A stretch of 64,000 nucleotides of DNA from Altererythrobacter epoxidivorans. GTDB taxonomy: Bacteria > Pseudomonadota > Alphaproteobacteria > Sphingomonadales > Sphingomonadaceae. Made by a program: the position numbers and the translations under genes. The first letter of the stretch is position 1. Each line of letters starts with the position of its first letter. Below the pieces are notes generated by a model. It saw only the letters and a program-made list of their open reading frames with translations. It made no database searches and had not been told where the DNA came from. Location of the stretch: positions 1,116,001 to 1,180,000 of the forward strand of contig NZ_CP012669.1 in the NCBI RefSeq assembly GCF_001281485.1. Reading direction: 5' to 3'. Shown here piece after piece: positions 1-64,000 of the stretch.

Positions 1-134
1 AGGTCGTCGAGAAGCTCAAGGCGCACAAGCTGACCTTCCGCAATGTGCCACGCGATGCCGAACCTGCCGACGGCACATGCATTTTCACCGGGGAACCGGC
101 GGTCGAACGTATCCTTGTCGCCAAGGCATATTGA
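1..134 (+). CDS. proS: Probable prolyl-tRNA synthetase, C-terminal end (partial)
   Basis: Only the last 43 codons are in the window; reading begins at base 3 and ends at TGA 132-134. The visible tail contains CIFTGEPAVERILVAKAY, which resembles the C-terminal end of class II prolyl-tRNA synthetases (a C-x-x-T-G-x-P-A segment ending in AK-aromatic). If so, the enzyme charges tRNA-Pro in the cytoplasm. The stop lies 32 nt before rnr on the same strand, so the two may be co-transcribed. The assignment rests on a short tail and another tRNA synthetase is possible. Confidence 0.5.
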   Translation, partial: VVEKLKAHKLTFRNVPRDAEPADGTCIFTGEPAVERILVAKAY

Positions 135-166
135 TCGCGGGGTCCCTCGTCACGATATGAGGGGCC

Positions 167-2491
167 ATGAATAAAAATAAGAAACAGCCTCGGCGGCCTG
201 AGGGCATGCCGAGCAAGGAACAAATCCTCGAATTCATCCAGACCTCCAACACCCCTGCCGGCAAGCGAGAAATCGCCAAGGCCTTTGGGTTGAAGGGGCA
301 GGAAAAGATCACCCTCAAGCGCGTGCTGAAGGACATGGCCGAAGAAGGCCTGATCGACGGCAAGAAGACCGCCTATCATCGCATGGGCGGGGTACCCAAG
401 GTCACCGTGCTCCGCATTGTCGAGATCGACGATGGCGACGTTATCGCCATTCCGGACAATTGGTCGGACGATGCGCCGGACAAGCCGCCGCGTCTCGTGA
501 TGAAGGAAATGAAGGGCAAGGGCGGCAAGTCCGGGCCAGCGCTGAAACGCGGGGACCGCGTCCTTTCCCGCACCGAAGAAACCGAACGCGGATGGATCGC
601 CCATCCGATGAAGAAGCTCCCCGCCCGCACAGAAGGGCTGATGGGGGTCGTCGAACTGGATGGCAGTGGCAAGGCCTGGCTTGCGCCGGTCGACAAGCGC
701 ATCCGCAATTCTTCGCCCGTGTCCGATCTCGGCGGGGCAGAGGCCGGCCAGCTCGTCATCGCAGAGCGCACCGGTAAGTCGGAACGCAGCGGCGTGCGGG
801 TGACGGAAGTCGTCGGTGATCCGCTCGCTCCGCGCAGTTTCAGCCTGATCGCCATTGCCAAGCACGGCATTCCGCACATCTTCCCCGACGAAACGCTGGC
901 AGAGGCAAAGCGTGCAGCGAACCTTCCTCTCAGCGAGAAACACCGCGAGGACCTTCGCGATGTGCCGATCGTTGCGATCGATCCGGCCGATGCCCGCGAT
1001 CATGACGATGCCATCTGGGCCTCACCCGCCGATGACGGCGGTTACGAGGCGATCATCGCCATTGCCGATGTCAGCTATTACGTCCGTCCCGGCGGGGCAC
1101 TCGACCGCGAGGCCCGCAAGCGCGGCAATTCGGTCTATTTCCCGGACCGCGTCGTTCCGATGCTGCCGGAGGTCCTGTCTGCCGACGTCTGCTCGCTCAA
1201 ACAGGGCGAGGATCGCGCCGCGATGGCATGCCACATCAGGATCTCGCCGGAAGGGAAGGTAACCTCCTGGCGCTTCACCCGCGCCATCGTCCGCATTGCC
1301 CACAACATCGCGTACGAGGATGCGCAGGCCCAGATCGATGACGGTTCGGCGCCAGAATATCTCGTGAACCTCTGGGGTGCATGGAAGCTGCTGTCGGCAG
1401 CGCGTGAGGCGCGAGACCCGCTCGAGCTCGAATTGCCCGAACGCCGCGTCATCCTCGACGAGAAGGGACAGATTGCCGAAATCGCCGTGCGCGAACGGCT
1501 CGATGCCCACCGCGTAGTCGAGGATTTCATGATTGCGGCCAATGTCGCTGCGGCGAAGGCCTTGGAGGCCAAAACGGCGCCGGTCGTCTATCGCGTGCAC
1601 GAACCGCCAAGCCGCGAGAAGCTGATCGCGCTTCGCGAATATCTCGGCACGCTCGGCCGCAAGCTGGCGCTGGGCCAGGTCGTTACGCCAAGCCTGTTCA
1701 ACCGCATGCTGAAGGACGTGACCGACGAAGCCGAGAAGGCGCAGGTGATGGAGGCCGTTCTCCGCACCCAGATGCAGGCTTATTACGGGCCCACGAACGC
1801 AGGCCACTTCGGCCTCGCACTCGGGAGCTATGCGCACTTCACCTCGCCGATCCGCCGCTATTCCGACCTTCTGGTGCACCGCGCGCTGGTCGACGCCTAC
1901 AAGCTGGAACAACCCAAGGCGCCATCTGGCATCCCCGAAACGACCGGGCTTTCGGACCGCGACAGGCAGTCACTGCAGCAGGTAGCCGATGCGATCAGCC
2001 AAGCCGAACGGCGCGCGATGGAGGCGGAACGCGATACGATCGACCGCTATGTTGCCGCCTGGCTTTCGGGCCGTGTGGGCGAGACATTCGACACCCGCAT
2101 CACCGGGGTCCAGAGCTTCGGCTTCTTCGCCACCATCGTCGGCCTTGGCGGCGACGGGCTCGTCCCGGTCTCGACGCTTGGGCGCGAACATTTTCGCTAT
2201 GATGAGGCGGCGCAGGCGCTGGTCGGATCCGAAAGCGGCACCCGCTATGCTTCGGGCGATCGTCTGAAGCTGGAGCTGGCCGAAGCTAACCCGCTCACCG
2301 GCGCGCTAAAGTTCGAAGTTCCCGGCAGCGATGGCGGCGGGATCGAGCGACGGGGCAACCGGCCACCGCCGCGCAACAAGCCGACACGCGGCGGTCCCAA
2401 GAAGGGGAAGGGTGCACCGCGCCAGTCCCACGACCAGGGCAAGCGCGGGCGCCCCGGCAACATTCGCCACCAGGGACGCAAGAAACGCTGA
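167..2491 (+). CDS. rnr: Ribonuclease R (3'-5' exoribonuclease)
   Basis: 774-residue RNase II/RNB-family exoribonuclease that degrades structured RNA from the 3' end. An N-terminal winged-helix segment (about 15-75) is followed by cold-shock-like OB folds. The RNB catalytic domain carries the metal-binding cluster IDPADARDHDDAIWA at about residue 272. A C-terminal S1 domain lies at about 640-680 (FDTRITGVQSFGFFATIVGL). The last 40 residues form a very basic Lys/Arg/Gly tail, as usual for RNase R and unlike RNase II. Start ATG 167 gives MNKNKKQPRRPEG and full family length. It follows the probable proS by a short gap; the gene downstream is on the other strand and converges. Confidence 0.96.
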   Translation: MNKNKKQPRRPEGMPSKEQILEFIQTSNTPAGKREIAKAFGLKGQEKITLKRVLKDMAEEGLIDGKKTAYHRMGGVPKVTVLRIVEIDDGDVIAIPDNWSDDAPDKPPRLVMKEMKGKGGKSGPALKRGDRVLSRTEETERGWIAHPMKKLPARTEGLMGVVELDGSGKAWLAPVDKRIRNSSPVSDLGGAEAGQLVIAERTGKSERSGVRVTEVVGDPLAPRSFSLIAIAKHGIPHIFPDETLAEAKRAANLPLSEKHREDLRDVPIVAIDPADARDHDDAIWASPADDGGYEAIIAIADVSYYVRPGGALDREARKRGNSVYFPDRVVPMLPEVLSADVCSLKQGEDRAAMACHIRISPEGKVTSWRFTRAIVRIAHNIAYEDAQAQIDDGSAPEYLVNLWGAWKLLSAAREARDPLELELPERRVILDEKGQIAEIAVRERLDAHRVVEDFMIAANVAAAKALEAKTAPVVYRVHEPPSREKLIALREYLGTLGRKLALGQVVTPSLFNRMLKDVTDEAEKAQVMEAVLRTQMQAYYGPTNAGHFGLALGSYAHFTSPIRRYSDLLVHRALVDAYKLEQPKAPSGIPETTGLSDRDRQSLQQVADAISQAERRAMEAERDTIDRYVAAWLSGRVGETFDTRITGVQSFGFFATIVGLGGDGLVPVSTLGREHFRYDEAAQALVGSESGTRYASGDRLKLELAEANPLTGALKFEVPGSDGGGIERRGNRPPPRNKPTRGGPKKGKGAPRQSHDQGKRGRPGNIRHQGRKKR

Positions 2492-2504
2492 CGCGGCAGC
2501 AGCG

Positions 2505-2951
2505 TCAGATCTTGTCTTCGGTTTCCTCGTATCCCTCGGGAATGATGTAGAGCGGGCAGGGCAGCGTGCCTGCGTGCGCGGAGAAGTGCGATACCAGCGG
2601 TCCCGGCGCGCCGCCCGACGCGGCCCCCAGGACCAGCGCGGCCACTTCGTTGTGTTCGTCGAGGAATTCCTGGATCAGCCTCTGGCCGGTGCCGACGCGG
2701 ACCGAGATCGCCGGCATGATGCCGGATTCGCTCAGCAAATTGCCCGCGGCCCCATGCGCCAGCATTTCGGCGCGGTCGCGTGCCTCCTGCTCTATCGTCG
2801 CCTGAACACCGCCGAATGCGCTGACATTCTGCTGCGGGACGAGGGCAAGGATATGCACCGCCCCGTCGACGGCCGCAGCGCGATGCGCGGCGAAACGCAT
2901 GGCGGCGCTTGCCTCCTGCGTGTTGTCCATGATCACCAAGAATGTACGCAT
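2505..2951 (-). CDS. Universal stress protein (UspA family)
   Basis: 148-residue single-domain Usp-fold protein, probably cytoplasmic. The start MRTFLVIMDN at 2951 gives the typical beta-1 strand with the D of the nucleotide-binding loop at residue 9. Residues 106-125 hold a G-rich segment (LVLGAASGGAPGPLVSHFSA) at the position of the family G-2x-G-9x-G-S/T ATP-binding motif, but imperfectly matched. The frame stays open upstream of 2951, but only this start gives family length and a proper N-terminus. It converges on rnr, with only 13 nt between the stops, and is divergent from pdhC (124-nt gap). The physiological role cannot be read from sequence. Confidence 0.85.
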   Translation of the reverse strand: MRTFLVIMDNTQEASAAMRFAAHRAAAVDGAVHILALVPQQNVSAFGGVQATIEQEARDRAEMLAHGAAGNLLSESGIMPAISVRVGTGQRLIQEFLDEHNEVAALVLGAASGGAPGPLVSHFSAHAGTLPCPLYIIPEGYEETEDKI

Positions 2952-3074
2952 CTGACCCCTCGAATTGCTCGCACGGTATCTGCTGAAAACGTATTCTTCG
3001 CAAGAACCTTGCTCGTTGCGCGCTAATTCGCCAGAGACTTGCCGTAACGTAAGTTTGAAGGAACTACCTGCTCG

Positions 3075-4373
3075 ATGCCGATCGAAATCAAGATGCCTGC
3101 GCTTTCCCCGACGATGGAAGAAGGGACGCTCGCCCGCTGGCTTGTGAAGGTCGGCGACACGGTGAATTCGGGCGACGTCATGGCCGAGATCGAGACGGAC
3201 AAGGCGACGATGGAATTCGAAGCGGTGGATGAAGGCGTCATTGCCTCGATCGCCGTCGAAGAGGGGACCGAGAACGTCAAGGTCGGCACTGTCATCGCGG
3301 TGCTTGCAGAGGATGGCGAAGCCGTCGGTTCGGCTGCGAGCGCACCCAAGAGCGAAAGCAAGCCGGCGGAACCTGCCGCTGAAAAGGAAACGGCTCCGGC
3401 CCAAGCGCCCGCGCCAGCACCCGCCGCTTCATCCGCTCCTGCACCGGCTCCAACTCCGAAACCTTCGGGCGACCGGGTCATCGCGTCGCCGCTCGCGAAG
3501 CGCATTGCCGAGCAGAAGGGTATCGACCTGTCGGGTCTCACCGGTTCGGGGCCCAATGGCCGTATCGTCAAGGCAGACGTAGAGGGCGCGAAGCCAGGCG
3601 CATCTCCTGCGAAGGTCGAAGCTGCGGCACCGGCGCCAACGGCTGTTCCTACAAAGCCAGCAACGCTCGGCGGCGATCTCGATGCGCCTTACGAAGCGCA
3701 GAAGCTCAACAATGTCCGCAAGGTCATTGCGAAGCGCCTGACCGAAGCGAAGCAGACGATCCCGCACATCTACCTCACCGTGGACGTGCGCCTCGATGCG
3801 CTGCTCAAGCTGCGCGGCGAACTCAACAAGAGCCTCGAGGCGGACGGCGTGAAACTGTCGGTCAACGACCTGCTGATCAAGGCGCTCGCTCGTGCGCTCC
3901 AGCGCGTGCCGAAGTGCAACGTCAGCTTCCAGGGCGACGAGCTGTTCCAGTATGCCCGCGAGGATATCTCGGTCGCCGTGGCCGCGCCTTCGGGCCTCAT
4001 CACCCCGATCATCCGAGACGCGGGCCGCAAGGGCCTCGCGCAGATCAGCACCGAGATGAAGGAGCTGGCGGGCAAGGCCAAGGACGGAAAACTGCAGCCG
4101 CATGAATTCCAGGGCGGTACCGCGAGCCTCTCCAACCTCGGCATGTTCGGCACCAAGCAGTTCGATGCTGTGATCAACCCGCCGCAGGCGATGATCCTCG
4201 CGGTCGGCGCGGGCGAACAGCGTCCGTGGGTGATCGACGGCGCATTGGGCGTCGCTACGGTGATGAGCGCCACGGGCAGCTTCGACCACCGCGCCATCGA
4301 CGGTGCGGACGGGGCGGCGCTGATGCAGGCTTTCCAGCAGCTGGTCGAGAACCCGATGGGGCTGCTGGTTTGA
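3075..4373 (+). CDS. pdhC: Pyruvate dehydrogenase E2, dihydrolipoyl acetyltransferase
   Basis: 432-residue E2 core enzyme that moves the acetyl group from lipoamide to CoA. An N-terminal lipoyl domain (1-77) has the lipoylated lysine K43 in [11 protein letters not shown]. An Ala/Pro linker follows at about 85-130, then a peripheral-subunit-binding domain (about 135-170, [20 protein letters not shown]). The acyltransferase domain (about 205-432) ends with the active-site motif [11 protein letters not shown] (H405, D409). One lipoyl domain is typical of alphaproteobacterial E2. The partner E3 gene lpd lies 1.3 kb downstream, while E1-alpha and E1-beta are near 43-45.6 kb. The neighbouring small gene starts inside the stop codon. 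Confidence 0.96.
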
Positions 4374-4786
4374 GCCAGTATCGTCCTGTCGGAGTTTTTC
4401 TAGTTTGCCTTTTGGCAGCGAATTTCACAGCACTTGCAGCCTTTTTCATGCCCTTTCTGTTTGACGACATCGCGCGAGCGACCGTCAGCGAACTCATTTC
4501 AGGCATGATGTTTTTATCGATTTTTAGTTTGCCGATTACCCTCGTGGGAGGGCTGACATTCGGCTTGGGATTTTTGGCTCTGGCCCGCCGTTTTGACATT
4601 GCTCGATCCGTGGCTGCAATGACCGGTGTCGGCGCTGTAGCAGGCGCATTATATGCCCTTTCGGTCATGGTATTGCTGGGCGGATTGAGAGAGTCTTTTT
4701 TCGTGACGTGCTGTGCTGGACTAGTCGGGGGCGTAGTAGCCGCCATCACATGGACTGTGATGCAGGAACGCCATGCCAATGCCTGA
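4370..4786 (+). CDS. Small integral membrane protein of unknown function
   Basis: The reading frame is open from within pdhC. The most likely start is TTG 4370, which overlaps the pdhC stop as TTGA and suggests translational coupling. This gives 138 residues with about four hydrophobic segments (near 7-28, 41-62, 75-98 and 108-128) and few charges, so an inner-membrane protein is expected. I recognise no family. Base composition and codon use are clearly more AT-rich than in pdhC or the next gene (TTT, TTA and AGT codons are frequent). Its end overlaps the thioesterase start by 14 nt. The start codon is an inference. Confidence 0.6.
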
Positions 4787-5156
4787 CCGCTCCCCCCTCA
4801 TCCGCGTCACGGCCATGCCGACCGACCTCAACCCCTATGGCGGGGTGTTCGGCGGGTGGCTGATGAGCCAGATGGCGCTCGGCGCCGGTTCGCTCGCGAG
4901 CCGCGAGGGAAAGGGCAAGGCGGTGGTCGTCTCTGCCACGGATTTCGCATTTCCCGGCGCGATGCAGGTAGGCGACGAGCTCTCGGTCTATTGCGAGATC
5001 GCGGCGAGGGGCAACACCTCGCTCTCCATCACCGCCGAAGCCATCGCCCGAGAGCGTAACGGCGAAGCCGAGACCAAGGTGGCGCAGGGCACATTCAAAT
5101 TCGTGCTGCTGGACGAGAATAACCGTCCGCGTGCGGTGTCGCAGGCATTGGCGTGA
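4773..5156 (+). CDS. Acyl-CoA thioesterase, hotdog fold (YciA/BACH type)
   Basis: 127-residue single hotdog domain that should hydrolyse acyl-CoA to free acid and CoA in the cytoplasm. NPYGGVFGGWLMSQMA fits the G-G-W/L-hydrophobic helix region of YciA/acyl-CoA hydrolase proteins. The next strand includes VVVSATDFAFPGAMQVGDEL, with the D/F-x-x-P/M-x-x-G-D/E pattern of that family. Its place between pdhC and lpd suggests a link to acetyl-CoA or CoA balance, but substrate preference cannot be told. Start ATG 4773 gives full family length. The stop overlaps the next small gene as in GTGATAG. Confidence 0.82.
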   Translation: MPMPDRSPLIRVTAMPTDLNPYGGVFGGWLMSQMALGAGSLASREGKGKAVVVSATDFAFPGAMQVGDELSVYCEIAARGNTSLSITAEAIARERNGEAETKVAQGTFKFVLLDENNRPRAVSQALA

Positions 5157-5503
5157 TAGAGGAAGAGAGCCGTGGCCCTTTCTGGGCAAGCGATGTTGCG
5201 CGGAAGGTCACAATTGGCCTTTTGGTGTTTCAACTCGCAGGCTGCGGCGTGGATCTGACGACATCTCAAACAAGCCTGATCTCAATTGTCTGCTTGGCGA
5301 CCTTTCCTGACAATCCAGCCTTGGAGCGGGTTGGACTACTCATTTGGCTGACGCTGTCGCTTTCATGGATCGTAGGGTTTGTTGCGGTCTGGAGAGAGGC
5401 TATCAGACCGATTTATTGGTTACTCCTGATCGCGATTCCGATCGGCTTCGTCTCCCAGCAAGTTCTGCTTGAGAATAAAACGCTACACTGTGATGGGCCG
5501 TGA
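5153..5503 (+). CDS. Small membrane protein of unknown function
   Basis: 116 residues, starting with GTG 5153 that overlaps the thioesterase stop by 4 nt. Hydrophobic segments lie at about 18-32, 39-52, 59-80 and 86-102, so a small multi-pass inner-membrane protein is likely. The C-terminus is short and polar. Composition is again more AT-rich than the adjoining metabolic genes, like the membrane gene at 4370. No family recognised. It is the last gene before a hairpin-plus-T-run terminator at 5579-5609. Confidence 0.6.
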   Translation: MIEEESRGPFWASDVARKVTIGLLVFQLAGCGVDLTTSQTSLISIVCLATFPDNPALERVGLLIWLTLSLSWIVGFVAVWREAIRPIYWLLLIAIPIGFVSQQVLLENKTLHCDGP

Positions 5504-5578
5504 TCGGTGTCCTACTCCCCCTCACTTGTGGCAAGCTGATCACATGATCCGCCGCATATTGACCCGCGAATACCTATT

Positions 5579-5609
5579 CCGCTTTCCCTTGCGAGAGCGG
5601 CCTGTTTTT
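5579..5609 (+). terminator. Rho-independent terminator after the pdhC transcript
   Basis: CCGCTTTC (5579-5586) pairs with GAGAGCGG (5593-5600), with one T-G pair and a 6-nt loop, and is followed by CCTGTTTTT. It would end transcription from pdhC and the three small genes, so lpd should have its own promoter between 5601 and 5668. Confidence 0.6.
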
Positions 5610-5652
5610 GAAGTCATGGACAGTGTTCCATGTGTTCCATCGGTTCAGATTT
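5601..5652 (+). repeat. Shared upstream element, copy A (before lpd)
   Basis: A core of 25 bp (5616-5640) reads ATGGACA then GTGTTCCATGTGTTCCAT, a tandem direct repeat of the 9-mer GTGTTCCAT. The same core with one change occurs at 63138-63162, before moaC. Flanking bases also match at equal distance: CCWGTTTT 15 nt upstream, and GATTT 8 nt downstream. The lpd start is 28 nt after the core. Likely a promoter/operator or a small dispersed repeat. Confidence 0.65.
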
Positions 5653-5668
5653 AAGAGGTTCAAACTGA

Positions 5669-7081
5669 ATGTCCGACCAGTATGACGTCATCGTTCTCGG
5701 CTCCGGACCCGGCGGTTATGTCGCGGCGATCCGCTGCGCGCAGCTGGGCCTGAAGACCGCCATCGTCGAACGCGAACTGCTTGGCGGCATCTGTTTGAAC
5801 TGGGGCTGCATTCCGACCAAGGCGCTGCTGCGTAGCGCCGAGATCCTTCACTACGCCCAGCACGCGAGTGATTATGGACTGAAGATCGCGGGCAAGATCG
5901 AGGCGGACCTCGAAGCTGTGGTGAAGCGCAGCCGCGGCGTTGCCAAGCAGCTGAACCAGGGCGTCACGCACCTCATGAAGAAGAACAAGATCACCGTGCA
6001 CATGGGTACGGGCACGCTGACCGGGCCGACCAGCCTGACCGTGAAGTCGGACAAGGGCGAGGAGAAGCTCACCGCCAAACACGTGATCGTCGCCACCGGC
6101 GCGCGCGCCCGCAACCTGCCGTTCGCCCCTGCCGACGGCAAGCGCGTGTGGACCTATCGCCATGCGATGACGCCCAGCGAAATGCCCAAGAAGCTGCTCG
6201 TGATAGGATCGGGCGCCATCGGGATCGAGTTTGCCAGCTTCTACAACGACATGGGCTGCGATGTGACCGTGGTCGAAATGCTCGACCGGATCGTGCCGGT
6301 TGAGGACAAGGACGTCTCCGTCTTCCTCGAGAAGAGCCTGACGAAGCAAGGCATGACGATCATGACCGGTGCGGGTGTCGAAGACATCAAGGTCACTGGC
6401 AGCGGCGTGAAGGCCAAGATCAAGGACAAGTCCGGCAAGGTCTCCGAAACCGAATTCAGCCACTGCATCACTGCCATCGGCATCGTGCCGAATACAGAGA
6501 ACGTGGGCTTGGAAAAGCTGGCCGAAATGGACCGCGGCTTCATCCAGATCGATCCCTATGGTCGCACGAAGTCGAAGGGCCTGTGGGCCATCGGTGACTG
6601 CACGCCGGGACCCTGGCTGGCGCACAAGGCGAGCCATGAGGGCGTCACCACCGCCGAAGCGATCGCGAAGGAGCTGGGCAACAAGGACGTCCACCCGCAC
6701 CCGCTGGATCGCGGCAACATCCCGGGCTGCACCTATTGCCACCCGCAGATCGCCAGCGTCGGCCTGACCGAGGCAAAGGCGAAGGAAGCTGGCTACGAGG
6801 TCAAGGCGGGCACGTTCCCATTCATCGGCAATGGCAAGGCCATCGCGCTGGGCGAGGCGGAAGGCTTCGTGAAGACCGTGTTCGATGCCAAGACCGGCGA
6901 ACTCTTGGGCGCGCATATGGTCGGCGCGGAAGTGACAGAGATGATCCAGGGCTTCGTCGTCGGCAAGACGCTGGAGACGACCGAGGCGGAACTGATGAAC
7001 ACCGTGTTCCCGCACCCGACGATCTCGGAATCGATGCACGAAAGCGTCCTTGCTAGCTACGGGCGCGCGCTCCATATCTGA
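5669..7081 (+). CDS. lpd: Dihydrolipoamide dehydrogenase (E3)
   Basis: 470-residue FAD- and NAD-dependent flavoprotein disulfide reductase that reoxidises dihydrolipoamide in the PDH complex and related complexes. The N-terminal FAD motif is VLGSGPGGYVAA. The redox disulfide is C42/C47 in GGICLNWGCIPTK. The NAD-binding motif LVIGSGAIGIEFASF lies near 178-192. The catalytic H449/E454 pair is in HPTISESMHE near the end. Length is standard. It is preceded by a terminator and by the repeated element at 5601-5652, so it is probably transcribed separately from pdhC. The antiporter gene follows after 28 nt. Confidence 0.96.
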   Translation: MSDQYDVIVLGSGPGGYVAAIRCAQLGLKTAIVERELLGGICLNWGCIPTKALLRSAEILHYAQHASDYGLKIAGKIEADLEAVVKRSRGVAKQLNQGVTHLMKKNKITVHMGTGTLTGPTSLTVKSDKGEEKLTAKHVIVATGARARNLPFAPADGKRVWTYRHAMTPSEMPKKLLVIGSGAIGIEFASFYNDMGCDVTVVEMLDRIVPVEDKDVSVFLEKSLTKQGMTIMTGAGVEDIKVTGSGVKAKIKDKSGKVSETEFSHCITAIGIVPNTENVGLEKLAEMDRGFIQIDPYGRTKSKGLWAIGDCTPGPWLAHKASHEGVTTAEAIAKELGNKDVHPHPLDRGNIPGCTYCHPQIASVGLTEAKAKEAGYEVKAGTFPFIGNGKAIALGEAEGFVKTVFDAKTGELLGAHMVGAEVTEMIQGFVVGKTLETTEAELMNTVFPHPTISESMHESVLASYGRALHI

Positions 7082-7109
7082 CATTCGCTGCTGACAGGGG
7101 GAGGGCGAG

Positions 7110-8972
7110 TTGACCGGTTTCCTGATACTCGCTTTCGTGATCCTCGTCGCAGGGGTGCTTGCGGTTCCTGTAGCGACCAGGCTCGGTCTAGGGTCGGTGC
7201 TCGGCTATTTGCTGGCAGGCATGGCGATCAGTCCACTGCTCTCCGCACTGGGGGTCGATGTCGAGGCGCTGCAGGTCTTTGCCGAATTCGGCGTCGTGAT
7301 GATGCTGTTCATCGTCGGGCTCGAACTGGAACCCAAGCGGCTGTGGGCGATGCGCGGCAAACTGCTGGGCCTCGGCGGCAGTCAGATAGTGCTCACAACG
7401 CTGGCGATCGCGGGCATTGCCCTGCTCGACCACCAGCCTTGGCAGACGGCGCTTGCGATCGGCATGGTCCTCGCACTTTCCTCAACCGCCATCATCATCC
7501 AGTCGCTTACCGAAAAGGGACTGCTCAGGAGCGAGGGCGGCGAAGCCAGCTTTTCCGTCCTGTTGATGCAGGACGTGGCGGTCATCCCGATCCTTGCCAT
7601 CGTCCCGCTGCTCGCCATGCCCGAGCTCGCCAGCGTAGCCGCGCATTCTGGGGGCGAGGGGGCGCATGGAGGCGGACTGGATCTGACAGAGAACATGAGC
7701 GGGTGGGGTGCGGCAATCGCACGTATCGCGGCAGTCGGGGCGGTGCTGTTCTTCGGTGCCTATGTGACCCGCCCGCTGTTCCGCTTCATCGCCGGGACGA
7801 ACTTGCGCGAACTGTTCACCGCGGCCGGCCTTCTGGTCGTAATCGGCATCGCCTTGTTGATGACATTGGTGGGCCTCTCACCGGCGCTCGGCACGTTCAT
7901 CGCAGGCGTCGTCCTCGCCACCAGCGAGTACAGGCACGAGCTCGAGAGCGACATAAACCCGTTCAAGGGACTGCTGCTCGGCTTGTTCTTCATCACGGTA
8001 GGCGCTGGTATCGATTTCGGCCTTGCGTCCGAGATGATCGGCGATGTCCTGTTCTGGGCGTTTGTGACGATTGCGACGAAATTCGTCGTGCTCTTCACGA
8101 TCGGTTGGCTTTATGGGCTGCGCAAGCAATCACTGTGGCTGTTTGCACTCAGCCTGCCGCAAGCGGGCGAGTTTGCCTTCGTCCTGATCAGCTTTGCCGT
8201 CGCCAATGCCGTCTTCGGTCGCGATCTTGCCGACCTGCTGCTGTTGATCGTCGCGCTGACCATGCTGGTCACTCCGCTGCTGTTCATCCTCTACGACAAG
8301 GTCGTCGAGCGCATTTATTGCGGGGCGACAGAGCGCGAACCTGACGCCATCGACGAAAAGAACGACATCATCCTGGCAGGACGCGGCCGGGTCGGCGGGC
8401 TGATCGACAGGATCCTGGACGCGGCAGGGTACAAGGCGACAGTCATCGATTACGATTCCAGCCATCTCGAAATCCTCAAGAAGTTCGGCGTGAAAAGCTA
8501 TTTCGGCGACGCGACAAGGCCTGACCTGCTCGAGAGCGCAGGCATAGCGAACGCCAAACTGCTGGTCGTTGCGCTCGACGAGAAAGAGCAGATCGACAAG
8601 CTGGTCGGTTATGCCAGCAAGACGTACCCCGATCTTCATGTGACGGCCCGCGCGATCGACCGCGATCACGTTTACAAACTCTGGTCACTGGGGTGCCGCG
8701 ATATCATCCGCGAGACCTATGATGGTTCGATGCGGATGGGGCGTTCCGCGCTCGAAGCACTTGGCCACGACCGGCAAGAGGCGCAGGCGATGGTCGACGC
8801 GTTCGAGGAAATGGATCGCAGCTCGATGCGCGAAATCGCCGATGCCTATCGGGTCGATACGCCTGCGCACGAAAACGAGGAGCTTCTCGCGAAAATCCGG
8901 GAGCTGCGCTCGGAATGGGACCCCAAGCTGCGGGAGCAGATGGACGAGATCACCAAGCGGCGACGGAGCTGA
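7110..8972 (+). CDS. CPA2-family monovalent cation:proton antiporter with TrkA-N domain (KefB/C-like)
   Basis: 620 residues. The first ~395 are very hydrophobic, with about 12 membrane segments typical of the Na+/H+ exchanger domain, including GLELEPKRLW and the helix with QDVAVIPIL. A cytoplasmic Rossmann RCK/TrkA-N domain begins at about residue 415 (IILAGRGRVGGLIDRIL) and runs to about 530. This is the architecture of glutathione-gated K+ efflux systems KefB/KefC and relatives. Whether K+ or Na+ is carried cannot be told. The start is TTG 7110 after a GGGGGAGGGCGAG purine tract. The downstream tRNA-Ser is on the opposite strand. Confidence 0.88.
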   Translation: MTGFLILAFVILVAGVLAVPVATRLGLGSVLGYLLAGMAISPLLSALGVDVEALQVFAEFGVVMMLFIVGLELEPKRLWAMRGKLLGLGGSQIVLTTLAIAGIALLDHQPWQTALAIGMVLALSSTAIIIQSLTEKGLLRSEGGEASFSVLLMQDVAVIPILAIVPLLAMPELASVAAHSGGEGAHGGGLDLTENMSGWGAAIARIAAVGAVLFFGAYVTRPLFRFIAGTNLRELFTAAGLLVVIGIALLMTLVGLSPALGTFIAGVVLATSEYRHELESDINPFKGLLLGLFFITVGAGIDFGLASEMIGDVLFWAFVTIATKFVVLFTIGWLYGLRKQSLWLFALSLPQAGEFAFVLISFAVANAVFGRDLADLLLLIVALTMLVTPLLFILYDKVVERIYCGATEREPDAIDEKNDIILAGRGRVGGLIDRILDAAGYKATVIDYDSSHLEILKKFGVKSYFGDATRPDLLESAGIANAKLLVVALDEKEQIDKLVGYASKTYPDLHVTARAIDRDHVYKLWSLGCRDIIRETYDGSMRMGRSALEALGHDRQEAQAMVDAFEEMDRSSMREIADAYRVDTPAHENEELLAKIRELRSEWDPKLREQMDEITKRRRS

Positions 8973-8988
8973 TCGAACTGGTGAGAAG

Positions 8989-9078
8989 TGGCGGACAGGG
9001 TGGGATTCGAACCCACGAAGGGCTTGCACCCTTGCCGGTTTTCAAGACCGGTGCATTCAACCGCTCTGCCACCTGTCC
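8989..9078 (-). tRNA. tRNA-Ser (anticodon UGA)
   Basis: On the minus strand the molecule starts GGACAGGTGGCAGAG, with acceptor stem GGACAGG pairing CCTGTCC. It has a G discriminator and a genome-encoded CCA. The anticodon loop CTTGAAA contains TGA. A long variable arm (CAAGGGTGCAAGCCCTTCG) marks a class II tRNA, and the T-loop is GTTCGAATC. Length is 90 nt. Confidence 0.97.
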
Positions 9079-9225
9079 GCTTGGCGCCGCTCGCTAGCCT
9101 TTGTTGCGATACTTGTCATCCGCAAACGCCAAAAACACACCACGCGATCATGTTTTTCGCGGCGTTCGTCGAAAATTCTCATTCAGTCATTGGCGTTTAA
9201 GGTCGAAAATGACACAATCGCGAAC

Positions 9226-10251
9226 ATGGTCATAAAGCGCCTTTTCCTCGCCGCCGCTCTGCTCTGTTCGACAACCGCATCGGTGCCTTCGATCGCGCAA
9301 AGTCCCGACATTTCGTTCGACGCATATCTTCAGTTGCTGATCGCACGGGCGCGGGCCGAAGGTGTCAGTGAGGCAACTATCCGGCGAATGACCTACGACC
9401 TGACGCCGAACGAGCGCGTCATCAGGCTCGACCAGTCGCAGCCGGGCACGCCTACTCGCAGCGGCTATCCTGCGCTTGCACCTTACATTGCCACCCATGT
9501 CGACCAGGCGCGCATCAACGGTGGGCGAAATGTCTTCGCGGCGAACCGGTCCACGTTGCGCGCGATGGAGAACGAGTACGGAGTGCCTGGCGAAATCGTC
9601 GTCGCGATTTTCGGGCATGAAACGGCCTATGGCCAGGTGACCGGTAATTTCGATCTCGCCCGTTCGCTCGCGACCCTTGCATGGGAAGGGCGCCGCCGGG
9701 AATTGTTCGCGGGCGAATTCGTGGACCTGCTCAAGGTTGCCGATAAGGGTTACCCGCGTTCCACCTTGCAGGGCAGTTGGGCTGGCGCTTTCGGCAATCC
9801 GCAATTCCTGCCGAGCGTTTACCTTAGACTGGCGAAGGATGGCGATGGTGATGGCCGCGCCGATATCTTCAACAATCGCGCCGATACATTCGCTTCGATT
9901 GCAAACTACTTCCAGGATGCGGGCTGGCGCAAAGGTCAGCCTTGGGGCGTGCGCGCGTTTGTGCCGGCGGGCTTCGATGTCGACCGCTACAAGACCAAGC
10001 TGAATGCACCGGTATGCTCGCGCGTCCATGAACGCCACAGCCAGTGGAAGACGGTAAAGGAGTGGCGCAATCTGGGTGTCAGGGCCCAAAAACCATTGGC
10101 CGACGACGTCATGGTTTCGCTGTTCCAGCCCGACGGCCCAAACATGCCTGCCTGGCTCTTAACCTCAAATTATAGGGTTATCCTCGAGTATAACTGCTCC
10201 AACTACTACGCTATGAGTGTGGGGCTTTTGGCAGATGAGATTGCCCAATGA
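9226..10251 (+). CDS. Lytic murein transglycosylase, MltB family
   Basis: 341-residue periplasmic enzyme cleaving the MurNAc-GlcNAc bond of peptidoglycan. A signal peptide is visible (MVIKRLFLAAALLCSTTASV, then SIAQ). The catalytic glutamate of the family is E132 in IFGHETAYG. The later SWAGAFGNPQFLPSVYL and DGDGRADIFNN segments are hallmarks of the MltB/SltB fold. No lipobox, so probably soluble like SltB. Start ATG 9226 was chosen for the signal peptide; the open frame upstream covers the antisense of the tRNA. It overlaps the RlpA-like gene by 17 nt, suggesting a cell-wall operon. Confidence 0.9.
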   Translation: MVIKRLFLAAALLCSTTASVPSIAQSPDISFDAYLQLLIARARAEGVSEATIRRMTYDLTPNERVIRLDQSQPGTPTRSGYPALAPYIATHVDQARINGGRNVFAANRSTLRAMENEYGVPGEIVVAIFGHETAYGQVTGNFDLARSLATLAWEGRRRELFAGEFVDLLKVADKGYPRSTLQGSWAGAFGNPQFLPSVYLRLAKDGDGDGRADIFNNRADTFASIANYFQDAGWRKGQPWGVRAFVPAGFDVDRYKTKLNAPVCSRVHERHSQWKTVKEWRNLGVRAQKPLADDVMVSLFQPDGPNMPAWLLTSNYRVILEYNCSNYYAMSVGLLADEIAQ

Positions 10252-11251
10252 GAGTTTTCGGCTCAGCTTGACGCTGGGATTGCTGGTAACCGTCGCGGCA
10301 TGCGGCGGCATCAGCAGTGCGTCGCGTCCGGATACCGCCAATGCGCAGGCAAATGACCTGGCCAGCGTTTCCACCAACGGACCGGAAGCTGACTATCCAG
10401 TCGTAATCGGCGATGCTTACAAGATCGACGGCATTGAGTACGTTCCGGCCGATGTGTGGAACTATGACGAAGTCGGCTACGCCACGTTCAACCCAGATCA
10501 GGGCGTAACGGCGTCGCACAAGACTTTGCCCTTACCCAGCTATGTGGAAGTCACATCGCTTGAGAACGGCAAGACGATCGTCGTGCGTGTCGAACGCCGC
10601 GGCCCGATGACGAACGAGCGCTTGATCGGCCTGTCTGCAGGTGCGCAGGCGCTTCTCTCGGCAACGGAAGGAACAGCCATAAGGGTACGCCGGATCAATC
10701 CTCCAGAGGTTGAGCGTGCGGCCTTGAGAAGCGGCCAGGCTGCGCCGGATCGCCTCGATACACCGATGTCGCTGGTTGAAATCCTTAAAAGGAAACTGCC
10801 GGCTGCCGGTTCCGCTTCACTCGCAAAAGCTGAACCTGTCGCGCCCACTAATGAGAACGGCGACAGCTTCGATGCAGCAATGGCCGATCTCGCGGTCGCT
10901 ACGGAAAAGCAGGAACAGCTGATCGCTGTTCAGGATGTGCTGCCAACTCCGGATGCGTCGGAGCAGAAGAGTCCGACGGTCACGACAGTTGCCCAAACTG
11001 CTCCTGAACCAAAGAAATCATCGGCGGAACCGAAGAGGTCCACTGGCGATTTCGTGATCCAGGCCGCCGCTTTCTCGAGCAAGGCCAACGCAGATCGAGC
11101 GGCAAAAACAATCAGCGGTTTCGTTGAATCGTCAGGCAAACTCTTCAGGGTTCGCACCGGGCCTTACGAGACTCGTGGACAGGCTGATGCAGCGCTCGCC
11201 AAGGTGCGGGCAGCCGGTTATAGCGACGCCAGAGTTATCAAAGCTGGATAA
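10235..11251 (+). CDS. RlpA-like lipoprotein with degenerate double-psi beta-barrel and SPOR domain
   Basis: 338 residues from ATG 10235, which has GGGG 10 nt upstream. A lipoprotein signal ends VTVAAC (C23). The double-psi beta-barrel (about 60-150) keeps ASHKTLPLPSYVEVTSLENG and the VRVERRGPM strand. It lacks the usual SWYG-x-x-FHGR-x-TA-x-GE-x-x-D segment and has Arg where DRGP normally has Asp. A Pro/Ser/Thr-rich linker follows. The last ~70 residues form a SPOR domain (GDFVIQAAAFSSKANADRAA), which binds denuded glycan at the septum. Probably a septal peptidoglycan-binding protein; lytic activity is doubtful. It sits between a transglycosylase and a D,D-carboxypeptidase. Confidence 0.8.
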   Translation: MRLPNESFRLSLTLGLLVTVAACGGISSASRPDTANAQANDLASVSTNGPEADYPVVIGDAYKIDGIEYVPADVWNYDEVGYATFNPDQGVTASHKTLPLPSYVEVTSLENGKTIVVRVERRGPMTNERLIGLSAGAQALLSATEGTAIRVRRINPPEVERAALRSGQAAPDRLDTPMSLVEILKRKLPAAGSASLAKAEPVAPTNENGDSFDAAMADLAVATEKQEQLIAVQDVLPTPDASEQKSPTVTTVAQTAPEPKKSSAEPKRSTGDFVIQAAAFSSKANADRAAKTISGFVESSGKLFRVRTGPYETRGQADAALAKVRAAGYSDARVIKAG

Positions 11252-11284
11252 ACGCCGGTCCTGCCGGCGGCGGGACTGATCAGT

Positions 11285-12466
11285 TTGCAATATGTGTTGA
11301 AAATCGGCGGTGGCCTAGCGTTGCTCGCAATGGCCGGCAGTGCGTCAATCGCCGTCGAAAGTGGTCCCTCAATCGAACGCGTCGCAAGTGTCGACGAAGT
11401 AACTGATGCAGCGCCGATCGCTTTATTGGTCGATATGCGATCGGGGCAGGTTCTCTATTCGAAGGAAGCCGACCGCCGCTTCGTTCCTGCTTCGATAACC
11501 AAGGTGATGAGCGCATTCGTGGCTTTCGAAATGATCGAAAGCGGCGAACTGGACGAGCGTCAGGTATTCACCTTCTCCAAAGAAGCGGCAAAGGTCTGGA
11601 AGCGCAAGGGTTCTACTATGTTCCTGACCGAAGGGGAGCAGGTGCCGGTCTATGCGCTTCTCCAAGGGATAACCTCGGTGTCAGCCAATGATGCCTGCGT
11701 TGTCCTTGCGGAAGGTGCGGCAGGATCGCTCGACGCCTGGGCCGATCGGATGAACAAGGCCGCGGCCGACCTTGGGATGTCGAATAGCCATTTCAACACG
11801 CCCAACGGTTATATGGACGATGGCAAGACCTTCACGACGGCCAGTGATCTGTCGAAGCTCGCACGTGCCCTGATTTCGCGCCATCCGGACAAATACGCCC
11901 GCTATTTCGGTAAGGAAGGTCTGAATTACAAAGGGATTGCACAGGCGAACCACGATCCGATTACAGGCAAGGTAGAAGGGGCCGATGGCCTCAAGACCGG
12001 GTTCACCAACGAAGCTGGATACGGGTTTCTGGGCAGTGCCGAGCGTAACGGCACCCGGCTGATCATGGTCGTTGCCGGTGTTGATCGCGGGCGCGAACGG
12101 GGGCAGGCCGCGCGCGATCTGATCGAATGGGGATTCGCCGCATTCGACCGCAAGCTACTGTTTTCGCGCGGACTGAAAGTCGCCGATGCCGAAGTCCAAG
12201 CCGGGTCTGCGCGCTCGGTCGGCCTGGTTGCGGCAGAGCCGATCAAGCTTGCCGTGCCAAAAGGGACCACCCCCGCAGTCTCCATCCGCATTTCTTACGA
12301 AGGCCCTCTTCGCGCACCGATCAGGCAAGGTGACAAGGTTGCCTCGCTCGTCATGGATGTCGATGGGATGCCGCAATCGCGCATAGCTTTGGTCGCGCAG
12401 GACGATGTTGCAGAAGCAGGCCCGCTTGACCGTGTATGGAACGGGCTTGCAGGATGGTTCTCGTGA
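11285..12466 (+). CDS. dacA: D-alanyl-D-alanine carboxypeptidase (PBP5/6, peptidase S11)
   Basis: Periplasmic penicillin-binding protein that trims the terminal D-Ala from peptidoglycan stem peptides. All three active-site motifs are present: S70-I-T-K73, S133-A-N135 and K237-T-G (GLKTGFTNEAGY). A signal peptide runs to about residue 25. The C-terminal PBP5-C beta domain (about 290-365) ends in an amphipathic stretch GPLDRVWNGLAGWFS, expected for membrane association. The start is TTG 11285 (393 aa) or GTG 11294. The gene overlaps tmk by 4 nt. A small GC hairpin (11253-11268) without a T-run lies just upstream. Confidence 0.92.
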   Translation: MQYVLKIGGGLALLAMAGSASIAVESGPSIERVASVDEVTDAAPIALLVDMRSGQVLYSKEADRRFVPASITKVMSAFVAFEMIESGELDERQVFTFSKEAAKVWKRKGSTMFLTEGEQVPVYALLQGITSVSANDACVVLAEGAAGSLDAWADRMNKAAADLGMSNSHFNTPNGYMDDGKTFTTASDLSKLARALISRHPDKYARYFGKEGLNYKGIAQANHDPITGKVEGADGLKTGFTNEAGYGFLGSAERNGTRLIMVVAGVDRGRERGQAARDLIEWGFAAFDRKLLFSRGLKVADAEVQAGSARSVGLVAAEPIKLAVPKGTTPAVSIRISYEGPLRAPIRQGDKVASLVMDVDGMPQSRIALVAQDDVAEAGPLDRVWNGLAGWFS

Positions 12467-13098
12467 AGCGCGGAAAATTCATAGCATTCGAAGGCGGGGA
12501 GGGGGCAGGAAAGTCCACACAGGCCCGGCTGCTTGCCGATGCCCTAAATGCGCGTGGCATTTCGGTCGATTGCACTCGCGAACCTGGCGGAACGCCCGGT
12601 GCGGAAGCCATCCGTGATCTGCTGCTGCAACCTCCGGGTGAGGGGTGGGGCGCAGAAGCCGAGGCGCTGCTTTTCGCTGCGGCGAGGGCGGATCACGTCG
12701 CGCGCCGGATCGAACCAGCCCTTGCCGAGGGAAAATGGGTCATCAGCGACCGTTTCGTGGATTCCAGTCGTGCCTATCAGGGTGGTGCGGGCTCACTTGG
12801 CGATGAGGCTATCGTCGAACTCCACAAGATTGGTAGCGGCGGGATGCGCCCGGATCTCACTATCCTGATCGAAGTTGGAGAGGATGCGGTCGCACAGCGC
12901 CTTTCCGCTAGGGATGGCAATAATACCGACGCCATCGGCGGTCGGGATCTCGAATATCACAGAGCGGTGTGGACAGCTTTCCGCAAATTTGCGGATGACG
13001 ATCGCGACGGGTTCGTGATTATCGACGGCAATGGGACGCCCGAAGAAGTCCATCAAAGGGTCCTCGATGCTGTCGAAGCGAGGTTGGGACTGTTATGA
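12463..13098 (+). CDS. tmk: Thymidylate kinase
   Basis: 211-residue P-loop kinase converting dTMP to dTDP. The P-loop is FEGGEGAGKSTQ, the DRX motif is DRFVDSSRAYQG, and the LID region is around RLSARDGNN. I chose GTG 12463 because AGGA lies 8 nt upstream and the start overlaps the dacA stop as GTGA. An ATG at 12454 would add three residues. It overlaps holB by 4 nt, the usual tmk-holB pairing. Confidence 0.95.
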   Translation: MKRGKFIAFEGGEGAGKSTQARLLADALNARGISVDCTREPGGTPGAEAIRDLLLQPPGEGWGAEAEALLFAAARADHVARRIEPALAEGKWVISDRFVDSSRAYQGGAGSLGDEAIVELHKIGSGGMRPDLTILIEVGEDAVAQRLSARDGNNTDAIGGRDLEYHRAVWTAFRKFADDDRDGFVIIDGNGTPEEVHQRVLDAVEARLGLL

Positions 13099-14051
13099 TC
13101 GATTGGCCCAATCATCTCGAGGCTTGGCGGAGCTGGCGCGACGCCATGCAGGGTGATCGCATGCATCACGCCTGGCTGCTTGCGGGAAAGTCCGGTCTCG
13201 GCAAGCACGAGTTTGCAGAAGCTGCAGCACGCGAATTGCTGGGCAGGGCGCCGGGCATGGACCACCATCCCGACATTCACTCCATCACCTACGGGCCGAA
13301 GGACGAAAAAGAGGACAAGAAGCGCGCTGAAGGCAAGGATTACGAACGTGCCCGGAGCATCCGCATCGGCCAGATCCGCGAGATGCAGCACCGTCTGACG
13401 ACGCGGCCGACGTTGGGCGACAAAAGGGTCGTCATCATCAACCCTGCCGACGACATGGAGCGCAATGCCTCTAACGCGCTGCTCAAGAGCCTCGAGGAGC
13501 CCCCCGCTGGAACTTACTTCCTGCTGGTGACGCATCGCCCGGCGCGGTTGTTGCCAACCATCCGCTCACGATGCCGCGTCTTGCGGTTTCCGACGCTGGC
13601 GGACGAACAGATCGCCCTGCTGCTCGATCAGCAGGCGCCGATGACCATGCCGGACCTGCGCGAAGCGGCGCTGGCTGCAGCTGGCGGCTCGCTTGGCAAT
13701 GCGCTGACCTTCATCGAGCAGGAGCTGGGCGAGATTTCGTCGCTCATGCACCGCATACTCGATCAGGGCGATCCGCATTTCGAATTGCGTGGCCAGCTGT
13801 CCCGCGCCATCGGGCCGCGCCCCGACAGGGCCCGATTGACCGCGATCCTTGATCTCGCGCTATCGATCCTGGGTGAGCAGATCCACCTGACTTCCGGCGT
13901 TCACCAACAGGCGATCGTCGATGCGCACGAAGAGTTCGTGAGGCTCTCGGGCCAGGCGCCGACGTTCAATTTCGACGCAGGATTGCTTTCGATAGAGATT
14001 GGCACCTTGCTTGCGCGTGTCGCTGAGGCTAGCGAGCCCGCCAATGCGTGA
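13095..14051 (+). CDS. holB: DNA polymerase III delta prime subunit
   Basis: 318-residue clamp-loader AAA+ subunit. Recognised by the N-terminal MHHAWLLAGKSGLGKHEFAE P-loop-like segment, by ERNASNALLKSLEEPPAGTY (sensor/arginine-finger helix conserved in DnaX/HolB) and by FLLVTHRPARLLPTIRSRC. The zinc-binding cysteines found in many HolB proteins are not visible. It starts within the tmk stop (ATGA) and ends 8 nt inside metG. The order tmk-holB-metG-tatD-MBL is widespread in alphaproteobacteria. Confidence 0.93.
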   Translation: MIDWPNHLEAWRSWRDAMQGDRMHHAWLLAGKSGLGKHEFAEAAARELLGRAPGMDHHPDIHSITYGPKDEKEDKKRAEGKDYERARSIRIGQIREMQHRLTTRPTLGDKRVVIINPADDMERNASNALLKSLEEPPAGTYFLLVTHRPARLLPTIRSRCRVLRFPTLADEQIALLLDQQAPMTMPDLREAALAAAGGSLGNALTFIEQELGEISSLMHRILDQGDPHFELRGQLSRAIGPRPDRARLTAILDLALSILGEQIHLTSGVHQQAIVDAHEEFVRLSGQAPTFNFDAGLLSIEIGTLLARVAEASEPANA

Positions 14052-15612
14052 ACCATTCTACATTACCACAGCGATCAATTACCCCAACGGGCGGCCCCAC
14101 ATCGGCCATGCCTATGAAGGGATTGCGACCGATGTCATGGCGCGGTTTCAGCGCCTCATGGGGCGTGATGTACGCTTCATCACCGGGACCGACGAACACG
14201 GCCTGAAGATGGACCAGACAGCCCGCAAGGCTGGCCGTGCCACGATCGATCTGGCGGATGAAATGTCGGGCTATTTCCGTGAGATGGCTGATGTTCTCAA
14301 TCTTTCGTATGACGACTTCGTGCGCACGACGGAGCCACGCCATCATGCAGCCAGCCTGGAATTATGGCGGCGGATGAAGGAAGCCGGCGACCTCTATCTC
14401 GATCGATATGAGGGCTGGTATTCTGTCCGCGACGAGGCGTTTTACGACGAAAGCGAGCTGGTCGAAGGTGAAGGCGGGGAAAAGCTTTCGCCGCAAGGCA
14501 CACCTGTCGAATGGACGGCCGAGGAAACCTGGTTCTTCCGCCTCTCCAACTATCAGGACAAGCTGCTCGCGCTCTATCGCGACAATCCGGACTTCATCCG
14601 GCCCGAAAGCCGCCGCAACGAAGTTCTCCGCTTCGTCGAGGGCGGCCTGAAGGATCTGAGCGTTTCGCGGACCAGTTTCGACTGGGGCGTGCCAGTGCCG
14701 GACAGCGATGGGCATGTGATGTACGTCTGGGTCGATGCCCTGACGACCTACATGACCGGCGTCGGCTTCCCCGATGCGGATGGCGAACTGTTTCAGCGTT
14801 ACTGGCCAGCCAATATCCATATGATCGGCAAGGACATCGTCAGGTTCCACACGGTCTATTGGCCTGCATTCCTAATGAGCGCGAACCTTCCCCTGCCGCA
14901 GCAGGTTTTCGGACACGGCTTCCTTCTGGCCCGCGGCGGCGAAAAAATGAGCAAGAGCGCTGGCAACGTCGTCGATCCGATGGCGCTCGCAGAGCAGTTC
15001 GAGGTCGAGAACCTTCGCTACTTCTTCATGCGCGAAATCGCATTCGGGCAGGACGGCAGCTATTCGCCTGATGCCATCGTCAATCGGGCAAATGCGGAAC
15101 TGGCCAATAGCTTCGGCAACCTTGCCCAGCGTACCTTGTCAATGATCGCGAAGAACATGGACGGCAAGCTCGAAGCCTTTGAACAAAGCGAAGAAGACAA
15201 GGCCCTTCTGGCCACTGTTCGCACAGCCTGCTCAAACGGCCTGCCCGACCATTTCGAACGGCTCGCATTCTCACTCGGCATCGAGGAGTGGATTAGGGCA
15301 GTCTATGCCTGCAACCAGTATGTCGACGAACAGGCTCCCTGGACCTTGCGCAAAACCGACCCGGAGCGAATGAAGGCGGTCCTCCAGACGCTTTTCCTGG
15401 CCTTGCGCGATCTTGCCATCGCGATCAGCCCGGTCGTGCCAGAAAAGGCGGGGGCATTGCTCGACCAGCTCGGCATCGCCGCTGAAGCTCGTGATTTCGC
15501 TGCACTCGCATCCGATGGCTGGTTCGATGACCTCGTCGCTTCGGGCTTCACTGTCGACAAGCCGACCCCGATATTCCCGCGTCTCGAGATGCCAGAGGAA
15601 ATGGAATCCTGA
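14044..15612 (+). CDS. metG: Methionyl-tRNA synthetase
   Basis: 522-residue class I synthetase charging tRNA-Met. The HIGH-type motif is NGRPHIGHAYEG near residue 14 and the KMSKS loop is GGEKMSKSAGN near 298. The connective region lacks the Cys-x2-Cys zinc knuckles, so it belongs to the short, zinc-less MetRS type, and there is no C-terminal Trbp111 domain. ATG 14044 (MREPFYITTAINYPNG) was chosen because it gives the canonical N-terminus; longer starts run far into holB. It ends one base into tatD. Confidence 0.96.
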   Translation: MREPFYITTAINYPNGRPHIGHAYEGIATDVMARFQRLMGRDVRFITGTDEHGLKMDQTARKAGRATIDLADEMSGYFREMADVLNLSYDDFVRTTEPRHHAASLELWRRMKEAGDLYLDRYEGWYSVRDEAFYDESELVEGEGGEKLSPQGTPVEWTAEETWFFRLSNYQDKLLALYRDNPDFIRPESRRNEVLRFVEGGLKDLSVSRTSFDWGVPVPDSDGHVMYVWVDALTTYMTGVGFPDADGELFQRYWPANIHMIGKDIVRFHTVYWPAFLMSANLPLPQQVFGHGFLLARGGEKMSKSAGNVVDPMALAEQFEVENLRYFFMREIAFGQDGSYSPDAIVNRANAELANSFGNLAQRTLSMIAKNMDGKLEAFEQSEEDKALLATVRTACSNGLPDHFERLAFSLGIEEWIRAVYACNQYVDEQAPWTLRKTDPERMKAVLQTLFLALRDLAIAISPVVPEKAGALLDQLGIAAEARDFAALASDGWFDDLVASGFTVDKPTPIFPRLEMPEEMES

Positions 15613-16388
15613 TGTTGATCGATAGCCACTGTCACCTCGAATATGAGGGGTTGGTGGACGACCGGCAGGGGGTGCTTGACCGGGCACGCGAGGCTGGGGT
15701 GCGTGGTTTCCTCAATATCTCGACCCGCCAGAGCGAGTGGGAACAGGTTGTTGGGACCGCCAATCGGGAAAGCGATGTCTGGGCCAGTGTCGGCATCCAC
15801 CCGCACGAGGCCGATGCCCATGAAGATCTCGGCCGCGATGTCCTCATCAAGGCAACGGAAAATGCGCGGGTCATCGGCATCGGCGAAACCGGGCTCGATT
15901 ATTACTACGACAATTCGGCGCGCGACACTCAACGAGACCTGTTTCGGATGCACATCGATGTCGCTCGCGAAACCGGGTTGCCGCTCATCATCCATACGCG
16001 TGATGCAGAAGATGATACGCTCTCGATCCTGACGGAAGAGAAGGGCAAGGGTGATTTCCCGGCGCTGATCCACTGTTTCACCGCCTCGGCCGAGTTTGGG
16101 CGAGCCGTGCTGGATCTTGGTCTATCGATTTCGATATCGGGGATTGTCACCTTCAAGAATGCGAAGGACTTGCAGGATGTTGCCCGGCAAGTTCCTGCCG
16201 ATCGCCTGCTGGTAGAAACTGACAGTCCATTTCTGGCTCCGGTCCCGCACAGGGGGCGCAAGTGCGAACCGGCATTCGTGGCTGACACCGCGCGTTTCAT
16301 CGCCGAATTGCGCGAAGAGCCGCTGGAGGTTTTGGCAGAAACGACCTCTCGAAACTTCTTCAACCTGTTCCGGAAGGCTGCGGCTTGA
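15612..16388 (+). CDS. tatD: TatD family metal-dependent deoxyribonuclease
   Basis: 258 residues, TIM-barrel hydrolase. Metal ligands are visible in MLIDSHCHLE (HxH), GETGLDYYYD (Glu), PLIIHTRDAE (His), ALIHCFTASAE (His) and LLVETDSPFLAP (Asp). Probably cytoplasmic, with 3'-5' exonuclease activity reported for the family. ATG 15612 shares one base with the metG stop and the stop overlaps the next gene, so it is part of the tmk-holB-metG string. Confidence 0.93.
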   Translation: MLIDSHCHLEYEGLVDDRQGVLDRAREAGVRGFLNISTRQSEWEQVVGTANRESDVWASVGIHPHEADAHEDLGRDVLIKATENARVIGIGETGLDYYYDNSARDTQRDLFRMHIDVARETGLPLIIHTRDAEDDTLSILTEEKGKGDFPALIHCFTASAEFGRAVLDLGLSISISGIVTFKNAKDLQDVARQVPADRLLVETDSPFLAPVPHRGRKCEPAFVADTARFIAELREEPLEVLAETTSRNFFNLFRKAAA

Positions 16389-17152
16389 AATTGATCATGC
16401 TCGGTTCCGGCACCTCCACGGGCGTGCCAAGGATCGGAAACGATTGGGGCGCCTGCGATCCGGATGAGCCGCGCAATCGCCGTAGCCGCGTCTCCATCAT
16501 GGTCGAGAACAACGACGGCAACCGTCTCTTGGTCGACACATCGACCGATCTTAGGCGTCAATTGCTCGATAACGCGATCGACCGCATTGATGGTGTGTTC
16601 TGGACGCATGATCATGCCGACCATTGCCACGGTATCGATGATCTTCGTGTATTGCGGTACGGTCGTGGAGGACCGATTCCAGGATTTGCTTCGAAAGATA
16701 CCGTGCACCGACTGCGCCAACGTTTCGGCTATGTCTTTGCCGGGCAGCATGGCTATCCCACAATTGTTTCGCTCGACACCCTGGACAGGTTGCGGATGTT
16801 TTCGGGATTTTCGGTCGAATGGTGCCAGATGCCGCATGGCCCCACGGAAACAACCGGGTTCCGGTTTGAGTGCGATGGAAAGTCGATCGCCTATCTAACT
16901 GATTATAGCGAGATAACAAACGACATGGTCGACCTGGTCGAGGATGTCGATCTTCTGGTGAGCGATTGCTTGCGGCGCGATCCGCATCCGACGCATGCGC
17001 ACCTGGGAATGGCCATGGAACTCGCCGAGAGAGCCAACGCCGGCAGGCTGGTCCTTAGCCATCTCGACAAGAGCATGGATTACCGGACCCTGGAGGATGA
17101 AACTCCGGATAATGTCATAGTGGGCTATGACCAGCTGGAGATCGTGTTGTGA
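16385..17152 (+). CDS. MBL-fold metallo-hydrolase (PhnP / RNase Z-like)
   Basis: 255 residues with the metallo-beta-lactamase motif WTHDHADHCHG (H-x-H-x-D-H) near residue 76 and later metal ligands (ECDGKSIAYLTDYSE, HLGMAMELA, LVLSHLDK). It resembles the PhnP-like phosphodiesterase branch. In alphaproteobacteria a gene of this kind commonly follows tatD. The start is TTG 16385, overlapping the tatD stop by 4 nt. Substrate unknown. Confidence 0.88.
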   Translation: MKLIMLGSGTSTGVPRIGNDWGACDPDEPRNRRSRVSIMVENNDGNRLLVDTSTDLRRQLLDNAIDRIDGVFWTHDHADHCHGIDDLRVLRYGRGGPIPGFASKDTVHRLRQRFGYVFAGQHGYPTIVSLDTLDRLRMFSGFSVEWCQMPHGPTETTGFRFECDGKSIAYLTDYSEITNDMVDLVEDVDLLVSDCLRRDPHPTHAHLGMAMELAERANAGRLVLSHLDKSMDYRTLEDETPDNVIVGYDQLEIVL

Positions 17153-17322
17153 ACGAAGGCAATGCTGTTTCGCTGATTGCGCTTATCGGTTGGCTCATTT
17201 TGGCTGGCGGCGCGTTTGCATCGTACAAGCTCAACTGGAAGACATCGCTAAAGCAGGCGCTCACATGGATTGCGATATTCGGAGCAGTGTTTGTGCTGTT
17301 TACCTTGGTCAGGGGCCAATAG
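17149..17322 (+). CDS. 57-residue membrane peptide, unknown function
   Basis: Starts at GTG 17149, overlapping the MBL-hydrolase stop as GTGA, and ends at TAG 17320-17322. It reads MNEGNAVSLIALIGWLI and so on: a hydrophobic segment at about 8-25, a basic turn (SYKLNWKTSLKQ), then a second segment at about 38-53. This layout resembles the membrane anchor in front of retropepsin-like proteases of alphaproteobacteria, but no protease domain follows. It is the last gene before an AT-rich gap. Coding status is supported by the tight coupling and the hydrophobic pattern only. Confidence 0.5.
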   Translation: MNEGNAVSLIALIGWLILAGGAFASYKLNWKTSLKQALTWIAIFGAVFVLFTLVRGQ

Positions 17323-17343
17323 GGGTTTTGCCACAGTCGCCGC

Positions 17344-17397
17344 GCTTTGTTTAATTTAACATAATATATATTATCATCCTAACCTAGCTTTCGATAT
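17344..17397 (+). promoter_or_regulatory. AT-rich tract with palindrome before mazG
   Basis: About 35 bases of nearly pure A/T in a GC-rich window, containing the perfect 14-bp palindrome ATAATATATATTAT at 17361-17374. It lies 23 nt upstream of the mazG start and probably includes the mazG promoter; exact -35/-10 boxes are not clear. Confidence 0.4.
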
Positions 17398-18156
17398 ATG
17401 ACCAGCCAGATCGACCGCCTCCTCCACATCATGCGCACCCTTCGTCACCCCACAGAAGGCTGTGAATGGGATCTGGCGCAAACATTCCAGACGATCGTTC
17501 CGCACACGATCGAAGAAGCCTATGAAGTCGCCGACGCTGTCGAACGTAACGATCTCGAAGATCTACGTAGCGAGCTCGGCGACCTGCTTTTCCAGGTCGT
17601 CTTTCAATCTCGCATCGCCGAGGAAGCAGGACACTTCAATTTCGAGGACGTTGCCCGCGCAATGTCTGACAAGCTCGAAGCAAGGCATCCGCATATCTTC
17701 GGCGACGAAGAATTGCCCGGCGGGATGCGCGAGGAACGCTGGGAGGCCCTGAAAGCCAAGGAACGTGCCGCTGAAGGCTCGCAAAGCGCAATCGACGGTG
17801 TGGCGACAGCACTTCCAGCCCTCATCCGCGCGCAGAAACTGCAAAAGCGCGCAGCGCGGGTTGGCTTCGACTGGCCCGATATCGAGGGCCCCAGGGCAAA
17901 GGTTTTCGAGGAAATTGAGGAACTTGAATCGGCTACTTCGCAAACCCACCGTGAGGAAGAAGCCGGCGATCTGCTATTCGCAATCGTCAATTATTTGCGC
18001 GCCCATGATATAGCTGCAGAGGATGCGCTCCGGGCGGCAAATTCGAAGTTCGAAAGGCGATTTCGTGGGATGGAAGAGCTTGCCCAAGGCACATTCGAAC
18101 AACTCGACCTTGATGCCCAAGAGGCACTTTGGCAGCAAGTCAAAAGCCGGGAATAA
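17398..18156 (+). CDS. mazG: Nucleoside triphosphate pyrophosphohydrolase MazG
   Basis: 252-residue all-alpha NTP pyrophosphatase with two tandem MazG domains. The first has DLAQTFQTIVPHTIEEAYEV and DLRSELGDLLFQVVFQSRIA (E-x-x-E/D Mg2+ helices); the second has VFEEIEELESATSQTHREEE and EEAGDLLFAIVNYLRA. Removes non-canonical NTPs and may modulate ppGpp. It converges on hflX with 16 nt between the stops. Start ATG 17398 directly follows the AT-rich promoter-like tract. Confidence 0.94.
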   Translation: MTSQIDRLLHIMRTLRHPTEGCEWDLAQTFQTIVPHTIEEAYEVADAVERNDLEDLRSELGDLLFQVVFQSRIAEEAGHFNFEDVARAMSDKLEARHPHIFGDEELPGGMREERWEALKAKERAAEGSQSAIDGVATALPALIRAQKLQKRAARVGFDWPDIEGPRAKVFEEIEELESATSQTHREEEAGDLLFAIVNYLRAHDIAAEDALRAANSKFERRFRGMEELAQGTFEQLDLDAQEALWQQVKSRE

Positions 18157-18172
18157 CGCTTAGAATACAGCG

Positions 18173-19474
18173 TTATAGGCTTTGATATTGCCCCAATTCC
18201 TTCGGATTCAGGCGAACCCTGACGCGATGCTCGGGGCCAGTGTCCCCTTCCCTTTGCTCGTCCGACAGCACGTCTCCATGCGCGTAGAGCCAAGCCAGTC
18301 GCCTTCCGTCGCTAGCCGGTACGACAAACTCGCATTCACGGGCCTGCCCAGTCAGCATCGTCCCCACCTGCTCGAACAGGGCATCGATTCCTTCCCCGGT
18401 CAGCGCCGATATGATCGCGACGTCGTCAATGTTTTCGGCAGCCGTGCGCAGTTCGTCCGCAGCCTCGGGCTCGAGCAGATCGACCTTGTTCCAGACCTCC
18501 AGGATGGGAATATTGCTCGACCCGTCATCGGGATCGATCACTCCGAGATCAGCGAGCACTGAAAGCACTTGTTTCTTCTGTGCCTGATTACCGGCATTGG
18601 CCATGTCTCGAACGTGCAAGATCACGTCGGCCGCAGTTACTTCTTCCAACGTCGCCCTGAAGGCCGCAACGAGCTGGGTAGGAAGATCCGAAATGAAGCC
18701 AACCGTATCCGACAGGATCGCCTTCTCGACGCCCGGCAGGCTGATCGCCCGCATGGTCGGGTCCAGCGTCGCAAACAGCAGGTCTTCGGCCATAACCTCG
18801 GCGCCTGTCACGCGATTGAACAGCGTCGATTTCCCGGCGTTGGTGTATCCGACGAGCGCGATCACGGGCCACGGGGCGCGTTCACGTCTTTCGCGATGAA
18901 GGCTACGTGTCTTGCGAACCTGCTCCAGTTCACGGCGCAAACGCCCCATCCGCTGGCGGATCATGCGGCGATCGGCCTCGATCTGGGTTTCGCCAGGTCC
19001 GCCAAGGAAGCCAAAGCCGCCGCGCTGGCGCTCGAGGTGCGTCCAGCTCCGCACCAGGCGACTTTGCTGATAGTCGAGATGCGCGAGTTCGACCTGGAGC
19101 CGCCCTTCGGCGGTCGCGGCGCGCTCGCCGAATATCTCGAGGATCAGACCGGTCCGGTCGATGACCTTGCGCTTCAGCTTGTCTTCCAGATTGCGCTGCT
19201 GGATCGGTGAAAGCGCGCCATCGACGATAACGAGTTCTGCCTCGTTCTGTTCGCAAGCGGCAGCAATGTTGTCGACCTGGCCCGAACCGAACAGCGTATT
19301 GGGTCTGACGTCCCTGACGGGGATGATCTGTGCATCGGCAATGACCACGCCGATTGCGAGCGCAAGGCCGCACGCTTCCTCAAGCCGTTCCTTCGCATCG
19401 AGATCGTATTTCTGCGACCTGATGTCCGGACACAGGACAAGGGCCCGCGCACCGCGGGTAACCTCGCCCATCAA
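18173..19474 (-). CDS. hflX: Ribosome-associated GTPase HflX
   Basis: 433 residues. An N-terminal HflX ND1 domain is followed by a glycine-rich coiled region (RQRGGFGFLGGPGETQIE, about 165-185). The GTPase domain has G1 GYTNAGKSTLF, G3 DTVGFISDLP and G4 WNKVDLL. HflX splits or rescues stalled 70S ribosomes in other bacteria. It follows hfq by 14 nt on the same strand, as in the classic hfq-hflX pair, so co-transcription is likely. The start codon at 19474 is ATG (MMGEVTRGARALVLCPD). Confidence 0.95.
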   Translation of the reverse strand: MMGEVTRGARALVLCPDIRSQKYDLDAKERLEEACGLALAIGVVIADAQIIPVRDVRPNTLFGSGQVDNIAAACEQNEAELVIVDGALSPIQQRNLEDKLKRKVIDRTGLILEIFGERAATAEGRLQVELAHLDYQQSRLVRSWTHLERQRGGFGFLGGPGETQIEADRRMIRQRMGRLRRELEQVRKTRSLHRERRERAPWPVIALVGYTNAGKSTLFNRVTGAEVMAEDLLFATLDPTMRAISLPGVEKAILSDTVGFISDLPTQLVAAFRATLEEVTAADVILHVRDMANAGNQAQKKQVLSVLADLGVIDPDDGSSNIPILEVWNKVDLLEPEAADELRTAAENIDDVAIISALTGEGIDALFEQVGTMLTGQARECEFVVPASDGRRLAWLYAHGDVLSDEQREGDTGPEHRVRVRLNPKELGQYQSL

Positions 19475-19488
19475 GTCGTCATCGAAAC

Positions 19489-20031
19489 TCAGTCTTCGTC
19501 ACCTTCCCAATCGTCGGTCAGGTCGACCGGCGATGCAGGCTGGATCGTCGAAACTGCGTGCTTGTAGGCAAGCTGTACGAACCCGTCGCGCTCCAGCAAC
19601 ATGCAGAAGAGGTCGTATGCTGCGATCCGCCCCTGGAGCATCACGCCGTTCACGAGGAACATCGTGACCTGGACGTTCACTTCGCTGACGCGCGATAGGA
19701 AAACATCCTGCAACAGGCGCTGCTTCTTGTTCCCCGCCTGGCTGGCGAACTGTTCGGCATCGATCGGCTGACCGGGCATGATGGTCGATATCGCATGCTT
19801 GTAAACAAGCTGCGATTGGCCATCGCGGCGCAAAAGGATCGAGAAGTTGTCGAACCACGTGACAATGCCCTGCAGTTTGACGCCCTTCACCAGGAACATC
19901 GTTACAGGAACCTTGTTCTTGCGCAGCAAATTAAGAAACGCGTCCTGGAGATTGGCCTGCCTGCTATCTTTCGAAGAGACTGGATCGGGCTCGGAACGCG
20001 GTCGGGCAGAAAGGGTTCGCCCATTGGTCAT
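19489..20031 (-). CDS. hfq: Tandem-domain Hfq RNA chaperone
   Basis: 180 residues holding two complete Hfq/Sm domains in one chain. Domain 1 (about 25-86) has [28 protein letters not shown] and VYKHAISTI. Domain 2 (about 103-165) has [25 protein letters not shown] and AYKHAVSTI. Both keep the Y-K-H Sm2 motif and distal-face LQG. The rim basic patch (RRER in E. coli) is RKNK in domain 1 but SEVN in domain 2, so the halves have specialised. Ordinary Hfq is one domain of 70-100 residues forming a hexamer; here a trimer would give a pseudo-hexamer. ATG 20031 has CAGGAG 8 nt upstream. An acidic tail (DDWEGDED) ends the protein. hflX follows. Confidence 0.95.
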
Positions 20032-20116
20032 AGTTATTCTCCTGTTTTTGGCGGCCGCTTTTGCAGTCCGCAATCTGGTGGGGGCGCGCAAAGCACTCCC
20101 ACCGACTTTCCGACTT

Positions 20117-20145
20117 AATATTGCCGAATAAAGATCGTCTCGCAA
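20117..20145 (-). promoter_or_regulatory. Candidate sigma-70-type promoter for hfq
   Basis: On the minus strand TTGCGA (20145-20140) is separated by 17 nt from AATATT (20122-20117), about 85 nt before the hfq start. The 142-nt gap after ntrX makes an independent promoter likely. No experimental support can be read from sequence. Confidence 0.35.
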
Positions 20146-20173
20146 TCCTCGAATTCAAGCCGTCAAATAGAGG

Positions 20174-21574
20174 TCAATCCTCGTCTTTGTCCTGCCCATC
20201 CTTGCGTTCGGTCATGCCGAGCAGCTTGAGCTTGCGGTGCAAGGCCGATCGTTCCATCCCGATGAAGGTCGCGGTTTTCGAGATATTTCCGGAAAAACGG
20301 CGGATCTGGACGGTCAGGTATTCGCGTTCGAAGCTTTCCCTCGCTTCCCGCAGGGGTGCGCCCATCATCGCTGTCAGGCCCGAGCCTGAATCCGCAGTCT
20401 CGCCGCCCGTAATTTCCGCCGGAAGCATGTCCGGTTCCACGGTTTCGAGCCGGTCGCGGGGGGCAAGGATGATCGTGCGCTCCACGACATTGCGCAGTTC
20501 GCGGACGTTACCAGGCCAATCATAAGCCTGGAGCGCGGCTGTCGCCTCATCGCTCACTTCGGGCGGGGGGAACCCCTGCTCGGTGGCGTAACGCGTGAAG
20601 AAATGTTCGGCCAGCGCCGGAATGTCATCCCGTCGTTCTGCCAGGGAGGGGATTGTCACCGGCACGACGTTGAGGCGATAGAAGAGATCTTCGCGAAAGC
20701 GCCCCTCCTCCATCTCGACCGTCAGATCGCGTGAAGTCGATGATACGACGCGGACATCGACGCCGATCTGGCGACTGCCGCCTACGCGGACGAAACTCTG
20801 ATCGGTCAGTACGCGCAGGATGCGGGCCTGTGTCGACAGCGGCATGTCCGCAACCTCGTCGAGGTAAAGCGTGCCTCCATCGGCAAGTTCGAGCATGCCC
20901 TGGCGCACGAGCTTCCCATCGGCCTCCTCGCCGAACAGTTCCTGTTCGAAACGTTCGGGTGTGATGCGAGCGGAATTGACGATCACGAATGCGTTATCGG
21001 CCCGCGGGCTCCAGCTGTGTAGCAGCCGGGCTGCTACTTCCTTGCCCGCGCCTGCCGGACCCGATATGAGCACGCGGCTGCCGGTGTTTGCGACCCGCTT
21101 CAGTGTTGCGCGCACCGTGTTGATGGCGGTCGAATTGCCGGTGAATTCTTCGCCGCGTGCGACGGAATCGCGTTCGCGCAGCTGCGAGTTCTCACGGCGC
21201 AACCGTTCGGTTTCGGTCGCTCTTTCTACCAGCAGGAGAAGGCGTTCGGCTTCGAATGGCTTCTCGATGAAATCCATCGCGCCCCGACCGACCGCAGAAA
21301 CGGCCGTATCGATATTGCCATGGCCCGAAAAGATGATCACCGGGAGCGCGGGTTCACGCTGCTTGATCGCGTCGAGTACTTCGAGCCCGTCCATCTCGCT
21401 CCCGTGCAGCCAGACGTCGAGCAGAACGAGGCTCGGCCTACGCTCGTCGATGGCAGCAAGGGCATCGCTGCTGTTGGCAGCGGTTCGGCAGCTGTATCCC
21501 TCGTCGCTCAATACTCCAGCCACGAGATCGCGGATATCGCGTTCGTCATCTACGATCAGGATGTCGAGTGCCAT
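20174..21574 (-). CDS. ntrX: NtrX-type response regulator (lacks GAFTGA loop)
   Basis: 466 residues: a receiver domain (1-120, phosphoacceptor D in VLLDVWLHG and K in FIEKPFEAERL), an AAA+ domain (about 140-370, Walker A GPAGAGKE, Walker B GTLYLDEVADMP) and a Fis-type HTH at the C-terminus (ISKTATFIGMERSALHRKLK). Between ELFGEE and MLELADGG the GAFTGA sigma-54 contact loop is absent; NtrC in this same window retains it. NtrX is therefore unlikely to activate sigma-54 in the usual way. Transcribed after ntrY with a 25-nt gap. Confidence 0.93.
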   Translation of the reverse strand: MALDILIVDDERDIRDLVAGVLSDEGYSCRTAANSSDALAAIDERRPSLVLLDVWLHGSEMDGLEVLDAIKQREPALPVIIFSGHGNIDTAVSAVGRGAMDFIEKPFEAERLLLLVERATETERLRRENSQLRERDSVARGEEFTGNSTAINTVRATLKRVANTGSRVLISGPAGAGKEVAARLLHSWSPRADNAFVIVNSARITPERFEQELFGEEADGKLVRQGMLELADGGTLYLDEVADMPLSTQARILRVLTDQSFVRVGGSRQIGVDVRVVSSTSRDLTVEMEEGRFREDLFYRLNVVPVTIPSLAERRDDIPALAEHFFTRYATEQGFPPPEVSDEATAALQAYDWPGNVRELRNVVERTIILAPRDRLETVEPDMLPAEITGGETADSGSGLTAMMGAPLREARESFEREYLTVQIRRFSGNISKTATFIGMERSALHRKLKLLGMTERKDGQDKDED

Positions 21575-21599
21575 TACGGCAAGTTCCTCCGGTCAATAA

Positions 21600-23813
21600 T
21601 CATTCGGCGGCCTCTTCGGTCCGCTCCAGGGGGTCGCGAGCAAAGCGCAGGACGACGCGTGTGCCGCCATCTTCACTGCTCGAAAAAACCATGTCGCCGC
21701 CATGCTCGTCGACGATCTTGTTGACGATGGCGAGGCCGAGCCCGGTGCCCTTCTCGCGCGTCGTCATGTAGGGTTCCATGATCCGGTCGCGTTCTTGCGG
21801 AAGTCCGATCCCGTTATCATCAACCGTCACGCAGAACATTTCGTCGTCCGACGCCAGCGTCACACGAATACGGCCGCGGAAATCGAGATCCGATGCTGCC
21901 GCCTTCGCCTCGACCGCTTCGACCGCATTTTTCAGGACATTGGTCATCGCCTGGCCGAGTTGGTGACGGTCGCAGCTAATCTGGCCTGCTTCGACGTCTT
22001 TCGTCGAAAGGTCGAAATTGATCTGCGGGTGAGCTACTTCCTGAAGGAACAGCGACTGCCGCACCAGATCGACGGCATCTTCCTGTCGGAAATGGGGTTT
22101 CGGCAGCCTGGCGAATGACGAAAATTCATCAACCATCTTCCTCAGGTCACCGACTTGTCGGACAATCGTATTGGTCAATTCGTCGAACAGATCGCCATCG
22201 CTTTCGATCTGTTTGCGATAGCGGCGTTTCAGCCGTTCGGTTGCAAGCTGGATTGGCGTCAGCGGGTTCTTGATCTCGTGCGCGATGCGGCGCGCCACGT
22301 CCGACCATGCGGCTTGCCGCTGATCCAGCAGCTGCCTCGTAATGTCTTCGAAGGTTATGACATAACCATCTGTTTCCGGGGCAATCTTTACCGCAAGGGT
22401 CAAATGCTCACCATTGTTTTGGTGCGATACGACGCCACTGGCCAGCCCAGCTTCGACCATCTGATCGATCTGGTTCGACAGATCGGATAGGCGCAGGCCG
22501 AGGAGCGGCCTGTCGGCATCTTCCATTAGGAGTTCCTGCGCCGTGCCGTTCATCAGCAAGACGTTGCCTTCGCCATCGGTCGAGATAACCCCGGCGGTTA
22601 CCGATTCCAGCACCGCTTCCATGAATGCGCGGCGATCGTCCAACTGGCGGTTCGCACTCACAAGCGCATCGGTCTGTTTTTCTAGCTGTGCGGTCATGCG
22701 ATTGAACGCACGGTTGAGCATCCCGATTTCATCCGCACCGGTCCTGCCCGCGACACGAAGCGCGAAATTGCCTGCCCCGACCTTTCGCGCGGCCCCGACC
22801 AGCTCGGTCAGAGGCTCGACCTGCCGGTCTGCAAATCGCAGCGCAAACCAGACAGCAAGTCCGACCAGCAGCAGGCTGATCACCAACAGCGCGAGGTTGA
22901 ACCGCAATTGCAGCGCCCTCGCCCGCTTTGTCAGGACATCATAGGAAGCGACGACCGATTTGGCACGCTCCCAATAGTTGAAGGAAGCCGCCTCTGCCGT
23001 TCGGGCGTTATAGAGGAAGATCCCGCCCTGCTCGTCGATCGGGGCAAGCGCGGCAATGCGTTCGGGGCTTCCCTCGACAACCACGAGTTCGCCTTCGTTC
23101 AGCCGGGCAATGGATTTCGATGCGAAGTCGAGCGGGCGATTGCCCGCAACCAGATCGAAGATTGCCGCCGTTCGGAGCGTATCGTCGGGCATCCGCTGGA
23201 GAATAGCGCTCTCCGTGACGTCGCGGGCCTGCGCCTGATACTTGTAGAAGTCGGCAAAGCCATCGTCGGCAAGAGAGCCGCGCTCGAAATAGAAACGAAG
23301 GTCGCCTGCCATGGCGATCGTCTCGTTCCCGACCTCGAGCTGGTTCTGCTCGTAATAACCCTGCGCCAGTTCATTGGCGTTCTGCATCAACCCGCGGGAA
23401 TCGCTCGAGAACCAGAAATTCACCCCGGACTGGAAAAGGAAGGCGGCAAACCCTGCAACGAGCAAGGTCGGGACGGCAGCGATCAGCGAGAAAAAGAAGA
23501 CGAGCCTGACATGTAGTCGCGCAGTGCTCACCGCAGCGCGCCTGAGAGCCAGCCTCCGGCCGACGAGAACGAGCAATGTCATCGCCGGTATCAGTGTCGC
23601 GATCAGTAGAACCGACACCTGGATCGACGGGAGCAATTGGCCGTCCGCCGGTGCACTGGTAAATGCGAACCAGGTGGTCCAGATCGCGGCAAGCAAAGCT
23701 ATAGCCGACAGGATTTCCAGCCAGAGAAAGACGTTCGCACGCCGCGAGGCTACAAGAAACCGCCTCCACCAACGCGGGGAGCGCTTGGCCTTGATGATCT
23801 GCGCCTCACTCAT
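21600..23813 (-). CDS. ntrY: NtrY-type membrane sensor histidine kinase
   Basis: 737 residues from ATG 23813. Three or four membrane segments in the first ~110 residues and a periplasmic/PAS-like sensing part are followed by another membrane helix (FNLALLVISLLLVGLAVWFAL), HAMP (about 325-380), PAS (about 385-490), HisKA with the phospho-His in [14 protein letters not shown], and an HATPase domain (N box NVLKNAVEAVE, G boxes DDNGIGLP and GTGLGLAI). NtrY senses nitrogen or redox state in other alphaproteobacteria and phosphorylates NtrX. A TTG 10 codons upstream is a less likely start. Confidence 0.94.
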   Translation of the reverse strand: MSEAQIIKAKRSPRWWRRFLVASRRANVFLWLEILSAIALLAAIWTTWFAFTSAPADGQLLPSIQVSVLLIATLIPAMTLLVLVGRRLALRRAAVSTARLHVRLVFFFSLIAAVPTLLVAGFAAFLFQSGVNFWFSSDSRGLMQNANELAQGYYEQNQLEVGNETIAMAGDLRFYFERGSLADDGFADFYKYQAQARDVTESAILQRMPDDTLRTAAIFDLVAGNRPLDFASKSIARLNEGELVVVEGSPERIAALAPIDEQGGIFLYNARTAEAASFNYWERAKSVVASYDVLTKRARALQLRFNLALLVISLLLVGLAVWFALRFADRQVEPLTELVGAARKVGAGNFALRVAGRTGADEIGMLNRAFNRMTAQLEKQTDALVSANRQLDDRRAFMEAVLESVTAGVISTDGEGNVLLMNGTAQELLMEDADRPLLGLRLSDLSNQIDQMVEAGLASGVVSHQNNGEHLTLAVKIAPETDGYVITFEDITRQLLDQRQAAWSDVARRIAHEIKNPLTPIQLATERLKRRYRKQIESDGDLFDELTNTIVRQVGDLRKMVDEFSSFARLPKPHFRQEDAVDLVRQSLFLQEVAHPQINFDLSTKDVEAGQISCDRHQLGQAMTNVLKNAVEAVEAKAAASDLDFRGRIRVTLASDDEMFCVTVDDNGIGLPQERDRIMEPYMTTREKGTGLGLAIVNKIVDEHGGDMVFSSSEDGGTRVVLRFARDPLERTEEAAE

Positions 23814-23872
23814 CGTTGCACGCTTACAACGGCGGTGTTGCAATCATGCAAGTGAAAAGTGTGGCTTTTGCG

Positions 23873-25285
23873 TCAAAGCGAGCGCGCGAAGCGGTCGGGT
23901 TCGATCGAGAGTTCCGCAAGGCGTTTTCGCAAAGTGTTTCGATTGATGCCAAGGAGCTTCGCGGCGCGCACCTGATTGCCGCCCGTCTGGCCTAGCGCAA
24001 ATTCCAGCAGCGGCTTCTCGAAAGCCGCCAATGCCCCCTGATATACAGCCCCGGAAACGGGTTGGTTCTGGTCGAGCCAGTCCTTCAAGGCGAGTTCGAA
24101 ACCCTGCGCACCTTGCGGCTGCTCTAAGGCGGCTTCCAGCCCGATTGTCTCGATGACGGTCGAGGCATCGACCATCTCCTTTCGTGCCATCAGAGCGAGA
24201 CGGAAAATTACATTGCGAAGTTCGCGCACGTTGCCGCGCCATTCGCGCCGTTCCAGTTCCGCGATGGCGTCGGGACTGATCTGCCTTCTGGGCAGGCCTT
24301 CTTCAGCTGCGAGAACGAGGAAATGCTGGGCGAGGACGCCGATGTCTTCGCGCCGCTCGCGCAATGGCGGAAGTTCGATGGGCACTACGTTGAGCCGGTA
24401 GTAGAGGTCTTCGCGGAACGTTCCGCTTGCGATCATGGGCACCAGATTGCGATTGGTCGCAGCGATAATCCGCACATTGACGGCGATCTCCTGCCTGCCG
24501 CCGACCCGCCGGATCCGTCCCGACTGGAGCGCGCGGAGGAGCCGTGTCTGCGCTTCGGCAGGCATATCGCCAATCTCGTCAAGGAACAGCGTACCCCCAT
24601 TCGCTTGCTCGAACTTGCCGATCGCCTGACTGACAGCGCCGGTGAACGCACCTTTCTCATGCCCGAAAAGTTCGCTTTCGATCAGTTCGCGGGGAATTGC
24701 CGCAGTGTTGACAGCCACGAATGGTCCCGATTTGCGCGAACCAAGGTTGTGAATCGCCTCGGCAACCAGCTCCTTGCCGGTTCCGCTTTCACCGGTGACG
24801 AGGACAGTCAGGTCGTTCCGCAAAACCCGCGTAATCATGCGGTAAACGCCTTGCATCGCCGGGCTGCGCCCAACGAGCGGCATGCCATCGCCCTCGAACT
24901 CCGGAGCGGCCTCGCGATCCTCGCGCTGCCCGACTGCATGCCCCACTGCCCGCACCAGTTCGTCGAGGTCGAACGGCTTCGGGAAATACTCGAACGCGTG
25001 GCTGTCGCTCGCTCTAACCGCCGTATCGAGCGTATTTTGCGCAGAAAGGATGATGACGGGCATGTCGTGACCCGCAGCACGCATCTGGTCCAGCGCCGAG
25101 ATGCCGTCTCCATCGGCCAACATCACGTCTGTCAGCATGGCTGCGTAATCATTTGCGGCGAGAAATTCGTCCCGTTTTTCGATGCTGTCACATCGGTGGA
25201 CGGTATATCCGTCGTCCTCCAGCGCGGCGGTGATGACCGTCGCAATGGATGTATCGTCCTCCACCAGCAGAACCCGTTCGGTCAT
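23873..25285 (-). CDS. ntrC: Nitrogen regulation response regulator NtrC
   Basis: 470 residues, sigma-54-dependent activator of nitrogen assimilation genes. Receiver (phosphoacceptor D in AMLTDVMLADGDG), AAA+ domain with Walker A GESGTGKELVAE, intact GAFTGA in GHEKGAFTGAVSQ, Walker B GGTLFLDEIGDMP, and a Fis-like HTH at the end (QVRAAKLLGINRNTLRKRL). Its start overlaps the ntrB stop by 4 nt. The gap to ntrY is only 59 nt, so one long dusB-ntrBCYX transcript is plausible. Confidence 0.96.
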   Translation of the reverse strand: MTERVLLVEDDTSIATVITAALEDDGYTVHRCDSIEKRDEFLAANDYAAMLTDVMLADGDGISALDQMRAAGHDMPVIILSAQNTLDTAVRASDSHAFEYFPKPFDLDELVRAVGHAVGQREDREAAPEFEGDGMPLVGRSPAMQGVYRMITRVLRNDLTVLVTGESGTGKELVAEAIHNLGSRKSGPFVAVNTAAIPRELIESELFGHEKGAFTGAVSQAIGKFEQANGGTLFLDEIGDMPAEAQTRLLRALQSGRIRRVGGRQEIAVNVRIIAATNRNLVPMIASGTFREDLYYRLNVVPIELPPLRERREDIGVLAQHFLVLAAEEGLPRRQISPDAIAELERREWRGNVRELRNVIFRLALMARKEMVDASTVIETIGLEAALEQPQGAQGFELALKDWLDQNQPVSGAVYQGALAAFEKPLLEFALGQTGGNQVRAAKLLGINRNTLRKRLAELSIEPDRFARSL

Positions 25286-26355
25286 TGGCTACGCCCTTCC
25301 TTGGCCAGCGGCAGGTGGATGCGAAAATGCGTCAGGCCTTCCCTCATGTCCCTCTCGTGTCCGATCCTACCCGCCATGTCCCTCACCAACTTGCGAACCA
25401 GAGCGAGGCCAAGGCCCTGCCCCGATTTCTTCGACGTGACGAAGGGTTCGAAGATGTGATTGCGAATTTCGGCCGGAATTCCGGGCCCGTTATCCGTGAT
25501 CGTGATCTCAACGGGAAGCTTTACCGATCGCCCCAGGCTGACCGCGCTGAACACCAGTCCGCTGACAAACCGCGTACGTACGGTCACCATCGGATTTTCC
25601 ATCCCCGATACCGCATCGCGTGCATTCGAGATGAGGTTGATCAGGACCTGTTCGAGCGCATCCCTGCTGGCGAGGACCGGCGGAATTGAAGGATCGAACT
25701 CCTCGGTAATCTCCACCTCGTCTCCTGCCGCCCGGACCGTCGCAATGGCAGAGCGGATCGCTTCGTGCAGGTTGCAGGCTTCGACCGGTTCCTGTGTGGT
25801 ACGGCCCAGTTCCTGCATGCGGTCTATCAGGCGTGCGATGCGATCGACTTCGCCAGTGATCATCCGTGCGAGAGCACGATCCTGCGGCTGCAGCTTGCGC
25901 TCGACCAACTGCCCCGCCCCGCGGATCGCCGATAGGGGATTCTTGATTTCGTGAGCCAAGATTGAAGGCGCGCCGATTTCGCTGTCGCGCGCTTCTTCGC
26001 GACCGTCATCGCTCCTCCCTGCGTCCGAAAAGGTCAGGACCCGCCAGCCCGGGTTGGCCGAGAGGGGCGAAACGGTCACGTTGACGCGGAACTCCTGCCC
26101 TGCGACCAGCAAGCCTACATCGCGGGCAAGTATCGACGCGTCAGGATCATCGAGGCGGTTGAGCACGCGGTCGTCGAGCAACTGGACTGTTTCGGTCAAT
26201 TGCCGCCCGGCGAGGCGTTTCGAACTCTGGCCGAGCAGGTTTTCGGCCGCGTGGTTGCTTTCGACAATGCGAAGATCGGGATCGATGAGCAGAACGGCGA
26301 AGATCATTCCGCCGATCTGGCTCGCCGCGCTAGGCTTCTCGCCCGCCGCCGTCAC
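25282..26355 (-). CDS. ntrB: Nitrogen regulation sensor kinase NtrB (GlnL)
   Basis: 357 residues from GTG 26355, which overlaps the dusB stop as GTGA. An N-terminal PAS domain ([20 protein letters not shown]) is followed by HisKA with the phosphorylated His in [18 protein letters not shown] and an HATPase domain ([29 protein letters not shown]). No membrane segment, so it is cytoplasmic, as expected for NtrB, which responds to PII signalling. The frame is open further upstream through dusB, but that part is only the opposite reading of dusB. Confidence 0.94.
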
Positions 26356-27368
26356 GCTGCTTCGCGCTCCAGGAAGGGCGCATAAAACCGCTCTATCTCG
26401 CCAAGCACTTCGTTCGGATCGTCGATGAAGTTGGCCTTGTTGCGAAACTCGGCAGAGCCATGGAGGCCCTTGGTGTACCAACCAAGATGCTTGCGTGCGA
26501 TCTTGGTCCCGACGTTCTGGCCATATAGCTCGAGCATTGCACTGTAATGCTCTGTAAGAACGGCATATTGCTGTGAAAGAGGCGGATCCGATAGAACCTC
26601 CCCCGTTTTCAACCAGTGCATTACCTGTCCGAGCAACCAGGGCCGACCATAGGCGCCCCGGCCGATCATGACGCCATCGGCGCCCGATTGTTCGAGAGCC
26701 TTGGCAGCGTCTTGGATGCCGCAAATATCTCCGTTGACGATCACCGGGATGGATACGGCGTCCTTCACCTTGCGAATGAAAGCCCAGTCGGCGCTGCCCT
26801 TGTACATCTGGTTCCGGGTCCGGCCGTGGACCGTGATCATTTTCACGCCCAGATCCTCTGCGATGCGCGCGAGTTCGGGCGCGTTGAGGCTGGCGTGGTC
26901 CCAACCCATCCGCATCTTCACGGTGACGGGTACATCGACTGCCTTGACCGTCGCTTCCATCAGCTTCGTCGCCAATGGAACTTCGCGCATAAGCGCACTG
27001 CCGGCCATCTGCCCGACGACCTTGCGGACCGGACAACCGAAATTGATGTCGATGATCGCCGCACCATTGCCTTCCTGCAGCTTAGCCGCTTCGCCCATGC
27101 TTTCGGGATCGCATCCGACGAGTTGCATCGAAACAGGTTCCTCGATTGGATCCCATGCCGCTTTCTGGATCGACTGGCGCGTGTCGCGAATGGCCGCCTC
27201 GCTTGCGATCATTTCGGTCACGTTGAGCCCGGAACCGAAGCGGCGCACCAGCCGGCGGAACGGCAGGTCAGTAACGCCCGTCATCGGCGCAAGGACGACC
27301 GGCGTCTCGATCCTGACAGGACCGATATCGATGGGCGTAACAGCCGGGGGAGAGGGAATTTCGTTCAT
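26352..27368 (-). CDS. dusB: tRNA-dihydrouridine synthase (DusB type)
   Basis: 338-residue FMN-dependent TIM-barrel enzyme reducing uridine to dihydrouridine in tRNA. Seen motifs: [14 protein letters not shown] at the N-terminus, [20 protein letters not shown] with the catalytic Cys, TVKMRMGWD and [16 protein letters not shown]. It heads the minus-strand ntr cluster, the standard alphaproteobacterial arrangement with ntrB. It diverges from ispDF, with 80 nt between the chosen starts. Confidence 0.95.
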
Positions 27369-27448
27369 GTGCGGAGGGTGTGCCTAAATTTTGGGCAGCG
27401 CATAGTGGATTGCGCATTTTCCGTCCAGTCCCTAAGCGCGAGCGCGCT

Positions 27449-28597
27449 ATGGCCGGTCGTGCCCCCCTTCCCCGCTTTTCGGCAATCGTCGTCGCTGCCG
27501 GCAAAGGCTTGCGAGCTGGCGGCGAACTGCCCAAGCAGTTCCGCGTATGGCGCGGCAAGCCGCTGCTCCGTCATTCGGTCGAGGCATTGCTGGAACACGG
27601 TGCCGAACGCGTCGTTGTCGCCATCCCGCAGGACGGAGAGAGCGCGACACAAGAGGCGCTGAAAGGGATCGAAGCGTTCGAAATGGTCGTTGGCGGCGAG
27701 ACGCGCCAGCAATCGGTAAGGAACGCGCTGGAAGCTCTTGCTCAAGCCGATTGCGACAGGGTCCTGATCCATGACGCCGCTCGCCCCGACCTGCCCTATG
27801 CCGTTACATCGTCACTCATGCTCGAGCTTGCGAAGGCCGATGGCGCGATACCGGTCCTGCCGGTGGTGGACAGCATTGCCGTTGCCGATGGAAACACGAT
27901 GTCGGGCAAGGCCGATCGCGACGTGCTGCGCCGGGTCCAGACACCGCAGGCGTTCCGCTTCGAAGCCATACTTGCAGCGCACCGTGCATGGCAGGGCGAA
28001 AGTGATGCGGGCGACGATGCTCAGGTCCTGATGGCTAACGACGGCTCGGTCCATCTCGTGCTCGGTGACGAGCGATTGAAGAAGATCACATTCGCGGAGG
28101 ATTTTGCGAACATGGTGCCGGATTTCCGTGTCGGACAGGGTTTCGACGTCCATCGCCTTGTCACCGGGGAAGAGCTCTGGCTCTGCGGCCTCAAGATCGA
28201 ACATGACAAAGGGCTTGCAGGTCATTCCGACGCCGACGTCGCACTGCATGCCGTTGTCGACGCGCTGCTGGGCGCCATCGGTGATGGCGACATCGGCACG
28301 CATTTCCCGCCAAGCGATCCGCAGTGGAAAGGGGCCCCTTCCCCCCGCTTCCTCGAGCATGCCGTCCATCTGGTTTCCGAAGCGGGATTTGCGATCGGGA
28401 ATGTCGATCTGACCCTGATCTGCGAAGAGCCGAAGATTGGCCCGCACCGGGACGCCATGCGGGCGAAACTTGCCGAGCTTCTGCGTGTTGATGCAGGACG
28501 GGTCAGCGTAAAAGCGACCACGACCGAAAAGCTCGGATTTACTGGCCGCGGCGAAGGTATTGCCGCACAAGCAATCGTGAGCCTCTACGGATCGTAA
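27449..28597 (+). CDS. ispDF: Bifunctional IspD/IspF enzyme of the MEP isoprenoid pathway
   Basis: 382 residues from ATG 27449. The N-terminal half (about 10-225) is 2-C-methyl-D-erythritol 4-phosphate cytidylyltransferase (IVVAAGKGLRAGGELPKQF, RVLIHDAARP, RRVQTPQAF). The C-terminal half (about 228-382) is 2-C-methyl-D-erythritol 2,4-cyclodiphosphate synthase (GQGFDVHRL, GHSDADVALHAVVDALLGAI, ATTTEKLGFTGRGEG). IspE is not in the window. The fusion is common in alphaproteobacteria. The upstream extension of the frame lacks IspD similarity, so the start at MAGRAPLPRF was preferred, although its ribosome binding site is weak. Confidence 0.94.
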   Translation: MAGRAPLPRFSAIVVAAGKGLRAGGELPKQFRVWRGKPLLRHSVEALLEHGAERVVVAIPQDGESATQEALKGIEAFEMVVGGETRQQSVRNALEALAQADCDRVLIHDAARPDLPYAVTSSLMLELAKADGAIPVLPVVDSIAVADGNTMSGKADRDVLRRVQTPQAFRFEAILAAHRAWQGESDAGDDAQVLMANDGSVHLVLGDERLKKITFAEDFANMVPDFRVGQGFDVHRLVTGEELWLCGLKIEHDKGLAGHSDADVALHAVVDALLGAIGDGDIGTHFPPSDPQWKGAPSPRFLEHAVHLVSEAGFAIGNVDLTLICEEPKIGPHRDAMRAKLAELLRVDAGRVSVKATTTEKLGFTGRGEGIAAQAIVSLYGS

Positions 28598-28611
28598 GGC
28601 TGGAGATGAAT

Positions 28612-29115
28612 ATGAACCAGGGACATTTGCTGCCGGCCGAGATTTCCGATCTCGCAGAAAAGGTGATCGAGGCCAATAAGGCCGCGGGACGCACGGTCGT
28701 CCTCGCAGAGAGTTGCACGGGCGGCCTAGTGGCGGGTGCGCTGACCGAGGTCCCGGGCTCGTCGGCGGTGCTCGACCGCAGCTATGTTACCTATTCGAAT
28801 GAAGCGAAGATGGAGATGCTCGGCGTCTCCAGCGAGATTATCGAGACATTCGGTGCGGTCTCAATCGCCTGCGTCTGGGCGATGGCACAGGGCGCGCTCG
28901 AGCGCAGCAATGCCGATGTCGCTATCGCGGTGAGCGGGGTTGCCGGCCCTGACGGCGGAACGAAATTGAAGCCGGTCGGCACGGTGGTGTTTGCACGTGC
29001 CTATCGCAACAGCGACAATGAGCCCGAGGGCGAGCTGAAGCATTTCGACGGCGAGAACCGCGCCGACATCAGGCGTCAGGCAACAGTCTGCGCGCTGGAA
29101 TTGCTGCTGCCGTAA
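28612..29115 (+). CDS. CinA C-terminal family nicotinamide-nucleotide amidase (PncC-like)
   Basis: 167 residues, corresponding to the stand-alone C-terminal domain of CinA, which deamidates NMN in the NAD salvage cycle. Motifs: LAESCTGGLVAGALTEVPGSS (nucleophile Ser region) split around SYVTYSNEAKMEMLGV, and AVSGVAGPDGGTKLKPVGTV. ATG 28612 has GGAG 6 nt upstream; an ATG at 28606 is too close to it. It follows ispDF by 14 nt. Its 3' end overlaps the convergent ratA gene by 40 nt. Confidence 0.9.
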   Translation: MNQGHLLPAEISDLAEKVIEANKAAGRTVVLAESCTGGLVAGALTEVPGSSAVLDRSYVTYSNEAKMEMLGVSSEIIETFGAVSIACVWAMAQGALERSNADVAIAVSGVAGPDGGTKLKPVGTVVFARAYRNSDNEPEGELKHFDGENRADIRRQATVCALELLLP

Positions 29116-29537
29116 AGAACCGCGGCGCGCGCTTCGAACGCGTCGACCATCTTGCGGAAAGCGCGGTCGAAATACTGGCCGGCCATCGCCTCGAACACCC
29201 GGTTCTTGAACGTGAAATCCACGCAGAAATCGACTTCGCAACTGGTCGGGCCAAGTGCCCGGAATTCCCACTTGTTGTCGAGATCGCGCAGCGGCCCATC
29301 GACGTAGTGGACGTCGATCAGTCCCGGCCTGCTCTTGTGCACCTTGGAGGTGAACTTCTCGCGCAGGGATTTGAAGCCGACCACCATGTCCGCGATCATT
29401 TCGGTCTCGGTATCCGAGCGGATGCGGGTGGCGACGACCCAGGGGAGGAATTCGGGATAGCGCGCAACATCCGCCACAAGGTCGAACATCTGTTCCGCGC
29501 TGTACGGCAATGCATGGACTTCGTGGATACCCGGCAT
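29076..29537 (-). CDS. ratA: SRPBCC protein, RatA/COQ10 family (ubiquinone-binding type)
   Basis: 153 residues with the START-like fold of the RatA/COQ10 group: HALPYSAEQMFDLVADVARY, PWVVATRI, YVDGPLRDLDNKWEF, VDFCVDFTFKNRVFEAM. In alphaproteobacteria and mitochondria this family is linked to coenzyme Q handling; the toxin role described in E. coli should not be assumed here. It begins at the base where lipA ends and the two are presumably co-transcribed. Its last 13 codons are antisense to the end of the cinA-type gene. Confidence 0.87.
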   Translation of the reverse strand: MPGIHEVHALPYSAEQMFDLVADVARYPEFLPWVVATRIRSDTETEMIADMVVGFKSLREKFTSKVHKSRPGLIDVHYVDGPLRDLDNKWEFRALGPTSCEVDFCVDFTFKNRVFEAMAGQYFDRAFRKMVDAFEARAAVLYGSSNSSAQTVA

Positions 29538-30493
29538 CAGGCGTTTTCGGCTGCTGCTTGCTTTGCCAGTTTCTCCGCGCGGGCGGCGCGCATTTGCGCG
29601 AAATCGTCGCCTGCGTGATAGCTTGAGCGCGTCAGCGGGCTCGAAGCGACCTGCAGGAAGCCCTTGGCACGCGCAATCGAACCATATGCCGCAAACGCCT
29701 TGGGAGTTACGAACTCCTCGACATTCGCATGCTTTGGCGTTGGCTGGAGGTACTGCCCCATCGTGATGAAGTCGATCTGCGCGCTGCGCATGTCGTCCAT
29801 CACCTGGTGCACTTCCAGACGCTGTTCGCCCAGCCCCAGCATGATGCCGGACTTGGTGAAGATCAGCGGATTGTGGTTCTTCACTTCTTCTAGCAGGCGA
29901 AGCGAGGCGTAGTAGCGCGCGCCCGGCCGGATGGTCGGATAAAGCCGCGGCACGGTCTCCAGATTGTGGTTGAAGACATCCGGACCTGCCTCACAAATTT
30001 CCTCGATTGATTCACGCATTCGCCCTTTGAAATCGGGCGTGAGGATTTCGATCGTGGTGTTTGGCGTTTCGCGGCGCAGCGCGTTGATCACCTTCACGAA
30101 TTGGCCGGCACCGCGATCGGGCAGGTCATCTCGGTCGACGCTGGTGATGACGATATGCTCGAGCCCCATCGCTGCAGCGGCGACTGCGGTATGTTCGGGT
30201 TCGAGCGGATCAACCGGCATCGGCATACCGGTCTTGATATTGCAAAACCGGCAAGCCCGCGTGCACGTATCGCCAAGGATCATCACCGTCGCGTGCTTCT
30301 TCGTCCAGCATTCGCCGATGTTCGGGCAGGCGGCTTCTTCGCAAACGGTGTGCAGGTTGAGGTCGCGCATCAGTTTGCGCGTCTCATTATAACCCTGGCT
30401 GACAGGCGCCTTCACCCGGATCCAGTCAGGCTTGCGCTGGCGGGCCGGACGCGGCTGTTCGCCTTCGGGAGAAACCTTGGTCACTTCGTTCAT
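29537..30493 (-). CDS. lipA: Lipoyl synthase
   Basis: 318-residue radical SAM enzyme inserting two sulfurs into octanoyl groups on lipoyl domains, here including those of PdhB and PdhC. The auxiliary cluster motif is [12 protein letters not shown] and the radical SAM motif is [10 protein letters not shown] (C-x3-C-x2-C). The C-terminal [10 protein letters not shown] includes the Ser that ligates the auxiliary cluster. Diverges from the carbonic anhydrase gene with a 59-nt gap. Confidence 0.97.
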
Positions 30494-30552
30494 GGCGCCG
30501 ATCTAGTCGCGGGACTTGCCAGAAGCAATGGTTCAAGCCATGGCGCATACCT

Positions 30553-31206
30553 ATGATTAATGACTCGACCCCCGCTCTCGACTCCCTGATCAAAGGTTAT
30601 CGCCGTTTTCGTGAAACCGGATGGGCCCCCTACCGCGCCCGCTGGGCGGAACTGAAGGAAGGTCAATCGCCGCAGGTGATGATTATTTCCTGTTCCGACA
30701 GCCGGGTCGATCCTTCGCAGATCTTCGACGTCGACCCGGGCGAGATTTTCGTCGTCCGTAATGTCGCCGCCCTTGTCCCGCCCTATGAGACGACGCCCGG
30801 CCAGCACGGTGTGTCAGCCGCGCTCGAATTTGCGGTCCAGGTGCTGAAGGTAAAGGAAGTCGTCGTGATGGGTCACGGCATGTGCGGCGGCTGCCAGGCT
30901 GCCCTGACGCAGGCGATGGACGGGGCCGATTTCGGCGAAGGCCGGTTCGTACAACAATGGATTTCGCTGCTGGACGAAGCGCGCAAGCCGATCGCGGCGA
31001 AGCATGGCACCCATTCGCGCGAGGCCGAGCTCGAAATGGAGAAGGAAGCGGTCAAGGTCAGTCTCGCCAACCTGCGAACCTTCCCGTTCGTGTCGGACAA
31101 GCTGAAGAATGGCCAGCTCAAGCTGCGCGGTGCGCATTTCGCGATTTCGGACGGCATCCTCAATGTTCTCGACGAGGGCGAGGATCGCTTCCGCGCGATC
31201 GTCTGA
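30553..31206 (+). CDS. Beta-class carbonic anhydrase
   Basis: 217 residues, zinc enzyme interconverting CO2 and bicarbonate in the cytoplasm. Zinc ligands and the Asp/Arg dyad are visible in MIISCSDSRVDP and VVMGHGMCGGCQAA (Cys, Asp, His, Cys). Other landmarks are IFVVRNVAALVPPYE and ISDGILNVLDEG. Start ATG 30553. It is a single gene, followed after 55 nt by the NYN gene. Confidence 0.94.
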   Translation: MINDSTPALDSLIKGYRRFRETGWAPYRARWAELKEGQSPQVMIISCSDSRVDPSQIFDVDPGEIFVVRNVAALVPPYETTPGQHGVSAALEFAVQVLKVKEVVVMGHGMCGGCQAALTQAMDGADFGEGRFVQQWISLLDEARKPIAAKHGTHSREAELEMEKEAVKVSLANLRTFPFVSDKLKNGQLKLRGAHFAISDGILNVLDEGEDRFRAIV

Positions 31207-31261
31207 CGCCTTGCCCGACACTGCGCTTGCCTGACAGGCGCGCCACTGCGATAGGGCGTGA

Positions 31262-31969
31262 ATGTCTGAAATCGGCGCAAAAAACATCGCTCTCCTGATC
31301 GACGCGGACAATGTCGATCCGCGCGGGATCAACGCTGTCCTCACCGTTCTTGCTGAACTCGGACAGGTCAACATTCGCCGCGCATACGGCAACTGGGCGA
31401 AGGATGCGCTGAAGCGCTGGGGCGACATCACCAATCGTTACGGCATTCGCCCACACCAGCAATTCGACCTGACCCGCGGCAAGAACGCGACCGACATGGC
31501 GATGTCGATTGATGCCATCGACCTGCTCTACCAGGGCAAGGTGGACGGTTTCGGCATCATGAGTTCGGACAGCGATTTTACGCCGCTGGTGACTCGCCTG
31601 CGCCAGGATGGGCTTCCGGTATATTGCTTCGGCGATGCCAAGACGCCCGAGGCGCTCCGCACCGCCTGCACCCGCTTCATCGATATCGCCAAGCTCATGA
31701 AGGGCGACGAAAAGGGACCGGCGGGCAAGGAAGACACCGGGATAGACGATGAACTCATCGATCTGCTCGGGGGTGCATGGAAAGCGTCGAGCCGCGATGA
31801 TGACGGCTTTGCCAAGCTTCAGGAAGTCGGGCAGATCGCCGGCAACCGGTCGAGCTTCGATGTGCGTAATTACGGCTTCAAGCGCCTTTCGGAGCTGGTA
31901 GCTGCCATCGATCGCTTCGAATTGAAGCGCGGACCGGACAACCAGATGTACGTCAGGCGGCTTCGTTAG
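31262..31969 (+). CDS. NYN domain protein with C-terminal OST-HTH/LOTUS-like domain
   Basis: 235 residues. The N-terminal ~145 form a PIN-like NYN ribonuclease fold with spaced acidic residues (ALLIDADNVDP, GKNATDMAMSIDAIDLLYQG, IMSSDSDFTPLVTRLRQDG), typical of LabA/YacP-like and Limkain-type proteins. After a short linker, residues ~160-235 (IDDELIDLLGGAWKASSRDD, VRNYGFKRLSELVAAID, LKRGPDNQMYVRRL) look like an OST-HTH RNA-binding domain. Probably an RNA-processing or RNA-decay protein; the target is unknown. It converges on the TPR-like gene, with a shared hairpin between them. Confidence 0.85.
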   Translation: MSEIGAKNIALLIDADNVDPRGINAVLTVLAELGQVNIRRAYGNWAKDALKRWGDITNRYGIRPHQQFDLTRGKNATDMAMSIDAIDLLYQGKVDGFGIMSSDSDFTPLVTRLRQDGLPVYCFGDAKTPEALRTACTRFIDIAKLMKGDEKGPAGKEDTGIDDELIDLLGGAWKASSRDDDGFAKLQEVGQIAGNRSSFDVRNYGFKRLSELVAAIDRFELKRGPDNQMYVRRLR

Positions 31970-31983
31970 AGCGCAAAAGAAAA

Positions 31984-32012
31984 CGGCGCGAAGTCGTGAT
32001 GACCTCGCGCCG
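31984..32012. terminator. Bidirectional terminator hairpin
   Basis: CGGCGCGA (31984-31991) pairs with TCGCGCCG (32005-32012). A-rich sequence precedes it and CTTCTGTT follows. It sits between two convergent stop codons (31969 and 32039) and may serve both strands. Confidence 0.6.
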
Positions 32013-32038
32013 CTTCTGTTAGCTGTCAGGGCTCCAGC

Positions 32039-33352
32039 TTAGCTGGTAGCGCCAGCCTTCTTGCCAGCAACATAGATCGACCAGAGGCGGGCTATTGCGG
32101 CACGGTTGCCGGTCACCTTGCCGAAGGTTTCCAGTGCAGCGTCGTATTTGCCAAGTTCGGCCTGCGCGATACCCAGACGGGTCAGCGCAACATTGGCGTC
32201 AACACCCGGCATGCCGAGGCTCTTCTGGAAGAATTCCTCTGCCTTGGCGTATTCGCCATAGTTGAGGAACGCGTCACCTGCCGCGCTGACGGTACGCAGC
32301 GATGCCGATGCGGCGCGTGCGTCCTTTTCGAGCGCAGGGAGGTCGGCACGGTCTGCGGTCATGCGCGTCTTTGCGGTCTTCAGCGAATCCGCGACGTAGA
32401 TGTCATCACGGCTCACTACACCGCTGGCATAACCCTGCTCGATGACGGTTTCGACTTCCTTGGGCAGACGACGCGGGTCGGCAGCTTCGATGAAGTCGAT
32501 GTATTCCATCTTGTTTTGCATGGCCGAAACGCGGTTCGACAGACGAAGGAGGTCGAGCATTTCCGGCGCTTTGTAATCGTTCAGATTACGAGCGATGTTG
32601 ATCGAATCGCGCCAGTTGCCCGGGCTTTGGTATTCCGGCAACCACATGGCGATGATTTCGTAAACACCCGGCACCTGCTCTGCCTTGTAGGCAACGGAAA
32701 GGCCACGTTTGTACCAGTCTTCCTTGATCACCTGGCCCGATGCCTTGCGGATCGCGATGGCATTCTTGAACGCGGCGAGACCTTCGTCATACATTCCGTC
32801 GGCGAAATAGGATTCAACCAGCACGAAACGGAGGTCGTCCGTGGAGGTGGTTTCGTTGCCGTAATTCGCATCGATGGCTGCCTTGAGGAACGTGCGCGAG
32901 AGAGCCGTATCCTTAAGGGCATTCGCCAGCTGGTAGCCGACGATATTGTACTGGCCGATGTTCTCGGCCGGCACGAGACCGCTTCCAAGCATCAGGTTCA
33001 TACCCTGGAGCTGCAGCGCCTGGTCCTGCGACTTCACGCCGCCGTTATAGAGGATGTTGCCCGTGGCGAGTTTCTCGTCGGCCGAGATCGAAGCCGCAAT
33101 CAGCGCAGGGATGCTGCCCTTTACCGTGGCAACCGCAGTGGGTTCCGCATTAACGGCATCTTCGATCGGCTTATAAACCGCGATGTATTCCTTGGAGTAG
33201 GAAGGCTTGGCCTTCTTGTCCTTCTTCTGTGCGTGAGCGGTATCGGCAAAGCCGGTGACGCCTACGACAGTACCCATGGCAAGGGCAATCGCGAGTGCTG
33301 CGGATGCTCCGCGCATCTTGAGGGCACTCTTGGGGGTAACGAATGAACGCAT
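32039..33352 (-). CDS. Secreted TPR-like repeat protein of unknown function
   Basis: 437 residues with a long signal peptide (about 1-41, cleaved near DTAHAQ) and then an all-helical, Ala/Leu-rich body. Residues ~345-415 show two clear TPR-like units (SAAGDAFLNYGEYAKAEEFF and RLGIAQAELGKYDAALETFG). The middle holds weaker repeats. No enzymatic motif. Likely a periplasmic scaffold, expressed as a single gene with TAACTCTCCTG (reading GGAG on its strand) before the start. Divergent from gyrA across a palindrome-rich gap. Confidence 0.75.
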   Translation of the reverse strand: MRSFVTPKSALKMRGASAALAIALAMGTVVGVTGFADTAHAQKKDKKAKPSYSKEYIAVYKPIEDAVNAEPTAVATVKGSIPALIAASISADEKLATGNILYNGGVKSQDQALQLQGMNLMLGSGLVPAENIGQYNIVGYQLANALKDTALSRTFLKAAIDANYGNETTSTDDLRFVLVESYFADGMYDEGLAAFKNAIAIRKASGQVIKEDWYKRGLSVAYKAEQVPGVYEIIAMWLPEYQSPGNWRDSINIARNLNDYKAPEMLDLLRLSNRVSAMQNKMEYIDFIEAADPRRLPKEVETVIEQGYASGVVSRDDIYVADSLKTAKTRMTADRADLPALEKDARAASASLRTVSAAGDAFLNYGEYAKAEEFFQKSLGMPGVDANVALTRLGIAQAELGKYDAALETFGKVTGNRAAIARLWSIYVAGKKAGATS

Positions 33353-33472
33353 TTACTAACTCTCCTGAAACTTGCGGGGGTGAAGCGCATGTCTGCGCCT
33401 GCAATTCATCTCTGCGCGGGCTAATGAACCTCTATCCCGCATATTGCAATTCTACCTAGCCGAAACCGGCTG

Positions 33473-33497
33473 AATGGCCATTGAATGGTCCATTCAA
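33473..33497. promoter_or_regulatory. Nested palindromes, possible operator
   Basis: AATGGCCATT (33473-33482) overlaps TTGAATGGTCCATTCAA (33481-33497, 8-bp arms around a central T). Both are perfect inverted repeats and share the ATGG half-site. They lie about 130 nt after the TPR-like gene start and 160 nt before gyrA. Confidence 0.4.
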
Positions 33498-33530
33498 CTT
33501 GCAGAATGCGCCACGCGTCGCTCCAGCAAG

Positions 33531-33548
33531 GCTTTATGTGGATAAAGC
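33531..33548. promoter_or_regulatory. Inverted repeat containing a DnaA-box match
   Basis: GCTTTAT GTGG ATAAAGC is a perfect 7-bp inverted repeat. On the minus strand 33545-33537 reads TTATCCACA, the strongest DnaA-box consensus. It is 110 nt before the gyrA start. Confidence 0.4.
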
Positions 33549-33657
33549 GCACGAGGTACGGGTTTTGTTCCGCGCCGATGGTGGCGAAAACCCCTGTTAC
33601 TCCCTACATTGTGAACCTTAGCTACATGTCCGACAACAGACCAGAAACGGCCACGTT

Positions 33658-36486
33658 TTGAGCGACGAAATCGATACCCTGACACCTGCCTCGCCCATGG
33701 GCGAATATGAACGCATCGACATCGTCGATGAGATGAAGACGAGCTATCTCGATTATGCAATGAGCGTGATCGTCAGCCGCGCATTGCCCGATGTTCGCGA
33801 CGGCCTGAAGCCCGTCCATCGCAGGATCCTGTTCGCCAGCCAGGAAGGCGGCTTTGTTGCGGGACGCCCCTATCGTAAGAGCGCGAAGATCGTCGGTGAC
33901 GTGATGGGTAACTACCACCCTCACGGCGACGCCGCGATCTATGACGCGCTGGCCCGCATGACGCAGCCGTGGTCACTCCGCGTTCCGCTGGTCGATGGTC
34001 AGGGTAACTTCGGTTCGATGGACCCTGATCCGCCGGCCTCGATGCGTTATACTGAGGCGCGCCTTGCACGTGTCGCCAACAGCCTGCTTGACGACCTCGA
34101 CAAGGATACGGTCGATTTCGCAGACAACTACGACGGATCGCGCAGCGAACCGACGGTCCTCCCTGCCCGCTTCCCCAACCTGCTGGTCAATGGCGCCGGT
34201 GGTATTGCGGTCGGCATGGCGACCAATGTGCCGCCGCACAATCTGGGCGAAGTGATCGACGGCTGTCTTGCCTTCATCGAGAACCCGGGAATCACGTCCG
34301 AGGAACTGATCGAATATATTCCGGGGCCCGATTTCCCGACCGCCCCGCTGATCCTCGGTTCTTCCGGCAGCCGGGCCGCCTATACGACTGGTCGCGGTTC
34401 GATCCTGATGCGTTGCCGGCACGAGATCGAGGAAACCCGCGGCGATCGCAAATCGATCGTGCTTACCTCGATCCCCTTCCAGGTCGGCAAGTCCGGCCTC
34501 GTCGAGAAGATTGCCGATGCGGCCAAGGAAAAGCGGATCGAGGGCATTTCCGACATTCGCGATGAAAGTTCGCGCGAAGGTGTGCGCGTCGTCGTCGATC
34601 TAAAGCGCGATGCGACGCCCGAAGTCGTTCTCAACCAGCTCTGGCGCCACACCCCGGCGCAGGCCAGCTTCCCGGCCAACATGCTGGCCATCCGTGGCGG
34701 ACGTCCGGAAGTTCTCTGCCTTCGCGACATCATCCAGGCTTTCATCCAGTTCCGCGAGCAGGTCATCACCCGCCGCACCAAGTTCGAACTGAACAAGGCG
34801 CGCGACCGGGCGCACATCTTGCTCGGCCTTGTAGTTGCCGTTTCGAACCTAGACGAGGTCGTGGCGATCATCCGCGGCTCATCCAACCCTGCGGACGCCC
34901 GGGCAAAGCTGATCGCCCGCGAATGGCCGATTGGCGACATCGCGCAATACATCCGCCTTGTCGAAGCGATCGAGCCGACCGCCGACCAGGAAGGCGGCAC
35001 CTACCGCCTGTCCGAACGGCAGGTGAAGGCAATCCTCGACCTGCGCCTGCACCGCCTCACCGCGCTCGGCCGCGACGAGATCGGCGATGAGCTCAAGGAA
35101 CTGTCGCTCGCTATCGAAGAATATCTCTCGATCCTGGCAGACCGTGCGAAACTGTACCGCGTGATGCGCGAGGAACTCGAAGAGATCCGTGCGACCTATG
35201 CCACGCCGCGTGTTTCAGAGATCGCGCCCGCCTGGGACGGCCTCGAAGACGAGGACCTGATCGAGCGCGAGGAAATGGTCGTGACCGTTACTCACGGTGG
35301 CTACATCAAGCGTACGCCGCTCGATACCTTCAGGGCGCAGAACCGTGGCGGCAAGGGCCGCAGCGGCATGGCGACCAAGGACGAAGATGCCGTGGTCGAG
35401 ATGTTCGTCACGTCGACCCACAATCCCGTATTGTTCTTCACGAACACCGGCCGCGTCTATCGCATGAAGGTGTGGAAACTGCCCGAGGGCGGACCCCAGA
35501 CCAAGGGGCGCCCGATGGTCAACCTCCTGCCGCTGGGCGACGAGGAACGCGTGACCAACGTGCTCGCCCTGCCCGAAGACGAGAGCGAGTGGGAAAAGCT
35601 CAACATCGTGTTCGCGACCGAGCAAGGCATGGTTCGCCGCAATTCGATGGACGCTTTCACCAACGTCCCGACCAACGGCAAATACGCGATGGGCTTCGTC
35701 GAAGGCAGCGGCGACCGCTTGATCGGCGTGGAATTGCTGTCGGAAGACCAGGAAATCTTCCTCGCCAGCGATGCCGGCAAGGCGATCCGCTTCTCCGCCA
35801 CGGATGCGCGCGAAACGAAGAGCCGCACCGGCATCGGCGTTCGCGGCATGAAGCTGAAGGATGGCCAGAAGGTCGTCTCCATGGCTGTGCTCGACGCAGG
35901 CGAATGGACCACGGAACAGCGCGATGCTTATCTGAAGGCGGCAAGCTGGAAGGACAACGACGCCGAACAGACGCTCGATGCGGAAACGCTGGAGCGCATG
36001 GCCGAGGGCGAGGAGTTCGTCCTGACCATCACGGCCAATGGTTACGGCAAGATCTCGTCGGCCTACGAATATCGTACGATCGGGCGCGGCGGACAGGGCC
36101 TGACCAACATCGGCACGCCCGACAGCAACCCCGACCGCAATGGTCCGGTCGTGGCCAGCTTCCCCGTCCGGCATGGTTCGCAGCTCATGCTCGTAACCGA
36201 TCAGGCGAAGCTTATCCGTCTTCCGATCGATTTCCGTCACATGATGGAAGGCGAGGACCCGGGCGGCTTCCGCATCATCGGCCGTGGTTCGGCAGGCGTT
36301 CGGATCTTCAATGTCGGCAAGGGCGAGCACGTTGTTGGCGCTGCCCTTATCGACGAAACCGAAGAGCCCGAGAACGAGGCTGAAGAGGCGGTGATGGAAG
36401 AGATAGCTGACCGCGAAGCCCAAGTGACCGAACCACATACGACCGCCCATTCCGACAAGAACATCGACGGCGAACCTGGAGGCTAG
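33658..36486 (+). CDS. gyrA: DNA gyrase subunit A
   Basis: 942 residues. The breakage-reunion domain begins [20 protein letters not shown] and has the catalytic tyrosine Y131 in [12 protein letters not shown]. The GyrA box [12 protein letters not shown], needed for DNA wrapping, marks it as gyrase and not topoisomerase IV, and is followed by the six-bladed C-terminal beta-pinwheel. In the quinolone region [10 protein letters not shown], Ala92 stands where E. coli has Ser83. The C-terminus ends in a long acidic tail. TTG 33658 gives [10 protein letters not shown]; its ribosome binding site is weak, and ATG 33697 is an alternative. Confidence 0.95.
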
Positions 36487-36494
36487 GGTTCATC

Positions 36495-37337
36495 ATGGCG
36501 CTGCAAGTCGAAACCCCGGATGCTACGTGCGGAGCGCGCGTCACCGGGATCGACCTTGCGGCGCCACTGGCCCCCGGTGCAGTCCAAGAAATCCGCGCTG
36601 CCTGGCTGAGGCACCGTGTGGTCGCCTTCCCTGCGCAGCGCATGGACGACGACGCGCTCGAACGCTTCACCATCGCCATGGGGGGCTTCGGCGAAGATCC
36701 ATTCTTCGCGGCGATCCCCGGGCGTGACCATATCGCGGCAATCCTTCGCGAGGCAAACGAAACGACACCACTTTTCGCCGAAAGCTGGCACAGCGACTGG
36801 AGCTTCCTTGGCGAGCCACCGGCGGGAACCTGCCTACTGGCAATCGATATCCCGCCCACTGGCGGAGACACGCTGTTTGCCGACCAGATCGCGGCATTCG
36901 CGGCGCTCCCGGACGATCGGAAGGATCATCTTCGCTCTCTTACTGCGATCCACAGCGCCAAGCATGCCTATGCGCCTGAAGGTGCCTATGGCGAGCGTGA
37001 CAAGGGTCGTTCGATGGCAATCCGACCTGATGAAAGCGCGCGAGAAACCCGCACGCATCCTCTCGTCACCCAGCATCCGGAAACGGCTGAGGAGGCCATC
37101 TTTTCGACCCTTGGCTATATTGTCGGGATCGAGCGGATGGAGGATGAGGAAGCGTATGCCTTCCTATCTGAACTCGCCAAGTGGCAGACGCAGGAACAGT
37201 TCGTTTACCGCCACCGCTGGGAACCGGACATGCTTGTCATGTGGGACAACCGCAGCGTACTGCACAAGGCGACCGGCGGTTACGAAGGGCACCGGCGCGA
37301 ATTGCACCGGACCACCATCGCGGCGTATCGCGGCTAA
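36495..37337 (+). CDS. TauD/TfdA-family Fe(II)/2-oxoglutarate dioxygenase
   Basis: 280 residues. The iron ligands H-x-D appear in ESWHSDWSF near residue 98 and the distal His in GGYEGHRRELHRTTI near the end, with the 2-oxoglutarate-binding Arg nearby (HRREL). LVMWDNRSVLHKATG is the family's conserved strand. Substrate unknown; family members attack taurine, 2,4-D, sulfate esters and others, and no sulfur-transport genes lie nearby. It starts 8 nt after gyrA, possibly read from the same transcript. Confidence 0.88.
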   Translation: MALQVETPDATCGARVTGIDLAAPLAPGAVQEIRAAWLRHRVVAFPAQRMDDDALERFTIAMGGFGEDPFFAAIPGRDHIAAILREANETTPLFAESWHSDWSFLGEPPAGTCLLAIDIPPTGGDTLFADQIAAFAALPDDRKDHLRSLTAIHSAKHAYAPEGAYGERDKGRSMAIRPDESARETRTHPLVTQHPETAEEAIFSTLGYIVGIERMEDEEAYAFLSELAKWQTQEQFVYRHRWEPDMLVMWDNRSVLHKATGGYEGHRRELHRTTIAAYRG

Positions 37338-37340
37338 GGC

Positions 37341-37997
37341 TTAGTCGTCTTCCTCACGCAATTCGTGGCGCAATGTCTGCACCACTCCGGTCGCAATCAG
37401 GAACTGCCCGACGAAATAGAGTGGCCAGATCGCCAGGTCGGGAATCGGCGTCAGGTCCACCGGACCCTCGCGGCTGAAGATCAGCCAGTCCGACACGACG
37501 AACAGTACGGCGCCGAGCCCGACACGGTAGCGCGGGAAACGGCTCATCCAGGCAGTCGCAGCCATGCCGCCCAGAGCGAGGCCGTAAAGCGCAATCGACG
37601 CATTCTGGGAAAGAAACCAGCAGATCAGCGGTGTTCCGAGCAGCAGCACAACGGCCAGCCCCTTCTGGCTGGCAGTCGTGTGATGACGGGGAAACTTCAG
37701 ATAAAGCGCCATCGCGACGAGGTGCGAGAGGAAGAACGCAGTACCCCCCGCTTCCAGCGTCAGTTCGATTGCCATGTCGCCTATCGCCGACAGGGTCATG
37801 ACCAAGCCGATAAGGATGCCCGGCGTGCCCTTGCCGCGATGGAAGGCATAGGCTGCCAGCGCGCCGACACCAGCCCCCTTCAAGATGATCAGGTAAAGGC
37901 CGCCGATCGCCTCATCGCGCATGAAATAGAATGCCACGGCGCAGGCGACAGCGACCAGCAACCATGGGCGATGTTCCGACAGCGCGCGTTTGGGCAT
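37341..37997 (-). CDS. Lysoplasmalogenase-type YhhN/TMEM86 membrane protein
   Basis: 218 residues from ATG 37997, which has GGAGG upstream on its strand. About eight hydrophobic helices. Family signatures are LVMTLSAIGDMAIEL (conserved G-D in the third helix), HLVAMALYLKF and AVLFVVSDWLIF (S-D). TMEM86/YhhN proteins hydrolyse the vinyl-ether bond of lysoplasmalogens; the bacterial role is unclear. It converges on the dioxygenase with only 3 nt between the stops and is divergent from trmFO. Confidence 0.85.
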   Translation of the reverse strand: MPKRALSEHRPWLLVAVACAVAFYFMRDEAIGGLYLIILKGAGVGALAAYAFHRGKGTPGILIGLVMTLSAIGDMAIELTLEAGGTAFFLSHLVAMALYLKFPRHHTTASQKGLAVVLLLGTPLICWFLSQNASIALYGLALGGMAATAWMSRFPRYRVGLGAVLFVVSDWLIFSREGPVDLTPIPDLAIWPLYFVGQFLIATGVVQTLRHELREEDD

Positions 37998-38068
37998 TGA
38001 CCAATCCCTCCTTTCGATTGCTCTTGGACTTGATGACATGGGGGTGCAAGCACTAGGTGGCGCTCGAA

Positions 38069-39451
38069 ATGACAGAACATACCGATCACGACGTGCACAT
38101 TATCGGCGGCGGCCTCGCTGGCAGCGAGGCTGCGTGGCAACTTGCCCGGCGAGGGTTTAAGGTCCGCCTTTCCGAAATGCGCGGAAGCGGGGAAATGACC
38201 CCTGCCCACCAGACAGACGGCCTTGCAGAACTCGTCTGTTCGAACAGCTTCCGCTCCGACGATAGCGACAAGAACGCCGTCGGATTGCTACACCACGAAA
38301 TGCGCGCGCTCGACAGCCTCGTGATGAGCGCTGGCGAAAAGGCACGCGTACCGGCGGGTAGTGCGATGGCGGTGGACCGCGACGTCTTTTCATCCGAAGT
38401 ACAACGAACACTGGAAGAGCATCCCAATGTTACCGTGGTGCGAGAGCGGGTGGACTCCCTGCCCGCCTCCGGCGCGACCATTGTCGCCACCGGCCCCCTC
38501 ACCGCGCAATCGCTCGCGCAGAGCATCGTAAGTGCAACCGGCCAGGACCGGCTCGCCTTTTTCGATGCCATTGCCCCCATCGTCCACCGCGACAGCATCG
38601 ACATGTCGAAATGCTGGATCCAGAGCCGCTGGAACAAGCGCACCGAGGCCTCGAACGAGGACGGCGACTACATCAACTGCCCCATGACGAAAGAGCAGTA
38701 CCTCGCGTTCCACCAGGGGCTGATGGATGGCGAGAAGACCGAATTTCGCGAATGGGAAGCGGACACACCCTATTTCGATGGCTGCATGCCGATCGAGGTC
38801 ATGGCCGCACGCGGCGTCGAAACGCTGCGGTACGGTCCGATGAAGGGCGTCGGTCTCGACAACCCCTATGACACGACCGAGGAACACCCGCAGGGCCGCT
38901 GGCCCTACGCTGTTGTGCAGCTGCGCCAGGACAACAAGCTCGGCACGTTGTGGAACATGGTCGGCTTCCAGACGAAGCTGAAATACGGCGCCCAGATCGA
39001 GCTGTTCCGTACCATTCCGGGGCTCGAGAATGCCGAGTTCGCAAGGCTTGGCGGGCTGCATCGCAATACTTTCATCAATTCGCCTCTCGTACTCGACCGG
39101 CAGTTGAGACTTCGCGGTGGCGAACACATCCGCTTCGCCGGCCAGATCACCGGCTGCGAAGGTTATGTCGAAAGCTCTGCAGTCGGCCTGATTGCGGGCA
39201 TGATGGCGGCAAGCGAATTGGCAGGCCGTGACTGGACCCCGCCGCCGCGCACCACCGCGCTCGGCTCCTTGCTGAGCCACATTACCGGCGACGCCGAGGC
39301 AGAGACGTTCCAGCCCATGAACGTCAATTTCGGCCTGTTCCCACCCCTGCACGAAGTGAAGAAAAAGCAGCGCAAGGAAGCCTATACTTCGCGCGCAAAA
39401 GAGGACTTACGTATGTGGGTAGCTGAAGCCGAGGCTCTGCCCGCGACCTGA
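38069..39451 (+). CDS. trmFO: tRNA (uracil-54-C5)-methyltransferase, folate- and FAD-dependent
   Basis: 460 residues from ATG 38069, with AGGTGG 8 nt upstream (GTG 38057 is an alternative). Makes ribothymidine at tRNA position 54 using methylenetetrahydrofolate. FAD motif [17 protein letters not shown], then [38 protein letters not shown] and [19 protein letters not shown], all characteristic of TrmFO/Gid. Its stop is directly followed by the end of the opposite-strand EF-hand gene. Confidence 0.96.
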
Positions 39452-39916
39452 TCAACAACGGCAGGTGGGCTTTTTGGGCGTCGTCGGCTTAGGCGCCGTC
39501 GTTGCAAATTCGCGCTGGGACAACTTGCCGTTCCCGTCGGCATCGGCCCCATCGAAACGATTGGCGGTCGTCACCGCCCACTCTTCGAATGTGAGCAGAT
39601 TGTTGCCGTCGACGTCGAGCTTGCGGAACGCATCGCTGCGCGTCGAAAGCATCTCATTGCGGGTGATGGAAAGGTCGCGATTGCGGTCGTAACGGAAGAA
39701 CCGGATCTGCTCGCGGGTCAGTTCGCTCGCTTCAGGCGGGCTCGGCCCTTTCAAGTCCGATGGATCAGCGGAAGGGAGCGATTCAGGATCAGGAGCGATT
39801 TCAACCTCTGGCGGAGGCGGCGCATTTTCTTCGACCTGCGCTACACCACGCCACCAATAAAGTCCGATGGTGGCGACAATCAGCCCCAGAAACAGCCCCA
39901 ATACGACCCTGCCCAT
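39452..39916 (-). CDS. EF-hand calcium-binding protein, membrane-anchored
   Basis: 154 residues. An N-terminal hydrophobic segment (3-22) serves as anchor or signal. A Pro-rich acidic spacer follows, then three EF-hand loops: DRNRDLSITRNE, DVDGNNLLTFEE and DADGNGKLSQRE. The acidic -Z position is kept in all three. The tail is Pro/Lys/Cys-rich. Likely a periplasmic Ca2+-binding protein of unknown function. The stop codons of this gene and trmFO abut with no spare base, so neither can have a terminator outside the other's coding region. Confidence 0.8.
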   Translation of the reverse strand: MGRVVLGLFLGLIVATIGLYWWRGVAQVEENAPPPPEVEIAPDPESLPSADPSDLKGPSPPEASELTREQIRFFRYDRNRDLSITRNEMLSTRSDAFRKLDVDGNNLLTFEEWAVTTANRFDGADADGNGKLSQREFATTAPKPTTPKKPTCRC

Positions 39917-39955
39917 TCTGCTCCCCCGCGATAAGTTGCTGAAGGATAGAGCTTT

Positions 39956-40690
39956 CTAGCGGCCAGACAAGCCTGCCTTCATCGCCGTGAGTGCTGCCCC
40001 CCTGCCCTCCAGCAATGGCCGCAGTCCACGATCCAGCGAACGCCGGGCCAGCGCGGAAAGCACCGCCACGCCCCGCATCTCCCGGCGGACGCGCCCCGTA
40101 GCGATTACTCCCCGCGCTAGATCCGCGAGTATTTCGCGCTCTTCCTGCTGGCCGTTGTTCACCGCGGCATCGACAAGCGCCCACAGCTTGGCATGCTCTG
40201 CGACAACGGATGCATCGGCTGATCCAGACACTTCGGCCACGGCTTCGAAAATGCCTGCCCGGGCATTGGCGAAGGAAGCGAAAGACTCACGCGGCGGGAT
40301 TTCGCTGCCGATCATGCCTTCCCAGCCATCGACTAGACAGAGTAGCGATCGCTCATGCCCCTCCCAGCTCGACCCAATGGCACCCAGGACGACATCGCCA
40401 ATCGGACGTGAAGCGACGGGCTGTAAAAGCGTATCGCGCCACCACGCGAGCCGCATCTGCGCGAGCATGGGTTCGTTGGCTGTTGCGACGATCCGCGCAA
40501 GCCGCCTGTCCAGTGCGAGCCCCGCCACGAGCATAGGGCGCAGCTTGGGCGCGCAATATGACAGCGCCAGTCGCTGTTCGTCTGAAATGTCCTGTTCGAT
40601 AGGATCCATCGGGTCGCTAGGCGTGAACGCGATCCTCCTGTCAACCTCACCCATGCGAGCAAGCGTCGGAACCATAGGAAAGACCTGCAT
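39956..40690 (-). CDS. Squalene/phytoene synthase-like protein (NDUFAF6-like), probably non-catalytic
   Basis: 244 residues. The body has the helical isoprenoid synthase pattern (ARIVATANEPMLAQMRLAWWRDTLLQ, LVDGWEGMIG). Neither Asp-rich D-x-x-x-D motif is present, so Mg2+-dependent condensation of prenyl diphosphates is unlikely. The QMRLAWWRDTL segment resembles the NDUFAF6 branch, linked to complex I assembly in mitochondria. Start uncertain: ATG 40690, 40653 or 40609. Not close to carotenoid genes. Confidence 0.65.
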   Translation of the reverse strand: MQVFPMVPTLARMGEVDRRIAFTPSDPMDPIEQDISDEQRLALSYCAPKLRPMLVAGLALDRRLARIVATANEPMLAQMRLAWWRDTLLQPVASRPIGDVVLGAIGSSWEGHERSLLCLVDGWEGMIGSEIPPRESFASFANARAGIFEAVAEVSGSADASVVAEHAKLWALVDAAVNNGQQEEREILADLARGVIATGRVRREMRGVAVLSALARRSLDRGLRPLLEGRGAALTAMKAGLSGR

Positions 40691-40792
40691 TCCCGTAACC
40701 CGGCGTTAACCACGTAATCTAATTATAACCTCACCAAGTTCTGGCATTTATCGGATCGTTCGAAGTCATGCTTCACGGGAGAAGCGATCCAG

Positions 40793-42076
40793 ATGGGTGC
40801 CATCCGAAACCTCTTCACCAAGCTGCGCGACAACCGCGCAGGCAATGCCGCCGTTCTCGTTGCGCTGGGTATGCCGGCACTGATCGGCGGCGCCGGTTTT
40901 GCCGTGGATACCGCGCAGTGGTATCTCTGGAAGCGCGAACTTCAGCAGGCAGTCGACCAAGGTGCATATGCAGGGGCGAAGGCCCTTTCTGCCGATGCGT
41001 CGGCGGATACCTATTCCCTGCGGGTCACCCAGGAATTCGATGCCAACCTTTCGATCACGAAGGATTATGCATCCGATCCTACGATCGAGATCGTCGACTA
41101 CGCCGGTGGCAGCGACAACAGCGTGCTCGTTCGCGCGCAGGTGACACGTCGCCTGCCCTTCAGCAGCTTCCTCACCGGGTCGGCAACAACTGTCGCGGTG
41201 TCCGCGCAGGCCAGCTTCGCGCAGGGCGGCGAATACAGCGCCTGCATCGTGTCGCTGGCGAAAGAGGGCGGCGGCACTACCATTGGCGGCAACGCAACGA
41301 TCAAGGCCAAGTGCGGCATCGCAGCACTTTCCTGCAGTGACGATGCCATCACGATCGGCAGCAATGCCGACGTCGATACGGATATTATCGTTGCATGCGG
41401 CAAGGTCGATGCACCCGAGGAACTCCGCGACAAGGTCGTTGAGGGCGCCGACAATCTCTATGACGAATATGCCGATCTCGATCCGCCGGACGATGACCGC
41501 GACCGCGAATATGAGTGCACCGGCAAGGGCAAGGCGAAGCAGGCTTCGCTGCTGCCCGGGACCTACGGTTCGCTGGTCGTCGGGTGCACCACGGTGCTCT
41601 CGTCCGGTATTTACGTGATCGACGGCGGTCTTCTTGATCTTTCGGCCAATTACAACGTGACCGGAACGGGCGTGATGTTCGTCCTTCGCAATGGTGCCCA
41701 GGTCAAGCTGGGCGGGAACGGCAACGGCAACTCGATCCGCCTGTCTCCCATGACTGCGGCGGACCTTGTCACGGCAGGATATGCCGACCAGGCCGATCTA
41801 CTGTCAGACATCCTCATTTTCGAAGAGCGTGACAACAATCCGGGCGAGCCCGGGCACATCATGAATGGCAATTCGAATTCGATCATCGAAGGGCTGATCT
41901 ACATGCCCTCGGGCACTTTGCGGATCAACGGCACGGCCGACGTCAACTCGCAGTGCCTGCTGATCTCGGCATACCGGATCGACATCCGCGGCGGCGCAAA
42001 GCTCGAAACGCTGTGCCCGACCGAGGATTCCTCGGATGTCGGCTCGGCGAGCGGCAAGATCAGGCTGGTCGCATGA
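40793..42076 (+). CDS. TadG-like pilus/secretion protein with beta-helix C-terminal part
   Basis: 427 residues. The N-terminus has a basic patch and then a hydrophobic segment (RDNRAGNAAVLVALGMPALI) and GFAVDTAQWYLWKRELQQAVD, the TadG/Flp-assembly hallmark. Residues ~155-400 are rich in Gly/Asn/Thr/Ile (GGTTIGGNATIKAKCG, SAYRIDIRGGAKLETLC), suggesting a parallel beta-helix with paired cysteines. Expected to be membrane-anchored and exposed to the periplasm. It overlaps the next tadE-like gene by 4 nt. No tad ATPase, secretin or pilin genes are in the window. Confidence 0.72.
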   Translation: MGAIRNLFTKLRDNRAGNAAVLVALGMPALIGGAGFAVDTAQWYLWKRELQQAVDQGAYAGAKALSADASADTYSLRVTQEFDANLSITKDYASDPTIEIVDYAGGSDNSVLVRAQVTRRLPFSSFLTGSATTVAVSAQASFAQGGEYSACIVSLAKEGGGTTIGGNATIKAKCGIAALSCSDDAITIGSNADVDTDIIVACGKVDAPEELRDKVVEGADNLYDEYADLDPPDDDRDREYECTGKGKAKQASLLPGTYGSLVVGCTTVLSSGIYVIDGGLLDLSANYNVTGTGVMFVLRNGAQVKLGGNGNGNSIRLSPMTAADLVTAGYADQADLLSDILIFEERDNNPGEPGHIMNGNSNSIIEGLIYMPSGTLRINGTADVNSQCLLISAYRIDIRGGAKLETLCPTEDSSDVGSASGKIRLVA

Positions 42077-42531
42077 TGAATCTGGCCCTCATCCGCAAAC
42101 TCGCGCGTGACCAGCATGGCGCACTCGCCGTCGAGACAGCCTTCGTCCTGCCGATCCTGTGCGTCATGGCACTGGGCGGGTTCGAGACCAGCATGATCAT
42201 CTCGCGCCAATACGAGATGCAATCTGCCGCCGGGGAATCGGAGATCATCGCACTGGCCGCCGCCACCGGGGCCACGACCGATGCATCGAAAATCAAGGCG
42301 ATCCTGAAGGAATCGGTCAACCTCAATAACAGCCAGATCAAGGTCGAACAGTTCTTCCGATGCGATGCCAATGAAAGCACGGTCGAAAGTGCCGACAGCT
42401 GCGAAGAAGGCGCCGTGGTCACGGAATACATCAAGCTGACGCTCGAGGATTCTTACGATCCGCTGTGGACCGATTTCGGTGTCGGTGAAAAAATCGACAT
42501 GAAGGTCGAACGCACGGTGCTGCTGCCGTGA
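42073..42531 (+). CDS. TadE-like pseudopilin family protein
   Basis: 152 residues from ATG 42073, overlapping the previous stop as ATGA. The N-terminal segment RDQHGALAVETAFVLPILCV has the Gly then Glu at +5 arrangement of pseudopilins cleaved by a prepilin peptidase. Residues 15-36 form the single helix, and the rest is periplasmic with one likely disulfide (C-x13-C, RCDANESTVES...SC). Part of a three-gene unit with its neighbours. Confidence 0.72.
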   Translation: MMNLALIRKLARDQHGALAVETAFVLPILCVMALGGFETSMIISRQYEMQSAAGESEIIALAAATGATTDASKIKAILKESVNLNNSQIKVEQFFRCDANESTVESADSCEEGAVVTEYIKLTLEDSYDPLWTDFGVGEKIDMKVERTVLLP

Positions 42532-42998
42532 GCCTGCCCCATTTCCTGCACCGTTTGCGACGCGATGAGCGCGGTTCGATCCTGATCGAATTCGCCTTTC
42601 TCGCTCCAGTGATCATCATCGCCATGATCGGAGTGTTCCAGGTCGCGTTCTACATGCAGAACTACAATTCGCTGCGCTCCGTCGCTTCGGATACCGCACG
42701 GCGGATCATGGTCGAATACCAGCGCGAAAACGAACTGTCGGTCGATGAGATCAGCGCTGTCGCACGAAGCATTGCAGTCGGCGATCCTTACAGGCTGCAC
42801 ACAGAGCAACTCGAAGTTTCGGTCAATCAGGAAGGCACGAGCAGGATCGAAGGCGCGGTCGAATACACCATCGCCCTGTCCTACACCGGGGAAGATTTTC
42901 TTCCGATTCCCGGCCTCGACGCACTGAACATGACCTATGATCGTCCGATCTTCGTCGTCTCCGGAGCCGAGGAAGAGGACGAAGAGGACGAAGAATAG
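42528..42998 (+). CDS. TadE-like pseudopilin family protein
   Basis: 156 residues from GTG 42528, which overlaps the previous stop as GTGA. RRDERGSILIEFAFLAPVII again shows Gly followed by Glu at +5 and a hydrophobic helix, typical of TadE/TadF. It ends with a very acidic tail (GAEEEDEEDEE). With the two preceding genes it forms a compact operon likely serving an Flp-type pilus or secretion machine encoded elsewhere. Confidence 0.75.
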   Translation: MSLPHFLHRLRRDERGSILIEFAFLAPVIIIAMIGVFQVAFYMQNYNSLRSVASDTARRIMVEYQRENELSVDEISAVARSIAVGDPYRLHTEQLEVSVNQEGTSRIEGAVEYTIALSYTGEDFLPIPGLDALNMTYDRPIFVVSGAEEEDEEDEE

Positions 42999-43067
42999 GA
43001 AGCAGGCACCGAAACCAGGCTTTGGGTCATCGCCCCTGCCCGATTTCGCGCGCCCGCCAGCGCCCTG

Positions 43068-44468
43068 TCAGTCCTTGTAGCAGACCTTCTTCACTGCCTT
43101 CACGATGCGATTTGCATCGATCAGCGCGAGCTTTTCGAGGTTTGCGGCATAGGGAAGCGGAACGTCTTCATCGCAAACGCGCAGAACCGGCGCATCGAGA
43201 TGGTCGAAGCCGTCCTCCATGCAGATCGCCATCACTTCCGATGCGATCGAACATGTCGGCCAGCCCTCTTCCGCGATGACAATTCGGTTGGTCTTGGCGA
43301 GTGAAGTAAGGATCGCCTCACGATCGAGCGGGCGTAGGGTGCGCAGGTCGATAACTTCTGCATCAATGCCTTCATCCGCCAGCTTCTCGGCCGCTTCGAG
43401 TGCGAAACCGACGCCGATGGAGTAGCTGACGATGGTGACATCGCTGCCTTCGCGCATGATGCGTGCCTTGCCGATCGGCAGGACGTAATCGTCTAGATCG
43501 GGCACATCGAAGCTGCGTCCGTAAACCAGTTCGTTCTCTAGGAATACGACCGGATCTTCGCTCCGGATCGCAGCCTTCATCAGGCCCTTCGCATCGGCGC
43601 TGTCATAGGGCGCGATCACGATCAGGCCGGGGACCGATGCGTACCACGGCCCGTAGTTCTGGCTGTGCTGTGCGCCGACGCGGCTGGCTGCGCCGTTCGG
43701 ACCACGGAAGACGACCGGACAACGCATCTGGCCGCCCGACATGTAATTGGTCTTGGCTGCCGAATTGATGATGTGGTCGATCGCCTGCATGGCGAAGTTG
43801 AAGGTCATGAACTCGACGATCGGGCGCAGGCCGCCCATCGCAGCGCCCGTGCCGATGCCGGCAAAGCCGTATTCAGTAATGGGCGTATCGATCACTCGCT
43901 TGGGACCGAATTCGTCGAGCAGGCCCTGAGTGACCTTGTAGGCCCCCTGGTACTCGGCGACTTCCTCGCCCATCACGAAAACGCGGTCGTCGCGGCGCAT
44001 TTCCTCTGCCATCCCGTCGCGAAGGGCCTCGCGAACGGAAACCTGGCTGAAGCTTGTTCCTTCAGGGATCGCAGGATCGGATTTCGGTTCCGACTTCGGT
44101 TTTGCCGGAGTGACAGAACCGTCATCGTCATCGCGGCCGACATCCTTGCCTTCACCCGGCACGTCTTCGACCTTGGCGGCAGGAGCTTCGGCGGCAGGCG
44201 GTGCTGCGACGTCGGACGCATCTTCGTCCTCGCCTGCCAGCATTGCGATGACAGTCCCGACCTTCACGTTTTCGGAGCCTTCCGAAACGAGGATTTTGGC
44301 CAGCGTGCCTTCATCGACGGCCTCGAATTCCATCGTCGCCTTGTCGGTTTCGATTTCGGCGATGATGTCACCGGAAACGATCTCGTCGCCTTCCTTCTTG
44401 AGCCAGCGTGCGAGAGTGCCTTCTTCCATGGTGGGCGAAAGCGCGGGCATCTTGAGTTCGATAGCCAT
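43068..44468 (-). CDS. pdhB: Pyruvate dehydrogenase E1 beta with N-terminal lipoyl domain
   Basis: 466 residues. Residues 1-77 are a lipoyl domain nearly identical in layout to that of PdhC (K43 in [11 protein letters not shown]). After an acidic/Ala linker (about 80-140), the transketolase-type E1-beta domain runs from about 142 ([20 protein letters not shown]) through [20 protein letters not shown] and [10 protein letters not shown] to the C-terminal [15 protein letters not shown]. The extra lipoyl domain gives the complex a second lipoylated subunit. It lies 3 nt after pdhA. Confidence 0.96.
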
Positions 44469-44471
44469 GGC

Positions 44472-45557
44472 TCAATACTCCTCCACCAGAACATCGGTGT
44501 AGAGTTCGCCCGGTGCCGGTTCGGGCGAGTTTTCGGCGAAATCGGCGGATTCGGCGACGCGCGCGCGGATCGCCTTGTCGATGGCCTTCAGATCCTCTTC
44601 GGTCTTGCCCAGTTCGATCAGTTTCTTCTTCAGACCCTCGATCGGATCCTTGTGGTCGCGCATGTCCTGCACTTCCTCGCGGCTGCGATATTTCGCAGGG
44701 TCGGACATGGAGTGTCCGCGATAGCGATAGGTGTTGAGTTCCATCAGGACGGGACCATTGCCCTCTCGCACGTGCTTGAACGCGATTTCGGCAGCGCCGC
44801 GTACTTCGAGAACGTCCATCCCGTTCACGTCCATGCCGGGGATGCGGAACGCCGTGCCGCGGCGATAGAATTCGGTTTCAGCAGAGCTGCGACGCACGGC
44901 CGTACCCATTGCGTACTGGTTGTTTTCCACCACGAACACGATCGGCAGGTTCCACAGGCTCGCCATGTTGAATGTCTCGTAAACCTGTCCCTGGTTGGCA
45001 GCACCGTCACCGAAATAGGCCAGGCAGAGTCCGCCATCTTCGCGGTACTTGTGAGCTAGCGCGAGCCCGCCGCCGAGCGCGACCTGCGCGCCGACGATGC
45101 CGTGGCCGCCATAGAACTTATGCTCGGTCGAGAACATGTGCATCGACCCGCCCTTGCCCTTCGAGATACCGGCCTGGCGCCCGGTCAACTCGGCCATGAT
45201 GACATTGGGATCGATCCCGTAAGCGAGCATATGCCCGTGGTCACGATAGCCGGTGATCACGCTGTCCTTGTCGCTATCGAGCGCGCTTTGAAGGCCAATC
45301 GCGACCGCTTCCTGGCCGATGTAGAGGTGGCAGAAACCGCCGATCAGGCCGAGCCCGTACAGCTGGCCGGCCTTTTCCTCGAACCTGCGAATGAGCAGCA
45401 TCTGTTCGTAGAAGGTGAGCATTTCATCCATGCTCGCGTCGTAGCGACCCGTCTTCTCGTGGAGCTCCTGCAATGAACGCAGGGCGAAATCGCTGTCATC
45501 GGTTGCGGGCGCGTTGTTCGCGCTCGTCTTATCGGACTTCTTTGCCGACTGGGCCAA
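44472..45557 (-). CDS. pdhA: Pyruvate dehydrogenase E1 alpha
   Basis: 361-residue thiamine-diphosphate subunit that decarboxylates pyruvate together with PdhB. Motifs: IGGFCHLYIGQEAVAIGL, ITGYRDHGHMLAYG, and the ThDP motif FGDGAANQGQVYETFNMASLWN (GDG...N). The phosphorylation-loop region YRYRGHSMSDPAKYRSREE is also present. The N-terminal ~30 residues are Ala/Ser/Asp-rich and probably disordered. It is first in the pdhA-pdhB unit; the E2 and E3 genes are about 36 kb away in this window. Confidence 0.96.
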   Translation of the reverse strand: MAQSAKKSDKTSANNAPATDDSDFALRSLQELHEKTGRYDASMDEMLTFYEQMLLIRRFEEKAGQLYGLGLIGGFCHLYIGQEAVAIGLQSALDSDKDSVITGYRDHGHMLAYGIDPNVIMAELTGRQAGISKGKGGSMHMFSTEHKFYGGHGIVGAQVALGGGLALAHKYREDGGLCLAYFGDGAANQGQVYETFNMASLWNLPIVFVVENNQYAMGTAVRRSSAETEFYRRGTAFRIPGMDVNGMDVLEVRGAAEIAFKHVREGNGPVLMELNTYRYRGHSMSDPAKYRSREEVQDMRDHKDPIEGLKKKLIELGKTEEDLKAIDKAIRARVAESADFAENSPEPAPGELYTDVLVEEY

Positions 45558-45691
45558 GCTGTAATCCTCTTTATCTTGAGGCCCCTGGGGAGATCATTGA
45601 GGCCGCTGGCGGCTATAAAGGCATCCTCGCGCATGACGCAACGTCAAGCACGCATCCTGCATACGAAATCTTGGAAAAATGCGCGGCGCGC

Positions 45692-45991
45692 CTACTCGTC
45701 TTCGAGTGTGATCACGACTTCGTCAGGGTGAACGACATTGAGGTTGCGACGAAGGAGTTCGCCAACCAGGTCGGGATCGGCAGCTTCCGGGTCGAGGCCG
45801 TCCACCAGGTTGCGGAGCTCGTCACGTTCGTGCGTCAGCTGGGCGATCTGTGCGTGGCGCTGTTCGAGAAGGTTCGAATTCTCGCTCCACGAGAGCAATC
45901 CCGTGGGGCCGGCAACGGCAAAACCGGTCAAGACCAAGAGCCCGCCGAGCGCAAGAAACTGCCTCATCTGCTCTTTTGGTGGTTTACGCAT
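45692..45991 (-). CDS. ftsB: Septum formation initiator FtsB/DivIC-like
   Basis: 99 residues with one membrane helix (about 10-32) followed by a coiled coil (NLLEQRHAQIAQLTHERDEL) and a C-terminal hydrophobic-acidic segment. This is the FtsB/DivIC plan of the divisome FtsQLB subcomplex. In alphaproteobacteria the gene commonly stands upstream of pdhA, as here, with a 134-nt gap holding the pdhA promoter. Confidence 0.82.
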   Translation of the reverse strand: MRKPPKEQMRQFLALGGLLVLTGFAVAGPTGLLSWSENSNLLEQRHAQIAQLTHERDELRNLVDGLDPEAADPDLVGELLRRNLNVVHPDEVVITLEDE

Positions 45992-46071
45992 TAGCCCCTC
46001 AGTTCCCTAAACGCACAGAATCATAGTTAACCCGCCTATTCAAGCGGTTTCTGGCATCAGCTAGTCGTAAT

Positions 46072-47235
46072 TCAATAGGACCGCGGCAGGCCGAGCACAT
46101 GTTCGGCCAGATACGACAGGATGAGATTCGTGGAAATAGGGGCAACGGTATAAAGTCGTGCCTCGCGGAACTTGCGCTCGACGTCGTATTCCTCGGCGAA
46201 TCCGAAGCCGCCATAGGTCTGCACGCACATGTCGGCAGCAGCCCAGCTCGCTTCCGAGGCAAGCAACTTGGCCATGTTGGCTTCTTCGCCCGCATTGCCG
46301 CCCTGATCGTAAACGTGGGCGGCGTTGTGGACCATCAATTCTGCGGCACGCATCTGGGCGTAGCAGCGCGCGATGGGGAACTGGATTCCCTGATTCTGAC
46401 CGATCGGACGTTTGAAGACGGTGCGATCCTTCGCATAATCGCTCGCCTTCTCGATGAACCACTTGGCATCGCCAACACATTCGGCCGCGATCAGGATTCG
46501 CTCCGCATTCATGCCTGACAGGATGTAGCGAAAGCCCTTCCCCTCTTCGCCAATCAGCGAGGACGCCGGGATGCGCATGTCGTCGAAGAACACTTCGGTC
46601 GTCGAGTGATTCATCATCGTGCGGATCGGCTTGATCGTCATTCCGCCAGCCTCGCGGGCAGCGCGCATATCGACCAGAAAAATGGAGAGGCCTTCGGTGC
46701 GCTTCTCGACCTCTTCGACCGACGTCGTCCGGGCCAGCAACAGCATGAGATCGGAATGTTCAGCGCGGCTCGTCCATATCTTCTGCCCGTTGACGACATA
46801 TTCGTCGTCGTCACGGATTGCGCGTGTCTTGAGAGACAGCGTGTCGGTTCCGCTGGTCGGTTCGGACACGCCGAAAGCCTGGAGCCGCAATTCCCCGCTT
46901 GCGATCTTCGGCAGATACTCGCCCTTCTGGGCGTCGCTGCCATACCGCAAGAGGGTATTCATGATGTACATCTGGGCGTGCGCAGCACCGCCATTACAGC
47001 CCGATGCCTGGATTTCCTCCATGATCACCGCGGCCGCATCCAGCTTCAGCCCGCTGCCGCCGAATTCCTCGGGGATCAGGGCGGCAAGGAAACCCGAATT
47101 GGTCAGCGCATCGACGAACTCCGCCGGATAGGCACGTTCGCGATCTTTCTCACGCCAGTATTCGCCAGGGAATTCTTCGCAAAGGGCGCGCACGGCACGC
47201 CGGATTTCTGCCAGTTCTTCGGATTCGCTAGCCAT
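46072..47235 (-). CDS. Acyl-CoA dehydrogenase family protein, atypical active site
   Basis: 387 residues from ATG 47235. FAD/substrate motifs typical of the family: LQAFGVSEPTSGTD, IWTSRAEHSDLMLLLART, VQTYGGFGFAEEYDVERKFREAR. Where most members have I-Y/F-E-G-T, with the catalytic Glu near the C-terminus, this protein reads YTVAPISTNLI, so that base is missing. It may use a Glu in another helix, as isovaleryl-CoA dehydrogenase does, or act on an unusual substrate. Divergent from mscS. Confidence 0.88.
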   Translation of the reverse strand: MASESEELAEIRRAVRALCEEFPGEYWREKDRERAYPAEFVDALTNSGFLAALIPEEFGGSGLKLDAAAVIMEEIQASGCNGGAAHAQMYIMNTLLRYGSDAQKGEYLPKIASGELRLQAFGVSEPTSGTDTLSLKTRAIRDDDEYVVNGQKIWTSRAEHSDLMLLLARTTSVEEVEKRTEGLSIFLVDMRAAREAGGMTIKPIRTMMNHSTTEVFFDDMRIPASSLIGEEGKGFRYILSGMNAERILIAAECVGDAKWFIEKASDYAKDRTVFKRPIGQNQGIQFPIARCYAQMRAAELMVHNAAHVYDQGGNAGEEANMAKLLASEASWAAADMCVQTYGGFGFAEEYDVERKFREARLYTVAPISTNLILSYLAEHVLGLPRSY

Positions 47236-47412
47236 CTTGCCCCTGCCGGAAAATCTCATCTCTCGCGAAGCTCAATGCAGAGAATGGCATGCCATGTCCA
47301 CCTGCCCTTGTCGTGACTATGCCCCGACGGTTAGTTGGAATACTTGAAATGGCGGAACACAGGCGGCGCAGCATGGTTGGTTGCCTGAAACACCGGGGGA
47401 AATTCGTTCGAC

Positions 47413-48276
47413 ATGATGGACACGATCAACAACCAGCTGAGCGCGATGTGGTACAGCTTCGTGCAGGCGATACCGAGCCTCGCGATCGCTTTGGTCATAT
47501 TGATGATCACCGGCATCGCCGCCAGCTTCGCGACGAAGATCGTCGACTCAGTCGTCGGCAAGACAGAGCTTCGCCCTTCGCTGCGCAACCTCATCGAAAC
47601 GCTGGTCAAGCTTGGAGTATGGCTGGTCGGGATATTCATCGCCGCAATCGTCATCTTCCCGGGAATGACCTTCGCCGGCCTGATTGCGGGCCTGGGAATC
47701 GGTGCGGTGGCGATCGGTTTCGCCTTCCAGGACATCTTCGAAAATTTCCTCGCCGGGGTCCTGATCATGCTGCGCGAGAAGATGCGCATCGGTGACATGA
47801 TCGAATGCGAAGGCATCATGGGCAAGGTCGAGCATATCACCTTGCGCGAAACGCATATTCGCGCCCCCTCGGGCGAATTGACGGTCGTGCCGAATTCGAT
47901 CCTGTTCAAGAACCCAGTCGAGATCCTCACGGACGCGGACCAGCGCCGACATTCGGTTGTCGTAGGCGTTTCCTATGACACAAATCTCGACAAGGCAGCC
48001 GAAGTCATTCGAAAGGCCGTGGAAACGGTCGATGCGGTGGATATCGACAAGGGCATCGACATCTTCGCAAGCGAGTTCAATTCAAGCTCGGTAGATTTCA
48101 ACGTCCGCTGGTGGGCCGGTTCATCGCCGCGCGCAGGGCATGAAAGCCGGGACAAGGTCGTCCGCGCCATCAAGGCGGCGCTCGACAATGCCGGGATCGA
48201 GATCCCGTTCCCCTACATCACCCATACCTTCAAGGAGAAGGTACCGCTCGACAGAGGCGCAGGCGACGCGAACTGA
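47413..48276 (+). CDS. Small-conductance mechanosensitive channel (MscS family)
   Basis: 287 residues. Three N-terminal hydrophobic helices, the third being the pore helix (GLIAGLGIGAVAIGFAFQDIFENFLAG) with alternating small residues. The beta-rich middle domain (GDMIECEGIMGKVEHITLR, VVPNSILFKNPVEI) and C-terminal domain follow. A simple MscS-type osmotic release valve in the inner membrane. ATG 47413, with ATG 47416 as an alternative. The MFS gene follows 27 nt later. Confidence 0.93.
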   Translation: MMDTINNQLSAMWYSFVQAIPSLAIALVILMITGIAASFATKIVDSVVGKTELRPSLRNLIETLVKLGVWLVGIFIAAIVIFPGMTFAGLIAGLGIGAVAIGFAFQDIFENFLAGVLIMLREKMRIGDMIECEGIMGKVEHITLRETHIRAPSGELTVVPNSILFKNPVEILTDADQRRHSVVVGVSYDTNLDKAAEVIRKAVETVDAVDIDKGIDIFASEFNSSSVDFNVRWWAGSSPRAGHESRDKVVRAIKAALDNAGIEIPFPYITHTFKEKVPLDRGAGDAN

Positions 48277-48303
48277 CGCGATAGCGCTGAGGTGGGGCAC
48301 GAC

Positions 48304-49506
48304 ATGACAGAAAAAGACGCCGGTGAGCCGGCAGCCGGTCTTTCGCGTGGCAGGGAATTGGCTCTTGCGGCGATTACCGGTGCCACGGTCGCCAATGCCT
48401 ATTACATTCATCCGATCATCTCGGAAGTCGCCGACGGTTTCGGCGTTAGCGATGCGGCGATCGGTGTCGTACCAGCCTTCAACCAGCTCGCGCTGGCACT
48501 GGGCATTCTGCTGCTGCTCCCGCTGGGAGATCGCTTCGGCAATCGCAACCTCAGCCTGATCTTTGCCAGCGCACAGACTGCAATGTTGGCCGTCATGGCC
48601 TTCGCTCGCGACTTCACCCTCTTCGTTGGCGCATCGACCTTGCTCGGTTTCGTCACGATCGTGCCCTATCTCCTGCCAGCCTATGTGTCGAAACGCGTGC
48701 CGGTAGAGAGGCTGGGACAAGCAACCGCGACGCTGACCGTGGGTATCATCATCGGCATCCTTATCGCGCGTGTAGGGGCCGGCATACTCACCGAGCATTT
48801 CGGTTGGCGCTCTGTCTACATCGCCGCCGCTCTCATCATGTTGACCATCACGCTTTCACTCCCGCGCGTAATGGAGCCTGCCCGCAAGACGGGACGGTCG
48901 GAAGCGAAGGAAAGCTATGCCGCGCTCCTGGTCTCGATTGTGCCGCTCCTGCGGCAGCATCCGGAAGTCTTCCTTTCAGGCGCAATACAGGCGCTCAATT
49001 TCGGTATCTTCCTGTCGGTCTGGCTTGGCCTCGCTCTCCACCTTACGAGCGACGAGATGGGTTATGGTGTCGATACCGTGGGCTATCTGGCCGGTATCGC
49101 TGCCGTCAGCATCTACTTTACGCCCAGGATCGGCAGGTGGGCCGACAGCATGGGCCCGCGAAAAGCGCGGTTTCTCATCGCGCTGGTCCAGTTTGCTGCG
49201 GTTGCGCTCTACTACCCACTCGGTTGGAACCTGTGGCTGCTCATCATCCCGATCATCATCACAAACGTTGTCGGCCCATCGATCGACGTCACCTCGCGGA
49301 TGACCTTTCTATCGCTCGACCCCGGGGTCCGGACACGCCTGATGACAGCTTTTATCGTGATGATGTTCGTCGGCGGCGGGATCGCGAGCTGGGCCGGAAC
49401 CTATGCGTACGAACATGCCGGATGGGCCGGCAACTCAATGCTGGCCATCGCCATGTCGGTCGCGGTCGTTGTGTTGAGCTGGGTCGCCACTCGCAAGGGC
49501 GAGTGA
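48304..49506 (+). CDS. MFS transporter, probable drug:proton antiporter type
   Basis: 400 residues from ATG 48304, with a GAGGTGGGG tract shortly upstream. Twelve hydrophobic helices are expected. The loop 2-3 motif LPLGDRFGNRNLS is a variant of the MFS G-x-x-x-D-R-x-G signature, and a matching loop lies in the second half (RIGRWADSMGPRKARF). Close to YgaY-like and other small-molecule exporters. Substrate unknown. The tRNA-Arg gene begins on the other strand just after the stop. Confidence 0.85.
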   Translation: MTEKDAGEPAAGLSRGRELALAAITGATVANAYYIHPIISEVADGFGVSDAAIGVVPAFNQLALALGILLLLPLGDRFGNRNLSLIFASAQTAMLAVMAFARDFTLFVGASTLLGFVTIVPYLLPAYVSKRVPVERLGQATATLTVGIIIGILIARVGAGILTEHFGWRSVYIAAALIMLTITLSLPRVMEPARKTGRSEAKESYAALLVSIVPLLRQHPEVFLSGAIQALNFGIFLSVWLGLALHLTSDEMGYGVDTVGYLAGIAAVSIYFTPRIGRWADSMGPRKARFLIALVQFAAVALYYPLGWNLWLLIIPIIITNVVGPSIDVTSRMTFLSLDPGVRTRLMTAFIVMMFVGGGIASWAGTYAYEHAGWAGNSMLAIAMSVAVVVLSWVATRKGE

Positions 49507-49515
49507 GAGGGGAAT

Positions 49516-49592
49516 TGGTGCGCCCGACAGGATTCGAACCTGTGGCCCCCAGATTAGGAATCTGGTGCTCTATCCTGCTGAGCTACGGGCGC
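49516..49592 (-). tRNA. tRNA-Arg (anticodon CCU)
   Basis: Minus strand: acceptor GCGCCCG pairs CGGGCGC, A discriminator, encoded CCA. D-arm GTAGCTCAGCAGGATAGAGC, anticodon loop TTCCTAA with CCT, T-loop GTTCGAATC. Length is 77 nt. Reads the AGG codon. Confidence 0.97.
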
Positions 49593-49629
49593 CCGCGGCC
49601 CGTTTAGGGGCGAGCGTTCGCGAACGCAA

Positions 49630-50103
49630 TCAGTTGAGTTCTTCGGGCGGTGAAACGGGGAATGGCAGCGCTGCGACCGCTATCCCTTCATCGGCCAGGT
49701 TCCGTGCCTCTTCCGCACTCGCACGGCCGTGGATTGGCTTCTCGTCCTGTTCGCCGTAGTGCATCGCGCGCGACTGCTCGGCGAACTTGTCACCGACCCA
49801 GGTGCTCTTCTTCAGGGCTTCGCTCTGCGCCTTTGCAAGCGCGGCGAGCGCATTCTGCACTTCCTTCGGGATCGGCATATTCGACACAGGATGCGCATTG
49901 TCTTCGGACGGACCGGACATTGCAGCGCCGCTGTTGCCTTTGGCCGGAACGGCTGGCGCCATCGGGGCCTTGCCAACCTCCATCGATCCGCATTCGGGGC
50001 AGGACACGAAACCCTGCTCCTGCTGTTCGGCAAAGTCGGAGGAGCTTCCGAACCAGCCTTCGAAACGGTGTCCGTGGTCGCAGATTAGGTCGTAAACGAT
50101 CAT
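49630..50103 (-). CDS. DUF1178 family protein
   Basis: 157 residues from ATG 50103. The start MIVYDLICDHGHRFEGWFGS and the later SCPECGSMEVGKAP are the signatures of DUF1178, a small family with Cys/His residues that may bind zinc. The C-terminal half is charged and includes RNLADEGIAVAALPFPV, also family-typical. Function unknown. It follows the nitrilase-family gene by 7 nt, the common alphaproteobacterial grxC-nit-DUF1178 order. Confidence 0.85.
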   Translation of the reverse strand: MIVYDLICDHGHRFEGWFGSSSDFAEQQEQGFVSCPECGSMEVGKAPMAPAVPAKGNSGAAMSGPSEDNAHPVSNMPIPKEVQNALAALAKAQSEALKKSTWVGDKFAEQSRAMHYGEQDEKPIHGRASAEEARNLADEGIAVAALPFPVSPPEELN

Positions 50104-50110
50104 CGCGGGC

Positions 50111-50929
50111 CTATGTGGCGATTTCGCGCCGGTTGGCAAGGCTCGGCAACTGCCGTCTGACTTCTGCAATGCGCCCGAGGTCGATCTCCGCAAATCCAAG
50201 ACCTGCGCCCTCGCCGCCCATGTCGAGCAACACTTCGCCCCACGGGTCGATCACGAGACTGTGGCCGAAGGTTTCCCGACCGTCCTCGTGCTTGCCGACC
50301 TGCGCAGCCGCAACGACAAAGGCACTCGCTTCGACAGCGCGTGCACGCTGCATCAGGTGCCAGTGCGCCTTGCCCGTCGGAACGGTAAAGGCAGCAGGGA
50401 TGGCAATTACATCGCAGCCCCGGTTGCCAAGCTCCTGGAAAAGGGCCGGAAAACGAATGTCATAGCAGATCGAGAGACCGAGCCGCCCAACCGGCGTATT
50501 GTCTACCGTCACCACTTCGGTCCCGGGCTCGTAAGCGGCGCTTTCGCGCCAGCTCTCTCCGGTGGAAAGTTCGACGTCGAACATGTGTATCTTGTCATAG
50601 CGCGCGGCGATTTCGCCGTCCGGGCCGATCAGGAAGCTTCGGTTGGCAAACCGCCCATCGTCCCGCCTGATCGCGAGGGATCCGATTGCGACCCATATAT
50701 TTGTCTCCCGCGCGGCCTGCCTGACGCTCTCCAGCACACCATCATGTCCTTCTTCGACGATCGAAGCCGAACCGCGCTGCCTGTCCCGGTCGAGGAGACC
50801 CGACATCTCGGGCGTAAACAGAATTTCGGCGCCGCCTGCGGAGGCATCGGCTACAGCCTTGCAAATATCATTGGAGTTGCGATCGGGATCGATCCCCGAC
50901 GTCATCTGCAAGACGGCGATGCGCGTCAC
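50111..50929 (-). CDS. Carbon-nitrogen hydrolase (nitrilase superfamily, Nit-like amidase)
   Basis: 272 residues with the Glu-Lys-Cys triad in EILFTPEMSGL (Glu), RYDKIHMFDV (Lys) and LGLSICYDIRFP (Cys). The branch resembles Nit1/NitFhit omega-amidase or deaminated-glutathione amidase, a metabolite-repair role fitting its place beside glutaredoxin. Starts 8 nt after grxC. Confidence 0.88.
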   Translation of the reverse strand: MTRIAVLQMTSGIDPDRNSNDICKAVADASAGGAEILFTPEMSGLLDRDRQRGSASIVEEGHDGVLESVRQAARETNIWVAIGSLAIRRDDGRFANRSFLIGPDGEIAARYDKIHMFDVELSTGESWRESAAYEPGTEVVTVDNTPVGRLGLSICYDIRFPALFQELGNRGCDVIAIPAAFTVPTGKAHWHLMQRARAVEASAFVVAAAQVGKHEDGRETFGHSLVIDPWGEVLLDMGGEGAGLGFAEIDLGRIAEVRRQLPSLANRREIAT

Positions 50930-50937
50930 GGTCGCGG

Positions 50938-51201
50938 TCAGCCTTCGAGCATCGGGTCGAGCTTGCCGTCGCGATCAAGCGCGTGAAGCTCGTCCGACCC
51001 ACCGACATAATGTTCTCCGATAAAGATCTGCGGTACGGTGCGTGCCGTGGGTGCACGTTCCAGCATCTCGTCGCGCTTCGGCCCGCCCATGGTGATATCG
51101 AATTCGTTGTATTCCACGCCCTTGCTGTCGAGCAGGCGCTTGGCGCGATAGCAAAAGCCGCAGCCGAATTTGGTGTAGATGTCGATTGTCGGCGTCGCCA
51201 T
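50938..51201 (-). CDS. grxC: Glutaredoxin 3
   Basis: 87-residue thioredoxin-fold dithiol reductase. The active site is C-G-F-C (KFGCGFCYRAKRLLDSKG) instead of the common C-P-Y-C. The glutathione-binding TVPQIFIG (cis-Pro) and GGSDELHALD segments are intact. First gene of a grxC-nit-DUF1178 unit. Divergent from hsp20. Confidence 0.92.
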   Translation of the reverse strand: MATPTIDIYTKFGCGFCYRAKRLLDSKGVEYNEFDITMGGPKRDEMLERAPTARTVPQIFIGEHYVGGSDELHALDRDGKLDPMLEG

Positions 51202-51247
51202 TGTGAACCCTTCGCGTTTTCAATCCGGTAGCGCCTTTTGGTTGACG

Positions 51248-51276
51248 CTTGAACCGGCCGGTTTCCATCCTAAATA
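51248..51276 (+). promoter_or_regulatory. Candidate heat-shock (RpoH-type) promoter for hsp20
   Basis: CTTGAA (51248-51253) is followed after 15 nt by CCTAAATA (51269-51276). This is close to the CTTGAA ... C-C/T-x-A-T-x-T pattern of sigma-32-type promoters, and lies about 105 nt before the small heat shock gene. The -10 match is imperfect. Confidence 0.4.
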
Positions 51277-51381
51277 TCAGCAGTCGGCGGCCGCCAAAAG
51301 GGGCCGTGCGATATTTGACCGAGGTGCTGCGTGCTGCAGGCCTCATCAGTGTTCAAATTGCTCAAGAGAGGATTTGTTTCG
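51277..51381 (+). promoter_or_regulatory. Candidate ROSE-type RNA thermometer in the hsp20 leader
   Basis: The ~105-nt leader ends with TTGCT (51358-51362), a 6-nt loop, then AGGA (51369-51372), 9 nt before the ATG. ROSE thermometers of alphaproteobacterial small heat shock genes mask the Shine-Dalgarno AGGA with a U-Y-G-C-U strand through a G-G pair. Further GC hairpins are possible upstream (GGCGGCCGCC near 51285; GAGG...CCTC near 51321-51343). Confidence 0.45.
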
Positions 51382-51858
51382 ATGTCACGTACCGATTTCA
51401 CCCCCTACCGCCGTACCACTGTCGGTTTCGACCGCCTGTTCGACCTGCTCGAAGGGCAGGTGCGCAACAACAACGGCGACAACTACCCCCCCTTCAATAT
51501 CGAGCGTCGCGGCGACGACGATTACCGCATCACCGTGGCGGTGGCCGGTTTCCGTCCGCAAGACCTCGACATTACCGCACAGCAGAACCTGCTAGTGATC
51601 CAGGGCAAGAAGCGTGAAGACGACGCACTCCAGGGCGACATGCTGCACATCGGCATCGCCAATCGCGGGTTCGAGCGCCGCTTCGAACTGGCCGATTACG
51701 TTCGCGTAGAGCGCGCCGATCTGGAAAATGGCCTGCTGGTCATCGACCTGGTGCGTGAAGTGCCTGAAGCGATGAAGCCCAAGAAGATCGCGGTAAACGG
51801 CCAGCCCACTTTGACTGCCGTTCCCGACAGCAAGGGCGACGAAGCCGACGCGGCCTGA
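51382..51858 (+). CDS. Small heat shock protein (Hsp20/IbpA family)
   Basis: 158-residue chaperone holding unfolded proteins. N-terminal YRRTTVGFDRLFDLLEGQ is the IbpA-type helix. The alpha-crystallin domain spans about 35-128 (PPFNIERRGDDDYRITVAVA, LLVIQGKK, GFERRFELADYVRVERADLENGLL). The C-terminal I-x-V motif is KKIAV. ATG 51382 gives this canonical N-terminus; an earlier ATG at 51331 would add 17 residues that overlap the leader. Confidence 0.94.
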   Translation: MSRTDFTPYRRTTVGFDRLFDLLEGQVRNNNGDNYPPFNIERRGDDDYRITVAVAGFRPQDLDITAQQNLLVIQGKKREDDALQGDMLHIGIANRGFERRFELADYVRVERADLENGLLVIDLVREVPEAMKPKKIAVNGQPTLTAVPDSKGDEADAA

Positions 51859-51898
51859 CCCGCGCTTTTGACTTTTTTGCAAAATCTTGAAGGTAAGT

Positions 51899-51922
51899 GG
51901 GGGCGGATCGGGTTCCGCCCCC
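51899..51922 (+). terminator. GC-rich hairpin after hsp20
   Basis: GGGGGCGGA (51899-51907) pairs with TCCGCCCCC (51914-51922) over a 6-nt loop. No T-run follows, so termination would be Rho-assisted, or the hairpin may only stabilise the 3' end. Confidence 0.4.
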
Positions 51923-52049
51923 GCGACCGTTGAAGTCGCCTCGACCAGAATTCACCGTCCGGGTCGCATAAGACGGTCAATTCCGGTGCGAGCTTGTCGA
52001 GGATAAGTCGAGCCCACCCTCAAATTCCTCTCGACAGATTACTGCCCCG

Positions 52050-52072
52050 CCCCTTCAGAAAAGCTGAAGGGG
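52050..52072. terminator. Hairpin between hsp20 and pyrG
   Basis: CCCCTTCAG (52050-52058) pairs perfectly with CTGAAGGGG (52064-52072). It is followed on the plus strand by TAGAATTT, and sits about 120 nt beyond the pyrG stop on the minus strand. It may terminate either gene or be part of a small RNA. Confidence 0.4.
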
Positions 52073-52191
52073 TAGAATTTGCGTGAGCCAAAACCCTTGT
52101 TGATGCAAGGGAAATTTCAAAAACTTGTATAAATGCGACACGAAAAGTCGTGTGCATCCGCAGCAATCGAAACTACATTTCGGTCGCCCGA

Positions 52192-53826
52192 TCAGACGAG
52201 GCGCGACTGTTCCAGTGCGGCTTCGATGAAGCCTGCGAAGAGCGGATGCGGCTCGAACGGTTTCGACTTCAGCTCAGGATGGAACTGCACACCGACGAAC
52301 CACGGATGGTCCGGACGTTCGACGATTTCGGGCAGCAAACCGTCCGGTGACATGCCCGAAAATACCAAGCCCTGTTTCTCCAAAGGCTCGATATAAGCAC
52401 CATTCACCTCGTAACGGTGACGGTGGCGCTCGGAAATCGTGGTCGCGCCGTCATATATCTTGGAGACATGGCTGTTGCCAGAGAGCTTCGCGTCATAGGC
52501 GCCGAGGCGCATCGTGCCGCCGAGATCGCCACCCGACTCGCGCTTCTGAAGGCCTTCCTCGCTCATCCATTCGGTGATGATACCGACGACCGGTTCGCTC
52601 GTTTCGCCAAATTCGGTTGAAGACGCATTTTCGAAACCAGCTGCGCGGGCCGCTTCGATGCAGGCCATCTGCATGCCGAGGCAAATGCCGAGGAACGGCA
52701 CTTTCCGCTCACGAGCGAAGCGGACGCTGGCGATCTTGCCCTCGCTGCCGCGCTCTCCGAAACCACCCGGCACCAGGATACCGTGCATGGGTTCGAGCTT
52801 GGCTGCGATATCGGATTCATCGCCTTCGAATACTTCGGCGTCGATCCAGCGAATGTTGACCTTCACACGGTTCGCCAGGCCGCCATGGATCAGAGCTTCG
52901 TTCAGCGACTTGTAGGCATCGGGCAGACCGACGTACTTGCCGACCACGCCGATCGTCACCTCGCCTTCGGGATTGAAGTAGCGATCCGTGACATCTTCCC
53001 ACGATGCGAGGTTCGGCATCGGGGCATCGGTAATGCCGAATGCACGCAGCACCTCTGCGTCGAGACCTTCCTCGTGGTACTGCTGCGGCACGGAATAGAT
53101 CGACGGAGCATCGAGCGCGGGAATGACCGCCTCAGCCCGAACGTTACAGAACTGGGCGATCTTGCGGCGCTCGCCTTCCGGCAGCGGATGTTCCGCACGG
53201 CACAGCAGGATATCAGGCTTGATACCCAGGCTGGCGAGTTCGCGCACCGAGTGCTGCGTCGGCTTCGTCTTCAGTTCGCCTGCAGCGGCGATGTAGGGAA
53301 CCAGCGTGACGTGGACCGAAACCGTCTGGTTCGGCTCCAGTTCGTTACGCAGCTGGCGAATCGCCTCCATGAAGGGAAGCGATTCGATGTCGCCCACCGT
53401 GCCGCCGATTTCGCAGAGGATGAAATCGTGATCGTCCTGATCGTCGAGCGCGAAAGCCTTGATCGCGTCTGTTACGTGCGGGATGACCTGTACCGTCGCG
53501 CCGAGATAGTCCCCGCGCCGTTCCTTCGCGATGATGTCGCGATAGACACGTCCCGAGGTGATGTTGTCGCTCTGCCGGGCAGACACGCCAGTGAAGCGTT
53601 CGTAGTGGCCGAGATCGAGATCGGTTTCCGCACCGTCATCGGTGACGTAAACCTCGCCGTGCTGATACGGGCTCATCGTGCCTGGGTCGACATTCAGGTA
53701 CGGGTCAAACTTGCGGATACGCACCTTGTACCCACGTGCCTGAAGAAGGGCAGCAAGCGATGCTGCCATGAGACCTTTGCCGAGCGATGAGACCACGCCG
53801 CCGGTTATGAAAATGTACCGCGCCAT
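52192..53826 (-). CDS. pyrG: CTP synthase
   Basis: 544 residues. The N-terminal amidoligase begins [19 protein letters not shown] and includes [15 protein letters not shown]. The C-terminal class I glutamine amidotransferase has the nucleophile Cys in [11 protein letters not shown] and the His/Glu pair in [15 protein letters not shown]. Makes CTP from UTP. pyrG, secG and tpiA are all on the minus strand, with tpiA first and pyrG last. Confidence 0.97.
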
Positions 53827-53916
53827 GGGAGTTGGGCCTTAAGGCTTGAATTGGATTCGATGCAAGCGATTAGCGGCGCGTCGAGCGCGCAATCCACAAA
53901 TCGCGGGTGAAAAAAG

Positions 53917-54291
53917 TTATTCTGTGGCGTCTGCCAGCGGATCAGCCGGTTCTGCGGGCACTGCAGCAGGAACCGATTCTTCCGAACCACCCAGTGCACT
54001 ACCAAGCGGATCGGCGGGCTGGACGTTGCGATCCAGCGTCGAGCTGATTTCGTCCGAACCGGTCGTTTCCACGGCAACCGCAGCAAGCGCGATCGACAGA
54101 CCGACGAAAGCGACAGCCAGCCACTTGGTCGTGCGGGTCAGAAAGTCGGCCGCCCCGCGTGCGCCCATCAGGCCGCCCGGGCTACCGCCGATACCCAGAC
54201 CGCCGCCTTCAGAGCGCTGCATGAGCACGACGACGACGAGGCCAGCGGCGACAATCGCCTGTAGCACGGTGAGGAAGATGAAAACGGACAT
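53917..54291 (-). CDS. secG: Preprotein translocase subunit SecG
   Basis: 124 residues with two membrane helices (about 3-22 and 57-76). The conserved cytoplasmic loop VVLMQRSEGGGLGIGGS is followed by ARGAADFLTRTTKWLA. An Ala/Pro/acidic tail of about 45 residues is longer than in E. coli, as often seen in alphaproteobacteria. Stabilises SecYE during export. Confidence 0.92.
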   Translation of the reverse strand: MSVFIFLTVLQAIVAAGLVVVVLMQRSEGGGLGIGGSPGGLMGARGAADFLTRTTKWLAVAFVGLSIALAAVAVETTGSDEISSTLDRNVQPADPLGSALGGSEESVPAAVPAEPADPLADATE

Positions 54292-54380
54292 GAAAATCTA
54301 CTCTGAAACTGTTTCGCTGGGCATTTAGGGGCGCACCGCCACGAGAGCAAGGCCTGCGAGGCAGAGCGCCACCAGGGCGA

Positions 54381-55142
54381 TCAGCCTTCGGCGCCCTCGC
54401 CTGCGGCAAGCGCGATACCCATGAAGCTGTCTGCGGTGAGGCTTGCGCCCCCGACAAGGGCGCCGCCAACTTCCTCGGCCGAGAGAATTTCGCGGGCGTT
54501 GTCGGGCTTTACCGAGCCGCCGTAGAGAATGCGCACTTCTGCACCCTGCTCTTCGCCGAACAATTCGACGAGCAGGCCACGGATCGCCTTGTGCATGGCT
54601 TCGATGTCTTCGACCGTAGCAGTGTTGCCGGTGCCGATCGCCCAGATCGGCTCGTAAGCGACCGTCAGGCGTTCCTCGGCATTGTCCATTTCGGGAAGCG
54701 ATGCCCGAAGCTGGTCGAGAACGAACTTTTCTGCCTTGCCCGAATTGCGCGTCTTTTCGTCTTCGCCGCAGCACATGATCACGCGCATGCCGGCTTCGAG
54801 CGCAGCCTGGGCCTTGCTCTTTACCAGGTCATTGCTTTCGCCGTGGGCGGTGCGCCGCTCGCTATGGCCGAGGATGACGAATTTGGCACCGGCATCGGCG
54901 AGCATGCTAGCGGAGATGTCGCCGGTATGGGCGCCATCTTCACCGGGGTGGCAATCCTGCGCACCGACGCCGATTTGTTCGGCCTCGCGGTGAACTGCAT
55001 GAATGAGAGTGAACGGCGGAGCGACTGCGACCTCCACCTTCATGTGACGCTGGGCAGCCCGGTCGATCGCGCGCGCTTCGGAAAGCATGGCGCGCGTGCC
55101 GTTCATTTTCCAGTTTCCGACAATATAGGGCCGTTGGGCCAT
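54381..55142 (-). CDS. tpiA: Triosephosphate isomerase
   Basis: 253-residue TIM barrel of glycolysis. Lys in VGNWKMNG, electrophilic His in ILGHSERRTA, catalytic Glu in AYEPIWAIGTG, phosphate loop ILYGGSVKPDN. ATG 55142 (MAQRPYIVGNWKMNG) is the canonical start; the frame is open further upstream without similarity. Divergent from ppiD; secG follows on the same strand. Confidence 0.97.
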   Translation of the reverse strand: MAQRPYIVGNWKMNGTRAMLSEARAIDRAAQRHMKVEVAVAPPFTLIHAVHREAEQIGVGAQDCHPGEDGAHTGDISASMLADAGAKFVILGHSERRTAHGESNDLVKSKAQAALEAGMRVIMCCGEDEKTRNSGKAEKFVLDQLRASLPEMDNAEERLTVAYEPIWAIGTGNTATVEDIEAMHKAIRGLLVELFGEEQGAEVRILYGGSVKPDNAREILSAEEVGGALVGGASLTADSFMGIALAAGEGAEG

Positions 55143-55343
55143 GGGGGTATTTCCTGAACTGAATGCGAATCTGGCCGTGCATATAGGGACGGCAGGGGCC
55201 GGTCCGCTAGCCGACCTGAGCAATCCAGTCAAAACCCTTGGCTAAGTGTTGCCGCGAGGTCGCATGCCGGATAAAGCGCCTGACGTTCCCGCCGACGCAC
55301 CAATCGGCTCCCATGATTTTCAACCGGAAACCAGACCCGTCCC

Positions 55344-57278
55344 ATGATCCAGTTCTTCCGCAGATTCTTCGCCTCGAAGATCGGTCTTGCGATCACCATC
55401 GCCTTCGTCGGACTCATCGGCCTTGCCTTTGCGAGCATGGATGTGTCGGGTTCCGGCACTTTCGGGGGCATTTCCGGTGGCGACCGCGTCGCCGTGGTCG
55501 GCGATGCCAAGATCGGCACCGCAGAACTGAGGAACGGTGCTAACAGCGGCCTCGAAGAGGCCCGGCAGAGCAATCCCACGTTGAGCATGCAGGCCTTCGT
55601 CGAAGGCGGCGGCCTCGAAAGCACGATCAACCGCCTCATCGACCGTTTTGCCCTGAATGAATATGCCCGCATGGCCGGTCTTCGTGCAGGCGACAACCTG
55701 GTGAACAGCGAGATCATGCAGATCGGCGCTTTCGCAGGGCCTGACGGTTCGTTCGACCAGCAGGCATACCTTGCAGCGCTGCGCCAGCGGAACCTGACCG
55801 ATGCGCAATTCCGCCGCGACGTGACTGAATCGCTGATGGCCCGCCAGCTCGTTTCGCATACGCTGCTCGGCAACAGGATGCCGGACAAAATCGCGCTGCG
55901 CTATGCCTCGCTTCTCCGCGAACGCCGCAAGGGTGCCATCGCACTGATCCCGAGTTCCGCATATGCGCCCAAGGGTGAACCCACTGCCAAGCAGCTGCAG
56001 GCCTTCTACGAAGCCAACCGCGGCCGCTACATCCGTCCTGAGCGCCGGACCCTGCGCTACGCCGGTTTCGACGCTTCTATCGTGGAAAACCGCATTGCCC
56101 CCACCGATGCAGAAATCGCGGCACGTTACGAGCGCGACAAGGCTCAGTATTCGGCAAGCCAGGCGCGTACTTTTACCCAGTTGATCGTGCCGACGCAGCA
56201 GGCCGCAGAATCCCTGCGTAGCCGGGCCCAGTCCGGAGCCTCGCTCGACACACTCGCTCGCGAAGCCGGTTTCAGCACATCGAAGGTGGGACCGATCACG
56301 CGCAGCGAACTGGTCTCGACCGCCAATGAAGCGGTGGCCAAGGCGGCATTCGACGCAGCGCGCGGCGCGGTTGCAGCCCCTGCCCGCAGCCCGCTCGGCT
56401 GGCACGTCATGCGCGTCGATGCCGTCGATACGAAAGCTGCTCGCAGCCTTGCGCAGGTAACTCCGGAAATTCGCGAAGCGCTGACCAACGAGAAGCGCCT
56501 GACCGCACTTGCCGATGTCACCGCCCAGATCGAGGAAGAGCTCGACGGTGGCGCTTCGCTCAGCGAAATCGCCAAGACCTACGACCTGACCCTGCGCTCG
56601 ACGCCAGCCCTGACGGCCGATGGCCGCATCTACGGTCAGCCTGAAAGCGGTTCGCCCGACGTCTTGATGCCGATCATCGAAACCGCATTCCAGATGGAAG
56701 AAGGCGAGCCGCAACTGGCAGAGGTTACGCGCGGCCAGAACTTCATCGTCTTCGAAGTGCAGGAAGTCACGCCATCGGCAACCGCTCCCATGGACGAAAT
56801 CAAGGATCGCCTCGTGGCCGCATGGCGCCTGTCGGAAGGTTCGCGGCTGGCGAAGGCCGCGAGCGACCGGATCATAGCGGCTGTCCGCAAGGGCACCTCG
56901 CTCGCTGAAGCCATGCAGGCCGAGAAGGTCGCCTTGCCGCCGGTCGACCAGATCGACCTCAACCGCCAGCAGCTGGTGACGCAGTCGCAGCAGGTGCCGC
57001 CACCGCTCGTACTCTTGTTCAGCATGGCCGAAGGCACGGTGAAGCGGCTTGAAGGTGCTAGCGACATCGGATGGTTCGTTGTCGATCTGGACGATATCAG
57101 CGTCGAACCCATTGCAAAGGACGATCCGCTGGTCGCTGCGACGAAGCAGAACCTGGGCCCTGCGATCGGCAATGAATATGCCTCGCAGCTGGTTGCAGCC
57201 ATCAAGGAAGAAATCGGCGTCGAACGCAACGAGACGGCGATCGAAGCTGTCCGCAAGCAGCTGACCGGCGAAAGCTGA
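55344..57278 (+). CDS. ppiD: Peptidyl-prolyl isomerase / periplasmic chaperone PpiD-like
   Basis: 644 residues. One N-terminal membrane anchor (IGLAITIAFVGLIGLAFASM), then a SurA-N-like chaperone helix domain (about 50-230) and a parvulin-type rotamase domain (about 240-370, QARTFTQLIVPTQQAAESLR, ARSPLGWHVMRVDAV). A second, more diverged SurA-like segment follows. The protein faces the periplasm near the Sec translocon. trpE starts 12 nt after its stop, the widespread alphaproteobacterial ppiD-trpE pairing. Confidence 0.9.
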   Translation: MIQFFRRFFASKIGLAITIAFVGLIGLAFASMDVSGSGTFGGISGGDRVAVVGDAKIGTAELRNGANSGLEEARQSNPTLSMQAFVEGGGLESTINRLIDRFALNEYARMAGLRAGDNLVNSEIMQIGAFAGPDGSFDQQAYLAALRQRNLTDAQFRRDVTESLMARQLVSHTLLGNRMPDKIALRYASLLRERRKGAIALIPSSAYAPKGEPTAKQLQAFYEANRGRYIRPERRTLRYAGFDASIVENRIAPTDAEIAARYERDKAQYSASQARTFTQLIVPTQQAAESLRSRAQSGASLDTLAREAGFSTSKVGPITRSELVSTANEAVAKAAFDAARGAVAAPARSPLGWHVMRVDAVDTKAARSLAQVTPEIREALTNEKRLTALADVTAQIEEELDGGASLSEIAKTYDLTLRSTPALTADGRIYGQPESGSPDVLMPIIETAFQMEEGEPQLAEVTRGQNFIVFEVQEVTPSATAPMDEIKDRLVAAWRLSEGSRLAKAASDRIIAAVRKGTSLAEAMQAEKVALPPVDQIDLNRQQLVTQSQQVPPPLVLLFSMAEGTVKRLEGASDIGWFVVDLDDISVEPIAKDDPLVAATKQNLGPAIGNEYASQLVAAIKEEIGVERNETAIEAVRKQLTGES

Positions 57279-57290
57279 CGGGAGGTCGAA

Positions 57291-58817
57291 CTGGCCTCTA
57301 ACGCGCCACAGAATGCCGCCGATGCTGCTCGCCTGCTGAAAAGCGGGAAGCCTGCGCTTATCTGGCGCAAGGTCATCGCCGACACCGAAACGCCCGTTGG
57401 TGCGGCTGCCAAGCTGATCGTTGCCGGTAGAGGCGACTTCCTGCTCGAATCCGTCGAAGGCGGCGAGGTCCGCGGACGCTACAGCCTTCTCGGGCTCGAT
57501 CCCGACCTGGTCTTCCGTGCATCCGGAAAATCGGCGCAAGTCAACGCAGCATGGCGGCACGACCGCGATGCTTTCGCCGAGTGCGAAGGTGACAGCCTGA
57601 CCGAATTGCGCGCGCTGGTCGAAAAATGCCGCATCGACGTGCCAGACGGCCTGCCCCCTGCCCTTGCCTGCCTCGTCGGATATTTCGGATACGAGACGAT
57701 CGGGCTGGTAGAGGATCTGCCCCGCGCGCCGCAAAGCGAGCTGGACCTGCCCGACATGCTGTTCGTCAGGCCGACCCTGATCTTCGTTTTCGACGGCCTC
57801 ACCGAAGAACTTTTCTGCATTGCGCCTATCTGGTCGGCGACCGATGCAGAGGCAGAAATCGAGCGCGCTGCGGAACGGATCGACGATGCGCTGAGCCAGC
57901 TTTCCGCCGCAGCGGTGCAGCAGGATCGCAGCGCCGACCTGCCCCCGATGGATCTCCAACCGGTTCTTGGCTCTGACGAGTACAAGTCACTCGTCGCACG
58001 TGCCAAGGAATACATCGTGGCAGGCGATATCTTCCAGGTGGTGCTGGCGCAGAGATTTACCTGCCCGTTCCCGCTGCCGCCGTTCACGCTCTATCGCGCA
58101 TTGCGTAGGGTGAACCCCTCGCCCTTTCTCTATTTCCTCGATTTACCGGGGTTCTCGGTAGTCGGTTCCAGCCCCGAAATCCTCGTCCGAGTGCGCAAGA
58201 ACGCAGCGGACAAACAAGAAGTGACGATCAGGCCCATCGCCGGCACCCGGCCGCGTGGTACCGATCCCGAAAGCGACCGCGAGAACGAGGCGAGCCTGCT
58301 CGCCGATCCCAAGGAGCGTGCGGAACACCTGATGCTGCTCGATCTGGGTCGCAACGACGTCGGACGGGTCGCGGCCAAGGGCACGGTTCGTGTCACCGAC
58401 AGCTTCACCATCGAACGCTACAGCCATGTCATGCACATCGTCAGCAATGTCGTTGGCGAGCTGGCGGAAGAAAGCGACGCGCTCGACGCGCTGTTCGCCG
58501 GTTTTCCCGCCGGTACGGTTTCGGGTGCACCCAAGATCCGCGCCTGCGAAGTCATTGCCGAACTCGAACCTGAAACCCGTGGCGCCTATGCCGGCGGCGT
58601 TGGCTATTTCGCGCCCGATGGCTCAGTCGACAGTTGCATCGTGCTGCGCACGGCAGTCGTGAAGGACGGCGTCATGCATGTGCAGGCCGGTGCCGGAATC
58701 GTTGCCGACAGCGATCCCGATTATGAACTCAATGAATGCAAGGCAAAGGCCGGGGCATTGATCGCCGCCGCGAAAGAAGCGGCCCGTGTCGCAAGCGAGC
58801 CCGGATTCGGACAATGA
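57291..58817 (+). CDS. trpE: Anthranilate synthase component I, apparent CTG start
   Basis: 508 residues if read from CTG 57291. No ATG, GTG or TTG occurs in frame between the TGA at 57276 and TTG 57606. The first 105 codons nonetheless encode genuine TrpE sequence, including the tryptophan-feedback segment LLESVEGGEV-RGRYSLLG. GGAGG (57281-57285) lies 5 nt before CTG. The chorismate-binding domain is complete (IRPIAGTRPRGTD, LMLLDLGRNDVGRVA, SGAPKIRACEVIAELEP, GAGIVADSDP). Works with TrpG. It follows ppiD and overlaps the next gene as ATGA. Confidence 0.92.
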   Translation: MASNAPQNAADAARLLKSGKPALIWRKVIADTETPVGAAAKLIVAGRGDFLLESVEGGEVRGRYSLLGLDPDLVFRASGKSAQVNAAWRHDRDAFAECEGDSLTELRALVEKCRIDVPDGLPPALACLVGYFGYETIGLVEDLPRAPQSELDLPDMLFVRPTLIFVFDGLTEELFCIAPIWSATDAEAEIERAAERIDDALSQLSAAAVQQDRSADLPPMDLQPVLGSDEYKSLVARAKEYIVAGDIFQVVLAQRFTCPFPLPPFTLYRALRRVNPSPFLYFLDLPGFSVVGSSPEILVRVRKNAADKQEVTIRPIAGTRPRGTDPESDRENEASLLADPKERAEHLMLLDLGRNDVGRVAAKGTVRVTDSFTIERYSHVMHIVSNVVGELAEESDALDALFAGFPAGTVSGAPKIRACEVIAELEPETRGAYAGGVGYFAPDGSVDSCIVLRTAVVKDGVMHVQAGAGIVADSDPDYELNECKAKAGALIAAAKEAARVASEPGFGQ

Positions 58818-59662
58818 AACGCGTATTACTGTTAGCCACGCTCGCCCTTTCGGCGTGCACCCAGGAGCCTGAAGGCAAGGCTGTCACCGTCATCGAATTC
58901 GGCGAGAATGGTGAAACCACCATCAGGCAGACGGGCGCCGATCAGGCCGAACCTGCCGAAGAAGTCGCGGCGAAATCGGACCAGGATGACGCCTGCGAGG
59001 TCGTAACCTTCGAACAGGTCGCACTGACCCACTGCGTTGCCGACCCAGCAAAGAACCGGATCACTACCGCTCTCGGACCGGAAGGCGGCGCTCCCTACAG
59101 GTCGCTCGCCGCCTATTCCAATACGGTCGACAAGGCCGATGTCGCCTTTGCGATGAATGCGGGCATGTATGATGGCGAAGGCAAGCCGATCGGTTACTAC
59201 GTCGAGGAATCCAACCGCGCGAAGGAACTGAACCAAGCGGACGGGCCCGGCAATTTCCACATGAAGCCCAACGGCGTGTTCTACGGAACGGGCGGCAGCT
59301 GGCAGGTGAAAACTTCGGACGAGTTTTATCGCACCGTGGGCACCCGGCCGGAATTCGGCACGCAATCGGGACCGATGCTGGTCGTCGATGGCAAGCTGCA
59401 TCCTGAAATCACCGACAACGGCCCGTCGAAGGCAATCCGCAATGGCGTGGGCGTGGACAAGGCTGGCCGGGCGCATTTCGTCATCTCGAACTCGCCTCTC
59501 AGCTTTGGCCAACTGGCACGCTATTTCCGAGACGAGTTGAAAACGCCCAATGCGCTATTCCTCGACGGGAACGTGTCGTCACTCTGGAATCCCGCCAGCG
59601 GAAGGCTCGACAAGGGCGTCCCGATCGGGCCGCTCATCGTCGTGACAAGGAAACAGCCATGA
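58814..59662 (+). CDS. Lipoprotein with phosphodiester glycosidase (NAGPA, DUF2233) domain
   Basis: 282 residues from ATG 58814. Lipoprotein signal MKRVLLLATLALSAC gives Cys15. A charged linker follows. From about residue 60 the domain shows VAFAMNAGMYDGEGKPIGYY, GPGNFHMKPNGVFYG, TQSGPMLVVDGKLHP, RNGVGVDKAGRAHFVISNS and NALFLDGNVSSLW, typical of the NAGPA family of uncovering-enzyme-like hydrolases. Probably acts on an envelope glycan phosphodiester; substrate unknown. Translationally coupled on both sides (4-nt overlaps), although functionally unrelated to trp. Confidence 0.82.
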   Translation: MKRVLLLATLALSACTQEPEGKAVTVIEFGENGETTIRQTGADQAEPAEEVAAKSDQDDACEVVTFEQVALTHCVADPAKNRITTALGPEGGAPYRSLAAYSNTVDKADVAFAMNAGMYDGEGKPIGYYVEESNRAKELNQADGPGNFHMKPNGVFYGTGGSWQVKTSDEFYRTVGTRPEFGTQSGPMLVVDGKLHPEITDNGPSKAIRNGVGVDKAGRAHFVISNSPLSFGQLARYFRDELKTPNALFLDGNVSSLWNPASGRLDKGVPIGPLIVVTRKQP

Positions 59663-60621
59663 TCACTTACGAACGCACGCTCTATCCCGAAATCGAGCCA
59701 TACGAGACCGGTATGCTCGATGTCGGCGAAGGCCATTCGCTCTATTACGAGCGGGTCGGAACCCCCGGAGCAAAGCCTGCGGTCTTCCTTCACGGCGGCC
59801 CGGGCGGCGGGATGAGCCCGTCCCATCGCCGCCAGTGGAACCCTGAGCTTTACGACGTCCTCCTGTTCGACCAGCGCGGTTGCGGCAAATCACTGCCGTT
59901 CGCCGAAATCGAGCACAACGATACCTGGCGTATCGTCGAGGATATCGAGCGCCTGCGCGAAATGTGCGGGCACGAGGCATGGCAGGTGTTCGGCGGCAGT
60001 TGGGGCGCGACGCTATCGCTCGCCTATGCGGAGAAATACCCCGAGCGGACCACCGAGATCATCCTGCGCGGCGTATTCCTTGCGACCGAGCGCGAGAAAG
60101 GCTGGCTCTATCGCTATGGCGCGGGCGAGATCATGGCCGAACAGTGGGACCAGTTCTGCGGCCACATTCCGCAAGACGAACGCGGCGACCTCGTGAAAGC
60201 CTATCACGACCGCCTGACCAGCGATGATGAGGCAACCCGCCTTGCCGCAGCCCGCGAGTGGTCGATGTGGGAAGGTACGGTCTCGACCCTGCTGCCCAAT
60301 GAAGATCTGCTGAGCGAATTTGCCGACCCGTCGAAGGCTGTACCGTTCGCGCGCATTTGCGCCCGCTTCTTCCTCAACGATTTCTATCTCGAGGAGGGCC
60401 AGCTGCTGCGCGATATCGATCGGGTCCGGGGCATTCCGATGATCATCGTCCAGGGTCGCCACGACATCTGCACGCCGCCTGTCTCGGCTTGGCAGGTGAT
60501 GAAGGCCCTGCCCGATGCCGATCTCAGGATCGTGCACGATGCGGGCCATTCTGCAGGCGAACCGGGCATTATCGACGGGCTGGTCCGCGCGACGGACGAG
60601 TTTGCCAAGCGCGGTGGGTGA
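59659..60621 (+). CDS. pip: Prolyl iminopeptidase
   Basis: 320-residue alpha/beta hydrolase removing N-terminal proline. Oxyanion-hole motif HGGPGGGMSPSHRRQWNPEL, nucleophile Ser in VFGGSWGATLSLAYAEKYPE, Asp in QGRHDICTPP and the catalytic His in VHDAGHSAGEPGI. Start ATG 59659 overlaps the previous stop. 51 nt separate it from trpG. Confidence 0.93.
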   Translation: MITYERTLYPEIEPYETGMLDVGEGHSLYYERVGTPGAKPAVFLHGGPGGGMSPSHRRQWNPELYDVLLFDQRGCGKSLPFAEIEHNDTWRIVEDIERLREMCGHEAWQVFGGSWGATLSLAYAEKYPERTTEIILRGVFLATEREKGWLYRYGAGEIMAEQWDQFCGHIPQDERGDLVKAYHDRLTSDDEATRLAAAREWSMWEGTVSTLLPNEDLLSEFADPSKAVPFARICARFFLNDFYLEEGQLLRDIDRVRGIPMIIVQGRHDICTPPVSAWQVMKALPDADLRIVHDAGHSAGEPGIIDGLVRATDEFAKRGG

Positions 60622-60672
60622 AACCAAAACTGTCTTGATTGCCGCGGGCCAAACCGCGATGGCGCACAGGCT

Positions 60673-61257
60673 ATGATCCTCGTCATCGACAATTACGACA
60701 GTTTCACCTTCAACCTAGTCCATTACCTGATGGAACTGGGTGCAGAGGTCCGCGTCGAGCGCAACGATGCCCTTACCGCGACCGAGGCACTCGCTACCAA
60801 TGCTGCCGGCTTCCTCATTTCGCCCGGCCCATGCACTCCCACGGAGGCGGGCATCAGCCTCGATCTCGTGGCAGCATGCGCCGATGCGGGCAAGCCGCTC
60901 CTCGGCGTGTGCCTTGGCCATCAATCGATCGGCCAGCATTTCGGCGGCAGGGTCGACCGCGGCGGGCTGATGCATGGCAAGACCTCCCCGATTACGCATG
61001 ACGACAGCGGCGTTTTTGCAGGCATTCCCTCCCCCTTCACCGCGACCCGCTATCACAGCCTCGTGGTGCAAGATCAGCCGGAAGAGCTGATCGTCAATGC
61101 GACCTCCGACGATGGCTTCACAATGGGGTTCCGCCACCGCGAACTGCCGATCCACGGCGTGCAATTCCATCCGGAAAGCATCGCCACCGAACACGGCCAT
61201 GCCCTGCTCGCAAACTTCCTCGACATGTGCGGGATGAACGAGAGGGTGCCGCAATGA
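60673..61257 (+). CDS. trpG: Anthranilate synthase component II (glutamine amidotransferase)
   Basis: 194 residues, class I GATase delivering ammonia to TrpE and possibly to the PabB partner of folate synthesis. [20 protein letters not shown] at the start, [10 protein letters not shown], nucleophile Cys in [12 protein letters not shown], and His/Glu in [14 protein letters not shown]. It is separated from trpE by two unrelated genes. Its stop overlaps trpD as ATGA. Confidence 0.95.
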
Positions 61258-62246
61258 AGACGCTCCCTCTCGCAGTACCGCATATGAGCGAGGCCGAGGC
61301 TGAAGAAGTCTTCGGCTGGATCCTCGACGGCGAAGCGAGTGAAGAGGAAATCGCCCGCTTCCTGCTCGCGATGACGGAGCGGAGTGAAACCGCCGATGAG
61401 ATCGCAGGGGCTGCACGTGCCCTCAGGGCAAGATTGATCCCGGTCGACGCACCCGCAAATGCAATCGACTGCTGCGGGACCGGCGGCGACGGCCATCATA
61501 CGCTGAACGTATCCACCGCCGTCAGCCTCGTCGTTGCAGCCTGCGGGATCCCGGTGGCGAAGCATGGCAACCGGGCTGCCTCTTCCAAGTCGGGTGCAGC
61601 CGACACGCTAGAGGCGCTCGGCCTCGACATGGAAGCAGCTGGTCGCACGGCGGAAAAGACGCTGGCGGAACTCGGCATCTGCTTCCTCTTTGCGAAGAAC
61701 CACCACCCGGCGATGGGCCGCATCCAGCCTATCCGCCTCCGGATCGGGCGCCGTACCATCTTCAACCTGATGGGGCCGCTTTCCAATCCCGCGCGGGTGA
61801 AGCGGCAGCTGATCGGTATCGCCCGCCCTGCGTACGTGCCTATCTATGCAGAGGCTATGGCCAAACTCGGCACCGACCACACGATGATCGTATCGGGTGA
61901 CGAGGGGCTGGACGAGCTGAGCCTCGCCGGCGGTAACGAGGTCGCAGTTGTCGAAGGCAATGATTTCGACATGCGGCGCATGGACGCGGAAATGGCGGGC
62001 CTGCCGCACGCACCGATCGAGGCGATCAGGGGCGGCGACGCGGTCCACAATGCTGCCGCGCTCAAGGCCCTGCTCGAAGGGACGCCCGGCCCATATCGCG
62101 ATGCCGTCCTGTTCAATGCGGCGGCAACCTTGCGCGTTGCAGGCAAGACGGAAACGCTGGGCGACCTTGCCGCTATGGCTGGCGAGGCGATCGATAGCGG
62201 TGCGGCAAAGGGCCTGCTGGCCAACTGGATCGAGATGGCCCGATGA
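61254..62246 (+). CDS. trpD: Anthranilate phosphoribosyltransferase
   Basis: 330 residues. PRPP-binding [39 protein letters not shown], and anthranilate-site segments [19 protein letters not shown] and [14 protein letters not shown] 61254 overlaps the trpG stop; the in-frame extension upstream is not needed. Ends within the trpC start. Confidence 0.96.
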
Positions 62247-63028
62247 ACAAGCTCGACGAGATTTGCGAGAACAAGCGCATCGAGGTCGCGCAGCGGCGGG
62301 CCGAAAGGTCGATCACCGCGCTCGATCACGAGGCAGCCGGACAGTCGGCTCCACGCGGCTTCGAAGCAGCATTGCGAGCGGCCAGTGCGGACGGTTTCGG
62401 CCTGATTGCGGAGATCAAGAAGGCATCGCCTTCGAAAGGCTTGATCCGCGCAGACTTCGACCCACCGGCTCACGCAGAGGCTTACGAGGCAGGCGGTGCG
62501 GCGTGTCTCTCCGTCCTGACCGATGCCCCCTATTTCCAGGGTCACGAAGATTACCTCGTCGCGGCGCGGAATGCATGCGCACTCCCCGTTCTGCGCAAGG
62601 ATTTCATGGTCGAACCATGGCAAGTCGCAGAAGCCCGCAGCATCGGTGCAGACGCGATCCTCATCATCGTCGCTGCGCTGGAAGACAGCGCAATGCAGGA
62701 AATCGAGGCTGCTGCGCTGGAACGCGGGATGGACGTGCTCGTCGAGGTGCATGACGAGGCCGAAATGGAACGGGCATCGCGCCTGAAATCACGCCTGATC
62801 GGGGTCAACAACCGAGACCTCAAGACGTTCAGGACAGACCTTGCGACGACCGAACGGCTGGCGGGACTTGCGCCTGAAGGGACCTTGCTGGTGGGCGAAA
62901 GCGGGATCAACTCGCACCGGGATTGCCTGCGGCTGGCCAGCGCAGGCGTGCGAACCTTCCTTGTCGGGGAAAGCCTGATGCGCGAAGCTGATGTCGAGGC
63001 TGCAACTCGCAAGCTACTGCTCGGCTGA
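62243..63028 (+). CDS. trpC: Indole-3-glycerol-phosphate synthase
   Basis: 261-residue TIM barrel. Catalytic Lys/Glu residues in [60 protein letters not shown] and [13 protein letters not shown] separate gene, not fused to trpF. Last gene of the trpG-trpD-trpC unit; a weak hairpin CTGCC...GGCAG (63039-63057) lies after it. Confidence 0.96.
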
Positions 63029-63122
63029 CGCTATCCTACTGCCGCATTTTCTGGCAGGCACGGCGCATGTAGTCTTCGGGACATCCGGTTGAAATGCGCC
63101 AGGACAGCCTTGCGCCGACGCC

Positions 63123-63174
63123 CCAGTTTTCCTCTACATGGACTGTGTTCCATGTGTTCCATCCAGTAGGATTT
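63123..63174 (+). repeat. Shared upstream element, copy B (before moaC)
   Basis: The core at 63138-63162 reads ATGGACT then GTGTTCCATGTGTTCCAT, 24 of 25 bases identical to the lpd copy (5616-5640). Flanks match at the same spacing (CCAGTTTT upstream, GATTT downstream). The moaC start is 23 to 35 nt beyond the core. It follows trpC by about 100 nt, so it may carry the moaC promoter. Confidence 0.65.
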
Positions 63175-63197
63175 GCAGCGGAAGAATGAGCAAGCGG

Positions 63198-63677
63198 ATG
63201 AGCGATCTGACCCATCTCGGTGAAAGCGGCGAAGCGCGCATGGTCGATGTCGGTGCAAAGGCGGAAACGGTGCGCAAGGCTGTTGCAGGCGGTCGCATCA
63301 CGATGAAGCCGGAAACGCTTGCGGCGATCAGGGCTGGCGATGCTCCCAAAGGCGACGTTCTCGGCACCGCGCGGATTGCCGGGATCATGGCAGCGAAGAA
63401 GACGGCCGACCTGATCCCGCTTTGCCATCCACTCGGGCTCGAATCTGTCGAAGTGCAATTCGATTTCGAGGATTGCGCGATCCGCGTAACCGCAACCGCC
63501 GCACTCACCGGGAAAACCGGGGTGGAAATGGAGGCAATGGTCGCCGCATCCACAGCCTTGCTCACCATTTACGATATGGCGAAGGCGCTTGAAAAAGGCA
63601 TGGTCATCGAAGGGGTTCGTCTCCTGGAGAAGACCGGCGGCAAATCGGGTCACTGGCGGGCAGAAATCGCCGACTGA
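63198..63677 (+). CDS. moaC: Cyclic pyranopterin monophosphate synthase (MoaC)
   Basis: 159 residues from ATG 63198 ([20 protein letters not shown]), which matches the usual N-terminus. ATG 63186 would add four residues but sits almost on its ribosome binding site. Molybdenum cofactor step after MoaA. Conserved parts: [28 protein letters not shown] split here as [20 protein letters not shown], and [20 protein letters not shown]. The stop overlaps moeA by one base. Confidence 0.95.
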
Positions 63678-64000
63678 TGGCTGCCTTGCTATCCCTCGAA
63701 GACGCACAGAGCCGTGTATTGGATCTCGTCGATCCGCGCCCTGTTATCACACTGCCGGTCGATCGATGTATCGGACGCTACCTCGCCGAAGACCTCAGGG
63801 CGAACCGCACCCAACCCCCGGCAGACCTCTCCGCAATGGATGGATACGCTTTAAACGGCGACGGACCGTGGCAACTGGTTGGCGAGAGCCGCGCAGGTCA
63901 CCCGTTCGCAGAACCGGTCGGTGCCGGTGAATGCGTGCGGATCTCTACTGGCGCCAGCATGCCCGAAGGCGCGGACCGAGTTCTCATCCAGGAGAATGCA
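63677..64000 (+). CDS. moeA: Molybdopterin molybdenumtransferase, N-terminal part (partial)
   Basis: The first 108 codons are visible, running off the window. LSLEDAQSRVLDLVDP at the start, then QPPADLSAMDGYAL (the MoeA Ser-x-Met-Asp-Gly-Tyr signature) and CVRISTGASMPEGADRVLIQEN. Inserts molybdenum into molybdopterin. Its ATG shares a base with the moaC stop, so the two are coupled. Confidence 0.94.
   Translation, partial: MAALLSLEDAQSRVLDLVDPRPVITLPVDRCIGRYLAEDLRANRTQPPADLSAMDGYALNGDGPWQLVGESRAGHPFAEPVGAGECVRISTGASMPEGADRVLIQENA

Follow-up and report, generated by a model that had tools for sequence, protein, structure and literature searches.

In Altererythrobacter epoxidivorans, Hfq is encoded as one chain with two Hfq domains, and in all 124 tandem chains compared, this one included, the domains carry a joint signature made of K28 in domain 1 and of N28, M31 and Q63 in domain 2 (residue positions within domains follow E. 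coli Hfq numbering throughout). Hfq is an RNA-matchmaking chaperone which is usually studied as a ring of six identical subunits. The gene lies in a window of 64,000 nucleotides (contig NZ_CP012669.1, positions 1,116,001 to 1,180,000), which is the whole stretch of DNA analyzed here.

The two-domain form and the idea of a trimer are already in print. In the passages on Hfq of their report, Yang et al. (2010; PMC2877685) described the Zymomonas mobilis protein ZMO0347 as having two Sm-like domains, unlike most bacterial Hfq, found this form to be common to six other Sphingomonadales species and raised the question whether the ring consists of three chains. Like the window protein, ZMO0347 is a single Hfq chain with two Sm-like domains, and these passages bear out the remark in the initial annotation that a tandem form had been recorded in sphingomonads. 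Unlike the present analysis, they do not contain domain-specific residues, a single origin or an arrangement of tail and rim. Among titles and the beginnings of abstracts in the open-access literature, no further paper on tandem Hfq was found and, mostly at the level of titles and abstracts, no description of the fixed asymmetry between domains 1 and 2. In the available parts of a study of hfq overexpression in Z. mobilis (PMC9797736), the words hexamer, trimer, distal and proximal are absent, and in those of PMC10725011, Hfq is named in the reference list alone. As reported, a Z. mobilis hfq insertion mutant grew more poorly under several inhibitors (PMC2877685), while regulation by the sRNA SuhB in Sphingopyxis granuli is Hfq-dependent (PMC6563040), which together indicate that the Hfq of this sphingomonad group is functional; named Sphingopyxis loci carry the tandem form.

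The tandem hfq gene and its surroundings

Coordinates of the gene, of its parts and of its neighbors are collected in Table 1. Both PF17209 matches exceed the cut-off of 27 bits and lie in one open frame with no stop between them, at residues 28–90 and 107–169, close to the two full domains which the initial annotation had placed at residues 25–86 and 103–165. The YKH motif which it had noted is present in both domains, it had correctly read the rim motifs RKNK and SEVN and the proximal motifs NF (domain 1) and LF (domain 2), and Pfam places hflX directly downstream, as it had said. The Sm fold of each domain is supported by Pfam and structure-model matches. The two-domain model NF010691 (PRK14091) matches residues 19–180 with a score of 301.4 bits, above its curated cut-off of 270, but is named just "RNA chaperone Hfq", with no functional difference attached. 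No third PF17209 match was found at E 0.001 across the whole 2.79 Mb genome, of which the tandem hfq is the sole Hfq locus found. The worry that a stop or frameshift between the domains had been missed is excluded in practice, because the same two-domain frame recurs in 123 further loci from other genomes, and also in 74 of the best 80 loci from named records.

Table 1. Position of the tandem hfq gene, its parts and its neighbors within the window.
Feature	Position	Strand	Basis
hfq, tandem two-domain Hfq, 180 aa	19489..20031	minus	ORF; NF010691 301 bits, cut-off 270
Shine-Dalgarno-like AGGAG 5' of the hfq ATG	20039..20043	minus	read from sequence
Hfq N-terminal extension, residues 1-27	19951..20031	minus	lower model confidence, pLDDT block means ~66-71
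Hfq domain 1, residues 28-90	19762..19950	minus	PF17209, 107.2 bits
Linker, residues 91-106	19714..19761	minus	stretch separating the Pfam matches
Hfq domain 2, residues 107-169	19525..19713	minus	PF17209, 80.5 bits; in the model, residues 105-171 align with solved Hfq
Acidic C-terminal tail, residues 170-180	19492..19524	minus	charge counts across two-domain loci
Domain 1 rim RKNK (E. coli 16-19)	19912..19923	minus	sequence
Domain 2 rim SEVN (E. coli 16-19), non-basic	19675..19686	minus	sequence
K49 of domain 1 (E. coli position 28)	19885..19887	minus	alignment
K52 of domain 1 (E. coli K31)	19876..19878	minus	alignment
N128 of domain 2 (E. coli N28)	19648..19650	minus	alignment
M131 of domain 2 (E. 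coli position 31)	19639..19641	minus	alignment
hflX, downstream neighbor	18173..19474	minus	Pfam GTP-bdg_N, GTP-bdg_M, HflX_C
ntrX-like response regulator, upstream neighbor	20174..21574	minus	Pfam response regulator and sigma-54 domains
ntrY	21600-23843		beside the ntrX-like gene

The ATG start at 20031 is preferred for its ribosome site alone over an in-frame TTG at 20145, the use of which would add 38 N-terminal residues to Hfq. Downstream of hfq, hflX is found on the same strand in 122 of the 123 two-domain loci, and ntrX lies upstream in 119 (not found in 4). In the window, a MazG nucleotide pyrophosphohydrolase gene (17398–18156) on the opposite strand is convergent with hflX.

Four consecutive A-R-N triplets (20038–20049) overlap the hfq ribosome site and form a possible candidate site for autoregulation through the distal face. 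Of 106 two-domain loci, 32 have a run of at least four such triplets before the start, as compared with a fraction of 0.027 in shuffles; such runs also occur in 6 of 22 single-domain loci and in none of the hflX controls, which comprise 8 loci only. Autoregulation via A-R-N repeats was not retained as an explanation, since the runs are shared with single-domain loci and are favored by purine-rich ribosome sites. The segment at 20048–20071, just 5' of this ribosome site, contains a GCCAA element and, before it, what may be a short hairpin. Of 107 two-domain rows, 93 have GCCAA at most 35 nt from the assigned start, as do 13 of 22 single-domain rows. In the leader, the signal for a hairpin is modest (mean of 5.9 pairs vs 5.0 in shuffles; 5 in the window), a common structure was not found in the leaders by RNAalifold and their folding z-scores average −0.8.

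Distribution and origin of the tandem form

The distribution of Hfq domains was followed in overlapping samples of the order, class, family and phylum. By tally of the Pfam scan of the order-wide sample (396 genomes), two Hfq matches are present in 300 of the 313 genomes of the window's family and one in the other 13, while the 83 genomes of other families have one match in 76 cases, two in 1 (on separate contigs) and none in 6. Among the 149 genomes of the family sample, 119 score above the two-domain cut-off, 6 others match over both domains but fall below it (one of these being short), 21 have single-domain matches alone and 3 no match. All 5 members of the window's family in the class sample (385 genomes) pass this cut-off and none of the other 380 does, two of these having two Pfam matches at separate places. 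In the phylum sample (398 genomes), 18 of the 19 members of the window's family have two matches and one has a single match; outside the family, this sample holds no tandem and separate gene pairs alone.

In all, 805 distinct genomes from outside the family were Pfam-scanned (83 of the order, 380 of the class and 342 new ones of the phylum) at E 0.001, a threshold which a more degenerate second domain would escape. A tandem Hfq outside the family was considered and discarded: ten of these genomes have two matches (G001, G454, G701, G868, G1039, G1065, G1070, G1128, G1130 and G1133), and all ten have them at separate places, those of G701 being two pieces at contig ends. Genomes with two separate hfq genes, as in family f221, likewise possess two Hfq domains, but not in one chain. 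In G001 (locus L177), from another family of the order, the second match is partial and belongs to a short open frame on another contig. Within the window's family, the single-domain genome G777, rated 7% contaminated, has two equal-scoring Hfq genes ~2.8 Mb apart on contig 1, so that it matches at two places in the family sample.

Named tandem records, in the best 80 of a larger number, come from Erythrobacter, Tsuneonella, Novosphingobium, Sphingobium, Sphingomonas, Sphingopyxis and Sphingorhabdus, and the nearest relatives of the window Hfq among the matches listed are from Erythrobacter spp. (84 and 82% identity). In a tblastn search of phage and plasmid records, a tandem-length match was found only in Sphingomonas parapaucimobilis, among the matches listed (5 of 6; 12 of 83).

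For comparison, 123 two-domain loci from 79 genera were assembled, which with the window give 124 chains, along with a single-domain set of 57 rows from 55 genomes, 25 of them from the window's family. On a tree of HflX (FastTree, 177 rows), the two-domain genomes occupy one side of one branch (SH-like support of 97, one change), and every single-domain genome, the family's own included, falls outside this group; the tree is of one gene with a midpoint root, and its long or poorly placed rows (L005, L007 and L077) are none of them two-domain. The tandem Hfq arose once on this tree, with no reversal seen, and the gene order, with hflX downstream and ntrX upstream, agrees with a single origin. 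That the single-domain genomes of the family had secondarily lost domain 2 was also considered; it is unsupported, these genomes having kept N28 (K28 in 0 of the 55 single-domain genomes, the family's 25 included), and is opposed by their position outside the two-domain group. In a tree of the domains themselves (59 columns, a subset of 118 rows), domain 1 (96) and domain 2 (90) each cluster, with just 3 of 101 inner branches starred. Divergent tandem Hfq was observed in genus g12 (L076 of G094 and L174 of G103), many members of which have low Pfam scores; in L076, both linker and tail are shortened.

Residue, rim and tail differences between the domains

Position 28 is N in all 57 single-domain rows, K in all 124 copies of domain 1 and again N in all 124 copies of domain 2. 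At position 31, K is found in all 57 single-domain rows and in 123 of 124 copies of domain 1 (R in one), and M in every copy of domain 2, while M occupies position 63 in 56 of 57 single-domain rows (one gap) and in 119 of 124 copies of domain 1, and Q does so in all 124 of domain 2. K28, M31 and Q63 each occur in none of the 55 single-domain genomes. In addition, domain 2 has L at position 41 in 116 of 124 copies and A at position 38 in 110, the latter position being W vs A between the domains. Named tandem loci, which may overlap in species with the 124 chains, agree with the signature at positions 28 and 31 in 74 of 74 cases and at Q63 in the 73 in which it was read (the motif missed one).

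Positions 28 and 31 have been reported as distal-face residues in other Hfq (PMC10628458; PMC8121710; PMC12262471), the distal A-R-N pocket being described as residues 25, 26, 28, 30, 32, 33, 52 and 61 (PMC10628458), with position 31 also in this pocket (PMC12262471). As read from the alignment, the residues of this pocket are kept in both domains apart from position 28 of domain 1 (K) and position 31 of domain 2 (M); F at 25 and V at 30 are conservative changes shared with Caulobacter. Q8, F42, K56 and H57, which we take to be the residues of the proximal U pocket, with position 41 presumably a further contact, are present in both domains, position 41 being L in domain 2. Across the 124 copies of domain 2, Q8, F25, Q52, K56, H57 and T61 are retained in 124, Q33 and Y55 in 123 and F42 in 122. 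Of 44 pairs within genera, 36 were usable for domain 1 and 35 for domain 2; median dN/dS came to 0.020 and 0.028, respectively, values which are rough, pS being high (~0.57–0.60). Both domains are under purifying selection within genera and domain 2, as judged from its residues, is evidently not dead. Mean pairwise identity is 0.665 for domain 2 vs 0.806 for domain 1 (3000 random pairs each). Coevolution between the domains was uninformative, with an effective number of ~21.

The rim was among the differences that the initial annotation had pointed out. A fully basic rim, with basic residues at 16, 17 and 19 alike, is found in 57 of 57 single-domain rows and in 124 of 124 copies of domain 1, but in only 14 of 124 copies of domain 2; none of the three residues is basic in 23 of the 124, and position 16 taken singly is basic in 89 of 123. 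The claim that domain 2 has lost its basic rim patch is therefore right for the window, with its SEVN motif, and fails as a rule for the family, just as its corollary that only half of the rim could serve annealing applies to the window and elsewhere depends on the lineage. Loss of the domain 2 rim varies by lineage. On the HflX tree, the fully basic domain 2 rim requires 4 changes by parsimony, with "not fully basic" at the two-domain root, so that the 14 basic copies may have been regained and not retained.

The tail after domain 2 averages a net charge of −6.1 and is at −3 or below in 118 of 123 loci, similar to single-domain tails (53 of 56). This acidic tail is found at the chain end alone, once per two domains, and the tail of domain 1 is replaced by a linker with a mean charge of 0.05 (0 or higher in 83 of 123 loci, −3 or lower in 5) and a length, counted from P64 of domain 1 to just before L7 of domain 2, of 21–23 residues in 115 of 123. 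In Caulobacter Hfq, the acidic tip has been reported to dock on the rim of the neighboring protomer and to restrain annealing (PMC6561178). The charge of the domain 2 rim correlates with that of the linker (Spearman −0.47 raw; r −0.24 by independent contrasts, with p 0.0085 for one pair out of ten tested) but not over the first 14 linker residues (r 0.02), and with tail charge r is 0.07. Being weak after phylogenetic control and absent in the first part of the linker, this coupling was not accepted as proof of a tail model.

A proposed ring of three chains and its alternatives

From these alignments, we think it reasonably probable that three tandem chains form a single pseudo-hexameric ring with alternating domains 1 and 2, which would work as a normal chaperone with halved rim and tail units. 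This trimer is the most economical assembly and most likely the one adopted. Six Sm folds from three chains would make up one closed ring. Domain 1 is a conventional Hfq, with U and A-R-N pockets and a basic rim for annealing. The sequence of domain 2 keeps most base-contacting residues of both pockets but has M in place of K31 on the distal face, mostly L at position 41 of the proximal face and, in the majority of lineages, a weakened rim. The initial annotation had spoken of alternating faces, which is inaccurate: the domains would alternate around one ring, each face having two kinds of site. It had noted neither the truly fixed changes (N28K in domain 1, K31M and M63Q in domain 2) nor the reduction to one acidic tail per two domains.

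Domain 1 has gained K28 on the distal face, and the count of lysines at positions 28 and 31 would be six either way, as six K31 normally vs three K28 and three K31 in an alternating ring. Their number would thus be kept and their arrangement changed, all six being carried by three of the six domains. With the tail on domain 2 alone, its neighbor in an alternating ring would always be domain 1, the rim of which is basic in every chain examined. Three reliable units of annealing rim and tail would replace the usual six, together with two alternating classes of distal pocket. The Caulobacter crescentus protein (6gwk; PMC6561178) is described, in contrast, as a homohexamer with one domain per chain, N28 and K31 in all six subunits and one tail per subunit. 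In E. coli, K31A was reported to cut RNA chimeras almost four-fold, a minimal regulatory effect having been reported earlier, and some targets were still regulated in R16A mutants (PMC12262471). On these findings, loss of such residues in half of the ring may matter little.

AlphaFold2 models of single chains, each from an alignment of 13 sequences, reached a mean pLDDT of 88.2 and a pTM of 0.78 for the window Hfq, and of 89.3 and 0.85 for a relative with a basic domain 2 rim. Each domain of the window model matches solved Hfq chains, one aligned domain accounting for a query-normalized TM-score of ~0.36 of the chain. Because both pTM values exceed this figure, the predictor seems confident of the relative placement of domains 1 and 2.

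A broader reading is offered tentatively, as possible though somewhat short of probable. The whole family would depend on an obligately asymmetric, three-fold Hfq, with lysines moved to domain 1, two kinds of A-R-N pocket and one tail per annealing rim, which would read RNA motifs with a two-domain period of about six nucleotides and anneal at three sites. With six identical subunits, the number of rim patches, tails or pockets that a ring requires is difficult to probe. Here, a covalent Hfq whose two subunits can be told apart has been fixed naturally. If the ring is the trimer proposed, three of its six sites could be cleanly mutated and the numbers needed for annealing or RNA exchange could be tested. 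In the cases found, mixed rings have so far been obtained by blending separate subunits: the laboratory hexamers reported to combine tagged with wild-type Hfq (PMC8266614; PMC9068810) also have two kinds of subunit per ring, but these were not covalently joined as in the tandem chain.

The sequence data are explained almost as well by a constructive neutral ratchet, which we consider unlikely but far from negligible. An in-frame duplication would have given a trimeric ring with no new function, after which domain 2 lost what was in excess (rim and K31), domain 1 compensated with K28 and mutual dependence barred reversal. The single origin with no reversal on the HflX tree, the seemingly complementary changes in the two domains, the unequal erosion of the rim among lineages, as expected under relaxed constraint, and the lower conservation of domain 2 all speak for it. 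K28, M31 and Q63 are fixed in every chain with no drift, and purifying selection on domain 2 is strong; both observations speak against such a ratchet, although neither amounts to proof of adaptation.

Two other arrangements would dispense with the alternating ring. That each domain has conserved residues of its own (M or Q at 63, W or A at 38) would suit six chains forming a ring of domain 1 and a ring of domain 2 joined by linkers; this we regard as quite improbable, since the sum of lysines at 28 and 31 would be kept only with both domains in one ring and the pTM values suggest that the domains are definitely placed relative to each other. It is highly improbable that the chain is processed, or domain 2 also started internally, with single-domain subunits entering the ring. 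An in-frame ATG, GTG or TTG does occur in 86 of 123 linkers (ATG in 47), but a Shine-Dalgarno-like 4-mer lies upstream of such a codon in just 10 of the 123, and the tightly kept length of the linkers also speaks against this reading.
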